DNA of 64,000 bases from Agapetus fuscipes (lineage: Eukaryota > Arthropoda > Insecta > Trichoptera > Glossosomatidae), in assembly GCA_951799405.1 (NCBI GenBank), contig OX637343.1, positions 16,222,524 to 16,286,523 of the forward strand, given 5' to 3'. Positions 1 through 64,000 of this stretch are shown one piece after another. The notes under the pieces are model-generated. The model searched no databases. It saw nothing but the letters and a program-made list of their open reading frames with translations, and was not told the origin of the DNA. How positions within the stretch are numbered: position 1 is the stretch's first letter; each line of letters opens with the position of its first letter. The position numbers and the translations under genes were made by a program.

Positions 1-326
1 GTGGAAGCAATGAGTGTATTGTATTTGGATTTTTTTCTCGGTTGTTTTTGAAATCGATTTTGAAAGAAACGTTGTTTTTTGGTCCATGTCTTCAGTGACT
101 CTTGAATCTGAAACAAAGAAAACAAACAATTATTAGAGATTACGCAAAAAAAAAGTTCAACAAAAAATGTGTAAATTTTTGTATAAAAAGAAAAACTTTT
201 TTTGTTAAAGCTGTCATCAACATATTCTGTTTTAAAGAAAAAAATTGCTAAAATTTTACATTGAAGTTATAATTAAAAAAAAACAAAGATTACAAAAAAA
301 AAAACATGTACGAGTACATACATAAG

Positions 327-775
327 TCTATAATCTATAATCTATAATCTAAGTTGCAAGGATATATTCATTTAAAGCTCTCAGATGTATGCCCACAAAC
401 CAACAAGTGTAGTTCGCGCTTACAAATGCTGAATGTGTACTTACAAATAAAATCCAAACCTCAAATGAACATAAGCCCCACAACTTTTGCCGACCTTCCC
501 TGAAACAGGGGTGACATTGGCAAAGTGAACCATTTTTTACAGTATGGGTGGTCAGCCTCATACCAACCTATAAGTCAAGGAATATGAATAATAAATTACA
601 TTTAAATATAAAAAATAACAAAACCTTACAAAGAAATCTATACAAAAAAAGTCAAAAATTTCCTATGCAAAAAATGTAGCAAATGAATACACCAACATTA
701 GAAATCAACATTGCAGATTAGCCGCCACTTCTTCCTGTCCTTGCATACTTCTTTCATTTCATCCAGAGTCATAAG
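327..775 (-). mobile_element. RTE-like LINE 3' end (family A plus coding remnant)
   Basis: On the minus strand the last codons of an RTE-like reverse transcriptase (about 710-775) lead into an AT-rich spacer and then family A (327-584), which ends in repeats of TATAGAT. The same order occurs on the plus strand at 21290-21852, with long stretches nearly identical. The 5' end is truncated, as usual for LINEs. Confidence 0.75.
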
Positions 776-798
776 TAAACATTATTAAAACAAGGCAT

Positions 799-960
799 AG
801 GTTGGTATAAGGCTGACCTCTTATACTGTTTTAAAATTTGTTCACTTTGCCAATGTCACCCCTGTTTTAGGGAAGGTCGGCAAGAGTTGCACGGCTTATG
901 TTCATTTCAGATTAAATTTATAATTTTGATTTCAATATATATTTGCAGCTTAGATTAAAG
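799..960 (+). repeat. Family A fragment
   Basis: It carries the family A hallmarks: the GGTTGGTATAAGGCTGACC start, TTCACTTTGCCAATGTCACC, the AGGGAAGGTCGGCAAGAGTTG core and a terminal GCAGCTTAGATTAAAG. It is internally deleted relative to other copies. Confidence 0.7.
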
Positions 961-1135
961 ATTGAGACTTTAAGTTCTCCCAAAAAAAAAATATTATTTG
1001 CAAACTTCTTGATTTTTAATTTAAAAAAAAATTAAATACGAATGCAATTCACCAACCAATCTTCGGAACTTAGATTAAAGATAACAAATTATAGAAGGCT
1101 GATTAGCAATGAAAAAGCTCATGTTCATGCTCATG

Positions 1136-1672
1136 AACGGTTCACTTTGCCAGCGCTAACCCTGTTTCGGGAGAGGAAAGGTGTATGTTCATTTGAGATT
1201 TGGGTTTCTTTGTCATAGATTCACAAGCGGCATGTGCAATAAGGAGGGCCGTATTAACAAATTAATATTTTTTTTGGTTTTCTGCACAAGTCTGTAATTT
1301 ACTTTTTTTCTGAAATGTGTTATTTTACACCTTAAACATTTGTTTTACACGAGAAATAAAATTCAAAAATCGGGTATCATGTCATTAGGTCAAATTGTGT
1401 TTTCGCCTTTTTTTTTCAAATTTTCATTATTTCAATGTCGATTTGGAGACAAAAGTTGTTGTTTGATTCTAATGAAACTTTCTGTACAATAAAATTACGT
1501 CATTTAGCAACATAATTTCACTCTTAGATTAAAATGCAGCGTAATTTTTTTTTCTCATACATCAGTGGCCCTCCTTAATGTGCAATCGCCAACCTATACG
1601 TGTCTGCTTGTGAGAATACATATAAAATGAATCCATAATGTTACATAATATCTTAGATAAGATTAGATTAAA
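1136..1672 (+). repeat. Family A copy split by a MITE
   Basis: Family A runs from GGTTCACTTTGCC to the conserved GCGGCATGTGCAA, breaks at 1240, and resumes at 1578 with the same 8 bases followed by the usual ACGTGTCTGCTTGTGAGAAT. It ends in an AGATTAGATT tail. The interruption is listed separately. Confidence 0.75.
1240..1577. mobile_element. hAT-like MITE, 338 bp
   Basis: The termini are TAAGGAGGGCC and its exact inverted copy GGCCCTCCTTA. The flanks ATGTGCAA (1232-1239 and 1578-1585) form an 8-bp target duplication. Removing the element restores the family A consensus. An 8-bp duplication and a YARNG-type terminus are features of the hAT superfamily. There is no coding capacity. Confidence 0.75.
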
Positions 1673-2240
1673 AACAGCTTAATAAACAGCTTAAATACAG
1701 CTTAGATAAGATTAGATTAGAAAGGTTGCTTGATTTGTGATGCTTATTATTTTTTATGAGAGCCTAAGCCCTTGTTACAAAAATCTACGAGTATTAGAGG
1801 TCTTAATAATAATGTATGTACCTACTATCACTTTTACACAGGGCTGTCCACGGCTTCATAAAAAATCCCCATAATCCCTAATATGATAGTTTACCATTTG
1901 TAAGTGTCCGGAGTGTTGTGCCATAAGCGTTAAACGGCTGTGACGTCATTAAACTTACCCCAAGTAAGAAATTCTACGACGTTACAAAGTCATCGAATAT
2001 TTAAAAAAAAATCTACAAAATTGAGAAAGAGCTTCAATAACTTTTCAATTACGATTTCAAACACTCGATGACTTCGTTGCATCGTAAAATTCATATATAC
2101 TTAAACATGGATTACAGAGCCTGAAAATTACTTAATACATGTATTTCATGGTTCAGGGTCCTACGAAATATGAAAATAGAAAAGCGACTCTGTAAATTAT
2201 TGAGTAAAATTTGGTAGCTCAATAACTTTGTTTTTTTTTA
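1673..2240. other. No gene; unclassified repeat segment
   Basis: AT-rich with no supported ORF. About 2035-2215 resembles 3290-3425 (shared GCATCGTAAAA, CACTTAATACA and GTTCAGGG blocks in the same order), so both probably belong to one old, unclassified repeat. Confidence 0.4.
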
Positions 2241-2551
2241 AGAAATCCTGTGCGGGAGTCTCCCTAGATTATCGAGACTCTAGAGGTATATGATACTTGT
2301 TGTAGTGCCGCAGAGGTGCATGAGCTTGTTCGTCACTACAAAGCGTCAAATACTCAAGCAAGACTCAGTTGCTGTAAGGCTGGATGGACCTTTGGTGACC
2401 GGTCATTGGTAAAGGTTAATGAATTTTTCAACCCAGCAAAGAGCAAATTTGAAAATATAAACGGTATACTTTTTGGGCTCCGCCGGGATTCGAACCCACA
2501 GCCTTCCCATTCAGAGTCCGCAGTGTTACCACTGAGCTACGGACCGGCCTA
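2241..2551 (-). repeat. SINE1 copy with type-ii tail
   Basis: On the minus strand a tRNA-like head (A-box TAGCTCAGTGGT, B-box GGTTCGAATCCC) is followed by the SINE1 body and a tail containing the hairpin arms GAGTCTC and GAGACTC. The same tail occurs at 24953 and 55246. It does not encode a tRNA: there is no complete cloverleaf and the body continues for more than 200 bp. Confidence 0.8.
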
Positions 2552-3735
2552 CTCTGAAACGGGCCTTACAAGGTTCATGATCATTGAAGAATTTGGGGAT
2601 ATGGGATTGTGGTGGTTGATGGAGTCAGAACCACTCCCCGATAATTTTATCAATAAGATTTGTAAATAAAACATTTATGATATTAAGCACACTTTGATTT
2701 TTATTTAATGAAGTAACACAGTTGAATATTCGATTTGTAAATGATTGATATTTATTTAAGTAGAGAAGAATGAATTTAACAAATAATAATTTGTTACAAC
2801 GCAAAAATCTAAAGAAACAATGGCGCATGAACGACGGTCGGATATACGTGTTTTATTATATTTCATTTTATTAAGGAGAAAAAACAGATACAGACACAAT
2901 TACAAAAGCAAGAAAAATGTAAACATAAACAGTAGAGTGCCCTTATTCTACAAAAATCCCACAAATATGTAAAAAAAAATTAAAGTAGCTGACAAAAAAA
3001 AAAAAAAAAAATCAATAAAGTCAAAAATAAATCAAATTAATAACAGAAATATAAATAACAGGAACAAAGATTGGAAAAAAGAATAAGAGGAAAGAAGTTG
3101 TCCGTAAGGTGGTCAGGCGCGGAAAGGATCATCATCAAGTCAGCGTGAAAGGACATCCAAGATGGCGTACTTGGGCCACGTCACCAGTAAAGGCGTTATC
3201 TGGTGGCTATGAGCAGAACTTATAAATGACAGAATAATTTTAATTTTCTCGCAGCGAGTAATGAAAAACATGAAAAATTAAAAAAAAAAAGCGCCTCTGC
3301 AATACTTGTGGTAAAATTTCTGAATCTCAATAACTCCGGTGCATCGTAAAAGGTTATACTTGGTACTGGGTCCAAAAATCACTTAATACACGCGTAACAA
3401 TGTTCAGGGCTGTACGTAATGTGTCGGGTTATAATGCCCCGGGACATATAAATAATCCCCATAACATTCGCGTTACTTTTTACAATCCCGATAAAGGCCT
3501 TCCACCGCGTGTGGCAACCCTAAACAATATCTAACTTGGTATATTGAATTTTATTTCGAAAATATTGCAATGCTAGGGTTTTTGTAATCATTTCAATGAG
3601 GGTTAATGACTATCAGTATTAATGTAATGGTGGTATTGATTTTTCTTGAGCTGATTTTGTAAGTGCTTTTTGAATTACATAATTTTCGTGAAGGTAAAGT
3701 GAGTCGAGAGAGTGTTGAGCCTTCAACATACCTTA
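2552..3735. other. No gene; LINE scrap and low complexity
   Basis: AT-rich with a poly(A) run near 2998-3010. At about 3150-3215 the plus strand reads a short MAYLGHVTSKG peptide resembling the GHV motif region near the C-terminus of RTE-like polyproteins; this is too short to assign firmly. Nothing else is recognised. Confidence 0.4.
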
Positions 3736-3958
3736 TCTAATCCAGTCTAATCTAAGTTGCAAAGATATGTTACATTGGGGGTTCAAATTGTACGCATTCT
3801 CAGTAGTAGACACGTACAAGTACGCGCTTGCACATGCCGCATGTGCAACATACACCCTGCAACTCTTGCCGACCTTCCCTGAATCAGGGGTGACATTGTC
3901 AAAGTGAACCATTTTCTACATCATGGGTGGTCAGCCGCATACCAAACCTATAAGTCAA
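3736..3958 (-). repeat. Family A copy
   Basis: The minus-strand copy has the CAGGGAAGGTCGGCAAGAGTTG core and ends in TTAGACTGGATTA after the conserved TTGCAACTTAGA. It lies back to back with the plus-strand copy at 4000, giving an inverted pair. Confidence 0.8.
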
Positions 3959-3999
3959 AGTACATGTAGATTAATATAAATAGGAAATATAAAATTTGA

Positions 4000-4250
4000 A
4001 TGACTCAAGGTTGGTATGAGGCTGACCACCCGTGCTGTAAAAATCGGTTTACTTTTGTCAATACCACCCCGGTTCAGGGAACGGCGGCAGGAGTTGCAAG
4101 GTTTATTTTCGTGTGAGGTTTTGTTTATTTGTATGCACGCATGCAGAATGTGTAGGCGCGAACCTACATGTGCCTGTCTGTGAGCATGCATTTAATATGA
4201 GCCTTAAATGTTAACATATCTTTGCAGCTTAGATTATAGATTATAGAAGC
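4000..4250 (+). repeat. Family A copy
   Basis: Nearly full-length plus-strand copy, ending GCAGCTTAGATTATAGATTATAG. It is close in sequence to the copies at 10311/11853 and 46793 (shared GCATGCAGAATGTGTAGGCG), which suggests one subfamily. Confidence 0.8.
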
Positions 4251-4427
4251 ACTGAAATGAAGACATGAAAACTTTTTTTTTTCAAGCAAAACACACAGAC
4301 TGCACTATAGATGTAGGTATGTTTTTTTTACGAAAAAAAGTATATATTTCTTCCATACATGATATCGTTAATAGTCAATCGTAGAGTTGATCGAGTACTG
4401 AAGGATAACAGTTCGATTCTAATGTGA

Positions 4428-4985
4428 TAAACTTATAGGTTGGTGTGAGGCTGACTACCCATGCTTTACAAAACGTCTAGGCGCTTTAAAAAAAAAAATT
4501 AAAGGACTCTAAACAATTCAAGTTACATAATTATTAAGGGCCTGTTGCACCAAACTCCAATCAGACGAAAATCAAAATTAAGTGTGATTTCTCCCTTTCA
4601 AATCAAACAATTGATTGCATATACGTAAGTCAGCTGATGTGAATCATATTTCCTTTTCAAATTCCATCACATTTTTACCAACTTTCGAGAAATATTTAAC
4701 CGAGGTCCTTACCAGAACTAAATTAGCAATCAAATTTGATGTTTCAATCAAATATTGATTGGAGGTTGGTGCAACTGGCCCTAAGTAAGTTAATAAATAA
4801 TAGATACAGGTATATGCTAGAACTTTTTTTTTTAGAATATGACTTTTAGCTCTGACATGCTGTTTTTACAAAATAAAATCCAAGACTCAAATGAACATAT
4901 ACTCTGTAGCTCATGCCTTGCCTGAATTAGGTATGGCATTGACATCTTTACAATACAGTCGATCAGACTCATACCAGCGTAGAAC
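4428..4985. repeat. Two family A scraps
   Basis: 4428-4480 (+) has only the first ~50 bp of family A. 4860-4985 (-) has a diverged internal part. Between them is AT-rich sequence with no recognised feature. Confidence 0.55.
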
Positions 4986-5083
4986 AACAAATCGTCCTCT
5001 CAGTGCTTGTTTGGCCTATCCACCATTTAATTAAAAGATGAGTTTTAAAACAATTTGTCCTAAGAATCACATTCTACAAAAAC

Positions 5084-5225
5084 GCAACTAAGCTACACGC
5101 ATGGTGTAACTTCTTTCTTGCGTTATCCCTGAAGTAGTCTGGCGAATTTATTTTCACCTTTTTATTTTTACAGGTAAGGGGGGCGGCCTCACACCAGCCA
5201 CTCCAGTTGATTTGGGGGCTTGAAT
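5084..5225 (-). repeat. SINE2 3' fragment
   Basis: Minus-strand SINE2 3' part, from CGCAACTAAGCTACAC through ACAGGTAAGGGGG to the CACTCCAGTTGA block. Confidence 0.65.
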
Positions 5226-5249
5226 TGATAATACCGGTCTATAATTTAG

Positions 5250-5700
5250 TGATTTTTTTTTACTCGTAAATGGAAGGTTGTGGGATCGAGTACCAGCAGA
5301 GTACAAAAAATACACCAATTATATTTTCAAATATGCTCTTCGCCGGGTAAAAACTTAATATATCTTTACCAAAGACCGGTCAATAAAGGTCCATCAAGGC
5401 TTACAGCAACTGGGTCTAGCTTGAGAATTGGCGCCATCTACAGTGACGACCAAGCTCGCAGAGATCCCGTCCTGTATGCATGTGTCAGAAGGACCCACAG
5501 CTCATGGACGCCCATTCAAAGCAATATACTTTATTAAGTGGTGGAAGGCCTTCCCGTAAAGTTAAAGCAACGGCACGACAAAACAAGAACCTCTAGGTCA
5601 GAGACATGTCCATGACTCTAATAATAAAAAGTTTGATGTTACTAATGCTTGAGGTGTGATTCACACAAAAACAGCGCTTACCAAATAATTCATCCTAATA
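5250..5700 (+). repeat. SINE1 copy with type-i tail, interrupted
   Basis: A degenerate SINE1 head and body (TCGCTCTTCGCCGGGT-like block, GGTCCATCAAGGCTTACAGC) are followed by about 175 bp of unrelated sequence. The CR1-type tail then appears at 5648 onward (GAGGTGTGATTCACACAAAA, CAGCGCTTACC). Confidence 0.6.
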
Positions 5701-5771
5701 TTATTAGTAAAATGTGATCGATTTCAATGTATTGAGAAGCCGCGTGTTTAACAAGCTTTATGTAAAACAAA

Positions 5772-6240
5772 AACGCAACTAAGCTACACATATAGTGTAA
5801 CTTCTAGCCTGCGTTTCCCCGAAGGAGTAGCATGTGGTGATTTGGGACCTATTTATTTTAACAGGCACCCCACCAACTCACACCAACCACTTTCAGTTGA
5901 TGTGGAGGTTTCCCAGCTTCCGGGGGGGCTGGTTCTCATTTCTTGTGAAGGCTGAGTACACCTTTGAGATCGAACCCTTTCTCTCGGCATGGAATGCAAG
6001 CATTCTACCAATTGAGCTATCGACATTTTTACGAGCTTGATCGTCGTCGCTACAAAGCGCCAACTCTCAAACAAGACCCAGTTGCTGTAAGGCTGGATGA
6101 ACCTTTGGTAACCGGTCATTGGTAAAGGTTTTATGATTTTTCCAATCCAGCGAAGAGCGAATTTGAAAACATAGATGGTATATTTTTTGTTCTCTGACGG
6201 GACCCGCCACAACCTTCCCATTCAGAGTCTGAAGCATAGA
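5772..6240 (-). repeat. Dimeric SINE1-SINE2
   Basis: Reading on the minus strand, SINE1 (6240 to about 6032) ends in AGCTCGTAAAAA and is joined directly to a SINE2 tRNA-like head (GTCGATAGCTCAATTGG), which runs to 5772. The same junction occurs at 26117, 48010, 43070 and 53760, so the dimer is a mobile unit rather than a chance neighbour. Confidence 0.8.
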
Positions 6241-7055
6241 GTTATAACATAGGGGAGCGGATACTAACATACTAAATTGATACATACTTGTTCCCTCTTG
6301 CGTTCCTCTCCTGTCAAACGCTGCCGTGGTTAAATATTACAATGGTTTTAATGAAATGAGTGATAAATTAAAATATAAATTTACAAATAGAAAATATGAA
6401 ATACTGACATCAATTTTGGCCATCAAAATATTTATAACGCGTGCTATGTGTCAACTTTAGCTATTTCCGGTCTTATCGACAGCCATTATTTGCAATGGTA
6501 CCATCATCCAAGATTATTTTTTTCGTTCTGCCGAGTTTTTTGTTCATATGCAAATGCAACTGTTAAGCTCTTTGTTCTCTTTCTAACTAATGATCATTTT
6601 CGTAAGCAAGTTGAGAGAGATATATATGTCTATTTTGGTTGAAAGAATTGCTTGTCCACAGATGTTATTAGTCAATGGTCACTTAACTAAGGACCGGTCA
6701 ATTCACGCCACAAAAAACATGTTTTGAATTCGTATGTTTGGCTTGATGTTCAAGAATATTTACAGCATCACCATAATATAATCTCGTTGTTGGGGCATCT
6801 AAGAAAACTTTAGTGGGATAACCCTGCGGCGTGGATGACCGCGCGGGCGACATGAGACCAGGGACGACAATTTAAATCCCCATTAGGGAAAAGCGCGGCC
6901 CCGCACCGGGCTTATCTCCCACGCGGTGGCAGCCCTGCCGCAGCAAAATGATAGGGCCGACACACAACATACGTAAGTTAAAAAAAAAAGTAATATTTCA
7001 TAGAAAAAAATAACTAGTTGTATTGTTGCTTGTAAAGCTGTTTTTTTTTCATTAT
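6241..7055. other. No gene; old repeat and GC-rich block
   Basis: About 6230-6640 shares ordered blocks with 15760-16390 (TACTAACTTACTGCATTGATAC-like and GCAACTGTTAAGCTCTTTGT), so it is a diverged unclassified repeat. About 6820-6965 is strikingly GC-rich, with CCCTGCGGCGTGG facing CCACGCGG in inverse orientation. It has no ORF and I cannot identify it. Confidence 0.4.
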
Positions 7056-7180
7056 TTTTCGCTGCGTTAGTTCTTGTTTACCGTTTACGCCATTGAGAAA
7101 ATTTTACATAAGCAATAATTGCATGTGTAGGTACTGGACCAATGTGTCTTATAAAAACAAGAAAATTATTTTAATAATAT

Positions 7181-7635
7181 TGTAACGAAATACACTGGTA
7201 GATGTTTATTGGTGTACGTGTGTTTTGAGAGAATGTTCTGGCCCAGACGATTGTAATTGTAAGGTGTGTATGTAGGTAGGAAATGGACTCTTCATGAAAT
7301 AAATATGTCCAGAATCGTCTATACAACTGTGGTAGTGGAAGTTTCTAGGGCAGGCTGGAATGGCCCCTAGGTTCCGCTATAAGAAGGGCGACAATGGGCT
7401 GAAGCGAGTCAGTCTTTCGAAGCACTCACACAGTGGAATATCTAGTTACTAGGGCGACCAATATGGTGTAAAATAAATGTAATCTGTACGAAATAAATAA
7501 GTGTGTTAAAATAAATCTGTTAGAATAAGTCTGTTAAAAATAAATCTATTGTAAGAAAGTCTGTGTAAATAAACTGTATGGCTAACTTGTGTTAAACTTG
7601 TGTTTTAATTAAAAGAACCCAGGAAAAACGTAACA
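7181..7635 (+). repeat. 5' LTR
   Basis: 455 bp, TGTAACGAAATACACTGG to AAAAACGTAACA, duplicated at 9675-10129 without a difference that I can find. Several AATAAA signals lie in the 3' half, consistent with R-region polyadenylation. Confidence 0.95.
7378..7414 (+). promoter_or_regulatory. Predicted LTR core promoter (TATA plus Inr)
   Basis: TATAAG at 7378-7383 is followed by TCAGTC at 7409-7414, putting the initiator A about 33 bp after the first T of the TATA box. TCAGT is the typical arthropod initiator. The same pair is present in the 3' LTR at 9872-9908. The start site is a prediction. Confidence 0.6.
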
Positions 7636-7636
7636 G

Positions 7637-7654
7637 TGGTGTCCGGTGTGAAGT
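7637..7654 (+). other. Putative primer-binding site
   Basis: One base after the 5' LTR the sequence reads TGGTGTCCGGTGTGAAG. TGG is the complement of a tRNA CCA end, the expected PBS start and position. I cannot name the tRNA from the sequence alone. Confidence 0.6.
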
Positions 7655-7988
7655 TTAAAACCAAGTACCAAGTAAAAACTGTGCTTGAGAGTATTGAAAA
7701 ATATATCTGGGCAACATAATAAAAACTAATGAATAAAAAAAAAGTTTTAAATAAAACTGATTAAACGTGAATTAAAAACGATCGTGTGGTTACCCGCTAA
7801 AAATTTGATTGAAGTGTGGATAGATAACGTGTTAATAATATTGTGTTAGTGTTAGTAAATACTCATTAGCCGATGACGAAGCAAAGTAAATAATCATTAT
7901 CTAATATCATTATTTGAAATTTAAAAATATTTTTTTTGTAAAATAATTTGTTTTGAAGTAAATTTAAATTTTTGTTAAAATAAAAAAA
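7655..7988 (+). other. Untranslated leader of the LTR element
   Basis: AT-rich leader between PBS and ORF with no supported ORF. The start codon at 7989 lies in AAAAAAATGGCTAAG, a good arthropod start context (A at -3). Confidence 0.6.
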
Positions 7989-9674
7989 ATGGCTAAGGTG
8001 AACATCAAGGACCTCAAAGTCTCGGAGCTTAAAAATGAGCTTCTGGAGAGGGACCTGGAGACCTCAGGAGGGAAGGCGGCCTTACAAGCACGCCTCATGG
8101 AGGCCTTGGAACAGTCAGGCGAAGACCCGGCATATTTTGTCATGGCGTCTGGAGGGGACCGCGAGCGAGCCGTGGAAGAGTTTAAAACAAAGATGGCTGC
8201 CAACTTCAAGAGCTTGAGGGAAGACCTAGCTGGTTGGAAGGAGGAGAGGGCTAAAAACCTAGCCTTAAGAATGTCGGTGGACACTGATAGTGTAAAATTA
8301 AGTGATAATCAGGATGACAAAAAGGCCGATATGTCAACTGAGGATGAGTCGTCTCAGAAGTTGGGGAAGGGAGACCTGAAGGCCAAAAACAACGTCCAGC
8401 TCAAGGCTGAGGACGCAGCTGACAGCAAAGATGACAAAGATGATGTCAAGTCGGCTGAAAACGGCAAGAGTGACTCGGCCGAGGTGAAGGCTGACAAGGA
8501 TGCGAAGGAGGAGACGGACGCCAAGGAGGAGGATGAGGACGCCAAGGACAAGAAGAAGGCCAAGAAGGCCAACAGTGTGAAGAAGAAGCCCGCGCCCAAG
8601 AAGAAGGCGGAGGAGGCCATGGAGGAGGCTCCCAAGAAGAAGAAGGCCGTGGAGCCGCCGGTGCCCGTGCCCGCGGGCCGGGGCATCCCCATCGACCACA
8701 TCCCCGACGTGGAGGTGGCCATCTCCAGGTTCAAGATGGAAGACCTCAAGTTCCTGTACAATCAATTGTGCCGCACGAACCTCATCAAGCGCAACAAAAA
8801 GAAGTTCAAGGGCTACGAGTTTGAGAAGGACACGCCTGAGCACAAGGCCAAGCTGCTGCGGACGCTGCTGCGGACGCTGTGCGAGAAGCTGGGCTTGGAC
8901 AAGAGGGGCGCGCCCACGGAGCTGGCCAGCAGGGTGGTGGGCTTCCTGCAGCTGCCAAAGCAGGCCTCCTCGCACGCCAGGGGGCTGATGAAGGAGAGGC
9001 CGGTGACTGACCGCGGCGAGGCCACGGGAGGCAGGCCCAGAAGGTCCGCTGCTGCTATTGTCAAGAGAGGTTACTCTAACGAGGAGTATGAAACAGATCC
9101 GGAAACCAAAGTGCGGGGACCCAAAGTCAGCAGGGATGATTTAGGGGATTCAGATGGCTCGTACAACCCGAGTGGCTCCGGACAGGAGGCGGACTCTGAC
9201 TTTGACCCGTCAGTGAGGGAGGGGGGCGCTCCCTCCCGCAGGCGCCGCGCCCCCGCCCGCAGGGGCTCAGCCAAGCAGAGCAAGCAGAAGGGACGACCCA
9301 AGCATGGCGCGGCAGGAAACCACTCAGCGAGTCAGAGGACGAGAGCGAGAGTGAGAACTTCGCTTCCGAGCAGGAGAGCGGCTCCGACGACCAAGGATTC
9401 TGATCCTTTGACGCCGGCGAGCAAGCGGGGCCTAGGAGCGGTGGCCGCCCGGGGACGCAAAGCGGTGCCCCCAGCCAAGGAAAGGCGCCCATGCCGGCCG
9501 CCAAGAGGAAAGCACCCCCCCCCACACCAGCCAGCAATGACGGGCAAAACCCTAAGGGGAAAATTCCGTGGAACGTCATTTTTCCTGACCACTGGATGCA
9601 ACTGTGGGTCAAACTGCCCGTACCTTCTTAAAGAAAAGACTGTTCCGGGGCGGAACAGTCTAAGGGGGGGATAA
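7989..9674 (+). CDS. Gag(SAP)-DEK fusion protein, 561 aa, host gene captured by an LTR element
   Basis: Residues 7-43 form a SAP-type helix-hinge-helix motif (LKVSELKNELLERDLE...) of the kind that starts gag in many insect Ty3/Gypsy elements, followed by a short coiled-coil-like segment to about residue 95. From residue 95 or 115, where methionines resemble a native DEK start, the protein is acidic and lysine-rich. Residues 232-324 then match the DEK core (pseudo-SAP/SAP; GIPIDHIPDVEVAISRF, KKFKGYEFEKDTPE, LCEKLGLDKRGAPTELASRV, FLQLPK). DEK is a nuclear DNA-binding chromatin protein. After about residue 435 the DEK-like acidic SESEDESES tract lies in another frame, so small indels have shifted the frame. 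The C-terminal DEK-C domain is absent. The last ~45 codons derive from the element's 3' region, and the stop (9672-9674) touches the 3' LTR. No introns interrupt it, which implies capture from mRNA. Whether the fusion is translated is unknown. Confidence 0.88.
   Translation: MAKVNIKDLKVSELKNELLERDLETSGGKAALQARLMEALEQSGEDPAYFVMASGGDRERAVEEFKTKMAANFKSLREDLAGWKEERAKNLALRMSVDTDSVKLSDNQDDKKADMSTEDESSQKLGKGDLKAKNNVQLKAEDAADSKDDKDDVKSAENGKSDSAEVKADKDAKEETDAKEEDEDAKDKKKAKKANSVKKKPAPKKKAEEAMEEAPKKKKAVEPPVPVPAGRGIPIDHIPDVEVAISRFKMEDLKFLYNQLCRTNLIKRNKKKFKGYEFEKDTPEHKAKLLRTLLRTLCEKLGLDKRGAPTELASRVVGFLQLPKQASSHARGLMKERPVTDRGEATGGRPRRSAAAIVKRGYSNEEYETDPETKVRGPKVSRDDLGDSDGSYNPSGSGQEADSDFDPSVREGGAPSRRRRAPARRGSAKQSKQKGRPKHGAAGNHSASQRTRARVRTSLPSRRAAPTTKDSDPLTPASKRGLGAVAARGRKAVPPAKERRPCRPPRGKHPPPHQPAMTGKTLRGKFRGTSFFLTTGCNCGSNCPYLLKEKTVPGRNSLRGG
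9638..9671 (+). other. Perfect hairpin and polypurine tract
   Basis: GACTGTTCCG (9638-9647) and CGGAACAGTC (9651-9660) pair perfectly around a GGG loop. Immediately after comes AAGGGGGGGA (9662-9671), the polypurine tract that primes plus-strand DNA synthesis next to the 3' LTR. The hairpin may be an RNA element retained from the parent transposon. Confidence 0.8.
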
Positions 9675-10129
9675 TGTAACGAAATACACTGGTAGATGTT
9701 TATTGGTGTACGTGTGTTTTGAGAGAATGTTCTGGCCCAGACGATTGTAATTGTAAGGTGTGTATGTAGGTAGGAAATGGACTCTTCATGAAATAAATAT
9801 GTCCAGAATCGTCTATACAACTGTGGTAGTGGAAGTTTCTAGGGCAGGCTGGAATGGCCCCTAGGTTCCGCTATAAGAAGGGCGACAATGGGCTGAAGCG
9901 AGTCAGTCTTTCGAAGCACTCACACAGTGGAATATCTAGTTACTAGGGCGACCAATATGGTGTAAAATAAATGTAATCTGTACGAAATAAATAAGTGTGT
10001 TAAAATAAATCTGTTAGAATAAGTCTGTTAAAAATAAATCTATTGTAAGAAAGTCTGTGTAAATAAACTGTATGGCTAACTTGTGTTAAACTTGTGTTTT
10101 AATTAAAAGAACCCAGGAAAAACGTAACA
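9675..10129 (+). repeat. 3' LTR
   Basis: Same 455-bp sequence as 7181-7635. It ends CGTAACA and is followed by ATAT, the second target-site copy. Confidence 0.95.
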
Positions 10130-10365
10130 ATATTTAAAAGAACTCTCACATTATCGAGTTTTACGGTTTTTTTTAGCTCAAATTGTGTAGAATTTGATTC
10201 ATAAGACAACTGCATGACAAAGTCATATTTGACAAGATTGGCGTATACCTACCTACGGTAAACAAGAACTGGGGAAGCGTTTTGTGTAAAAAATTAGAAA
10301 ATAATTCAGTCCTTATACCAGGGAACGGCGGTAGGAGTTGCAAGGTTTATGTCCATGTTAGTTAG

Positions 10366-11784
10366 TTACTTAAAAAATCAATTGTTACACCAATTCTCAA
10401 AAAATCAAGCCTTCCAGCTGATTCTGTGGAAAATTATAGACCTGTGTCGTCCGTTCCTTTTATATCGAAAATTATTGAGAAGGCCGTTGTTTGGCAACTC
10501 ACTCAGCACATGGAGCGAGGCGGATATCTGTCTAAGTTTCAGTCAGCATATAGAAAAGCTCATTCCACTGAGACTGCCTTACTTCGCATTGTGAATGATG
10601 TGATAGCTGCGGTTGGGGACGGTGCTCTTGCCATGGTGGCAGTACTTGACATGAGCGCTGCCTTCGACACTGTTGATCACAGTATACTCATCACTAAGCT
10701 TGATAGGTTGTACGGAGTCCGAGGAGGAGTATCTAAATTGCTATCTTCATATCTGAAAGGCAGATGTCAGACTGTGGATGTTGATGGTGAGTCATCAGGT
10801 ATGCCCATGGACTGTGGTGTGCCTCAGGGATCTGTGCTCGGGCCTTTACTTTTTACCCTGTACACAAATGATCTTGAGAGCACTGTACTGATGAACGGCA
10901 CCAGCTACTATTCTTATGCTGATGATATTCTACTTTGTCGTTTCTGTCAGCCATCTATGACAGATGCCTGTAGTCTTGAGATGGTCCGGTGCATTGAAGT
11001 GGTGGCTGAGTGGATGGCAAGGTGTCGCCTTAGAATGAATCCAGACAAGACAGAATTCATCTGGATGTCGTCTCCTGGTAGGAAACACTTGCTTGGCTCT
11101 TCACCAATTAAAGTAATGGGCCTGGATGTATATCCATCTAGCTCAATTAAGTTTCTTGGGGTCCATCTTGACAACACTCTCTCCATGAGTACGCAAATAA
11201 GCTCGACTGTGAGCTCCTGTTTTTTTCACCTGAGGCAGTTGAGATGGGTCAGAAACTGTTTGACATCCGAAGCTGCTAAGATTCTCATTGCGTCCTTTGT
11301 TGTGTCGAGACTGGATTATTGCAATGGTCTGTTCTGGGGTCTTCCAAGGTTTCAGCAGTCTAGACTGCAATCCGTCTTTAATGCTGCAGCCAAATTACTT
11401 TTAGGAGGACGAAAAACTGACCATGTCTCTCCTCTGTTGCGGCGCCTTCATTGGCTGCGAGTCCCAGAGAGGATTGAGTACAAAATATGTGTTTCTGTTT
11501 TTAATGCCCTCAGAGGAGTTGCCCCATCGTACTTGTGTGAATTGTGCAGAGTCGACCAGATAGGTGGAAAACGATGCACTCTTCGTTCTGCACAGAGTGA
11601 CGCCGTAAACAGGCTTCAACTGCCTCTTCGACGGAACAGAACTGGTTTCGGAGACAGGGCTTTTAGTTCGGCTGGTCCATCCTGCTGGAATAGTCTACCT
11701 CTGGAGTTGAGAACAGAGACCAGTGTTGGCAGTTTCAGGAAGTTGCTTAAGACACATTTGTTTAACAGAAGCTTCAACACATAA
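10366..11784 (+). CDS. Reverse transcriptase of a CR1/L2-like LINE (partial, frame open)
   Basis: The frame is open from 10366, with the first Met at 10426 inside the RT domain, so that Met is not the native start. Recognisable RT blocks in order: ENYRPVSSVPFISKIIEK, FQSAYRKAHSTETALL, VAVLDMSAAFDTVDHSIL, GVPQGSVLGPLLFTLYTNDL, the catalytic YADD (10915-10926), and KTEFIWM followed by IKFLGVHLD. The thumb and C-terminal region end in FGDRAFSSAGPSCWNSLPLELR, a motif typical of the CR1/L2 group. There are no internal stops in about 470 codons, so the copy is young, but it lacks the endonuclease and cannot be a complete ORF2. Confidence 0.88.
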   Translation, partial: LLKKSIVTPILKKSSLPADSVENYRPVSSVPFISKIIEKAVVWQLTQHMERGGYLSKFQSAYRKAHSTETALLRIVNDVIAAVGDGALAMVAVLDMSAAFDTVDHSILITKLDRLYGVRGGVSKLLSSYLKGRCQTVDVDGESSGMPMDCGVPQGSVLGPLLFTLYTNDLESTVLMNGTSYYSYADDILLCRFCQPSMTDACSLEMVRCIEVVAEWMARCRLRMNPDKTEFIWMSSPGRKHLLGSSPIKVMGLDVYPSSSIKFLGVHLDNTLSMSTQISSTVSSCFFHLRQLRWVRNCLTSEAAKILIASFVVSRLDYCNGLFWGLPRFQQSRLQSVFNAAAKLLLGGRKTDHVSPLLRRLHWLRVPERIEYKICVSVFNALRGVAPSYLCELCRVDQIGGKRCTLRSAQSDAVNRLQLPLRRNRTGFGDRAFSSAGPSCWNSLPLELRTETSVGSFRKLLKTHLFNRSFNT

Positions 11785-11785
11785 A

Positions 11786-11822
11786 AGCGCCCTTGGGGTG
11801 GCTAGTGCCACTAAACGGCGCT
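11786..11822 (+). other. LINE 3' terminal two-level hairpin
   Basis: The outer stem AGCGCC (11786-11791) pairs with GGCGCT (11817-11822); the inner stem GTGGC (11798-11802) pairs with GCCAC (11807-11811). Equivalent structures with compensatory changes are found in three other LINE fragments and in SINE1, suggesting a reverse-transcriptase recognition site. Confidence 0.65.
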
Positions 11823-11990
11823 GTATACAAATTGTCCAATTATTATTATTATTTAGGTTCTCTTTATTTGTATGCACACATGCAGAATGTGTGGGCGCGA
11901 ACCTACATGTACCTGTCTGTAGGCATGCATTTAATATGAGACTTAAATGTTAACATATCTTTGCAGCTTAGATTATAGATATATATCGAT

Positions 11991-12844
11991 AGGTATAATT
12001 TGAAAAAAAAAGGTCTTTAAGTTAAAAAATAGCAGTAGCCAGAATAAGGTCATTAATAATAGGTCATAAATGATTTAAATTATTTGATTTGAAATAAAGC
12101 TGAATGAATTTAAATAAAATAGTCGATGGCAAGTATGATGATTTCTTTATTTATACAAAATTAAAATCCATAGAAGTGACGTTTTCTTTGAAAAAAAAAC
12201 AGTAATCTACTCAAAAAGAAAATTATACAATGAAAAAGTGAGAGTAACGGTAGGTTTTTCCGTAAAAAAATGCACGAATGTCAAAAGTTTTTCACAATAA
12301 GTATTATCAGCTAATTTCATCTGTGATGTCGCTTAATATTTTGGGCACCGTGATAATATCAACGTAACATTATATTATGTATGTAGATAAAACAGAAATG
12401 TAAACAAAATATTTTTTTACATTTTTTTTACAAAAACAGTTACATGTAAAGTAACAAAAACCTATTTCTGACCCTAACAGATGTGTTGTGTTAGACCACA
12501 AACAAAACTTGTTTGTAGTTTTTTTTTTTGACACTTAGATACATTTCCAGTGTGACTGTCAACCCTGTTAAAATCCAGGGTTAGCTCTGTGAGGCGTTAA
12601 ATGTAGTTTTAAAAGTAGTTTTAGCGCTGACTTAGGTACACACTAACGCCTGGATATCTCTAAAAGGTTTTCCTAATAAAATAACACTCTTGTTCTATTT
12701 TTACGTATGTGGAAATTACATTTTCGTCCTAATAAATGTATTATTTTAGAGCTTTTGTTTGTTTTGTCACATTATGTATTTTAGTTGAACTCTCCTCGCC
12801 ATATTTTGAACTGTTACGAGGGTTAGAAAAAAAAACTCCGGCTG
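11991..12844. other. No gene seen
   Basis: AT-rich sequence without supported ORF, repeat boundary or RNA gene. Confidence 0.4.
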
Positions 12845-13100
12845 TGTTCCTTAACTTATAGGTTGGTATGCGGCTGACCACCCATGTTGTATCAAATGGT
12901 TCACTTTGCCAAGGTCACCCCTGTTTCAGGGAAGGTCGGCAAGAGTTTCAGGGTGTATGTTGTCAGGGTAATGTGAGATTCGGGTTTTTATATTGTAGGA
13001 CCACATGCGGCATGCTTAAGCGCGAGCTTGTACGTGTCTGGTTGTGAGAATGCATGTAATGTGAATCTCCAATGTAACACATCTTTGCCTTTTAGATCAG
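12845..13100 (+). repeat. Family A copy
   Basis: Starts TTCCTTAACTTATAGG, close to the exact common left boundary, with the full core and a GCATGCTTAAGCGCGAGCTTG block. The tail is replaced by CTTTTAGATCAGG, so the 3' end is altered. Confidence 0.8.
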
Positions 13101-13364
13101 GATCCCTTACCTGTGAAAATAAAGATGATATGGCACACTTTTCTGATCCATTTTTCTTAGTCTATTTTTCGGGGTAAAGCGTTTAGAATCGAGTTTTTTT
13201 TAATGTCGGGGTTGCGAAATGAAGTCTGCACGTAAATTTCAGCAGACAATAATGTGTCGTCACCCGGCCAGGTTGCTAGAATTTTTTTAAGCAGATTTCA
13301 AAGACAATAATTTTGTATGTCACCCATATTTAAAACTCGCTTTCTTATTACATGTTGGGTAACA

Positions 13365-13470
13365 ATAAAATGTCCCCCCCCCCCAGTTCTTGTTTGTGTT
13401 ATCGATAATTAGATTCACAAATGACCTTTTAATTAAATTGTCCTAAGAATTACATTTTCCTCACTTTGAG
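13365..13470 (-). repeat. Family B relic
   Basis: A C-rich start (CCCCCCCCCAGTTCTTGTTTG) and the internal GTCCTAAGAATTACATT block match the family B terminus and inner part, but the copy is incomplete. Confidence 0.45.
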
Positions 13471-13475
13471 CTAAG

Positions 13476-13602
13476 ATCTAATCTAACCTAAGACGCAAAG
13501 ATATGTAACATCGGGGATTCATATTATATGCATTCTCACAAGCAGACACAAATTATTTTGCGCTTAAACAAGCCGCATGTAAAACTACAATATAAAACCG
13601 AT
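13476..13602 (-). repeat. Family A 3' fragment
   Basis: (TAATC)n-type tail, then GCAAAGATATGTAAC and the ACAAGCAGACAC block. It breaks where the next element's LINE sequence begins. Confidence 0.65.
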
Positions 13603-14062
13603 GAAAGAAGGTTGTGAAGACCAAAAATGGTGGTTGATCTGTAAATGCTGGCGGTTAAGGCTAAGGCTTTCAAAATTTAAATTTTCATTTTTTATACAAC
13701 ATGTTTTGTAGATTTTAATTTAATTTAATTTTTTTGTTTTATTGCTCAGTGATTGCATGTTTTATATACTGAACTGTAATTACTTAATTTTAATTAAAAT
13801 ATTCCTTGTCTTATAGGTTAGTATGAGGCTGTCCACCCATACTGTAAAAAATAATTAATTCACTTTGCCAACATCTCCCCTGTGTCAGGGAAGGTCGGCA
13901 AAAGTTGTAGGGTTTATGTTCATTTAAGTCTAGATTTTATTTGCAAGTACACATGCAGCATTTGTAAACGCAAACTACACGTGTTTGCTTTTGGGCATGC
14001 ATTTGATATAAGCTTTCAATGTTAATATATCTTTGCAACTTAGACCATTGATTGGCTGTTGA
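13603..14062 (+). mobile_element. RTE-like LINE 3' end with family A
   Basis: The short coding end (TGGTTGATCTGTAAATGCTGG region, on which GGCGGTTGATCTGTAATG recurs at 26580 and 29765) is followed by an AT-rich spacer and a complete family A to 14055. Confidence 0.7.
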
Positions 14063-14077
14063 CATTCCCTAAAGATT

Positions 14078-14325
14078 TGGGTGTCAGAAATGATTTCCCG
14101 TTTCGGTGTTTATTTCAAACCCCAAAATAAAATACTGGCAAGGTTTACTCAACCTTCACAAGAAGTGAGTACCAGCCCTCTCGGGAGCTGGGAAACCCCC
14201 ACTTCAACTGAAGTGGTTGGCGTAAGGCCGGCCCCCTTACCTGTAAAAATAAATAGGTTTAACTCGCCACATGTGACCCCTTCGGGGATAACGCGGCAAA
14301 AAGTTTCACTATATGTGTATTCAAA
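14078..14325 (+). repeat. SINE2 copy lacking its tRNA head
   Basis: Runs from GGTGTCAGAAATGATTTCCC to the CCCTTCGGGGATAACGCGGC hairpin-like block and CACTATATGTGT. The tRNA-like head is absent. Confidence 0.75.
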
Positions 14326-15046
14326 ATGTTATTTTTCAGCCATGTTTACAAAAAAAAAACTCACATTCCATATTATTATTGACTGAAGATTTATTCTGAC
14401 TGAAATTGACGCTCCTAGCATGGAAAATTTTGACACGTCCTTCTCGGTGAAAGTTTGTAACACGATTTGCACTAAGCTGTTAAAAGTTATCTCTCGAGGT
14501 TTTCTTTTTTCACTGTTTGCATCTCTTGCGGTTCGTAGGGAAATTCTGGAAACTTTTACCTAATTTTATTCCAATTTCGATAGTTTGCGTGCGATGCAAA
14601 GTTTTGACTAAGTCCATGTCGATATTAGCATCTATTTAACGGATATGTTGTTTTTGTGTTACAAATATTTAAGTCCAAATAATATTAGAGTTAACGAAGG
14701 TATTAAAGACTTATTTTTAAAAGAAAAATCATAAATAATGAATAAAGTGTTATAATTTTACCAGGTCAATTTAATAACAAGTGCGGTTATTTAAGGTACG
14801 GTTCACACACGATACGTACACATAGTTGCTTTTGAACTGTATAGCTCGGCAGCTTAGAGACAAGTCTGGCTACAGAGCATCTCGGTCTCTATTTATAGGT
14901 GAGAAAAAGAGTTATTCTCAAAACATTTAAAGCTGGCGCATGCGAAGTTTTGTCATAACATTATACTTAGAATATTCGAGTTCACACTCACACAATCTCA
15001 AAAAAACATAAATATCAAATTATACACCATTTTATTAAAGCCTAAT
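14326..15046. other. No gene seen
   Basis: AT-rich, no supported ORF or repeat assignment. Confidence 0.4.
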
Positions 15047-15050
15047 ATTT

Positions 15051-15305
15051 CGCTGCCTTAGTTCTTGTTTATCGTATACGCCATTGAGAAAATTTTACAT
15101 GAGCAATGTTTGCATGTGTACTGGACCAATGTTTCTTATGAAAACCAGAACTTTATTTAAAAAATATTTAAAAGAACTCTCACATTATCGAGTTTTATGG
15201 TTTTTCTTAGCTCAGATTTTGTAGAATTTGATTCATAAGACAACTGCATGACAAAGTCATATTAGACAAGATTGGCGTATTCGATAAACAAGAACTGGGG
15301 GAGCG
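15051..15305 (+). mobile_element. Family B MITE, intact
   Basis: 255 bp between CGCTGCCTTAGTTCTTG and CAAGAACTGGGGGAGCG, with ATTT target duplications at 15047-15050 and 15306-15309. It serves as the reference copy for the interrupted one at 7060. Confidence 0.88.
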
Positions 15306-15942
15306 ATTTCACGAATATTTGGCAAATTCTACAATTTTGTTTTGGCTTTCCTCACTTGCATTTTTTGACTAATCTTGTTGTTCCTTTTGCATATAGAATT
15401 ATTCTGATTTTTAGAAATTTCTGATAAAACTCTCTCATCCTGGTTTACAGAGAATTATTAAAAGTATGAAGATAACAAAAAAAACAATCTGAGTATAATT
15501 TTATTCAAATACAAAAATATTTTCGTGTTTTGCCAAGGCTTGAGAAAGTACAAAAAAAAAACAATTAAATGTTTCAGCAAAGTCAATAGTTGTCTCGGTG
15601 AAACAGAAGATTGCTTTTATCGAGCCAATTCAATATTTCCCACAAAAAACAAACAAAATCCAAGAAAAATAACTTTTTACATCAATCATTGAAGACTACG
15701 ACCTTGGCGATATCCGAAAGCGAAGTGAAAATAATGATTACCTATTGGAATCCAAGCATTGAGTAATAACATAGCGGAGCAGATACTAACTTACTGCATT
15801 GATACATACCATAGCCCATATTTGTCTCAGTCCTGTTAAACGTGCAGTTGTGTAGTCATACAAAACATATTTTTACGTCTCAAATTTTATCTTTTCTTGC
15901 TTTCTCCATTTTGTGTTGACATTCAATTATAACCATGCCATC
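15306..15942. other. No gene; start of an old repeat
   Basis: From about 15760 it resembles 6230 onward. The remainder is AT-rich and unassigned. Confidence 0.35.
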
Positions 15943-16122
15943 TATAATCTAAGTTGCAAGGATATATTCATTCAAAGCTCTTAGATGTATGCTCACAAAC
16001 AAACACGTGTAGTTCGCGCATACAAATGCTGATTGTGTACTTACAAATAAAATCCAAACTCAAATGAACATAAGCATTTTTTACAGTATGGGTGGTCAGC
16101 CTCATACCAACCTATAAGTCAA
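15943..16122 (-). repeat. Family A copy with internal deletion
   Basis: Tail CTATAATCTAAGTTGCAAGG and left boundary ACCTATAAGTCAAGGAA are intact, but the CAGGGAAGGTCGG core is deleted. It appears inserted in the old repeat shared with 6230-6640. Confidence 0.75.
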
Positions 16123-17299
16123 GGAAATAATGTCTTAAAATAAAGCATTTTACGTTTAGAATTCGACAATTTTATCGATCAAAAGATTTATACCACATAA
16201 ATACTATGATCGGACTAGTTCAAGTATGGTAGGTGCGCACGCGGCAATGCTACTACATACTTTTCTAGAAACATTTACACATTTGCTATACTTTTTTGTA
16301 TACATGGAAATGCAACTGTTAAGTTCTTTGTTCTCTTTCACACTAATGGGTATTTTCTAAAGTAGGTTGAAACAGATATAATATACATATTATATATATA
16401 AATAGCAAATACACATAAATATTTAGGTACCTAGGTAGATTTATCATTTATAGCTGATGAGAGTTGTATATAAGTAGGATTATTTATTTTAATTACCAAG
16501 GGTGAAGAAATTTAGAAAGAAGCCACTAGATTAAAATGTGCTTCGAGAGGCTTCTGGCAGAATTGGCCTCTCGTAACTTCTATTGCTGAGGTAAAAAAGG
16601 ACGTGAACAGCTTGCAGGGGCGCAGTTTTCATACAAAACTCTACTTTTAAACACAAAAGACAGTATAAGTGAACACAAATCATCTGTGAAATAAATGTAA
16701 ATTGTTAAATAAATGCAACAGTGTAAAAATAAATAAAACTGTAAAAAATGTCCTGTAAAGAAGATCTGTTATTTTTTATTTGAAGAATATTTAAACTCTA
16801 AAAACTAAACAATATTATAATGTCTTTATTTTCGTTAAAATTATTTCTAGCTCACAGATTTCATAAGTCAATGAATCCGAGTTTGTTTTCAAACAACCCG
16901 TCTTGTGTTTCCACTTCCGATGAAGAATATCTCAGTACCTACAAAACATTACAACGTAAATCCCTAACCCTCTCGTAAACAGAAAAAAAGTTTAAACACT
17001 AAAATACACACTAGAGGCGCTATTGTATCTGCCATACACTTTTCTTGTTTTCAGCTAAGTATTTACGTAACTTTTTATACTTTGAGAACAGAATGTTCCA
17101 GAATATGATTTTTCCGGGTAGGTGAATTTTCCCAATAAAACTTAATTATTATTTGGTTCTTTGCCTGATAAACGAATCACTCTCAAAGCATTTTCATACA
17201 GAGAAAAAAAAACTGTGGTTTGTTTCCATTATTTGTACGATATAATCAAGTCAATCATTTCTTTTAATGCCGAATAATAATATTTTACTGCTTTGATAA
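16123..17299. other. No gene seen
   Basis: 16170-16390 continues the repeat shared with 6420-6640. The rest is AT-rich without a supported gene. Confidence 0.35.
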
Positions 17300-17437
17300 T
17301 GTCCGGTCGATAGCTCAGTTGGTAGAGTGCTTGCATTCCATGCCGTGCGGTTGGGTTCGAATCTCACCGAGGGTGTCAGAAATGATTTCCCGTTTCGGTG
17401 TTTATTTCAAACGCCAAAATAAAATACCGGCAAGGTT
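17300..17437 (+). repeat. SINE2 5' portion with tRNA-like head
   Basis: The clearest SINE2 head: A-box region TAGCTCAGTTGGTAGAGTGC and B-box GGTTCGAATCTC, followed by GGTGTCAGAAATGATTTCCC. It is truncated at 17437, where a hairpin/hammerhead unit begins. Confidence 0.75.
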
Positions 17438-17450
17438 CACAATAAATGAT

Positions 17451-17549
17451 GGGCTTCTTCAGCGTGAAGTATGATGATGAAGATGATCTTGATGAGAACT
17501 GTGATGAGATCACCTTCGTCATCATACTTCACGCTGAAGAAGCCCATTC
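17451..17549. repeat. 39-bp-arm inverted repeat
   Basis: The arms 17451-17489 and 17511-17549 are inverse complements with about two mismatches and a ~21-bp loop. The right arm ends inside the hammerhead core, so the two form one structural unit. Confidence 0.85.
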
Positions 17550-17576
17550 TAGAAATGGGCGAAACGTCCGGAAGCT
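17527..17576 (+). ncRNA. Hammerhead ribozyme-like motif (Penelope type)
   Basis: Core CTGAAGA (17534-17540), stem II GCCCATT/AATGGGC (17542-17548 with 17554-17560), GAAAC (17561-17565) and a GTC cleavage triplet (17566-17568). The flanks CTTCACG and CGGAAG can form stem I with one bulge. Minimal hammerheads with almost no stem III are known from Penelope-like elements. Activity is not shown. Confidence 0.65.
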
Positions 17577-17959
17577 CGAGCTCCCACGACCACGGCAACA
17601 GATTTCGGAAAACATCACTCCAGCATCATTGGCCGGCCGTGTAAGCCTAAAACTCTTACTTAACTTAAATGAGTTCTCATGTGTTTCTTATTTCGGGTTA
17701 TGATGCGACTGATTGTGTTTGTTATATAGAAGGGAAAGGGAGTTAGAGAATGATCATCCACACGACGGACTGATCAAATGAAGATAGCAGCAGGCACCTA
17801 GATGGTCGACGCGTTGCAGGCAGAGCAGTCAAAAGAGAACTCAATAAATGTGGTTGCTTCCATAAGGGTCGCAACCCTCAGCAATAAGGGACAGGATAAA
17901 GGAGAATATATTTTCTCTATGTAAAATGAGTGTTCTACGATTTTATAAAATCCTTGACT

Positions 17960-18185
17960 TTTAATTAAGTATGAGGCTGACCACCCATGTTGTAAAAAGT
18001 CGTTCATTTTTCCAACGCCACTCAGGGGACGTCGGCAAAAGTTGCAGCGCCTATATTCATTTGCGGTTGTTTTTTTATTGTAAGTACAAATACAGCATTT
18101 GTAAGCGCGACCTGACTTGTGTCTGTATGTGGGCATGCATTAGATATGAGTTTTTGAATCTTTGCATCTTTGATAATATATTATT
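17960..18185 (+). repeat. Family A copy
   Basis: From TATGAGGCTGACCACCCATG to GCATTAGATATGAG, with a degenerate 3' end and the CAGGGAAGG core shortened. Confidence 0.7.
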
Positions 18186-18775
18186 ATGTTGATAGATTGG
18201 ATTTAAAAGATTCCGCAAGCAAACAAAAAACATTTTTTTTTTTTCTGATTTACATAAGAATTATTTAAATATTTCTATTTTAAGCAGTTACAAATATTGT
18301 AAACAAATTTATTCAATGACGCAGTTTTAACAAAAAGAAAATCGTTTAAGAAATATTAACGGAAACCAAAAAAAAACTTATAGAAATAATACAATATTGC
18401 TTTAAAAATCGTCCCCAAGAGAAGAGGTTTTATTAAGATGACAAAAAAGAAGTACTTACAAAGGAAAAGTATTTTTGTAAAAAGGCTTTATGGATGGTGT
18501 TTCTTTATATTAGAAGGGCAGGGAAGAAAACAGTCCTGATGGTTAAGGGTTGAAAGTTTTTTATAGGGCTCTCTAGGGCATTTATAAAGAGCCACCCCAT
18601 AGACTTTTGTATAATTTTCCGGCACCATAATCTAAAATTATGACAACGGGTTTTTTTTTATTGAAAAACTCCATATTGCTGGGGAGAAGTTGAGCCGTAT
18701 TTAAATTTAAGTAGAAACAAAAATATGAATTTGTATTGCAAACAAAACAATACCAAAATCTGAATCTCCTTGATT
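18186..18775. other. No gene seen
   Basis: AT-rich with poly(T) runs near 18232. No supported feature. Confidence 0.4.
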
Positions 18776-18892
18776 GATTTATACCTTGCTATGAGGTGAA
18801 GCACCATTACTGTAAAAAAAATGGTTCACTTTTCCATTTTCAAAGTCACCCCTGTTTCAGGAAATGTCAGCAAAAGTTACAAAAGTTGATGA
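18776..18892 (+). repeat. Family A 5' fragment
   Basis: Diverged first ~110 bp (TATGAGGTGAAGCACCATTACTG, TCACCCCTGTTTCAGG), then breaks off. Confidence 0.6.
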
Positions 18893-19406
18893 TCTCAAAA
18901 AGAAGTGGCATCAAAAGAAGAAGAAGAAATTAAATAAAAATTAAGGATAATTTAGTATTTATTTTTATAATTTCAACATACATACGTCTTTTTTTTGTAT
19001 CACATTAAATAGCATTGTAAGATAAACAAACTTAATTTTTTCCTAAGTAAGTTACTGTGGTATTTACCATTAAATAAGCCTCATAGCTCTGTCCTGCTTT
19101 AGTTTTTCTCCTTGATCTTTGTAAGGACGTGTTACGACAAATCGTCCAAAGAGAACTCGGCCATAGATAACTCGTTCAGAGACACCACGCACAATTTGGT
19201 CACACAACAGTTTGTCCACACGATTTTTCATTTCACGACATTTCGATCACAGACAACTCGTCCACAGGAACAATAGTCGTGGACAATTACGTCACACAAC
19301 AGTTCGCCTATACATTTTTTTGGTCAAAGATATTTGGTCACTTACAATGTAGGTGTACAGAATTCTGGCAGTCGCTGGTGAATTTCGGATTGGGCTTCAA
19401 CAAAAA

Positions 19407-19460
19407 GGAAATTTACTAAGAATATATTTAAGTACTTAAATATATTCTTAGTAAATTTCC
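19407..19460. repeat. 54-bp perfect palindrome
   Basis: 27 bases starting GGAAATTTACTAAG are followed with no spacer by their exact inverse complement; the centre lies between 19433 and 19434. Confidence 0.95.
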
Positions 19461-19627
19461 TACTCTTCACTTAACTATTTATTTTTGTCCATACTGTTCT
19501 TAGTATACAACTTGATAAATTCACAAAGCTATTCTTTATAATTTTTCATATTTCTCCTAATTCTACTGTGTGTATAATATTCATTTTGCTTTATATAGTC
19601 TCCCATTATTTTAAGATTTCAGTTTCT

Positions 19628-19660
19628 CTGAGGATGGCCAAGAGGCCGAAACCGGTCACG
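19628..19660 (+). ncRNA. Hammerhead ribozyme-like motif
   Basis: CTGAGGA (19628-19634), stem II GGCC/GGCC (19636-19639 with 19644-19647), GAAAC (19648-19652) and a GTC triplet (19655-19657). It lies 170 bp past the perfect palindrome. Stem I is weak, so this may be inactive or work only as a dimer. Confidence 0.55.
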
Positions 19661-20214
19661 ACTCGTTATTTTTGTTTGTAACTAAATAAAAATAAATAAA
19701 GTAGAACTAAACAAAGTTTGTTATCATTTTTTAATAATTAAAATGGAGTTCTACAATGTTTCCGCTAAAACTTTTCAAAAACACTAATTAGAGTTGAGAT
19801 TGGCTAATTCAAATTCTCCTACATAAAGTATTAAAGTATTGATTTTACCTACCATATTAACATTCCCCTACAAACATTATTTAAGTATTGAATTTACCCA
19901 ACATTATTAATTTAAAATGTTTGCATCAATGTTGTTTTTAATTATCAAAAATTCGAAACAATATGCCTACAGAAAGCTCCATCACAGAAAACTGGCTTTT
20001 CAAAAATCTTTTGTAATCTTGGTAGATTAAAATTATTGTAGTTTTCTGTGATAAAACTATCTGTGAACGTTTATTTCATGTGATCGAACATTCTTTGACC
20101 GATTTGTCCATAGACGAGTTATCGGTGGCCAAGTTGTCTTTAACCGAAAATCCGTGTGTAAAAACTGTCATGTGATCAATATGTCTATGGTCGATCTGTC
20201 TGTAGAGTTGTCTA

Positions 20215-20365
20215 ATCTATTATAATCTAAGTTGCACAGATATATTGTAACATTGGGGATTAAAAGTATATGAATTTTCACATGCAGACACGTATAAGTT
20301 CCCAGTGACCATTTTTTACAGCATGGGGGGTCAGCCGCATGCCAACCTATAAGTCAAGGAACAAG
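20215..20365 (-). repeat. Family A copy with internal deletion
   Basis: Tail TAATCTAAGTTGCACAGATA and left boundary AACCTATAAGTCAAGGAAC are present; the middle is missing. Confidence 0.7.
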
Positions 20366-20689
20366 GAGCTTTCTGTAATGCAAATGTCATTAACCAAAAA
20401 GAGGTGTTAAAAAACTGTTGTGTGACCAATTTGTCCATGGTCGATCTGTCCATGGGCAGGTTTTCTGTGACCGATTTGTCGTGGAAGCATGTAGGGATGG
20501 TGTAAGCAGGGAATGAGTGCAATTTCCTTTTATAGCTGATTGCGAATGCCGGGAATGACAAGGCGCCCCCTAAAGGTGCCGTGGTTTTTATAGTTGATAA
20601 CAGGAATGACGTCGGTAAACTACAATCAACTGGATCTTCATTTCAATACAAGGATATTCCTTTTTTTTCGGTTAAAAATATTTTCTATC

Positions 20690-21000
20690 ACAAGTAGACG
20701 TCACGTGTAGGTTTGCGCTTACAAATGCGGCATGCGTACCTAAAAATTAAAATCCAAATCTCAAATGAACATGAATCCAGCAACTCTTGTTAACCTTCCC
20801 TGAAACAGGGAATTCTTCAAGTTTGCGCTTACTTATAAGTGCTGCATAATATGTACTTACAAATTAAAATCCAAAACTCAGATGGACATAAATCCAGCAA
20901 CCCCTGCTGATCTTCCCTGAAACAGCAGTGACATTATCAAAGTGAATATTTTTTTGCAGTATCGGTGGTCAACCTCATACGAATCTATAAGGGAAGGAAT
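20690..21000 (-). repeat. Two family A fragments
   Basis: 20695-20815 and 20818-21000 both carry AAATCCAAA.CTCA.ATG and CAGCAACYCYTG...CTTCCCTGAAACAG. They form a tandem of partial copies. Confidence 0.65.
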
Positions 21001-21289
21001 TACTTTGTACAGCATTTATACGTTTATTTTTTCCACCAAATATTTTTTTTGGGCGTATATCCAGCCGGCAGTCCAGTCCATGACTTCATATTATGTGTCT
21101 CCACTTTGCTCTGCCCTTGCATACATAATAAATTTCTACGACATATATCACTCTCATTTGCAGTCTCGTTTATTTGATCACTTTATTCTTTCCTCGGTCT
21201 TCCCTATTCACGCTTATCTTTGAAATTTCCTTTCTGCTCTTTTCGTTAGTCATTCATCGTATTTTCTTTCTATCCTATGTTGCTAGAAT

Positions 21290-21852
21290 AGATGGATGTC
21301 GTGGTAGAGGAAGACCGAGAAAAGTATGGAAGGATCAAATCTCTGAAATAGCGAATGAATGGGATATCCAGAGTCATAATAAAAGGAAGACTTGTATGAA
21401 AAATGTTATGACTCTGGATGAAATGAAAGAAGTATGCAAGGACAGGAAGAAGTGGAGGCTAATCTGCAATGTTGATACCTAATGTTGGTGTATTCATTTG
21501 CTACATTTTTTGCATAGGAAATTTTTGACTTTTTTTTGTATAGATTTCTTTGTAAGGTTTTTTTCTTTTTTATATTTAAATGTAATTTATTATTCATATT
21601 CCTTGACTTAAAGGTTGGTGTGAGGCTGACCACCCATACTGTAAAAAATGGTTCACTTTGCCAATGTCACCCCTGTTTCTGGGAAGGTCGGCAAAAGTTG
21701 TAGGGCTTATGTTCATTTGAGGTTTGGATTTTATTTGTAAGTACACATTCAGCATTTGTAAGCGCGAACTACACTTGTTGGTTTGTGGGCATACATCTGA
21801 GAGCTTTAAATGAATATATCCTTGCAACTTAGATTAAAGATTATAGATTATA
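21290..21852 (+). mobile_element. RTE-like LINE 3' end with family A
   Basis: The plus-strand frame at 21290-21480 reads GCRGRGRPRKVWKDQISEIA...EMKEVCKDRKKWR, the conserved C-terminal end of an RTE-like ORF2, then a stop. A ~110-bp spacer and complete family A (21598-21852) follow, ending AGATTATAGATTATAGAT. This copy best shows that family A lies directly downstream of the LINE ORF. Confidence 0.8.
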
Positions 21853-21878
21853 GATCCGGCTAACTTTCCTTTGGCACT

Positions 21879-22292
21879 AAATGTATCAGCTATTCTTTTT
21901 ATGTTAAATTTTTATTTTTCATGGATATTATACATGTTAATAGGTTTTTGGGTAAACCATTCGCTCCCCCAGTTCTTGTTTGCCGTATAGACCAATTCTG
22001 TCAAATATTACTTTTTAATACAGTTGTCTGTAAAATACAATTCTACAGAATCTGAGCAAAGAAAAAACGTAAAACTCGATTATGTGAGAGTTGTTTAAAT
22101 ATTTTTTTTAAATCAATGTCCTGTTTTCATAAGGCACATTGTTCCAGTACACATGCAAACATTGCTCATGTAAAATTAGCTTAATGCTCTATACGGCAAA
22201 CATGAACTGAGGCAGCGAAATGTATCAGCTATTCTGTTAATATTAAATTTTGAGTTTTCATGGATATTATACATGTTAATAGGTTTTTGGGT
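21879..22292. repeat. 75-bp direct repeats flanking a family B MITE
   Basis: 21879-21953 and 22218-22292 share AAATGTATCAGCTATTCT and CATGGATATTATACATG and end TTTTTGGGT, with about half a dozen differences. The second copy abuts the MITE directly. Confidence 0.8.
21962..22217 (-). mobile_element. Family B MITE
   Basis: Minus orientation (CGCTCCCCCAGTTCTTG ... GAACTGAGGCAGCG). The 4-bp flanks CATT and AAAT do not match, unlike other copies. Confidence 0.85.
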
Positions 22293-22293
22293 T

Positions 22294-23396
22294 ATCTAAT
22301 CTAATCTAAGCTGCAAAGATATATATAATTTAAGATTTATATTAAATGCATTCCCACAAGCAGACATGTATAATTTCGCGCTAACACATGCCGCATGTGG
22401 ACCTACAATGCAAAAACCCAATCTCAAATGAACATAAGCCTTGCAACTCTTGCCGTCCTTCCCTGAAACAGGGGTGACATTGGCAAAGTGAACCAATTTT
22501 TTTTTACAGTATGGGTGGTCAGCCGCATAACAACCTATAAGTCAAGGAACATACATTACAACTTTACTTCAACAAACCCTAGCCGCATCACAGATCAACC
22601 GCCATTTCTTTCTATCCTTACATACTTCTTTCATTTCCTCCAGAGTTCTTCATACAAGCTCTTCTTTTATTATGACTCTGGATATTCCATTCATTCGCAA
22701 TTTCGGATATTTGGTCCATCCATACCTTTCTCGGTCTTCCATTACCACGACATCCATCTATTCTACCAACATATACTTTCTTCGTCAGTCTTTCCTCATT
22801 CATTCTCTCCATATGCCCAAACCATCTTAACAAACTTCTTTTAATCTTCACTTTCACACTTTCTCTTGCACCACATTCTTCTCTTACAAAATCATTCCTC
22901 ACCCTGTCACTCCGTTTTTTCCCAATCATACTTCTTAGAAAGTCCATTTCAACAGTATGGACTTTACTAATTTCACTTTCATTCACCGTCCAGGCCTCGC
23001 TTCCATACATCAAGGTGGGTAAAAGTATGCCACTGCGTACCGCCAATCGAGCATTTTTAGATATGTTTTGATTTTTGGCGATACAAGCTGTGGCACCCAG
23101 TACACACCTGCCCTTCATTACTCTTCTTTCAAATTCACCGGTCATTCTTCCATCTTTTTCAAACTTACTTCCCAGGTATACAAACTCATTTACGACATCA
23201 ACATTCATTCCATTAATTTTAAATTCATAATTCATACTTTCATCATCTCTTTCAAAAATCAATACTTTCGTCTTACTTGCATTCAACTTCAGATGGTTAC
23301 CTAACAAAGCTTCATTCAATCTAGAGAGCATTGTTTGCAATTCTACTGCTGAATCAGAAACAAGAACTGCATCCCTTATCCCTTGACTATTTTTAT
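22294..23396 (-). mobile_element. RTE-like LINE, 3' 1.1 kb including RT
   Basis: The RT C-terminal coding part is followed (minus strand) by a short spacer and family A ending in (TTAGA)n at 22294-22310. Both ends are consistent with a 5'-truncated insertion. Confidence 0.8.
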
Positions 23397-23439
23397 TTTT
23401 GAGCCGACGTTTTGGATCGGTTACACGATTCCTCATCAA
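22618..23439 (-). pseudogene. RTE-like reverse transcriptase, C-terminal fragment
   Basis: From about 23380 the frame reads DAVLVSDSAVELQTMLSRLN (the region just after the catalytic aspartates), KTKVLIFERD, EFVYLGSKFEKDGRM, LPTLMYGSEAWT, LRWFGHMERMNEERLTKKVY and GNGRPRKVWMDQISEIANEW. These are ordered landmarks of RTE-type ORF2 C-termini. The palm core and endonuclease are missing, the first ~15 codons are flanking sequence, and the C-terminus is frameshifted (SGGNERSM instead of the usual KEVCKDRKKW end). Non-functional. Confidence 0.82.
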
Positions 23440-23447
23440 GGCGGTCG
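23408..23447 (-). ncRNA. Degenerate hammerhead-like motif
   Basis: The minus strand reads CTTGATGAGGAATCG ... CGATCCAAAACGTCGG, resembling CTGATGA-stem II-GAAACGTC with an inserted T and an altered GAAA. It abuts the LINE's truncated 5' end. Probably inactive. Confidence 0.35.
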
Positions 23448-23449
23448 GA

Positions 23450-24950
23450 CCTCTTGTGTGTATGGTTGGTATTATTTTTATTTATGTATCTTTTTAAGTA
23501 TTTATTTAGAATTTTCTTGGACGTCTGGCATCGGTTTTACAAGATGATTTATATCTTCGTTTATTTTATTGTATCAGTATTGACATTTTTTTTTATGAAT
23601 CTTTAATGTTTATATATCATAGCGATCAACATAATATATCCTTAATAAAGCTCACCAAAAATTGATATGAAATAGGGAATGATCAAAATTGTGTTGTAGG
23701 TAAAGTATGTCTAATAATAAATATAAATTATAGATTAATAAAAAATCTAAATCCGGTCTGAGATACATATTACTTCGCATTGTCATCTTTAAGACTAAAC
23801 AAGTATTTATTTTCCAGTTTTTTTAATACTCTGTAAATGCCAAACGCTCGGCTTTATAAAATCGCCACTTTTAATCTGTACTTTATTGGAAAAAAAGTTT
23901 AATAATAAAAATCTAAAAATAAAAACAGCGAATGACATTAAAGAAGGTAAAGTGTTTCTTACAAACCAAAAGAGGGACAACAAGTATATAAAATATATTT
24001 CTCATGTGTCTCAAAGGAGAGATATTTTCAACTCCGTGTAAAGTATACAATTTTATTGAAGTGGATAAACAGGACATATTATGTTGTGTGTATATGTATC
24101 GCTATATCCAAGTATAACGGTAACAATTTAACTCAAGTATTATGTATTTCAAAAAGGTTTCGATTCTAAAACAGCACCTCTAGGTAACGTTTAAATTTAT
24201 TAATGTTTTTGGGTAAGCGCTATACCTACTTAACCCTAGAATGTTCAGCAGATGCCTATAAATCTTTGAGCTAAAAAATGTGTTTTTTTGCTATGCGATA
24301 AACTAAAAATCTCCAGCAATATTTAAAGGCAATGTGACAAATGTGGTACAAGAAAAATAATTGTTCGCTAATTTTAAGTTTTATAAGGGTTCAAAGTCTC
24401 ATTATCCAAAAGTGGTTTTACCAGCAAACTCAAATCTAGCCAAAGTAAAATGTACAGCATACTGTTGAGTTTAAAAAAACAGAAGTGTCATAATAAAATA
24501 ACACATCACTTTGTACACACATTGCTTCAAAATATTTTAGTAGATACTATGATATCACTGCAAATTATTGACTGAGTTTGAGTGAGCTGAATGTATACAT
24601 TTTTTAGGTGGTCTCAGTTTTTGTTTTGCTTATATTTTTATTGAAATGTAATTGATACCACGTGAATATTACTGGGTTGAACGTAAAGTTTTATACTTAG
24701 AGTTCTGTTGGAGACACATTCGCCGTGGGAGAGTGGCAAAAAACTTTTAAAATGGCTTCAGGCCCACGGGCGTCTACCGAGTATTAGATAAACCTTATCT
24801 TCGCATGTACCAGGTGAGCTGTGACGTCACAATGTGGCGGGATCTGTGTGTGTGTGGGCGTGTGTATGTGTGTTCAAAAATAAATGGCAACAAAAATACA
24901 AGTTGGAGATGCCATACAAAATATATTACGAAAAAAATAATGTCTGAATT
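23450..24950. other. No gene seen (1.5 kb)
   Basis: AT-rich with no supported ORF. A short alternating GT stretch lies at 24848-24873. This is one of the longest stretches with no recognisable repeat. Confidence 0.45.
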
Positions 24951-24952
24951 TT

Positions 24953-25500
24953 AGAAATTCTGTGCGGGAGACTCCCTAGATTTCAGAGACTCTAGGGGTC
25001 TATGACACTCGTTGTATTGCCGCAGAGGTGTGTTTTACGAGCTTACGAGCTCATAGCTTCAAAGCACCAATGTTAAATCAGTACCCAGTATTACGCTGCC
25101 TTAGTTCTTGTTTGCCGTATATACCATAAAACTAATTTTACATGAGCAATGTTTGCATGTGTACTGGACCACTGTGTCGTATGAAAACAGGAAATTGATT
25201 TTAAAAATATTTAAAACAACTCTCAAATTATCGAGTTTTACGTTTTTTATTAGCTCAGATTGTGTAGAATTTGATTCTTAAGACAACCGCATAAAAAAGT
25301 CATATTTAACAAAATTGGTCTATACGGCAAACAAGAACTGGGGGAGCGACTGTTGCTGTAAGGCTGGTTGAAACTTTTGTGGCCTGTCTTTGGTATAGGT
25401 TTTATGAATTTTTCAACCCACCGAAGAGCATATTTGTAAATTTAAGTCGTGTACTTTTGTGCTCCGTCTGGATTCGAATCCACAAACTTCCATTTTGAAT
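24953..25500 (-). repeat. SINE1 copy with type-ii tail, split by a family B MITE
   Basis: The type-ii tail (CTGTGCGGGAGACTCCCTAG) at 24959 onward is followed by the body to ACCCAGT, then the MITE, then GTTGCTGTAAGGCTGG through the tRNA-like head GGATTCGAATCCACA (about 25485). Confidence 0.75.
25094..25348 (+). mobile_element. Family B MITE
   Basis: CGCTGCCTTAGTTCTTG ... CAAGAACTGGGGGAGCG, inserted in SINE1. No clean 4-bp duplication is visible. Confidence 0.82.
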
Positions 25501-25887
25501 GATTTTTATCACAACAATTTCAAAATAAGTTGGTTTGTTTAACTTATGGTTAACCTCCTAGCCCATTTTCAAATGCCACAAGCGGAAATCACGGATGAAG
25601 ATTTCCAATATTCTTCATCTGCAGTATTTGCATGCGCCACCCTACAAGTACCTCTTTAGCTATGTGCATAGAAATTGGTTATCCAATGCTTTTCTTTCCC
25701 TTCAACATAGATTACAGATCATAGATTACCCGACAGACTTTCTCTTCCCTACTTTCTTCCTACCCTAATACTCGCTCGGTATCTTTACGATTCGGCCTAT
25801 GATGCCGTACCCTTGGTTCCATACCCCGAGTATAAAATCAACTGTGTAAACTCAGATATAGAGTAAATATGCCGAAACTTAAACAGT
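25501..25887. other. No gene; possible family A scrap
   Basis: Contains a diverged GCATGCGCCACCC/GTACCTCTTTAGC stretch ending AGATTACAGATCATAGATTA, possibly a decayed family A tail. Otherwise unassigned. Confidence 0.35.
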
Positions 25888-26356
25888 TCGGACTGTAGTT
25901 CAGTGGTACACTTCGGACTCTGAATGGGAAGGTTGTGGGTTCGATTCCCGGTGGACCACAAATAATATACCATTTATACCTTCAAATTTGCTCTTCGCTG
26001 GGTTGAAAAATTCATAAAACCTTTACCAATGACCGGCCACCAAAGGTACATCCATCTTTACAGCAACTGGATCTTGCTTGAGAATTGGCGCTTTGTAGCG
26101 ACGACGATCAAGCTCGTAAAAAGGTCGATAACTTAATTGGTAGAATGCTTGCATTCCATGCTGAGAGTAAGGGTGCGATCTCAAAGGTTTACTCAGCCTT
26201 CACAATAAATGAGAACCAGCGCCCCGGGAGCTGAAAAACCCCCACTTCAACTGAAACCAACTTACCTGTAAAAATAAATAGGTCCCAAAGTGCCACATGC
26301 GATCCCTTCAGGGACAACGCAGGCAAGAAGTTGCACTATATGTGTAGCTTTGTTGC
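25888..26356 (+). repeat. Dimeric SINE1-SINE2
   Basis: SINE1 head (GTAGTTCAGTGG, B-box GGTTCGATTCCC) and body to AGCTCGTAAAAA, then a SINE2 head (GGTCGATAACTTAATTGG) and body to GTTGCACTATATGTGTAGC. Two polymerase III-type heads lie in one unit. Confidence 0.82.
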
Positions 26357-26559
26357 GTTTGCGTTAAACAGTGCTTTTAAGTCTCTAAACATTTTTCAGT
26401 AAAACGCCATGGTAGAGTTTTTACGCTGCGTAGTAGGGATACTCGTTTCCCCGACATTTCGCATCTGAATTGGCACATTTACATAACTGATGTACCAGAG
26501 AGGACTTTTTGCCCACTTTGGCGAAATGTCGCGTTTGTCTGCCAGTATTGGTGATATTT

Positions 26560-26760
26560 TTATGACCTACGAAAGAAATGGCGGTTGATCTGTAATGCTG
26601 GCGTTTAAGGCTGAGGCTTTAAAAAAAAAAAATCACTTTTTTATAGAATACGTTTTGTAGGTTTAAATTTTTACTGTTTATTTGTTTTATATTCTTAAAT
26701 GTAATCAATAATTGTTTGTATTCCTTGACTTATAGGTTATATATCAATTAATTTGTAATG
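26560..26760 (+). repeat. RTE-like LINE 3' end, truncated in family A
   Basis: TGGCGGTTGATCTGTAATGC, a spacer and CCTTGACTTATAGGTT, then family A stops after about 20 bp. Confidence 0.6.
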
Positions 26761-27066
26761 TTTATTCATTCTTCATATTGTTAGTATTGGACTTTTTAAG
26801 TTTTGTTAAATTTACTCCACTTCGCTTTCTTTCTTGACTACTCAACTTAAACAACGTTTCTCTATGTTGTAAAATTAAAATCACAATAAATCATTTAAAT
26901 CAGAGCACTTATTTTTATAAAAAATAATCACTAGTGCTTGGTATCAAAACCACACCGATCCAGCAGGGAAACCTCAAACCAGCCGACCAAGAACCACAGT
27001 AAATCAGATCTTGCATTTGGTCCTTCCACAAAGGATGACCAAATCTTGGACATGTCCTTTCCATTA

Positions 27067-27232
27067 ACTTGTCTTAAGAATCACATTCAACACAATCTGA
27101 GCCAAAAAAATCGTATAACCCGATAATGTGAGAGCTTTTTTAAAATATTTTTAAAATCAATTTCTAGTTTTCATAAGCCACATTGGTCCAGTACACATAC
27201 AAACATTGCTCATGTGAAATTACCTCTCTTGG
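27067..27232 (-). repeat. Family B internal fragment
   Basis: Contains AGAATCACATTC, CGATAATGTGAGAG and GGTCCAGTACACAT in family B order; both inverted ends are missing. Confidence 0.65.
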
Positions 27233-27241
27233 AGACAACAC

Positions 27242-27560
27242 TGTAACGAACTATGAATTCGTTGGGCGTGAGAATTAGCACGCTGGTTGATGTGTTGAAC
27301 AATTTGGTATAGTGTCGAAAAATCCTAGTGGAAGTAGCTAGGTACCATGTTTGAGAACATTCAAGAATCGTCTCTGCAGCACATATAAATACGAGAAATG
27401 ATTCTGCGGGGAGGCAGAGTCACTTAAAGCGTTGTAACACGAACACCACTGTAAGCAAAGCGTAAAGAGTGTCTTGTAATCGATTTTGTGAAAAAAAAAG
27501 TGAAATAAATTGAAATCGAAAGGTTAAATCATATTAGGACAAACAAGCACTAATGGGACA
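27242..27560 (+). repeat. Candidate solo LTR
   Basis: Starts TGTAACGAACTATG, like the DEK-element LTR start, and contains an ATATAAATA box at about 27385, then AATAAA in the 3' half. I cannot find the 3' boundary or a target duplication. Confidence 0.4.
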
Positions 27561-27907
27561 ACAATTCTAGTTTTCAAGCTTGTTTATGCGTACTTTATTA
27601 TAATATAGCTAGAGAGTCGAAAAACAATGATGGAAAAAATAATTTCAAATTACAAAGTAATAAAAAAGAGTTGGCTTTATTTAAGGCGACATATTTGCAC
27701 AGAGTCTTCTCAAGTCGCATTAAAGTTTCATCAGAAGAGTCTGGAAACACAAATTGCCGTCTGAGTGGAAAAACAAACTAACTTTAAAACAAATCCAGCT
27801 TTTAGTACTGCGACAAGGTTGAACTAGCTCTTTCGGAATATTGACCAATTCAGACCTTATGTTTTCCAAAAGAAAATAACTTTCAAGTGAACTTATACAA
27901 AAATTTC

Positions 27908-28245
27908 TTCAATAATTCTGTTACAATAATAATAATAATAAAATCATTCTAATTTGTTTTAAATTACAAATGATAAGAGAGCGCCGATTATGTGTGTGTC
28001 ACACCACAAGGGCCCTCTCCGATCATGGATAAGACTTTCTAAAAAGGTGTGTCTTGAGTGCTCCGCGAAATACACCCACAGATTTGGAGTTCTTCACGCC
28101 GGGTGACAGTCTGTTCCACTCTACCGAACCCGCAACACGGAAAGCGCGGTCTCCGAAATTTGTACGAATCTGACGGCTTGGCTGAAACAAATTGACTGCT
28201 CTATCGCCCGCGGATCTGAGTGTGTTTAGCTTATCACATAACAAT
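27908..28245 (-). pseudogene. CR1/L2-like LINE 3' fragment
   Basis: The minus strand encodes DRAVNLFQPSRQIRTNFGDRAFRVAGSVEWNRL...FRGALKTHLF, matching the C-terminus of the RT at 10366-11784. The 3' hairpin (GAGAGGGCC against GGCGCTCTC, inner GTGTG/CACAC) and an (ATT)n tail at about 27925-27940 follow. Severely 5'-truncated. Confidence 0.78.
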
Positions 28246-28310
28246 ATTATTTATTTACAAATTCAAATGGGTAAAACATAGTTTTAATTCACTTATTTAC
28301 TTCTTTTTTG

Positions 28311-28350
28311 TGCTCGAACATTTTCGCCTAATGAGGCATCTTCAGGAGCA
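28311..28350 (-). ncRNA. Hammerhead ribozyme-like motif
   Basis: Minus strand: stem I TGCTC/GAGCA, core CTGAAGA, stem II GCCT/AGGC and GAAA, then ATGTT before the stem I partner. All three elements close properly. The triplet would be GTT. Confidence 0.55.
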
Positions 28351-28429
28351 GATTGTTTACATTTTTTTTATAAAAATAATTTTTAAAACAATTTTGTTCA
28401 AAACAAAAACAAAAACATAAAAATATTAT

Positions 28430-28961
28430 TATTGACCAGACCGTAGTCTACAACTGGTTAGTGCTTCGGACTTGCTTAAATTGGAAGCTATGTGTTTATC
28501 TCTATTTTATAATACTAGATGTTTTGAAGATTTTTAAGAAGTCATAACTGAAGTCTTTATACTTTACCTTCCAATTTATCCTAAGAAAAACATTGTTCTC
28601 AAAATGATAATGTACAAAAAAATTAAGTGACTTTTGTGTGGCATATTTTTGACGTTATTTTCAACAACATTTTTATAATTTGAACTACACACAGCCACTA
28701 TCTGTGATCTACACTAGATTGCCCTCAACCAAATTTGAAAGGACTTCTCTCCTTTCTCCCATCTTTCCCGCACACTCTCTCCTTTCATTCTCACACACAC
28801 GCATCATTCTTCTCCGTTCTTTCATTCTCCCTCCCACACACACACACACACTTATCTTTACCATATTTTTATTCAGTGGAACCTCACATAACGAGTGATT
28901 CGCATAACGAAGAAAAAATATTTCAGTAATGAGCGACATTTTGCATAACGCAACTCGCAAC
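28430..28961. other. SINE1 head scrap and CA/CT-rich low complexity
   Basis: 28438-28480 resembles the SINE1 head (GACCGTAGTCTACAACTGGTTAG). 28740-28860 is CT/CA-rich with two short (CA)n runs. No gene. Confidence 0.5.
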
Positions 28962-29197
28962 CGGGCTACACATACAGTGAAACTTATTTCCGCGTTATTC
29001 CCGAAAGGAGTCGCAGGTGGCGAATTGAACTTTTTTATTTTTACAGTTAAGAACGGCCCTCTTACGCCAACCACTTCAGTTGAAGTGAGTGTTTCCCAGC
29101 TCTCGAGTAGGCTGGTACTCATTTCTTGTGAAGGCTACGTAAACCTTGCCGGTATTTTATATTGAATTTTGAAATAAGCACCGAAGCGGGAAATTAT
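28962..29197 (-). repeat. SINE2 copy lacking its head
   Basis: Minus strand, from TTTCCCGCTTCGGTGC to the CCTTTCGGGAATAACGCGG block and ACTGTATGTGTAGC. Confidence 0.72.
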
Positions 29198-29204
29198 AGA
29201 TCTA

Positions 29205-29440
29205 TTATCTAAGTTGCAAGGATATATTCATTCAAAGCTCTCAGATGTATGCCCACAAACAAACACGTGTAGTTCGCGCTTACAAATGCTGATTGTGTAC
29301 TTACAAATAAAATCCAAACCTATAAGCCCTGCAACTCTTGCCGACATTCCCTGAAACAGGGTTGACATTGGCAAAGTGAACCATTTTTTACAGTATGGGT
29401 GGTCAGCCTCATACCAACCTATAAGTCAAGGAATACGAGC
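29205..29440 (-). repeat. Family A copy
   Basis: Close to the 327 and 15943 copies (CAAGGATATATTCATTCAAAGCTC). A poly(A) run of about 20 follows at 29461. Confidence 0.8.
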
Positions 29441-29755
29441 AATAAATAACATTTAAGTATAAAAAAAAAAAAAAAAAAAAACATCAGTGCTAACTAAAAA
29501 TTCATACAATGATAAAGCTGGGTCACATTTTCGCCAAATTTTAAAGAGTCGACTAAAACAAATGTCTTTAGAGAGCTTTCTAGTAAAAAGTTATTAATTA
29601 ATTGTCATAAATTTATAAATAATAAACTAGTTGTGATTTTAAAAAATGTGTTTTATCCGGGTTTTTACGATCATTAACAATTTATAAGCATGTAGTTTTA
29701 TTTGATGCATGGAACGCATTTTTTTGTATTACATTGATTTATATGGGTATGACTC
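29441..29755. other. No gene; poly(A) and AT-rich
   Basis: Poly(A) at about 29461-29481, then unassigned AT-rich sequence. Confidence 0.4.
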
Positions 29756-30160
29756 TGACTATGGTGAAATGGCGGTTGATTTGTAATGCTGGCGGCTAGG
29801 GCTACGGTTTCTCAAGTTTTCCAAATTTTTGTAAATTTTTAATTAGAATTGTGTATTTGGTTTTAATGTTTATCCATTTGTTTATGTCTAAAATGTTATT
29901 TGTGTTGTATATTCCTTGACTTCTAGGTTGGTATGCGGCTGACCACCCATGCTCTAGAAAAAAAATTACTTTGCCAAAGTCACCCCTGTTTCAGGGAAGG
30001 TCGGCAGGAGCTGCAGGCTGTATGTCCATTTGAGATTTGGTTTTTATGTTATAGGTTCATATTCGCGAACTTGTACGTGTCTGCTTGTGAGAATGCATGT
30101 AATGTGAATATCCAATGTTACATATCTTTGCAACTTAGATTAGATTAGATTAGACATTGA
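29756..30160 (+). mobile_element. RTE-like LINE 3' end with family A
   Basis: AAATGGCGGTTGATTTGTAATGC, a spacer, and family A ending in three AGATT units. Confidence 0.72.
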
Positions 30161-30639
30161 TGAATATGGGAAAATTTGTTCCGCTTATAAAAATTGTTTC
30201 ACATAGCGAGCGAGATTCTGGAACGAATTATGCTCAATATGAGAGGTTTCCCTGTATTCTTATATCATAGTTCTTGTGTGTACATATTTTTCTGTTATGT
30301 CATACAATATACCGCACGTTGTGGTAACCCACATCTTCTGTTGACATTAAATAGGTCGGATAAAACATCTTAACCCCAAAGCATCTTACTTATTTATCGT
30401 TATTCTTTCTTTTTATGATTTGTCCTCTTTTTTTCTGACAAATAAAAAATTACGCTAAAAAAAATGTTAAACAAACAAACTTTTATTTTGTCTTTATCAA
30501 ATTGTCAAATTGGAACTCATTACAAGAGTACTTCTGCCACTGATTTTCCAAATTCCTGACTAAATATTATTTGAAGACTACAGGGGAAGAAAAAGGAATT
30601 TCAGTTGGATAAGAGTATGATTTAATCACAATTTGAAAT
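30161..30639. other. No gene seen
   Basis: AT-rich; no supported feature. Confidence 0.4.
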
Positions 30640-30965
30640 TTGTTTTTTTTTTTTTTTTTAGATTTCTTTTTAAGGTTTTGTTCTTTTTTCATACTTAAAT
30701 GTTATTTATTAATTGTATTCCTTGACTTATAGGTTGGTATGAGGCTGACCACCCATACTGTAAAAAATGGTTCACTTTGCCAATGTCACTCCTGTGTCAG
30801 GGAAGGTCGGCAAAAGTTGTAGGGCTTATGTTCATTTGAGGCTTGGATTTTATTTGTAAGTACACATTCAGCATTTGTAAGCGCGAACTACACGTGTTTA
30901 TTTGTGGGCATTCATTTGAGAGCTTTAAATCAATGTATCCTTGCAACTTAGATTATAGATTTATA
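30640..30965 (+). mobile_element. RTE-like LINE 3' UTR with family A
   Basis: TAGATTTCTTTTTAAGG and CATACTTAAATG spacer blocks as at 21540, then complete family A ending AACTTAGATTATAGAT. Confidence 0.75.
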
Positions 30966-31179
30966 AATCATGGTTATGTTTGTCACAAAAAAAACGAAAA
31001 TACCACCATTAACTGTGATAGCGGCTGTTGTTGCATTACAAATTTTGAAGAGCTTTTGATACACGCAGATGTCACTAGATTTTACTTTTTTTCTAACTCA
31101 CTTATTGTTTTCTTCTTTTAACTGACATTTCTTGTTAACGACAAACTCTTACTTAACAATAAGTCAAAAATCTACAAAA

Positions 31180-31490
31180 CAGCATTGAAAGGTGAGGTGA
31201 AGAGAGTCAGACGTCGGCGACCAAGCACCAAGCGTTGCAAGAGGAGGCATCACCATGGAGCTCCCTCCTCCCCATCTACTTAAATTTCCTGCCAGCAAGA
31301 CACCCGCCTTGTGGACCAGAGGCATAGGAGACGTAGTGCATAGGAGCGCCCACCCAGGGGCTCCAACGTGTGGAGGCGTCCGCCTCGTGAGCCGCCGCTA
31401 GCCTGGGGCGCTGCCCCAGGCCTTCAGTTCGGAACTCCAGTCAACAGAGTAGGGAGTGTTTTAGTGACAAGGTGCAGGTAAGGCTTAGTT
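31180..31490 (+). other. Unidentified GC-rich block ending in a strong 5' splice-site match
   Basis: About 300 bp with much higher GC than its surroundings, no long ORF, ending GGTGCAG|GTAAGG near 31477, a perfect donor consensus. It could be a decayed LINE, a non-coding first exon or chance. I do not recognise it. Confidence 0.3.
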
Positions 31491-31699
31491 CCCCTTTTTT
31501 CCCCCATATTACTAAACTAAATAAACCCTTATTTGTTCATGTTAAACTTAACTTTTAATATAAAACCCTTCCCAGGATACAAGTAAGCAATACCAAAGTA
31601 AGAACCCCACGCCCTGAGAGTGATGCTGATGATAGCTAGCGGGAGTAAGTATCCTGTAGGTACATCCTGGAGATACATTTCCATCTTAACATAACAATA

Positions 31700-31775
31700 C
31701 ATAGGTTTCACCCACCACTTGCGATCTCTTTGGGAAAAAAACGGCAAGAACTAATACCACATGTGTAGCTTAATA
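31700..31775 (+). repeat. SINE2 3' scrap
   Basis: CCACTTGCGATCTCTTTGGG ... GGCAAGAACTAATACCACATGTGTAGCTTA. Confidence 0.5.
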
Positions 31776-32182
31776 GTATTTTCAAGAAGTGAAAAGCGTA
31801 GCAAAAATTTTAATGGGTAAAATAAATAAATTAGAAATTATGTTCAAAATTGCCGTAAAAGTATTTGTTTTCTGATATTCCGGTACATTTGGGTTATGAC
31901 TTCAAAATCCTCGTGGTGAATCAGTGTTGGAGTATGTATATAGCATTATACATACACATTTATGTACATAGAAAGGTAAAAAGGGGAAATGCATGATAAA
32001 CCCTTAAATGTGGCCCATTGTAGTGTGTTTGTGAGGCCGTAAAAAATGTATAAAGCTCTCATAGGGAAGCAAAACCCTCCAGATGGGATGGTTAATGTAC
32101 TCACAGATGTAAAAATATTTACGGATCTCTTCTTAGAATTGTTATGAATTTTGGGATCTCTTTTAAATTCAAGATTTTTTTT
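31776..32182. other. No gene seen
   Basis: AT-rich. A family A start scrap follows at 32183-32225 (CTTGACTTGAAGGTTAGAATG). Confidence 0.4.
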
Positions 32183-32252
32183 GCCTTGACTTGAAGGTTA
32201 GAATGAGGCTGATCACTTATACTGCTTTCTAGATATTGCTTTTCAATATATC

Positions 32253-32640
32253 GAATGAATAAAGCGGATTTTACTGACCGTGCAAAAGAGAAGAACGATT
32301 TTCTCTACGTTTCGTCGGAGTCATATCCGACGTCCTCAGGAGACGTGTCTCTTCTACAAAGAAGAACCACAAACTGTTGAATTATTGTTGTTTGATCGTG
32401 ACTTAAGCTTGTAGGTACTTTTATTAACCTTCGGAGATGCATCCATAGATGTCGCAATAGCCCCAGTTGTACAGAAGGACGATATTATGTCTTCTTGTGA
32501 AATCGTCTGATTAATGAAAGGGTGGATCATAGAAGTGAGTACTGGCCTCCATATACTGGAAAGTTTGTAGCTGTCATCTCTGTTGAAGTTGGGGTGCCTA
32601 TTTCTTTTGCACGGTCAGTAAAATCCGTTTTTTTCATTCT
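32253..32640. mobile_element. 388-bp foldback element containing a hammerhead
   Basis: The arms 32253-32290 and 32601-32640 are inverse complements sharing CGGATTTTACTGACCGTGCA. Inside, near the left arm, is a well-formed hammerhead-like motif on the minus strand. No ORF. I infer a Penelope-like remnant. Confidence 0.65.
32302..32343 (-). ncRNA. Hammerhead ribozyme-like motif
   Basis: Minus strand: stem I TCTC/GAGA, CTGAGGA, stem II GTCGGA/TCCGAC, GAAAC and a GTA triplet. This is the best-paired example in the window. Confidence 0.65.
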
Positions 32641-32823
32641 ATAAAATTGCTAACGACCGTTATCATAATTTAAAATCTTTAATTGCTATTCAAATTGGGT
32701 TAACAAGCAAAATAAGGCTGATTTGTTTCGGTGAAAGCTGTTTCCTTTGTATGAAACACACCTCAAGAGCATTACATGATTATGCATCGTTTTTACGGTT
32801 TTTTACGTTTTTTTTTACGTTTT

Positions 32824-33070
32824 TAGGTCAGCGGGGTGTCGAGCTGTCAGGTTGATGCAGCCTCGCCGTCAAATATGCACTAATTTTGGGGATCGCGCTT
32901 TCCGGTTTGCGGGACCAGTGGAGTGGAACAGACTGCCACCCGGAGTGAGGGTTTCGGAATCTGTTGGCATTTTTAAGAAAGCACTCAAACAGCTCCTTTT
33001 AAAAATATCTCATTCATGATTAGGAGGGCCCTTGAGGTGTGACATACACAAAAACGGCGCTCTTTTGTCA
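32824..33070 (+). pseudogene. CR1/L2-like LINE 3' fragment
   Basis: One plus frame reads NFGDRAFRFAGPVEWNRLPPGV...VGIFKKALKQLLL, the same C-terminus as at 10366-11784. The 3' hairpin (GGGCC...GGCGC with inner GTGT/ACAC) follows at about 33025. Confidence 0.75.
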
Positions 33071-33123
33071 TGTATTAAATTTTAATTAAATAAATTATCC
33101 TCATATAAATATATATATATATA

Positions 33124-33200
33124 AATCCTTGTATTACAGGTTGGTATGAAGCTGACCACCTACACTGCAAAAAATGTTTCACTTTCCTAATATCGGTTTC
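33124..33200 (+). repeat. Family A 5' scrap
   Basis: AGGTTGGTATGAAGCTGACCACC and a degraded TTTCACTTTCC; preceded by a short (AT)n run. Confidence 0.5.
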
Positions 33201-33312
33201 TATGCAATAAACAAGCTCGCAGTTATTTTGGTGTAATTCACACAAAAACAGTTATCAGCAAATAAATCATTCAAAGATTATTATTAACCAATCAATATAA
33301 TAACTTTTTGAC

Positions 33313-33615
33313 CGGTCCATAGTCTAGTGGTTAACACTTCTGATTCGTAAATGGAAGGTTTCGGGTTCAAATCAAATACACAAAAAGATATACCGTTTAT
33401 ATTTTCAAATATTCTCTTCGCTGGATGAAAATTTTACATACATTTACCAAAGACCGGTCACTAAAGGTCCCTCCAGCCTAACAGCAGCTGGGTCTTGTTT
33501 GAGAATTGTCGCTTTCTACAGCGACGACCAAGCTCGCAGAGGGCTCTTGAGGTGTGATACACACAACAGCGCTTACCAAATAATTCATCCTTATATTATC
33601 ATTATTATTAACTTT
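33313..33615 (+). repeat. SINE1 with type-i tail
   Basis: Head GTCCATAGTCTAGTGGTTAA and B-box GGGTTCAAATC, body, then GAGGGCTCTTGAGGTGTGATACACAC...CAGCGCTTACC and an (ATT)-rich tail. The tail matches the CR1/L2-like LINE 3' end. Confidence 0.82.
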
Positions 33616-33749
33616 TCTTTTTTAAATAGATTTGTGAAGAGGAATGCAATTCACCAACCTCTTCTGCCTGGCTAGAAACAGGTATAAATATCATTAATTA
33701 ATAATTCATTATTGTTTATTTTAATAAATTATTACTTAATAATTACCCG

Positions 33750-33873
33750 ATAACATCTGTTGAACCAGGGTCAAAGTTATGGCCAAATGACCCAGGCGGG
33801 GATCGAACCAACGTTGTTCTATTCCAAACATGCTAGAAAAATCAGCACACTTGACCCCCTCGGCTATAACAAC
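33750..33873 (-). repeat. Third tRNA-like SINE head
   Basis: Minus strand: TTATAGCCGAGGGGGTCAAG (A-box-like) and GGTTCGATCCCCGCCTGGGT (B-box), about 70 bp apart. Not related to SINE1 or SINE2. Probably a SINE fragment; spacing is too long for a plain tRNA gene. Confidence 0.5.
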
Positions 33874-34244
33874 TTATGAACCATAAGCTGTTATTTTTAC
33901 CTGTAAATATTATTTTATTTAAAAAACATTTTTTTCGTAAATTTACAAATTTAATTAAACTTCCTAATATTTCAATCACCATTGTTTTGCAATTAGTGTC
34001 GCCTCTTCCACACTTTGGAACATATCTAATAGAATTTCCAGATAACAATTTGGCGTCCCTTTTGATTTAAGCCGTCTACGCCGAAAGTTCTGTGATTCTA
34101 AACTGTATGAGATTTAATTTTAAAGTTTAAACCAAAGCTTACCAGGGTATTTTCGACCACTTGCGTTGTTCTCAAATAGGGCTCAAAAAATGGATGTTCC
34201 GTAGATCAGCTTAATAGATCAAATGTTTTTTTTAAAAAGCATTG
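33874..34244. other. No gene seen
   Basis: AT-rich; no supported ORF or repeat. Confidence 0.4.
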
Positions 34245-34755
34245 TTACATTCCTTGACTTATAGGTTGGTATGAGGCTGACCACCCATACTCTAAAAAAT
34301 GGTTCACTTTGCCAATGTCACCCCTGTGTCAGGGAAGGTCGGCAAAAGTTGTAGGGCTTATGTTTTTTTTGAGGATAGGATTTTATTTGTTACACATTCA
34401 GCATTTCGCTCCCCCAGTTCTTGTTTACCGTATACGCCAATCTTGTCAAATATGATTTTTCATGCATTTGTCTTATAAATCAAATTCTACACAATCTAAG
34501 CTAAGAAAAACCGTAAAACTCGATAATGTGAGAGTTGTTTTAAATATTTTTAAAATAAATTTCTTGTTTTCATAAGACACATTGGTCCAGTACACATGCA
34601 AACATTGCTTATGTAAAATTTTCTCAATGGCGTATACGATAAACAAGAACTAAGGCAGCGATTTGTAAGCGCGAACTACACGTGTTTGTTTGTGGGCATG
34701 CATTTGAGAACTTTAAATGAATATGTCCTTGCAACTTACATTAAAGATTAAAGAG
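34245..34755 (+). repeat. Family A copy split by a family B MITE
   Basis: Family A runs to ACATTCAGCATTT, breaks for the MITE, and resumes ATTTGTAAGCGCGAACTACA through AACTTACATTAAAGATTAAAG. The shared ATTT is the duplicated target. Confidence 0.85.
34407..34660 (-). mobile_element. Family B MITE
   Basis: CGCTCCCCCAGTTCTTG ... CAAGAACTAAGGCAGCG with ATTT on both sides (34403-34406 and 34661-34664). It provides an empty-site proof of the 4-bp duplication. Confidence 0.9.
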
Positions 34756-34765
34756 ATTATAGACT

Positions 34766-35096
34766 GTCCGGTCGATAGATCAGGTGGTAGAGTGCTTGCA
34801 TTCCATGCCGTGAGTTCAATTTCGAATCACACTAAGGGTGTCAGAAATGATTTTCCGTTTCGGTGTCTATTTCAAACACCAAAAGTAAAATATCGCCAAG
34901 GCTTACTTAGCCTTCACAAGAAATGAGTAACAGCCCTCTCATGAGCTGGGGAACCTCCACTTCAACTGAAATGGTTGGCGTAAGGCCGTCCCCCTTACCT
35001 GTAATAATAAAAAGGTTCAACTCGCCACATGCGACCCCTTCGGGGATAACGCGGCAAGAATGAGCTATGTGTGTAGCTTAGTGGGGTTTTTGTTAT
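34766..35096 (+). repeat. SINE2 copy, near full length
   Basis: Head GGTCGATAGATCAGGTGGTAGAGTGC, degenerate B-box, the GGTGTCAGAAATGATT block, the ACTTCAACTGAAATGG block and CCCTTCGGGGATAACGCGGC. Confidence 0.82.
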
Positions 35097-35126
35097 ATCG
35101 TAGTACCCCCAGTAATTGTTTGGCTA

Positions 35127-35248
35127 ATCTGGGGTTTGAAATAAGCACCGAAACGGGAAATCATTTCCGACACCCTTGGTGAGATTTGAGATCGGGCTCA
35201 CGGCATGGAATGCAAGCACTCTACCAACTGAGCTATCGACCGAACCTA
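35127..35248 (-). repeat. SINE2 5' part, inverted to its neighbour
   Basis: Minus strand head CGATAGCTCAGTTGGTAGAG to TTTCCCGTTTCGGTGC. It faces the copy at 34766. Confidence 0.78.
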
Positions 35249-35309
35249 TACCTATAGAGAAATAGTTGCAAAACTACAGAAATATGATCACAATTGTAAT
35301 AACTAACGC

Positions 35310-35602
35310 CTATATATTATGTGAGAAGAATCAAAGGAGGAAGGCGTCTGCTCAGGACCTTGTCCGAAAGTCGTGCAAGATGGATCGGCCATGTAATACG
35401 ACAAGAAGGTCTCTTGCATGCCATAATGGAGGGGATGCCCGAGGTGACCAACTCTAGGGGACGCCAGCACCAAGAATACCTGGAGGACCTGTTGGTGGAC
35501 GTGCGCTGCTCATCATATGCAGACCTTAAAAGAGCCGAACAAGACAGGGAAGAATGGAGGAGAAGAGTGAAAGAAATTGCTGCAAGCCAATCCGAGGATT
35601 GA
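35310..35602 (+). pseudogene. RTE-like LINE C-terminal fragment
   Basis: The plus frame reads RRIKGGRRLLRTLSESRARWIGHVIRQEGLL...RGRQHQEYLEDLLVDVRC...EWRRRVKEIA, the WIGHVIR and trailing WRR motifs seen at the end of RTE-type ORF2. Short and truncated. Confidence 0.65.
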
Positions 35603-36165
35603 AACAAGAGAAGGAGAGATATATTATGATCCAAATTCTCACAATCTCTAAAGTTGACACTTATTGTTTCTTTTTCTTTCCGAGAAAACGTTACACAACC
35701 TTAATACGATCTTATTATTCTAGAATGTTTAAAGCCGTCCCTCCAAGTATAAAATTTTCCGTCTATGCTCAACCATAATTTTTACCTAAAAATATATACA
35801 AATTAACACAGCACAAATAGTGAGCGTTTTAGTTTACTAGCATTTCTGATGAATCGTTGAGTAACACGTTTTTTACTTTGAGTAGATACTGGAAACCATT
35901 TCGTGAAATTAATTTATAGGTAATTAAGAATGAGGCGTTTGCGAACCGGCTTTCGAAAATTTGTCTTCGAAAACAATCTGGGAATTTCATTACAGCGTAT
36001 TCTATAGGTTTTATATTGCATTATACCAACTTCATGTATACTCGTATACTGTAAGATTTGTATTATCATTGTATGCTTCTTTGACGTTCGGAAAATTTTC
36101 CATTTAATATTTTGTATTGTTTGTGTTGTGAAAATTAATATTAATTGATCTGTAATATTTTTAAG
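35603..36165. other. No gene seen
   Basis: AT-rich; no supported feature. Confidence 0.4.
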
Positions 36166-36300
36166 AATCAAATTCCAATGACACACTGTATTATATTGTA
36201 ACTGACGATGATTGCTAATCGAAAACGTTCATAAAGATTAATTGAAATAAATTAAAAACTGGTGAAAATATACAGTGCTTTGTTGAAATTTGATTCAAAA
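36166..36300 (+). mobile_element. Penelope-like remnant with hammerhead
   Basis: AGAATCAAATTCCAATGA leads to CTGACGA (36202-36208), stem II GATT/AATC and GAAAACGTTC, then a partly inverted TTGAAATTTGATTC. The minus strand of 57347-57480 has the same order, so these are two copies of one family. Confidence 0.55.
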
Positions 36301-36614
36301 AAATTAATACCAATTAAATATCATTTTAGTAACATCCTTCAGGGTGAGATGCCAAAAAATAATTTGAATTAAAAAAAAACAAAGGAGCGCAGAAAACAGG
36401 AGAGGCAGAAAATAAAGGAGACGGAATCGCAAGCCATCGTGTTAAAATTATTAAATTGTTAAAATATGTGTGTGTTTGTAACAAATTATAAGTTCAAATA
36501 AAGAAGAAGTAAGATGTTTAAATGGTTTGTGTTATTTATTAAAGTGGTGGAATAACAAAAAACGTATGAACCGGTGTAAGGCATCATTTGCTTCTTGATA
36601 AGGACTTTCTTTTC
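36301..36614. other. No gene seen
   Basis: AT-rich; nothing recognised. Confidence 0.4.
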
Positions 36615-36880
36615 TTATACAGCCATCTTCATCCACTGCTGGACATAGGCCTCCCCTATATCTTTCCATCCATCTGTGTCTTGCATTTTTTGAATCCAGT
36701 CTCCAGCAAGTCTTATTATATCATCAGACCCTCAGCTTCTCTTATCTTCCCGAGGTCTCTACTCTACCAATCCCTTCGTCCATCTCTGGTCGGTGGTTCT
36801 AGCAACATGTCTCGCAAAGGACCATTTTATCTTTGCCACTCTCTCTATGACATCGGTTACTCCCAACTACATACATATAT
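36615..36880 (-). pseudogene. RTE-like LINE C-terminal fragment (second subfamily)
   Basis: The minus strand reads KWSFARHVARTTDQRWTKGLVE, a stop, then GDWIQKMQDTDGWKDIGEAYVQQW. The WKDIGEAYVQQW end is a known signature of RTE LINEs common in insects. Confidence 0.72.
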
Positions 36881-37339
36881 AATCGAAAATTACCGATACA
36901 GCCGATAGTTTCAATCACATAAATTTTGCAAGACTGTTTCAAGATGTTGACATGAAATTTAGTTTGTGAATCCAGCTCTATTTACTATGCGCAAACATTA
37001 TAGTAATGCAAAACTTCAAACGTGGGATTGTTTCAATACATAATAAATCACTTTGAAAATTCCCGATACATGGGAAGTGGCTTTGGAACTTGCAGACCTG
37101 AGTCAGGCGGTTAATTTTGTTTGGCGTGATAGCAATGTTGACTCGACAACGAATGCACGGCTAAACATTCAATATTGGTTCGATCCCCTTAGCTAGGTAC
37201 GTCTTGCAATTTCAATATTAATCATTCCGCATTCATACTGCCGAATTTCACTTGTGTGTGTCTTGAATGAGGGCCCTATAAACAGTTTTTTCAAATTTAA
37301 AATAATAACCACAAAGTTAAAATTGATTACTCGGATGTA
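36881..37339. other. No gene seen
   Basis: AT-rich; no supported feature. Confidence 0.4.
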
Positions 37340-37725
37340 AGACGAACCGTCCATAAGCAAAAACGTGTTAACTCATGCTTACCATTTGAGCGCATACAAA
37401 ATAAAAATCTAAATCTAAAATTAACATAAACCCTGCAAACTTTGGCCGACCAGTACCCTTAGAACGAGTTTCAAAATCTGAGTAAAGTAAAGTTTACGGA
37501 AATTGTTAGTGAGTGATTTTCCTCAAAATCTGCCGTTTTTTTGTTTCTTACACTTTATGGTCTTAGCAAAAGAATTACAGTGATGAAGAATATCAAGTTC
37601 AAATAATCAAAAATGGCAGATTTTGGGGAAAAACCATTCTTTAATACTTTCCGTAAACTTTACTCAAGTTTTGCAACTCGTACTTAGGATACTGCTCCGA
37701 AACAGGTGTGATATTTAATGCTTAA
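37340..37725 (-). repeat. Family A fragment split by a foldback MITE
   Basis: Minus family A to CTGCAAACTTTGGCCGAC, then the foldback element, then CTCCGAAACAGGTGTGATA. Only about 20 bp of consensus separates the two flanks in intact copies. Confidence 0.6.
37451..37694. mobile_element. Foldback MITE with ~85-bp inverted repeats
   Basis: CAGTACCCTTAGAACGAG at the left is matched inversely by CTCGTACTTAGGATACTG at the right, and the inverse similarity extends through GTAAAGTTTACGGAAA and AAAATCTGCC. No ORF; no clear target duplication. Confidence 0.72.
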
Positions 37726-37764
37726 ATGTCGTTGTAACTTCATCCTTTATATATCATGTACATT

Positions 37765-38030
37765 TCGTTGACTTATAGGTTGGTATGCGGCTGACCACCC
37801 ATGCTGTAGAAAATGGTTCACTTTGCCAATTTCACCTCTGTTCCAGGGAAGGTCGGCAAGAGTTGCGGGGTGCACGTTCATTTGAGATTTGGATGTTTAT
37901 ATTATCAGTCCACATGCGACATGTTTAAGCGCGAACTCATACATGTCTGCTTGTGAAAATGCATATAATTTGAATCCCCAATGTAACTTATCCTTGCAGC
38001 TTAGATTATATTAGATTAGATATATAACAT
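37765..38030 (+). repeat. Family A copy
   Basis: Nearly full length, GTTGACTTATAGGTTGGTATG to GCAGCTTAGATTATATTAGATTAG. Confidence 0.82.
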
Positions 38031-38619
38031 CCTTTAAAACGCTCTAAATTTAATCTTAGTTAAATCCGCCATTACTTTCAGTACAATATTTCCTTACTGC
38101 GTACGAACTTAGCGATTTAAGGTGTAATTCACAATCGAATTAGAGGCGCCTTCAAATGACGCGCAGCCCTCGGATTCGATACAAAATTAGTGATTAACTA
38201 CAAGGAAGTTGCGAGACGTAAATGACTGTGAATAACCCATCCGGAATCGTAATTGTAAGGTAAACAAGTTCTGCCGCTAGGAGTGTCAACATTATAATAG
38301 TATTCGTTTGCTGGGGAATTTCCTGTACATATTTCAAGTAAAAAGCTTTACGTTTTAACTAAAACATAGATTTTCCGAAGAATGTATGGAAACTGAAGCG
38401 ACAAATCTGGTGAGTTTTTCAGTTTGGCAAACATTTTTAGGGTGACTCTGTGGATGAGTAAATACGTAATGTTTTATGCAGAGGATACAGATGATAGTAG
38501 AAAGTCATAGACCACACTTTACTTACAAATTTTAGCAAAAAAAATCGGATACTTATGTAAGAATCACGCTACAGACAAACTGAATTCTTGACCTTCATTA
38601 ACTTTTCGTTCCCTTATTG
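38031..38619. other. No gene seen
   Basis: AT-rich; no supported feature. Confidence 0.4.
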
Positions 38620-38865
38620 CTTAACTTACGTCCATCAGAGGTAATTTCACATGAGTAATATTTTTATGTATACCTACTGGACCAATGTGTCGTATAAAAA
38701 CTGGAGATTTATTTTAAAAATATTTAAAACAACCTCAAACTATCGTGCTGTACGTATTTTTCTTAGCTCAGATTGCGTAGAATGTGGTTTGTAAGACAAT
38801 TATATTGAAAGGTAATCTTTGAATCAAATGGTGGATGAGACAAACTGGGGGGACGTTCTGTCTCC
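38620..38865 (+). repeat. Decayed family B copy
   Basis: CATGAGTAATATTTTTATGTA, TGGACCAATGTGTCGTATAAA and TTAGCTCAGATTGCGTAGAA in order. The termini are lost. Confidence 0.55.
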
Positions 38866-39144
38866 AACTACGCAGGTCCTGCAGATCTTGCATCCATCCC
38901 CACTTCAACCCTTTATCTCTGTCTGGCCCTTCCTTCTCTCCGTCTTCCTCAAGGGTGGTCAATCACTATGTTTTGGGAATCCTTACTCGTGGCATACTGA
39001 AAACGCTCAGAGCCCACCCCTACGTTTTCAGTTTGTTCAATCTCAGTGGATCCTCTTTTTTATTTAATTTTTGCATTTGCTTTGTGCACATACGTAGTGT
39101 CACCGGTTAAAGAAAACAATATTTTTAATGGAATAATATACCAA

Positions 39145-39330
39145 TTATAATCAATGTTGCAAAGATATATTAAAATTTAAGCTGCATATTTAATACATAC
39201 CGACAAACACGTGTAATTCCGCAGCCCTGTAATTTTAACCGACCTGTACTGACCGGTGACATTGCCAAAGTAAACCATTTTTTACAATAAAGGTGGTCAG
39301 CCTCATACTAATCTATAAGTCAAGGAAATA
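39145..39330 (-). repeat. Family A copy, diverged
   Basis: TAATCAATGTTGCAAAGATATA to AATCTATAAGTCAAGGAA with a shortened middle. Confidence 0.7.
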
Positions 39331-39746
39331 GCTAAGCTAAATTTGATCCTGCTCAATAAATATGCTGTAAAAACAGTACGGTCAAGTCAAAAGCCTGTAA
39401 CTGAAAGTTTGACTCTAAACGTTATCTTGCTTCTTTAACATCTTTGAAATTTCTCCAAGGCGTGGAAATTTCTAGAACCCACCTACTTCGATTCGGATCA
39501 GTTAATCAAACTGCTCGACGAGTGTCGAAATTTAAATTAGACTTTGCGTGTTTATTCAAAAGTAATTTAGACTCGTGCTAATCTCGAGATCAAGCGACAA
39601 GTTTTATCGTTAAATCCCATTTAAGGGCGGATTAAAAACCACTTTGGCTAAATGTCATTACGGTTCAAATCAAACGGCTCAACAGCGTAATCTTCATGTA
39701 TAATTTTACTCTGTGCAACTTTTTTAATAAGGAAATTAAAATGGTT
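39331..39746. other. No gene seen
   Basis: AT-rich; no supported feature. Confidence 0.4.
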
Positions 39747-40430
39747 CTAATCTAATCTAAGTTGCAAAGATATGTAACATTGGGGATTCACATTATTGTA
39801 TGCATTCTCACAAGCAGACACGTATAAGTTCGCGCTTAAACATGGGGCATGTGGAATTACAACATAAAAACCCGAATCTCAAATGAATATTCATCCTGCA
39901 ACTGTGCCGATCTTCCCTGAAACAGGGTTGACATCGGCAATGTGAACCATTTTCTACAGCATGGTCAGCCGTATACCAACATATAAGTCAAGGAACATAC
40001 ACAACAAATTACATTTTTGAAATAAACAAATACGTTATAATGTGTACACATTAAAAACAAATACATAATACAAAACTCTTATATTATCAAGATTTTCAGC
40101 AGTAACTTCGTGAAAGTTCATTTTAATAGAAGATGGGAGGTACTGATTCTCCTGAAAGTGGTCGTGTGTAAAAATAAACTAATGCGAATTAAAACAAAGC
40201 AATTTTTATTTTAATCTATACAAAACTCTAATGTAAAAAGTCCTAGCCCTAGCCACCAACATTACTAATAAACCGCCATTTCTTTCTGTCCTTACATACT
40301 TATTTCATTTCATCCAGAGTCACAACCTTCTTCATACAAGCTCTCCTTTTTATGACTCTGGATATTCCTTTTATTTGCTATTTCAGAAATTTGGTGCATC
40401 GATACTTTTCTTGCCTGCGTTATCCCCGAA
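39747..40430 (-). mobile_element. RTE-like LINE 3' end with family A
   Basis: Family A (39747-40005) followed upstream (minus strand) by a spacer, then coding remnants around 40255-40400 equivalent to those at 61780-61960. Confidence 0.72.
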
Positions 40431-40434
40431 GAGT

Positions 40435-40645
40435 ACCTACCAATGCCAATACACAAGCAGGATTCATTTGCTGTAAAGCTGGATGTACCTTTAGTGACCA
40501 GTCTTTGGTAGAGATATATGAACTTTGTACCCGGCGAAGAGCATATTAAAAATATAAATGGTATATTTATTGTGCTCCGCCGGGATTCAAACCCACAACT
40601 TTTTATTTATGAGTCCAAAGTTTTACCAACTGGACTACGGACCCG
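40435..40645 (-). repeat. SINE1 copy, tail lost
   Basis: Minus strand head GTCCGTAGTCCAGTTGG, B-box GGTTTGAATCCC, body to GCTGTAAAGC. A short stub resembling SINE2 (CCTGCGTTATCCCCGAAG) abuts it at 40412. Confidence 0.72.
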
Positions 40646-41190
40646 TTGATGATTCATCCATTCTAGGAATTCCATTGTCACATGAATTTCAAATAATTTC
40701 CCATGATTTTTTTATGGAATGAGATAGGTTCACTTGGAATTCGTGATTCACTATCCTACGCGGGCATGTTCTGGCTTATTCCCGCACATGCCTCCCACAG
40801 CCATTCATCAATCCCTCTGATTGATTCTTCTTTACGCCAATCTACAAGACATTAATCAATTTGCATACAAAACGGAATTCAACACAATTGAATTTCAAAT
40901 TACCGACTAGAGGCCTGCCATACTGTTACTCGGCTTTGTGTCGTTCTACAAAGAGAATCGCATTATTGTAGTTCGATAAATAAAATGTATTTTTTATATA
41001 TATTGTTACGTTTTTGTGCATTCTATTTTTATTCTAAATGCCAGACTTTATTTTTAAATTTTTTATTTTTTACAATTTACAATTTATTTCACCACTTGAG
41101 AGTCACTGGTTCTACGTGTTCCTGAGTAAAGTGCTTTTTTGTGACTTCTTGCTGTCCTACCATTTTGACCTCTTATGTAGTAATATAATA
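40646..41190. other. No gene; possible LTR end scrap
   Basis: At 41003 TGTTACGTTTTTGTGCATTC is, inversely, an LTR-like ...ACGTAACA end, but no partner or boundary is visible. The rest is unassigned. Confidence 0.3.
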
Positions 41191-41194
41191 AAGT

Positions 41195-41420
41195 GAGGCT
41201 AGACTGGTCACGTTGCAAGGCAGGTGTCCAAAAAGTATCGCCCAGTGGTGGCCCAGGATATCTTAGCGGGGAGTAGGGAGACCCCAACTGAGATGGCTAG
41301 ACGACATCAATAGAACTGCTGGCAGAGGATGGCTGAACACAGCAGCGGATAAACAAAAATGGAGAAAATCAGATGAGGCCTACGTGCAGGAGTAGACCGA
41401 GAAATGCTGAGAAAGGAAGG
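41195..41420 (+). pseudogene. RTE-like LINE C-terminal fragment
   Basis: The plus strand reads RWLDDINRTAGRGWLNTAADKQKWRKSDEAYVQE followed by a stop, with the DDI...AG..W...A.D...W...EAYVQ pattern of RTE-type ends. The part before it is frameshifted. Confidence 0.65.
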
Positions 41421-41496
41421 AAGAACTTTTTCAGGTTTTTTTGTATTCTACATTGCCTTAGCTCTACAATTTTAAGTTTGTGGGTATTCAATATAT

Positions 41497-41897
41497 TGTT
41501 GCGATTTTAGGGTTCCAAAAATCATTCAATTAAAAATACTGGTCTTCTTATCCAGTTGTTTATTTAGTTTATATATAATAACTTATTTTTACAAAGATAG
41601 TCTCGACTATTCTATTACACTTGGTTTCTGTTCACTGATCAAGTTTGTTCAATGTAGTTGTAAAGCTCGTAGGATACTGGCTCTGCAAGCAACTTGCACC
41701 CTTTTTATACTCTTCAAAACAGTACAATCTAGATCTATATTCGCTGGACAGTTCCAGAAAGGCGTAGTAATCATTATTTCTCGATGCTTCAAGTATTTTA
41801 TTCAATGATTCCTACCCACACAATACAATACAGAGTTCCTATAACTATAACTAATACCTACTTATTTTAAATATTTATATTTCATATTTACATAACA
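41497..41897 (-). repeat. Solo LTR, 401 bp
   Basis: TG...CA termini on both strands, ATAT at 41493-41496 and 41898-41901. On the minus strand TATAAAAAGGG is followed by CCAGTATCC about 30 bp on, then AATAAA. A second LTR family with the same 4-bp target as the DEK element; no internal region. Confidence 0.72.
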
Positions 41898-42609
41898 ATA
41901 TAAAGGTAGAATCCTCAAAACTGAGCCAAGTTTGTACAGCATGAAAAATCAGACTGTCAATGATTTTAAAACTTTTACTGGTATCTACTTTGTTGATCAA
42001 AGCGCATTTTATTTTGTTCCAATTTTAATAAAAAAAAAAACTATTTGTTTTTTTGTAGAAATTTTGTTTCATTTCAGTGTCGTCTGTTCAGGGGGTGATT
42101 TCCAGTAATGAAAACCCTACCAGCACCCCAACTTTACTTTTCATCTCACCCATAGCGCTACCAAAAAAACGTATCGAATCTAAAACAGCTCCTCTAGTGG
42201 GTGTATTAATTTCTTAGAAATTTTAGTAAAACGCTTTGCTTGAGTTTAAACATAATACTTTGTATGTGGGTACAGGCAAACAATTACACAGAGCCTACGG
42301 GTCTGCGAGATTACTGCAAACCAAAAATATGTACAATGCATTATAATATCCTGGAAGCATAACATAAATTTGTGCATTCCATATTATGCAACAGACCATT
42401 GTTATTTTAATTATTTGCAAACTTTTGCCGATGGTATCCCTGTGGTAGAGAAAGAATTGCAGGTTAGATATTATATTCATTTACAGTACAAATTTTCTTT
42501 TAGAATGATGCTCTTGATTGCACAGAGCACACAAAATATTAGTTGTTATGGTTTTATTTGGGTTCTTTTTTATTAAACTGCGATTTATTTTGCACTATAA
42601 CGGTTTATA
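41898..42609. other. No gene seen
   Basis: AT-rich; no supported feature. Confidence 0.4.
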
Positions 42610-42920
42610 ATGTACTGATTACTTTTCTTGCTCTTCTTATATCGACTTAGAGTCACAATGTTTAAAGTGACTCTGATTTTCCACAATTGCGGTTCATATT
42701 TATACCGTTCATATGGACGTTTCTCATGTATTTCAGATTATTATATAGTGATTGTTCTACAGACACACACACAGCGTGCTTAGGATCACGTACCAACACT
42801 CCCATAATGGATCATTCCAGAGCAGGCTACCACCATCCATTGCATCATTATACTAGCTGTTTTTTACTACTCCAGTTACGCACACCAACAAACTACGTGC
42901 CTAGGTACATGTAAACAAAA
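42610..42920 (+). repeat. Candidate LTR (third family)
   Basis: Shares ordered blocks with 51049-51296: TTATATCGACTTAGAGTCA, GTGACTCTG, CTACGTGCCTAGGTACATGT and TAGTTTGT.ACA at the 3' end. Target duplication unclear. Confidence 0.5.
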
Positions 42921-42924
42921 ATCC

Positions 42925-43195
42925 ATAGTTTGTAACAATATTTTCAAAAATAATCTTCGCCATATTGGAAAATTCACCAAAAAGTCCATCCCCAAAAGGT
43001 CCGTCCAGTCTTGCAACGATTGGGTCTTACTAATAAATTGGCACTTTGTAGCAATGACCAAGCTCGTAAACATCTAGCTGACAGGTAGCTCAGTTGGTAG
43101 CATTTTTTCAATCCATGTCAAAAGCTAGGGTGTGCTTCTCACCGAGGCGAGGGTGTCAGAATTTTTTTTCCATTTCGGTGTTGATCTCAAACCCA
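42925..43195 (+). repeat. Dimeric SINE1-SINE2 (diverged)
   Basis: SINE1 body to AAGCTCGTAAACATC, then a SINE2 head (CAGGTAGCTCAGTTGGTAGC) and GGTGTCAGAATTTTTTTTCC. It is the fourth instance of the same junction. Confidence 0.65.
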
Positions 43196-43575
43196 AATAA
43201 ATTGTACAGTGGACTGCACATGACTTTATAGCACAAAATAAGGTTGCATTCAGATCATCTTCAAATTTCATAACAAAATATTTATTATTGAATGTGATCT
43301 AACGTAAATTTTCAGGTTGGCGCCAGGCCGGTCGGCTCATCAAAATTTGTGGTTATCAATTCCCTAAATCCAAAAATTGGTGTTTCTGCCATCAGTAGCT
43401 TAGGCTGGAACATACATACATACATACATATACGGACGGACGGACAGCTTCGACACATTAGTTTTTTGGCATGTCCTGGTGCAGGACAACTCATTTCCGT
43501 CAAAAAACCCCATTTTTTTATCCGACTAATACAATACTTTATAACAGGACCTTTGGACTGCTAAGTTCTTACACA
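43196..43575 (-). repeat. Deleted copy of the 48.5-50.9 kb inverted-repeat element
   Basis: On the minus strand it matches about 48664-48970 (GCAGTCC.AAGG.CTGTTATAAAG, CCTGCACCAGGACATGC, CCAATTTTTGGATTTAG) and then jumps to the right-end block GCAGTCCACTGTACAATTT. It carries (CCGT)3 where the large copy has about 15 units. Confidence 0.7.
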
Positions 43576-43619
43576 AAAATTATAAAAATTAAAAAGAAAA
43601 TGCTATCATAGGCTCCTTG

Positions 43620-43862
43620 TTCCTTGACTAATAGATTGGTATGAAGTTGACATTCATGCTGTAAAAACTTGTTTCACTTTTCAATGCCAATGTTGCTCCA
43701 GTTTCATGAAAGGACGGCAAGAGTTGCAAGGTGCATGTTCATGTAGTTTTTTTTGTGCTTTTAAGCGATCATGCAGCATGCGTATGCGTGAACTTACACG
43801 TGCCTGCCTGTGGACGTGCATTGAGGGATAAGTCATAAATTTTAACATATTGTATTAACCTA
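43620..43862 (+). repeat. Family A copy
   Basis: TTCCTTGACTAATAGATTGG start and full-length body, diverged. Confidence 0.75.
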
Positions 43863-44345
43863 AATTCCGTGTTAGGGCCGAGGGAGTCGAGTCGCTTTTC
43901 TTGACTAGCGTAGAACTGCCCTCTCCTTTACGAATCCATTAATAGTAATAACAACAAAAATAATAATTATCCATTCCAGAAGTCATGTGGAGGGTGCAAT
44001 ACATGACCAGCAATAAAAAAAAAAAAAGCAATAGAAAAGCACATGGAAGAAAAATACAAAAATGCCAAAAATACAAAAATCTAGAAATACACAAAAAAAA
44101 CAATATATTTAATTAAACAGATAAAATAGAAAGGTAAAATAATACTTTTAAAAGGAAGCATCTCAGATTATATGATAAAAAATACTGTTCAAAGAGGTCT
44201 AGGTTTACCTAATAAAATAAAGAAATTGGAAATAAGGAGAACACAAGCAGGAACTCCTCATTTATCAAAGCTTTAAGGGTTAAATATCCCAACACCTCCA
44301 TCAGACATATCAAGTAGGGCCAACATTTAAGCCTCTATCTCTACA
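43863..44345. other. No gene; AT-rich
   Basis: A short (AAT)-rich stretch near 43950 and A-rich sequence near 44010-44100. Nothing assignable. Confidence 0.35.
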
Positions 44346-44561
44346 ATTTATCCTCGCTCGGAGATGTGATCTTGGAATGCCTGTGTATTTCTTTTTCATA
44401 CGTGATGCGATGCTGGAATGCTGGTGTTTTATTTTCATGTGTGATATGATCTTGGGAAGCTTTTATGTATTTCATACAGGCTAGTATAATCTTGATTTTT
44501 TTTTAAATCATCGGTTTTTTGATTTTGGAATGCTAGTTAAACAAATAACGCAACCAAGCTA

Positions 44562-44815
44562 TTTCCTTGACTTAAACGTTGGTATAAGGCTGACCACTCA
44601 TACTTTAAAAAAATGTTAGCCAATTTCACCCCGTTTCAGGTAAGGTCGGCAAAGTTGCAGGTTTAATGTTTATTTGAGGTTTGGATTAAAAATTTTAAGT
44701 AAACATTTAGCATATTTGTAAGCGCGAACTTACACTCTGCCTGTTTTTGGGAATGCATTTGATATGAGTTTTGAATGTTAATATATCTTTGCAACTTAGA
44801 TTACAGATTATTATA
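44562..44815 (+). repeat. Family A copy
   Basis: TTTCCTTGACTTAAACGTTGG to GCAACTTAGATTACAGATTA. Confidence 0.78.
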
Positions 44816-44821
44816 TAGAAG

Positions 44822-45150
44822 CTACACATATAATGTAACATTTTGCTGCGTTCTCCTTGAAAGGGTTGCACCTATTTATACGAAGTGAACCTATTTATTT
44901 TTAGGGGTGAAGGGGCCGACCTTATGCCAAGCAACTTAGTTGATTTAGAGGTTTCTAAGCTCCCAGCCAAGGGGGCTGGTATTTATTACTTGTGAAGGTT
45001 GAATAAACCTTGCCGGTATTATATTTCTTAGTTTGAAAATAGCACCAAAATAGGAAACCATTTCTGACACCTTCGCCTCGGTGGGATTTCAACCCGAGGT
45101 CTCAGCATGGAATGCAAGCACTCTACAAAGTGAGCTATCGACGGGACAGG
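44822..45150 (-). repeat. SINE2 copy, near full length
   Basis: Minus strand head GTCGATAGCTCACTTTGTAGAG, B-box GGTTGAAATCCC, to GTTACATTATATGTGTAGC. Confidence 0.8.
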
Positions 45151-45184
45151 ATTGTTAATATTATGGGGATTTTCTCTACTTTAT

Positions 45185-45510
45185 TGATTTTAAAATTCTT
45201 TTCAAACGTGAAAGTTAAGATACAAAAAAAAATTTGATGAGATGGTTTGGGCATGTGGAAAGAATGAATGATGATAGACTAACAAAGTATGTATACAAAT
45301 AAAGTGTGAAAGGAAAAAGAGGAAAGGGACGACCGAGAAAAGTATGGAGTGATCAGATTGTGGAGATTGTGAAAGAATGGGATATACAAAGTGAGCGTAA
45401 AAGAAGAAAATGCATGAAAAAGGTGATGGATATGAATGAATTGAAAGAGGTATGCAAGGATAGGAATAAATGGAGAAAGCTCTGCAGAGACTCTGGCCAC
45501 TCCTATCGGA
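45185..45510 (+). pseudogene. RTE-like LINE C-terminal fragment
   Basis: Frames read MRWFGHVERMND and then KGRGRPRKVWSDQIVEIVKEWDIQ...ELKEVCKDRNKWRKLC; one frameshift/stop lies near 45300. Same LINE as 21290 and 57655. Confidence 0.72.
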
Positions 45511-45752
45511 ATGGCGACAGAGCTACAGTTACAGTCTATGATCTTGGAACGCTTGTGTTTTGTTTATCCAAGATATGATCTTGGAATGATTGTGTTTTTG
45601 TTTCATACGTAAAATAATTTTGGAATCATTTTGTTTTTGTTTTATACGTGATATGATCTTGAAATGGTCGCGTTTTTGTTTCATACATCATATACAATAT
45701 ACATGCTATGATCATGGAATGCTTGTGTTTTTTTGTACGTGAATGTACACGG

Positions 45753-46570
45753 ACAGAATTTTTTTGTCCCGCTAAAAAATAAAAAAAATTACAAAGTCAT
45801 TTTTTACACTGCGCACATAATGCGGGATCGCAATTCACTTTTGTGATTTGTATGTTTTTCTATGTTTTTCAGTGTTAGTGTTTTTTAATGATTTAATTTT
45901 TTGTGTTCTGAAAATACAAAGCTTAATTTTTGAAGTACAAACGTCAATTTGGAATTGCGTTTGAATAATTCGTCAAATTAAAATTGCATATTTATATTAC
46001 CTATCCTCTGAAAAATGATATTTATGAATTCGGTATCTGGAACCTTTTTATTTTCACAGACTAAAGCAACCTTAGTCTTATATTTTTCTTAGCAGCTAAG
46101 TTGACTTATTCTTATTGGCCTGGATTCTAAAATATATACAAATCATGATGATTTTGGATTCGGCTCAATCTGATATTAGGGTAGATAATATAAGATAGAT
46201 AATGAAAGAAGGTAGATCTGAAACGTGTTCTAAAAAGTTTTTGATTTGAACTGGGTATCTCGAAATAATGCAAATAACCCAAGCAATCTTAGCACTAATA
46301 CAAATTACCTTACCAAATAATCAAAGCAATATTGCTCCCTTCAATCTTCCACATTTCAACGCCTCTCCTTCCCCATCATCACTCTCCTCTGCCACCCAAT
46401 ATTTTCCGAGTCATTCCTCTCTAATACGTCATTAACCCTTCGCCTAATTTTCTTATCAGGCTTCCATTGGACGCGCACATCTAAGATAAAGAGTCCATCA
46501 AACTGTAAGACTTGGTACTGTAGAAATTATTGCTCGGTTCATCAAACAAAAATTAACGGTGAAGCTTGGT
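45753..46570. other. No gene seen
   Basis: AT-rich, no supported ORF, no recognised repeat. Confidence 0.4.
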
Positions 46571-46790
46571 GACATAAAAAATCGCAACTATGCTACACTT
46601 AAAATGTAATTTCTTGCCTGCGTTATAATAATAATAATAATCATAATAATGTCCTTTATTTCCATACAAATTTACAGTTGCCAAACCAATACATTTGACG
46701 GACAATATACATACATGATAAACACTTGTAAACAACATTACACATAAGACACGGATGTACACAGTTCACTACACATAGCTAGAGATGACA
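46571..46790 (-). repeat. SINE2 end scrap plus (AAT)n and unassigned sequence
   Basis: GCAACTATGCTACACTTAAAATGTAA and TTGCCTGCGTTAT, then (AAT)n at 46626-46645. The rest resembles a LINE 3' UTR but cannot be assigned. Confidence 0.45.
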
Positions 46791-46792
46791 CC

Positions 46793-46965
46793 TCTATAAT
46801 CTATAATCTAAGCTGCAAGGATATGTTAACATTTAAGGCTCATATGAATTGCATGCCTACAGACAGGCACATGTAGGTTTGCGCCTACACATTCTGCATG
46901 TGTGCATACAAATAAAGAAAACCTCACATGGACATAAACCTTGCAACTCCTGCCGTCTAGATAAA
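46793..46965 (-). repeat. Family A copy, 5' part missing
   Basis: (CTATAAT)n tail, GGCACATGTAGGTTTGCGCC and AACCTTGCAACTCCTGCCG. It shows the uninterrupted target into which the 10357 LINE was inserted. Confidence 0.78.
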
Positions 46966-47189
46966 CGAAAAATGACTTATGGAATAATGGAATATTCCAT
47001 TCAACATCCTCATTGCACAGTGGATTCCATCATGCAGCATCACATTTGTTTTGGTAGATGGGAGGTAAAAGAGAGGATGGCTGCGCACTAGGGAGTAGTG
47101 GTTGGGAGCATAGAAATTTATTTTGCTTAAACGCGTGGGATTATGGATGTGACCATGTAGGAGTAGGAAAAAATGTTTGAGGAGATAGA

Positions 47190-47355
47190 TGGACCGACTA
47201 TTATAATATAATCCTCGAAATGGGGTCGCATGTGGCGATTTGGGAACGATTTATTTTTACGGGTAAGTAGGCCAACCTCACACCAACCACTTTTAGTTCA
47301 AGTAGGGGTTTCCTAGCTCCCAGGGGGGCTGGTTCTCATTTCTTGTGAAGGCTAC
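47190..47355 (-). repeat. SINE2 fragment
   Basis: GGGGTCGCATGTGGCGATTT ... CTCATTTCTTGTGAAGGCT. Confidence 0.7.
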
Positions 47356-47391
47356 ACGTACTACGTAGGTATGCATAGTTCGTAACAATAA
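47352..47391 (+). repeat. 3' end scrap of the third LTR family
   Basis: ACTACGTAGGTATGCATAGTTCGTAACA matches the 3' ends at 42910 and 51290. Confidence 0.45.
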
Positions 47392-47399
47392 GGCACATT

Positions 47400-47781
47400 G
47401 GTCCAGTACACATATGTGTCTATACCGAAAAATGCTTCTGATATCTTGGCGTGATCGAGTCACAAATGAAGAAGTCCTTCAACGAATGCGCACTACAAAG
47501 GAGCTCCTGCCTAACATTAAGCAGAGAAAGCTAATGTACTTCGGTCAAATTATGAGAAATGAGAAGTACCGTCTCCTTCATCTTATCATTCAGGGTTAGA
47601 TTGAGGGGAGAACATCTCAGGGACGCCGAAGGACATCGTGGCTGAAGAACCTTTGACAGGGGTTCGGCAGAAGCACCAAGTCTCTGTTTCGAGCCGCAGC
47701 ATCAAAAATCAAAATAGCTATGATGATCGCCGATCTTCGTTAGAAGTGGCACAAGAAGAAGAAGAAGGTCCAGTACACATA
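47400..47781 (+). mobile_element. LINE fragment with 15-bp target duplication
   Basis: GGTCCAGTACACATA occurs at 47400-47414 and 47767-47781. Between them an RTE/I-type C-terminal frame reads ISWRDRVTNEEVLQRM...RKLMYFGQIMRNEKYRLLHLIIQG, continues with two stops, and ends in a (GAA)n tail. The host sequence is a family B scrap. Confidence 0.8.
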
Positions 47782-47810
47782 CAAACATTGCTTATGTGAA
47801 ATTACCTCTG

Positions 47811-48262
47811 AATGGGAAGGTTGTGGGTTCGATTCCCGGCGGAGCACAAAAAATATACCATTTATATTTTCAAATTTGCTCTTCGCTGGGTTGAAAAATT
47901 CATAAAACCTTTACCTATGACCGGTCACCAAAGATCCATCCAGCCTTACAGCAACTGGGTCTTGCTTGAGAATTGGCGCTTTGTAGCGACAGCGATCAAG
48001 CTCGTAAAAAGGTCGATAGCTCAATTGGAAGAATGCTTGCATTCCATGCCGAGAGCAAGGGTTCGATCTCAAAGGTTTACTCAGCCTTCACAAGAAATGA
48101 GAGCCAGCCCCCCCGGGTGCTGGGAAACCCCCACTTCAACTGAAAGTGGTTGGTGTGAGGCTGGCCCCCTTACCTGTAAAAAAAATAGGTCCCGAAGCGC
48201 CACATGCGACCCCTTCGGGGAAACGCAGGCAAGAAGTTACACTATATGTGTAGCTTAGTTGC
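47811..48262 (+). repeat. Dimeric SINE1-SINE2, best preserved
   Basis: Begins inside the SINE1 head (GGTTGTGGGTTCGATTCCC), body to AGCTCGTAAAAA, SINE2 head (GGTCGATAGCTCAATTGG), the ACTTCAACTGAAAGTGG block, CCCTTCGGGGAAACGCAGGC and GTTACACTATATGTGTAGC. Confidence 0.85.
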
Positions 48263-48518
48263 GTTTTATGGGCATAAGACAAACAAGCACTAAGGAGATG
48301 AGTGTACTTGTATTTAATGCGTGCGTTTTCGGTGTTTCGACAGAAATGAGAAAAAGTTTTTCTTTGCGGCCCGTAACTAGCGAACAAATAGGTGGCAAAT
48401 AAATTGTTAAAATGGGACCGTTAACGTCTTTTGTGCAAAGAAAACGTTAAATTGCGAATTCCTTTTTGCGTTATTGTATTCGACAGTAAGGTAGGAGAGT
48501 ATAACGATATGTCTGTAG

Positions 48519-50878
48519 CAGTGGCGAAGGGTGCCATACAAGCCGGTTCCCATCGGTTTCCCGTTTAAAATGAGGCAAAAATGATAATAAATTAGACTGC
48601 ATGGTTTCAATGGGGAAGAAATACGTATTGTTTCTTTGGGTTTAAATGTATTTTTTACTTTATAGCAGTCCGAAGGACTGTTATAAAGTATTGTATTCGT
48701 CCGAAAAAAAAAAAATGAGGTTTCAACGGAAATGAGTTGTCCTGCACCAGGACATGCAAAAAAACCTAATTTGTCGAACCTGTCCGTCCGTCCGTCCGTC
48801 CGTCCGTCCGTCCGTCCGTCCGTCCGTCCGTCCGTCCGTCCGTATGGATGTATGTATGTCCCAGCCGGAACTACTAATCGCAGAGTCACCAATTTTTGGA
48901 TTTAGAGAATTGACAACCACAGATTTTGATGGGCTGACCGGCATGGCACCAACCTGAAAATTCAAGATGGCTGCCATACAAAAAAAGCATAAAATTGCAC
49001 TTTTCTCAAAAACGGCTCTAACGATTTTCTTTCAAATTTCAGTGTGGTCGTTGCTTAAATTGTCGCGAAGAAAATTTGTTATGGCAACACTCTTCCCAAC
49101 CTGCGTCTATGAGTTGCTATATGAAAGAAAAAAACGATTGTGATTATCTCGGAAATGGCTGGGTTGACAAAAAAAAAATGTTCTACAATATTACGCGCAA
49201 TATTAATTTGTACAAAAATTTAAAGAAAACTTTAAATTTTATTTTACCTAAAGTACCGTTTACACGATCTCAAAATTTTCATCGAAAATATTAAAAAGAC
49301 CCATAAAAACGCAATTTTGTAAAACTTTTTTTAAGTTCACAGAAAAGAAAAATTTATAAACTTCTTTGCACTATAATTTGTTTTTCACTATTATGAGAAT
49401 TCAAGATGGCTTCCAAAGAGGAGAAAACTTCAAATGCGATTTTCTCAAAATCGGCTCGAGCGATTTTTTTTAAATTTTCAGTGAAGTAGTTGCTTGATAC
49501 ATTCTTACCAAATTTAGTTATGGCAACATTTTTGCTAATCTGCGTCTATGAGTTGCCATATGAAAAAAATAAACAATTGTGATTTTCTCAGAAGTGAAAG
49601 CGTGGACAAAAAAATAATGTTCTGTAATATTATACGTAACATCAAATTCTATATAAAAATTAAATTAAATTTGTGAAAATAAAATCATAAAGGGCCGTTT
49701 ACATGATATCAAAAATTGAAATTAAAAGGCTACAAAAACCCATCAGAACGCAAAAAACTTTTATGTTTCTTAAATTTATCAGAAAAAACTTTGTTATCAC
49801 TATAATTCATAGTGAAACATTTTTTAAATTTTAGAAAATTCAAGATGGCTTCCGAACAGCTGAAAATTTCAAATGAGATTTTCTCAAAAACGGCTCGAAC
49901 GATTTTCTTTATTTTTTTTTCATAATCGTAATTATAATACTGCTATGTAACAACAATAACCATTGCCTCATAATTTTCTTTGTTTTGGGGGTTGCCATAC
50001 AAGAGAAAAAAATAATTTAAAATTTCTCGGCAGAGAAAGGGTTAACTAAAAAATAATGTTCGACAATTGAAAAGCTTTTATATATACCTACATACATGAA
50101 TCATTACTTTTTTCAAAAAAATATTATAAAGTATAGCCACCATACAAAGTGACAAATTTTCATACAAAAAATTATTGTAATATTTTTGGTAGCAAAACGT
50201 CTAATACCCATTAATAAACCTACATAACAATTCGCTCAATCAATTGCTATATTACAACAATAAGCATTGCCTCTTAATACTCTTTGTTTTGGGGGTTGCC
50301 ATACAAGAGAAAACAATATTTTAAATTTTCCCGGCAGAGAACGGGTTAACTAAAAAATAATGTTCTACAATTGAAAAGCTCTTATATATACCTACATACA
50401 TTTATCATTACTTTTTTCAAATAAATATTATAAGTTGTAGCCACCATACAAAGTGACAAATTTTAATACAAAAATAATTGTAATATTCTTGGTACTAAAA
50501 CGCCTAATATGAAATACTAGGCTACGAGTCTTAAAATCTAGTAAGTTGCACCCATATCAATCATAACTGTCCAAAATATCAATGAAAAGTATAGGTACCC
50601 ACCAAACAAAGTGTTAGTTTTGATACAAACGGGATCAATGATAATACTGCAAAAAGACGATTGCTTAAAAAGATTAGCTTCATTACTTACACACAACTAA
50701 ATGTTTTGTTCTGAAAATTGGCTATGACCTAAAACATGACCGTATTTTGTGCTATAAAGTCCTGTGCAGTCCACTGTACAATTTATTTACTTTGTGCCTA
50801 TATTTTTTAACTACTTTGTTGCCTCATTTTAAAAGGGAAGCCGATGGGAATCGAGTTGAATGGCACCCTTCGTCACTG
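48519..50878. mobile_element. 2.36-kb non-coding element with ~60-bp terminal inverted repeats
   Basis: CAGTGGCGAAGGGTGCCAT at the left is mirrored by ATGGCACCCTTCGTCACTG at the right. The inverted similarity runs ~60 bp, through CCCATCGG.TTCCC.TTTAAAATGAGGCAA. Inside are a (TCCG)n run and two sets of diverged tandem repeats (units starting near 48958, 49392 and 49838, and near 49935 and 50236). No transposase ORF and no clear target duplication. Confidence 0.78.
48780..48841. repeat. (TCCG)n microsatellite
   Basis: About 15 uninterrupted TCCG units inside the inverted-repeat element. The apparent ORFs across it are artefacts of the repeat. Confidence 0.95.
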
Positions 50879-51048
50879 TTAGATTGCTTTGTAGGGGAAA
50901 AAAGGGGGTTTTTAAATGATACATATACCTAGAGGTTTTTTGGTTCGAAAAATATAAAGCTCTAAAATATGGTCATGATTTTGCCGGTGTTATTAATTTT
51001 AATCAAACTGAAATTTTTTTATTGAAAAATATTTTTTTATGCTTATAA

Positions 51049-51296
51049 TGTCCGACTCTGCTTATATCGGCTTCGAGTCAAAATGTTTCAAGCGACTCTG
51101 GCTCTCCGCAGAATCCCTGCTCGTATATAAAGGTATGAAAAAGACGATTCTTGCGTGTTCGAGATTATTCTATAGTGGATTGTACCAGAGTAGACTACTA
51201 GCATCTATTTCACTAGTTGTTTGACACTATTCCAGTTACACACCAGCAAACTACGTGCCTAGGTACATGTACACGCAGACTTATAGTTTGTCACAA
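51049..51296 (+). repeat. Candidate LTR (third family)
   Basis: TGTCCGACTCTGCTTATATCGG to TAGTTTGTCACA, with a TATATAAAGG box near 51125. Matches 42610-42920 over its length. No internal region nearby. Confidence 0.5.
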
Positions 51297-51309
51297 TATC
51301 TTCCTCATC

Positions 51310-51500
51310 AGAATGAAATCACAAGAAATGATTACCAGCCCCCTGGGAAAATGGGAAACCTCCACTTCAACTGAAAGTGGTTGGTGTGAGACCGGCCACC
51401 TAACCCGTGAAAATAAATAGGTCACGAATTCCCATATGCGACCTCTTCGGGGATAACGCAGGCCAGAAGTTACACTATATTGTTGCTTTGTTGCGAGGAA
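51310..51500 (+). repeat. SINE2 fragment
   Basis: CACAAGAAATGATTACCAGC ... CTTCGGGGATAACGCAGGCC ... GTTACACTATATTG. Confidence 0.75.
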
Positions 51501-52138
51501 AATTTCAAGTATGTTTTTACTTTTTTCTATCAACAAAAGAAGTAAGTATAAAAAATGAAAAAAACAATCAAAAAAGTTTGATGAACAACAGAAAAAAAAT
51601 TGTTAAACAAAAAGTGGAGACATAATTTTTTTTTATAATTTTATGTTTTGTCAGCACTAAAAAAATACCTTGTTTTGGATACGAAAAATTCTTGAAATTT
51701 TTACCTGAGCATCTCAATATTTACGACGTATTTTTATATCTTATGATATTTTTCATACACAATACCTGGCGGGGTATTATTATAAATATTTTGCAGGGCC
51801 CCCCGCCTTGAGTCGGTCTGCCGTAAACGTTTTATGGACGCTCCCTTGCGGCGTACAAAGAGGCAGTAAAATTTAACGATTAATTTTGCACAGCCCTGAA
51901 AACTTGCTGTGAACTCTACCGGTGTTGACAAAACGAAAAACATGTTTATTTGTTTTGTTTTTTTTTGCAATGTTTGAAGAAGCCAAAAACTTATGGTGAA
52001 TAATGAAAATAAAGTTAAATCAATTCAGCATTTTTAATATTTTTAAGGGTTTGGTGGTTTATACAGTGAAAGTCCATTGGATATTAATCAAATTAAAAAG
52101 TTCCAATTCACTTTTTACAATTTTATTTCTGTCTAGCA
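51501..52138. other. No gene seen
   Basis: AT-rich; no supported feature. Confidence 0.4.
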
Positions 52139-52172
52139 CTTTCGCCTACAAGGCATCATCAGGGCATTGTCC
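52139..52172 (-). ncRNA. Hammerhead-like motif, partial
   Basis: Minus strand CTGATGA, stem II GCCT/AGGC and GAAAG. The canonical CTGATGA is intact but stems I and III are not convincing. Confidence 0.4.
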
Positions 52173-52611
52173 TGATTGTCAATCAAATCAATTCATATAT
52201 ATACAGTTTTTTGTATAAAACTCAAAAGATTAAAAACAGTGTAACATAAAATATTTCTTAATTCTTTAATGTTGTATAGATACAAAGATCAACAATGATT
52301 TTTCACCGTGTGAATACACAAACCATACAATTTATAAGTAATTTTTCACAGTTATATTCATTACTTTTTCATTCTAACACTTAACACTTTCATGACTTTT
52401 AGAATCTAGAATATGAAGAATAAAGATGTTAAAAAAATAATTGAAAAATGTTTTTCCTAAGTGGATGTTTTGCATGTAATTTTGTCAAAAAAAATAGCTT
52501 TGAAAATGCATTTAATCAAAAAATACTCTCGTATGAATACAAACGATTTAAAAAATTATTTTCTTACTAATGATATAGTAGACGGTTTTTGAAAACATCA
52601 AAAGGAAACCT
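52173..52611. other. No gene seen
   Basis: AT-rich; no supported feature. Confidence 0.4.
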
Positions 52612-52945
52612 CTGGAGCTGGGAAACCCCCACTTCAATGATGATGATGAGTTGATGATTTCTTTATAGCGCCGTTTCGTGATGTAGTCACTCCAAGGGTG
52701 CTTGTGCAAACGATGCCAGAAATTTGCTTGCCTTCAGTGGATTCCGGAATTTTTCATGGTCCTCTAGCTCTCTCACATGATGTGGCAAGTGGTTCCAGGC
52801 CAGAGGACCAGCAATTGCAAATGCACACTCTCCTTCAACTGAAGTGGTTGGTTTAAGGCCCTCCCCCGTACATGTAAAAAATAAATAGGATCTACTTGCC
52901 ACATGCAAAAAGCTTTGGGGATAACGCGGCAAAAAGTTAACAATC
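52612..52945 (+). repeat. SINE2 fragment split by a CR1/L2-like LINE
   Basis: GAGCTGGGAAACCCCCACTTCAA is interrupted and resumes CTTCAACTGAAGTGGTTGG to GGGGATAACGCGGC. Confidence 0.8.
52638..52832 (-). pseudogene. CR1/L2-like LINE 3' fragment
   Basis: Minus strand ECAFAIAGPLAWNHLPHHVREL...ASFAQAPLE, then a 3' hairpin (AGCACC/GGCGCT with inner GTGA/TCAC) and a (CATCAT) tail. CTTCAA target duplications at 52632-52637 and 52833-52838. Confidence 0.8.
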
Positions 52946-53589
52946 AATTTATCTTAGAAAATAATTAATGAAATAATTGAAATAAATAAGGTATAATCTC
53001 TCTGAAAAATAATTTAAAATGATCCATAGAAATTTCAATTACATTTTTCAAATTTTTGCATTAAGTATTTAAAAAAAAACGTGTTAATAATAAATGGAAT
53101 AGAGTTCACAATAAGTTTTCTGTAGCCGACATCAAAGGTGAAAAGCATAACGCTCAAGCTCACTCATTTCGTCTCGCTCTTTTGAGTGACGACAACTTAC
53201 TTTTTCTCTGGCCAGAGAGAGACGACGACCGTGTCGAGTTTCGTCGACAATTCATTTTTTTAAACACGTAATAATTTTACGCACAGCTTAAAAAAAACTC
53301 CCTGTCGCGTTATTTACAAAGACATTATTATAATTTTTATTTATTTCTGGAAATATTTTTATAGCCCTGGCACATAACGCAAGTTTTTATTTGATTTTCT
53401 GAACGTTTTTCTTTCAAGTTTCAATCAGTTTTAGAACTTTTTTCCGCCTAGAAATTTGGATTTGGCTAGGACATACCTAGTCGTTTTTCAAATGATATCC
53501 TTACAATATATATTGTTAGCCTAGTTTTTTTTGCCACACATCAGAAGGTTTGATAATTTTTTTGATTGAATAAAACATATTTGTGGATT
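52946..53589. other. No gene seen
   Basis: AT-rich; no supported feature. Confidence 0.4.
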
Positions 53590-54245
53590 CGGAGCACAAA
53601 AAATATACCATTTATATTTCCAAATATTCTCTTCGCTGGGTTGAAGAATTGATAAACCATTACCAATGACTGGTCACCAAAGCTCTATCCAGCCTTACAG
53701 TAACTGGGTCTTGTTTGAGAATTGGCGCTTTGGAGCGACGAACAAGCTCGTAAAAACTGGGATTTAAATTTTATTTGACAGTGCTTGTATTCCGTACCGT
53801 GAGCTCGGGTTCTAATCCCACCGAGGTTGTCAGAAATAATTTCCCGTCTCGGTGTCTATTTAAAATCCCAAAATACCGGCAAGGTTTACACAGCCTTCAC
53901 AATAAATGAGTACCAAAAGCCCCCTCGGGAGCTGGGAAACACCCACTTCAACTGAATTGGTTGGTGTAAAGTCAGCCCCCTTACCTGTAAAAATAAAAAG
54001 TTCCACTCGCCACATGCGAATCTGTACTGTATTCTGCCGCCGTTCTACTAGGGGTGGCCGGTACCTCCGCAGATGCGCCTCCACTTTTTTCTGTCCTTAC
54101 AAACCACTTTCATTTCCTCAATATTCATCACCTTTTTCATACATACTCTTCTCTTATTCTTACTCTGCAGGTTCCATTCTTTCGCAATCTCACCTATTTG
54201 GCCTGCATGCGAATCCCTTCGGAGATAACGCGGCAAGAAGTTACA
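53590..54245 (+). repeat. Dimeric SINE1-SINE2 interrupted by an RTE fragment
   Basis: SINE1 body to AAGCTCGTAAAAA, diverged SINE2 head (B-box GGTTCTAATCCC), body to CTCGCCACATGCGAAT, an insertion at about 54022-54205, then GCATGCGAATCCCTTCGGAG and GATAACGCGGC. The duplicated CATGCGAATC suggests a target duplication of about 10 bp. Confidence 0.75.
54022..54205 (-). pseudogene. RTE-like LINE C-terminal fragment
   Basis: The minus strand reads IGEIAKEWNLQSKNKRRVCMKKVMNIEEMKVVCKDRKKWRRICGGTG, the same C-terminus as 21290 and 45185. Confidence 0.72.
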
Positions 54246-54484
54246 CTATAAATGTTGCGTTTTTTTTTTGTTTGTTTATACAATTGTATAACCAAGAAAA
54301 ATGTTCGGCAAAATGTAGCCGTTTTATCATTATTATTATTTTAACCCACAAAACCCTTCCTTACCGAGGCAGCCTTTGGTTTCCCCGAAGGCCTCTTACA
54401 TTGCTGGGCCGATCATTACCGCAGGACGTGAAGAAACGCCGCCAGCTTCGTGCGGTCTTGTTTTTTACCACGTATCTCCCTCAT

Positions 54485-54547
54485 CGCTGCCTTAGTTCTT
54501 GTTTGCCGTATAGACCATCAAGCCAATTTTACAGAAGTAATGTTTTT
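54485..54547 (+). repeat. Family B left end
   Basis: CGCTGCCTTAGTTCTTG and about 60 bp of family B, ended by an inserted MITE; the right half is not found after it. Confidence 0.65.
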
Positions 54548-54786
54548 CGGGGCTATTCTTAGACATTTTAGTCGTCAGCCCACGCTTTGACAAAACTAAT
54601 GGTGCCGGCGCTGGAAGTTTCATCAGCAGGGTCATTCTTATATACCGAATTTTGTAATATTTGAATAAAAACAAATCAGCTGTTCACTTGCGGCCATCTT
54701 GGATTGACAGGTCTTCATACAAATGCATCAATATTTTGTCAAAGCTTGGGTTCAACCGAAAACTAAAATGTCTAAAAATAGCCCCG
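54548..54786. mobile_element. Family C MITE (PIF/Harbinger-like candidate)
   Basis: CGGGGCTATTCTTAGACATT is mirrored at the right end. TTT flanks both sides. Same family as 62246-62488, about 240 bp each, with a conserved CAGCTGTTCACTTGCGGCC core. Confidence 0.72.
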
Positions 54787-55245
54787 TTTGTGTTTTGTTA
54801 TTGTAATTGACAAAATCGTTATTCAATTACCTATCTTACCGAAAGTACTGTAGGTCTGGCTTTATAATAATCCATACAAATCATTATAATTGTACGTTTA
54901 ATACTAAAATAAAGCGTTTTAATTGGATATTCACCAAAGATGCGCAACGAAAATAACGAAAAAAGGAGATACGGCAAAATCATCGGACTTTGACCGGACG
55001 ATCGAGACAATCTTTTAGGGATTGTTTAGCGTAAGCGCCAAAATACATATAACATACAACAATGTGTCGGTATGACGTCATGTCCATGCGCGTCTGTGAT
55101 TGGCTTACAATTGTAGATGACGCAGTCACGGATGCGCCTCCAGCGTTTAGTGGATGTACGGCACTGGAGAACTAAAATAAAATTTTGAACACAGAAAATC
55201 GTATGTAAAAATGTTGAATAGCTCACACATTTTTTTTTTGTAAGA
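54787..55245. other. No gene seen
   Basis: AT-rich; no supported feature. Confidence 0.4.
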
Positions 55246-55549
55246 AATCCTGTGCGGGAGACTCCCTAGATTCTAGAAACTCTAGGGGTCTATGACACTT
55301 TTTGTAGTGCCGCAGAGGTGTACGAGCTTGGTTATCGCTACAAAGCGCCAATACTCAAGCAAGACCCTGTTGCTGTAAGGTTGGATGGACCTTTCAGTGA
55401 CCGGTCTTTGGTAAAGGTTTATGAATTTTTCAACCCAGCGAAGAGCACATTCGAAATATAAATGGTATATTTTTGTGCTCCGCCGGGATCCGAATCCACA
55501 ACTTTCCATTTACGAGTCCGAAGTGTTGCCACTACGGACCGGTCCAAGA
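55246..55549 (-). repeat. SINE1 copy with type-ii tail
   Basis: Minus strand head GTCCGTAGTGGCAACACTTC, B-box GGATTCGGATCCC, and a tail with GAGT.TC/GAGACTC hairpin arms. A 5S rRNA-like sequence lies immediately upstream of its head. Confidence 0.8.
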
Positions 55550-55550
55550 T

Positions 55551-55667
55551 GCCAACGACACGCGGTGTACCTGAGCGGTTACCCATCCAAGTACTGTCCG
55601 CGCCCAATGTTGCTTAACTTTGGTGATCTATGGGAACCGGTGCTTTCAACATGGTAACGTCGTTGAC
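55551..55667 (-). rRNA. 5S rRNA-like sequence (pseudogene or SINE head)
   Basis: A 117-nt minus-strand sequence with 5S landmarks in order: TACCATGTTGAAAGCACCGG, GATCACCAAAGTTAAGCAAC (box A region), GGCGCGGACAGTACTTGGAT, GGGTAACCGC (box C region) and CACCGCGTGTCGTTGGC. The two ends can pair (GTCAACGAC with GTCGTTGGC). It sits singly among repeats and is fused to SINE1, so a working gene is unlikely. Confidence 0.8.
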
Positions 55668-55684
55668 AAAGAATCATCATCATC

Positions 55685-55790
55685 ATCATCTCCAACCACT
55701 TGCTTTCCCTTACACACCCTATTCTCAAGTTCCCTTGTCATCTTCCCATTCTTTTTAAACATGCTTCCCAAGTTGGGGAACACAAACAAA
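55685..55790 (-). pseudogene. RTE-like RT scrap
   Basis: Minus strand NLGSMFKKNGKMTRELENRVCKGKQVVG matches the YLGSKFEKDGRMTGEFERRV segment of the 22618-23439 RT; a (GAT)n run separates it from the 5S-like sequence. A family B right-end scrap (GGTCTATACGGCAAACAAGA) follows at 55793-55816. Confidence 0.7.
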
Positions 55791-56096
55791 ATTGGTCTAT
55801 ACGGCAAACAAGAACTGGAAGAATGCTCTGTCCATCCAACCCCGAGGGTGTTTTCTGCCATTTTCCACGCGTTTTTCTGCGAGCGCGGTCATTGTGTTTT
55901 TTAGCGGTAATGAAGGGATCCCCTTGATGAGAGAGTGAAAATAAAACGAAATTGGCGGGCCTAGTTTTTGTATGTGTTTGTGTAGGTGGGATGTGTGAAA
56001 TGATTTGGCCTACTTTTGCCAATGCTGTCTAAAAAAAAAACGGTTTTTTATTCTTGTGCCGTGAAGTATGTGTTTTTTTGATCTAGCTAACAAGAT

Positions 56097-56345
56097 ATTT
56101 CTGGATTAATAAAAATATTAGGATGATTTATTTGGTGAGCGCTGTTTTTGTGTTTATCACACCTCAATAGCCCTCTGCAATCTTGGTCGCAGCTGTAGAA
56201 AGTGCCAATTCTCAAGCAAGACCCAGTTGTTGGAAGGTTGGATGGACCTTTCAGTGACCGGTCTTCGAAAGTAATGGTTTATGAATTTGTCAACCCAGCG
56301 AAGAGCTCATTTGGAAATATAAATGGTATGTTTTTTGTGCTCCTC
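56097..56345 (-). repeat. SINE1 with type-i tail
   Basis: Minus strand: the body ends with GAGGGCTATTGAGGTGTGATAAACAC and AGCGCTCACCAAATAAATCA; the head is missing. Confidence 0.75.
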
Positions 56346-56377
56346 CATGGGTACAAAGATAGAAAAGACAAGGTTTG

Positions 56378-56950
56378 ATCTAATCTTATCAAATCTAATT
56401 GAAGTTGCAAAGATATGTTACATTGGGGATTCATATTGATACATTCTCACAAGCAGACACGTAGAAGTTTGCTCTTGCACATGCCGTATTTGAACTTAAA
56501 ACATAAAATAACTAAAATTGACCGGTCCGTAGTCCAGTGGTAACACTTCGGACTCGTAAATGGAAGGTTGTGGGTCGAATCCCGGCGGAGCGCAAAAAAT
56601 ATACCATTTATATTTTTAAATTTGCTCTTCGCTGGGTTGAAAAATTCATAAACCTTTACTAAAGACCGGTCATCAAAAGGTCTATCCAGCCTTACAGCAA
56701 CTGGGTCTTGCTTGAGAATTGGTGCTTTCTACAGCAACGGCAAAGCTCTTGAGGTGTGATACACACAAAAACAGCGCTCACCAAATAAATCAGCCTAATT
56801 TTTTTTTTCATTTAATAAAACCAAATCTCAAATGGACATACGCCCTGCAACTGTTGCCGTCCTTCCCTGAAACAGGGGTGAAATTGACAAAGTGAAGCAT
56901 TTTTTACGGAATGGGTGGTCAGCCGCATACCAACCTATAAGTCAAGGAAC
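56378..56950 (-). repeat. Family A copy split by SINE1
   Basis: TCTAATTGAAGTTGCAAAGA to about 56516, then SINE1, then CCAAATCTCAAATGGACAT to AACCTATAAGTCAAGGAAC. Confidence 0.78.
56518..56805 (+). repeat. SINE1 with type-i tail, complete
   Basis: GACCGGTCCGTAGTCCAGTG head, B-box GTGGGTCGAATCCCGG, body, AGCTCTTGAGGTGTGATACACAC and AGCGCTCACCAAATAAATCA. The best single SINE1 reference copy. Confidence 0.85.
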
Positions 56951-56984
56951 ATTGTTATGCATAATAATTATCTGTCATAATCAA

Positions 56985-57070
56985 TAATCTAAGCTGCAAA
57001 GGTATGCTGATATTTAAGGCTCATAATTAATGCATGCCCACAGACAGGCGTATGTAGTTTGCTTATCATC
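56985..57070 (-). repeat. Family A 3' scrap
   Basis: AATAATCTAAGCTGCAAAGG to GGCGTATGTAGTTTGC. Confidence 0.6.
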
Positions 57071-57346
57071 AGTTTGTGTAATACGTAGATTAAACTGGGT
57101 ACTTAAAAAGCATTCGTTAATGAATTAAATATTCATATAATATAAATAGGTACACTGTTTCTGAAGACGGTCAAAATTGATGTTCAATTGTGTTACAAAT
57201 GATTAAAGCAATAACTCCCATTTCATTGATGGTAGAGGCATTTACATTGCACTTATTCTTCTTAAAAGATTAAACTTCTACACTTGAATTTTTTTTATTG
57301 TGTGTGTATTAACGCTGTCAAAATTCATATTGATTTTTATATATTT

Positions 57347-57480
57347 TTTAGAATCAAATTCCAATGAAAACACTGTTTTTTTTCCAATTACTATTTACAA
57401 ACGTTTTCGATTTAAATCATCATCATTGGTGATAAGAAACCGTGTTTTCATTGGAATTTGATTCTAAAAAATATTTAGAA
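57347..57480 (-). mobile_element. Penelope-like foldback remnant with hammerhead-like centre
   Basis: Inverted arms (TTTTTAGAATCAAATTCCAA and its inverse near 57455-57475) surround a centre reading GATGATGATTTAAATCGAAAACG on the minus strand. It is homologous to 36166-36300, but the CTG of the core is lost. Confidence 0.55.
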
Positions 57481-57654
57481 AAGGTTTGTAATTTGTAGTT
57501 CTTTCTACAACATCCTTCTAAGTTTTTTCTTCCCTTAAGTTTCATCAATGATCAACTATATCATAGCATTCGATAAGATTTAAAATGTGGCAGTTTTTAG
57601 TAAGTATATTATAAGGCCTGTACTTCTGTATTTATCTTCAGAGTACTTAAGCCT

Positions 57655-57905
57655 ATCCGCTATGCGTATGATTTGGGCATATGGAAATAATGAATGATGA
57701 TAGACTGACAAAGTACACATACAGATGAAGTTTGAAAGTAAAGAGAGGTAAGGGACGACCGAAAGAACTGCATAGTGATCAGATTGTGAAAGAATGGGAT
57801 ATACAAAGTGAGTATAGATAAGAAAATGCATGAAAAAGGTGATGGATATGAATGAATTGAAAGAGGTATGTAAGGATACTTAGAAATAGAGGCAGCTCTG
57901 CAGAG
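57655..57905 (+). pseudogene. RTE-like LINE C-terminal fragment
   Basis: Plus-strand remnants of KVKRGKGRPKELHSDQIVKEWDIQ and MNELKEVCKD with frameshifts; parallels 45185-45510. Confidence 0.6.
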
Positions 57906-58469
57906 GCTCTGGCTACACTTAGCAGAGCGGCAACAGAGTAACAGTTACAGTTTACGATTGTTGAAATTAGATACAATAGGAGTGAGCTGTTTTTCAGAGA
58001 TAAAACCGAAAAAATTATGTCTTCCATCTTAATCCGTAATGGAAAAATGGCAGAAGCAATATTTCACGGCTAGAGAAAGGATTACACCCGCCCCCCTTAG
58101 GATAATATTATCTTTACATTTAAGCCGAGACTTAATCACGGCACGTCCAGGTTGTAATATCATAAAGCCATTAAAAAGATTGAGCACCACTGGTGCACGC
58201 CTCCTGCCCGGTAATAAAGATTGTGAACCAGCGCTTTACGTGATTCTGAAAAAAAAAACATAAATTTTATCCCATACATTTTTTTTCTTCGAATTAATGT
58301 ACTGCCCTTTTGCTTACATCCAACCCCTATAAAATTATTCAGTTCCTGAATTTTATCTGAACGCGTATATTCTAAGATTTTCCATTTAATATAAGAAATT
58401 GTATCTAACGTCAATTTAAGAAACGTGTTATATCAAGGTCTTGAGTTTATGGACTGCTTTTAGTGACGT
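57906..58469. other. No gene seen
   Basis: Mixed-composition sequence with no supported feature. Confidence 0.4.
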
Positions 58470-58592
58470 CATGATAGGCCGGCCCCCTTACCCGTAAAAA
58501 TAAATAGGTCCCAAATTGCCACATGCGACCCCTTCGGCGATAACGCAGGTAAGAAGTTACACTATTTGTGTAGCTTAGTTGCGCTTGACACA
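58470..58592 (+). repeat. SINE2 3' fragment
   Basis: GGCCGGCCCCCTTACCCGTA ... CCCTTCGGCGATAACGCAGG ... GTTACACTATTTGTGTAGC. Confidence 0.75.
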
Positions 58593-58612
58593 TGTTACAA
58601 ATAAAACATGTT

Positions 58613-59260
58613 TCTTCAAATTGTAGCGCGTCTTACTTTAAATCGTGGACAGTTGAAATTGAACGTAGATTAATCCATCGACAACAAATTGTAGATCTTT
58701 GGTATACCATCAACAAATTGTAGACCTATAGCTTGTTATTCAATGGACTCTACGCTGAAATATATTCACGTATGTCTCCACAACTTGAATTTAGGATGTG
58801 TAGTTTTTTAAATTTTACCTTAAACTTCGAATGTATAAAAATTACTATAAATTATGATAAATATATGTGAAAACTTACTTAACTAGAATAAAGTCGTAGC
58901 AATATTTTCTTCAAATCGTAGACAGTTGTATTTCGACGTAGAATATTTAAGACCTGAACGGATCAAAGAATTATTACTTGTAATTGTTTAAGGTCTACGC
59001 TGACATGCTTTCACAAACGTCTTGGTACATAAAAATACCTATTTTACAATACTTTTAAAGTCAATTTCTATCAGACAACAATTGTCATTCAATCCAACAG
59101 AAATGTGTGAAAACTTTGCTGCCAACAAATCGTAGCACTTCTCGCTTCAAATCGTAGACAGTTGAAATTGGACGTCGTGGAATATTGGAGCCATCAACGG
59201 ATCGTAGACTTATAGCTTGTAATTTGTTCGGGGTCTACGCTGAAATAGGCAATTTCTAGC
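58613..59260. repeat. Three-unit tandem repeat, ~240-270 bp period
   Basis: TTCAAATCGTAGACAGTTG-like blocks at about 58640, 58910 and 59145, each followed by ATCAACGGATCGTAGAC-type and GGTCTACGCTGA-type blocks. Diverged between units. Confidence 0.7.
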
Positions 59261-59529
59261 TGACGGCGTAGGCCCGGCGTAGAGCGAAGGGATATTGATG
59301 CCTTCCTTTTATTTCACTTGTATCACGTCACGACAATTGAAATTGATTTCTGCCCAGGCGAGTTCATTTAACATGCTACCTAATTTTCTGTTTTCTGAAT
59401 TGGATGATGGAATCTGTTCACCATTTTGAGTTTTCATTTCATTTCATGGCTAAGGCCAAGAATAAATTTTAATTTTTATAGATTTTTGCAGATTTTCTAG
59501 TGTTTGTTAAACTGGATGTAATTAATTGC

Positions 59530-59790
59530 TTGTATTCCTTGACTTATAGGTTGGTATGACGCTAATCACCCATACTGTAAAAAATGGTTCACTTTGCCAA
59601 TGTCACCCCTTTTTCAGGGAAGGTCGGCAAGAGTTGCAGGAATTATGTTCATTTGAGATTGGGTTTTTACATTGTAGGTCCACATGCGGCATGTGTGAGC
59701 GCGAAATTATGCTTGTATGCTCGTGGGAATGCATTTTATATGAACCTCAAATGATACATATTATCTCTGCAACTTAGATTTAGATTTAGA
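59530..59790 (+). repeat. Family A copy
   Basis: TATTCCTTGACTTATAGGTTGG to GCAACTTAGATTTAGATTTAG; (TTTAGA)n-type tail. Confidence 0.85.
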
Positions 59791-60269
59791 TTTAACAGTT
59801 TAAAAAAGGATTGGGATAATATAATATAATAACTAGTATCCCGCCCTGCATGCGCACAAGCATTCTGCTTTCAGCATGAGGGTAAGCAAAAAAAAAATAT
59901 ATATATTTATATATATGCCGTCTATTTTTTAGCTTGAATATAAACCAAAATCTATGTTTGAACACAATTAAATATTACATTCAGAATGTACGAATATTCA
60001 TTGCTTTATCTTCTTATATAGAACTCAAAAGAGAAGTTTTTGTCTTGTTTTAAAAACCACAGTATAAGCGGTTTGATGTTAGTCAAAATACAAATCATTT
60101 CCTTTGATGTGTGAATATTTATTTATCAACGTCAAAACCAATCTTATACATAATATGAAAAGGATACTTGGAAGAAAAAATATTGATGATGGTTATAAAA
60201 AATTAGAAAATACCTACCTTAAAATATAATAATAATGTTATGTTTACATTTTAACAATTTGAGAAAATC
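59791..60269. other. No gene seen
   Basis: AT-rich; no supported feature. Confidence 0.4.
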
Positions 60270-60530
60270 AAAATCTAAATCTAAGCTGCAAAGATATGTA
60301 TCATTTGAGATTCATATTAAATGCATTCCCACAAGTAGAGATGCATTATTTCGCGCTTACACATGCCGCATGTGCACCTACAATATAAAAAACCCAATCT
60401 CAAATGAACATAAGCCCTGCAACTCTGGCCGACCTTCCCTGAAGCAGGGGGTGACATTGGCAAAGTGAACTATTTTTTACAGTATGGGTGGTCAGCCGCA
60501 TACCAACCTATCAGTCAAGGAATACAAGCA
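60270..60530 (-). repeat. Family A copy
   Basis: AAATCTAAATCTAAGCTGCA tail to AACCTATCAGTCAAGGAATA. Confidence 0.85.
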
Positions 60531-60605
60531 ATTAATAAATTCAAATATATAAAACAAGTAAACTCTAAACAATTAAACAGTAAAAAAATAAAAAACAACA
60601 AAACA

Positions 60606-60610
60606 TAATT

Positions 60611-60640
<30 letters not shown>
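60606..60640. repeat. Poly(A) run
   Basis: About 24 A in a row, just before a minus-strand SINE1 tail. Confidence 0.9.
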
Positions 60641-60643
<3 letters not shown>

Positions 60644-60649
60644 GTAATA

Positions 60650-60950
60650 ATATAATTTTAGGATGATTTATTTGGTGAGCGCTGTTTTTGTGTGTATCAC
60701 ACCTCAAGAGTCCTCTGCGAGCTTGGTCGTCGCTGTAGAAAGCGCCAATTCTCAAGCAAGACCCAGTTGTTTCAAGGTTGGATGGACTTTTCAGTGACCG
60801 GTCTTTGGTAAAGGTTTATGAATTCTTCAACCCAGCAAAGAGCACATTTAGAAAATTTAATTTTTAATATCTTTGTGCTCCGCCGGGATTTGAATCCACA
60901 ACCTTCGATCAACGAGTCCAAAACGTTGCCACTGGACTACGGACCGGTTC
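60650..60950 (-). repeat. SINE1 with type-i tail, complete
   Basis: Minus strand head GTCCGTAGTCCAGTGGCAAC, B-box GGATTCAAATCCC, body, GAGGACTCTTGAGGTGTGATACACAC and AGCGCTCACC. Confidence 0.85.
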
Positions 60951-61392
60951 AAGAAATGATTGGTACAAACAGTTCCATGCACAGAAAAGCTTTAATGAAT
61001 TTGTCAATTTCTGGATTTGTAGTTTTTGAGATGACTAGGACCTAATTCTTAGTCAACCGGTCCCAAAAAATTATCTGCTTAGCAATTTCAACAAATTTCC
61101 CTTCACGATGTATCCAATGAATACCAAAAATATTCAATAATGGCAAACGCTGGGATGAAAATTCAGGCCCAAAAGGCAATTATTAGGAGTCCGTTGGCTC
61201 CAGAATGCCATTGTCGCAAGCATTATTATATTTATCAGCTTTGTCTAGGAATTTAATTAAAGTGTGTTGCCAGCAGGAGGTGACTGTTTTCAAAATGAAG
61301 ACATAAATAATTTCACTATCATAAGTATGCGTTATATATTATAGTTCAACTTAATTAAATAGGTGTATGTTAAATGGATTTAACAGTTGACA
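60951..61392. other. No gene seen
   Basis: No supported feature. Confidence 0.4.
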
Positions 61393-61965
61393 ACTAAATC
61401 TAAATCTAAATCTAAATCTAAGCTGCAAAGATATGTATCATTTGAGATTCATATTAAATGCATTCCCACAAGCAGACATGCATAATTTCGCGCTTACACA
61501 TGCTGCATGTGGACCTACAATATAAAAACCCCAATCTCAATGAACATAAGCCCTGCAACTCTAGCCGACCTTCCCTGAAGCAGGGGTGACATTGGCAAAG
61601 TGAACCATTTTTTTACAGTATGGGTGGTCAGCCGCATACCAACCTATCAGTCAAGGAGTACAAGCAATTAATACAATCAAATATATAAAACAAATAAATT
61701 CTTAGCAATTAAACAGTAAAAAATTAAAGAACTACAATACATATTTTGTAAATTTAAAAGCCTCAGCTTTAACCGCCAGCATTACAGATCAACCGCCATT
61801 TCTTTCGATCCTTGCATACTTCTTTCATTTCATCCAGAGCCATAACCTTTTTCATACAAGCTCTCCTTTTATTATGACTCTGGATATCCCATTTATTCGC
61901 TATTTCGAAAATTTGGTCCATCCATACCTTTCTCGGTCTTCCTCTTCCACGACATCCATTACATT
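61393..61965 (-). mobile_element. RTE-like LINE 3' end with family A
   Basis: (TAAATC)n tail, family A to 61660, spacer, then the coding end (minus strand CRGRGRPRKVWMDQIFEIANKWDIQSHNKR...) at 61780-61965. Confidence 0.8.
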
Positions 61966-61979
61966 ACATTACATACAGT

Positions 61980-62115
61980 TGACAACGCTGTATGTTTATG
62001 TGTCAAGCCGCCATTCTGCTAGGAGCTGCCAGTACCACCGCAGATGTGTCTCCATTTTCTTATAATCTTGCATAGAGCATACTTCTTTCATCTTCTCGAT
62101 ATTCAATACTCTCTC
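61980..62115 (-). repeat. RTE-like coding scrap
   Basis: Parallels 54022-54205: GCCGCCATTCTGCTAGGAGCTGCCAGTACCACCGCAGATG on the plus strand is the inverse of the LINE's 3' UTR/coding end. Confidence 0.5.
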
Positions 62116-62129
62116 CATGTATCTATAAT

Positions 62130-62640
62130 TATCTTTAATCTTAGTTGCAAAGATATATTAACATTCAAAACTCAAATCAAGTGCATGCCCACGCACAGAC
62201 ACGTGTAAGTGTGCGCTTGCAAATTTCTGAATGTGTAGGTACTTACGAGGCTATTTTTAGAGATTTTAGTCGTCGGTTGAGCCCACGCTTTGACAAACTA
62301 ATGGTGCCTGCGCTGGAAGTTTCATGAGCACGGTCATTCTAACCTACCGATTTTTTTAATATTTGTATGAATACAAATCAGCTGTTCACTTGCGGCCATC
62401 TTTGATTGACAGATCTTCATACAAATGCATCATTAGTTTATCAAAGCGTGGACTCAACCGACGACTAAAATGTCTAAGAATAGCCCCGTTAGAAATTAAA
62501 ATCCAAATCTAAAATGAATTTAAACCCTGCAACTCTTGACGCCCTTCTCTGAAACAGGGGTGAAATTGGCAAAATGAACCATCTTTTTACAATATGGGTG
62601 GTCAGCCACATACCAACATAAGAGTCAAGGAACGTTTTAC
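62130..62640 (-). repeat. Family A copy split by a family C MITE
   Basis: TAGTTGCAAAGATATATTAAC to GTGTAGGTACTTA, then the MITE, then TTAGAAATTAAAATCC to ATAAGAGTCAAGGAAC. Confidence 0.82.
62246..62488. mobile_element. Family C MITE (PIF/Harbinger-like candidate)
   Basis: CGAGGCTATTTTTAGAGATT matched inversely at the right end, TTA at 62243-62245 and 62489-62491. 3-bp TTA/TTT duplications fit PIF/Harbinger. Confidence 0.75.
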
Positions 62641-63152
62641 AATATTTTGATTTTTACATGTTTAAAAACTCACATAAAGAAAAAAGGAGCGAGTTGAATT
62701 TTTCCTTATTCCACACGGGCGTATCGCAAGCTTTTGCTAACACGGCGTGTTGCGTGCCGGCCGGAACAATTGCCGGCATAGACCGCTCATGAATTATTCA
62801 TGGTAAGGGAAAAGCAAACGCTCGGTGGCCAACTTCATATTTACAAATGTTGTGCTGCGTTAAGAAAGCTCGACTTATTAAAATGTGAAGCCTTCGGTGA
62901 GGAAGAGCGGCGGAGGGAAGGGAGGGAAAAGTTTGTATATACCTACGTCTTGGTCGTGTTAAAGATGAGTGATGTGCTAGGGATGTGCTTTAAGCTAAAA
63001 TACCGTTCGATTTTATTTTTGTAATATTTTTGTCGTAGACTCCTTAACATGAAATACTGACAAGTAACTTTGATCGATCGTTTAACAAATACAAAAAAAA
63101 AAAAACAATCAAAATGCGTTTTACAGGAGTTAATTTTGTTTACTCTGAGATC
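62641..63152. other. No gene seen
   Basis: Slightly GC-richer around 62700-62770 and 62880-62930, no supported ORF. Confidence 0.4.
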
Positions 63153-63355
63153 ATTCCTTGACTTGTAGGTTGGAATGATGCTGACCGCCCATACTGTAAA
63201 AAATGGTTTACTTTCTCAATGTCACTCCTGTTTCAGGGAAGGTCGGCAAGAGTTGCAGTGCTTTTGTTCATTTGAGATTGAGTTTTACAGTGTAGGTTCA
63301 CATGCGGGCTTAAGCGTGAACTTATACGTGTCTGCGTGTGGGAATACTCTAATAT
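63153..63355 (+). repeat. Family A copy, ended by a family B insertion
   Basis: TTCCTTGACTTGTAGGTTGG to GTGTGGGAATACTCTAATAT, where the MITE begins. Confidence 0.8.
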
Positions 63356-63610
63356 CGCTGCCTCAGTTCTTGTTTATCGTAAACGCCATTGAGAAAATTT
63401 TACATGAACAATGTTTGCATGTGTACTGGACCAATGTGTCTTATGAAAACAAGAAATTTATTTAAAAAATATTTAAAAGAACTCTCACATTATCGAGTTT
63501 TACGGTTTTTCTTAGCTCAGATTGTGTAGAATTTGATGCATAAGACAACTGCATAAAAAAGTCATATTTGACAAGATTGGCGTATACGATAAACAAGAAC
63601 TGAGGGAGCG
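63356..63610 (+). mobile_element. Family B MITE, intact
   Basis: CGCTGCCTCAGTTCTTG ... CAAGAACTGAGGGAGCG with ATAT at 63352-63355 and 63611-63614. The ATATTTAAAAGAACTC at its middle is the site into which the DEK element was inserted in another copy. Confidence 0.9.
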
Positions 63611-63614
63611 ATAT

Positions 63615-64000
63615 GTCACCATTCCACTAGGGGTGGCCAGAGACTCTTCAGAGCTGCCTCCATTTTTTCCTATCCTGACATTCTTAATAACTTCTTTAAA
63701 TAAATACTTACTCAAAAAATCAATAAAAGTGGAATACTACAAAGTTGTAATTTCTTTAATTTTTTAAATCTTATTTTAAAAAATAATCAATCTAAAAAAA
63801 TGAATTTCCACAGTGTTTCACAAAAATCTTTTGAAAATTGAAAATGAAAAATTATTTTTCAAACACGCAGAGCATCCCTTCACATTAGAGGGTGTTAAAT
63901 ACAAGAATATGGCAGAAGTTGCCAGCACTGCGGTCTAGTGTGACGAGCTCCTCTGAGAAAAGAGAGAATCAAGACTCGGAGAAATAATTATTCAGAACTT
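63615..64000. other. RTE-like scrap, then no gene
   Basis: 63618-63700 (minus) resembles the 54030 and 61990 LINE scraps (CATTCCACTAGGGGTGGCCAG). The rest is AT-rich and unassigned. Confidence 0.4.

Follow-up and report, generated by a model that had tools for sequence, protein, structure and literature searches.

A non-autonomous LTR retrotransposon of Agapetus fuscipes in which a gag-like start is fused to DEK-derived coding sequence

The analysed stretch of the Agapetus fuscipes genome (64 kb, hereafter the window) contains a complete LTR insertion of 2,949 bases (positions 7181-10129), whose open reading frame (ORF) joins a gag-like start to a large part of a host DEK gene. We consider it very likely that this fusion ORF replaced gag-pol by template switching and that the element was mobilised by a helper.

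The 5' LTR (7181-7635) and the 3' LTR (9675-10129), both on the forward strand, begin with TGTAAC, end with GTAACA and are identical at 455 of 455 positions in a direct comparison, as had been reported in the initial annotation of this stretch. Direct LTRs with TG...CA termini, together with a target duplication, identify the unit as an LTR retrotransposon. A putative core promoter (7378-7414, +) is made up of TATAAG (7378-7383) and TCAGTC (7409-7414), with a spacing of 31 nt between 7378 and 7409, which we take to be a TATA motif and an initiator-like motif; these motif matches suggest a promoter function for the LTR. The AATAAA motif is present six times in each LTR. One base past the 5' LTR there is a stretch resembling a primer binding site (PBS), TGGTGTCCGGTGTGAAGT (7637-7654, +), and the polypurine tract (PPT) AAGGGGGGGA (9662-9671, +) precedes the 3' LTR. 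Both had been proposed before: the PPT is in its expected place, and the PBS-like stretch is a candidate by its expected position and its TGG start rather than by a tRNA match; no tRNA gene was found in the 64-kb window. Just 5' of the PPT, a perfect 10-bp hairpin (9638-9660, +; z-score -4.87 for the fold of 9620-9680) may have a role in the RNA of the element. The non-DEK 3' end of the element (9540-9674, +) has no Pfam match and closes with the ORF stop codon TAA (9672-9674), which abuts the 3' LTR; our guess is that this segment derives from the 3' end of pol. Reverse transcriptase (RT), integrase and protease families are absent among the Pfam matches of the ORF. With pol absent and only a gag-like N-terminal part left, the element is non-autonomous, in agreement with the previous claim that gag-pol had been replaced.

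The element is hosted by a MITE-like repeat of about 260 bp with 25-bp terminal inverted repeats (7059-10279; inverted repeat 7060-7084/10255-10279, 84% complementary), and this one repeat is split by the element into the flanks 7059-7180 and 10130-10279. The joined flanks were aligned with five uninterrupted paralogues, located near 15.0, 22.0, 25.1, 34.4 and 63.3 kb: exactly one AATAT-TTAAAA is present in four of the five, and the fifth has one extra base. Because the uninterrupted repeats have a single ATAT where the element is bordered by two (7177-7180 and 10130-10133), the element must have been inserted as a unit, duplicating ATAT. The target duplication claimed in the initial annotation is confirmed by these empty sites, and the presence of five of them in the neighbourhood documents the insertion from sequence alone.

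The window holds six or more copies of the MITE-like family (7059-10279, 15042-15306, 21958-22221, 25090-25352, 34402-34662 and 63349-63615), with more partial matches beyond the five aligned copies. Dispersed repeats are dense in general (327-774, 21406-21854, 29192-29474, 30649-30983, 61398-61959 and others), reaching 97.55% identity outside the LTRs among the matches listed. An open RT fragment at 10366-11784 (RVT_1, E 1.6e-32) extends over 472 codons without a stop and is of the non-LTR type by eye. The window also has a perfect GTCC tetranucleotide array of 15.5 copies (48782-48843) and a 5S rRNA match of 86 bits on the reverse strand (55550-55667); the latter differs from what we take to be a typical 5S sequence, and is possibly a 5S-derived SINE or a pseudogene. 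Pfam analysis of 20 other ORFs of the window gave one sub-threshold match only. Five repeat strings of lepidopteran type had no match in the window, a result that speaks neither for nor against a lepidopteran host.

The ORF occupies a single frame from 7989 to 9674 and encodes 561 amino acids. Its gag-like part corresponds to the first 94 codons (7989-8270, +), in which Pfam identified a SAP domain (PF02037, residues 6-41, E 4e-10); this domain, missed by the initial annotation, is common to a gag-like protein. Using residues 1-100 as query, and candidates of 0.55-1.75 times 561 residues in length, a range that leaves whole gag-pol proteins outside, we found one relative among 249 candidates. 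This relative (P0006) is a metagenomic protein of 349 amino acids from a 1,346-base JGI contig, with 59% identity to the ORF start across 54 residues. Its Pfam matches are to SAP families only; after its SAP and coiled-coil-like part comes a region which, by eye, resembles a Ty3/gypsy gag capsid. Codons 1-94 are thus likely to be gag-derived, judging from this one relative. The gag-DEK fusion proposed earlier stands in that DEK is joined in frame, while the gag identity of the 94 codons draws on P0006. The likeness of this protein to Ty3-type gag, judged by eye, is also the sole basis of a possible placement in Ty3/gypsy, as the element has no pol for an RT phylogeny. No relatives of the ORF or of P0006 were found in viral contigs, and no relatives were found in prokaryote contigs or phage records. 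Searches of the viral contigs with the PPT/LTR, LTR and repeat patterns gave no match; the PBS pattern gave two (L001 and L002), which were taken for chance matches.

From residue 95 onward the ORF is DEK (MSVDTDSVKLSDNQDDKKA in the element, MSGDTDKAKISDNQDEDKKSG at the native start), and the fusion is joined at DEK's own start codon, which the initial annotation had also missed. The alignment at the native start methionine is seen in four of six relatives; the N-terminus of P0003 differs, and P0005 is partial. According to protein matches and tblastn, DEK is read in its native frame over 8271-9299 (+), from the start codon through the core to the stretch GGRPRRS...DSDFDP. The core (8649-8984, +), which comprises the pseudo-SAP/SAP, nucleosome-binding domain, has two short stretches missing in comparison with human and moth DEK. 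Human DEK chains in the PDB match the ORF with an E value of 1.8e-10. With the whole ORF as query, and the 7993 candidates with most words in common as the scored set, five proteins with precomputed DEK_C were identified (E 3.0e-58 to 9.2e-38), and residues 222-430 identified six DEK_C-bearing proteins. Altogether, the three protein searches yielded seven distinct proteins, namely P0006 and six with precomputed DEK_C; five of these six have species names, all from Lepidoptera and all from Ditrysia, and P0005 is the sixth. A DEK profile search, suggested with the initial annotation, gave no match to any Pfam DEK profile for the whole ORF (E up to 1) or the DEK part (E up to 10), and DEK similarity was found through the PDB and the six proteins instead. 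The human DEK match (E 1.8e-10) and a core identity of 58-61% to the six relatives, measured over part of the core for P0005, identify this region as a DEK core. DEK_C (PF08766) is present in P0001, P0002 and P0004, the three native proteins scanned, and has no Pfam match in the ORF; the cargo appears to span roughly the initial three quarters of a DEK of lepidopteran type. The homology runs without a frame change between 8271 and about 9300, with no intron-like interruption over approximately 1 kb, which bears out the single intronless ORF with a DEK core described before.

The DEK part is considerably more diverged than the LTRs. Whereas the element has 58-61% core identity to the relatives, these share at least 79% among themselves; in the GGRPRRS...DSDFDP stretch the values are 72-77% for the element and at least 82% between relatives. 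Among the 93 core positions that are invariant in the relatives, the element keeps 57, has 30 changed and six deleted, and it has lost 12 (three by deletion) and kept 23 of the 35 positions that are identical in human and relatives. The two gaps in the core are of four and six residues, the second adjoining a 12-base tandem repeat (8852-8883). Beyond about 9300, native DEK is found in two tblastn frames (best frame-1 match E 6.7e-11), and a three-frame reading of this DEK-derived tail (9300-9539, +; DEK_C missing) indicated by eye about three frame changes in the last ~80 DEK codons, so that the ORF has ceased to encode DEK sequence in part of this tail. A small tree built from the core places the element beside human DEK, outside the relatives and on a long branch; long-branch attraction would give this placement, and equally so would descent from a family beyond those sampled. 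Taken together, the DEK part appears to be old or fast-evolving, far more so than identical LTRs suggest, an aspect absent from the initial annotation. Structure predictions were poor, with mean pLDDT values of 50.5 and 56.7, and the PDB matches of the core model carry no weight: the four best are DEK-nucleosome entries, but all 36 fall short of significance (best E 0.35).

Intact LTR ends, the target duplication and the lack of pol point to template switching and mobilisation in trans. The reverse transcriptase likely jumped from the element RNA to a DEK mRNA and back, forming the fusion; an intronless cargo between a gag-like start and the 3' end of the element fits template switching with a co-packaged mRNA, a process described in the available text of PMC5408686. 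The fused element would be transcribed from its LTR promoter. As pol is absent, a helper is needed, and the RNA would be packaged and copied in trans by the gag and pol products of a full-length relative, whose integrase would then have inserted the copy into the MITE-like repeat. Against this reading, an LTR search of the 64-kb window revealed neither a second copy nor a gag-pol partner. The insertion is recent, judging from the identical LTRs. Identical LTRs combined with a strongly diverged cargo imply either a DEK-carrying element lineage that has transposed repeatedly or an unusual host DEK. The simplest reading of recent LTRs and diverged cargo is that a DEK-carrying lineage transposed more than once; with less certainty than for the other steps, we infer that the capture predates the insertion and that this copy descends from such a lineage.

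The main alternative also has DEK captured through a template switch; the difference concerns age and lineage alone. It proposes that host DEK mRNA was joined to gag in the same event that made the insertion, which would then be a one-off LTR retrocopy of an unusual host DEK. We find this possible, though somewhat improbable. The identical LTRs agree with it, as does the LTR search, which found no second copy of the element within the 64-kb window, and retrocopies of this kind are described in animals in the available text of PMC5408686 and PMC8232201. The grouping of the element with human DEK in the core tree is also what the DEK of a distant insect would give, even though long branches attract, and the five named relatives are all from Ditrysia, leaving other insects unsampled. 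The changes and deletions at invariant core positions and the loss of about a third of the human-shared positions (12 of 35) would, however, be odd for a working host gene, and the shifts of frame within the tail are a further point against it.

The DEK part was also examined for signs of selection. There are no stops in the first 345 DEK codons. When the element's own codons were drifted neutrally to 60-75% identity, targets chosen from the observed divergence, only 0.07-7.3% of the runs remained stop-free (12 settings, 1,500 runs each). Twelve core positions carry a basic residue in human DEK and in every relative that is not gapped at that point, and 11 are still basic in the element, a retention expected under neutral drift in one case in ten (P = 0.101). 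Regarding the nine nucleosomal DNA contacts of human DEK, the five that are basic in moths (107, 124, 125, 158 and 168) are basic in the element as well, and the remaining four are non-basic in the element and likewise in moths. By identity, the conserved basic positions were kept in 5 of 7 cases against 18 of 28 for the others, and deeply conserved positions in 23 of 35 against 25 of 47 for those conserved in moths only, which is not significant (Fisher P 0.27). Strong purifying selection on DEK is not supported by these comparisons. The 36 changed or deleted positions, together with the shifts of frame in the tail, argue against the DEK part having been selected over its whole length. With some reservation, we suggest that the DEK part has drifted under a constraint that was relaxed but not absent, and that its frame was held for much of the time, which is not proof of function. 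Human DEK without its C-terminal domain still binds nucleosomes, perhaps somewhat less, according to PMC12263440.

Two readings would give the DEK part a function. DEK could be a working gene of the element family, in which a SAP-gag/DEK protein stays in frame because its basic, nucleosome-binding core tethers particles or preintegration complexes to chromatin, the family having long been spreading in the host genome with a gag-pol partner; this is unlikely in our view. Such a tether would be a protein-capture analogue of integrase chromodomains. Still less probable is a domesticated gag-DEK gene, in which the LTR promoter would drive a chimeric chromatin protein used by the host. The open 561-codon ORF with its SAP domain and DEK core could serve such a use, and maize Bs1, likewise a chimeric gene, reportedly yields both a transcript and a protein (PMC13317346), but the identical LTRs indicate a young insertion, the tail is partly out of frame and DEK_C is missing. 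Finally, the five-repeat alignment of empty sites excludes a native DEK locus flanked by LTRs and makes an assembly error, including the collapse of reads into an LTR-ORF-LTR order raised with the initial annotation, very unlikely, and both are further opposed by a DEK homology free of intron-like interruptions, by the in-frame SAP/gag-like part, by ends that coincide exactly with the target duplication and by the absence of N runs in the window.

Similar arrangements are known from other elements. Maize Bs1 is known to have no functional pol and to rely on functions supplied in trans. PMC13317346 describes it as an LTR retroelement with transduced host sequence; it belongs to a plant, and its chimeric ORF is assembled from fragments of three host genes, none of them a full-length ORF. 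In contrast, the element of A. fuscipes carries a single host gene, DEK, whose own start codon follows directly on 94 gag-like codons. The hallmark of an intronless host gene between LTRs, fused to the element ORF, is found here too. Acutely transforming retroviruses have Delta-gag-onc genomes, in which a truncated gag is joined to a cellular gene, pol is lost and mobilisation is by a helper. The element resembles these in combining a gag start with a captured gene in the absence of pol, the helper being known there and presumed here; it differs in having no env and no infection in evidence, and in being a genomic retrotransposon. In metazoans, LTR-mediated retroposition (Tan et al. 2016, as cited in PMC5408686 and PMC8232201) likewise brings host mRNA into LTR cDNA by a template switch and leaves intronless, LTR-flanked copies. 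Compared with these retrocopies, as presented in the available text of the citing papers, the element is structurally complete, has an in-frame fusion ORF and a cargo far more diverged than its LTRs. In view of these two papers, the earlier statement that host capture is rare in LTR elements may suit the complete element rather than the process. Human DEK (8kcy, 8kd1, 9l1x and 9l22; PMC12263440, in the text available) aligns with the core over 100 residues, while the element differs from it by the lack of DEK_C, two missing core stretches, a tail partly out of frame and a SAP domain in front. A DEK-carrying LTR element was found in none of the literature matches listed, by title or abstract opening and with subscription papers mostly uncovered, which agrees with the initial annotation. 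The kind of element is already represented by maize Bs1 and by LTR-mediated retroposition.

If true, a complete LTR element with a named host gene behind a gag-like start would link one-off retrocopies to the retroviruses that capture oncogenes. With an insertion that is young and a chromatin-protein cargo that appears old and is conserved in part, one can ask directly whether the cargo of a retrotransposon can come under selection, and whether chromatin binding is the selected trait.
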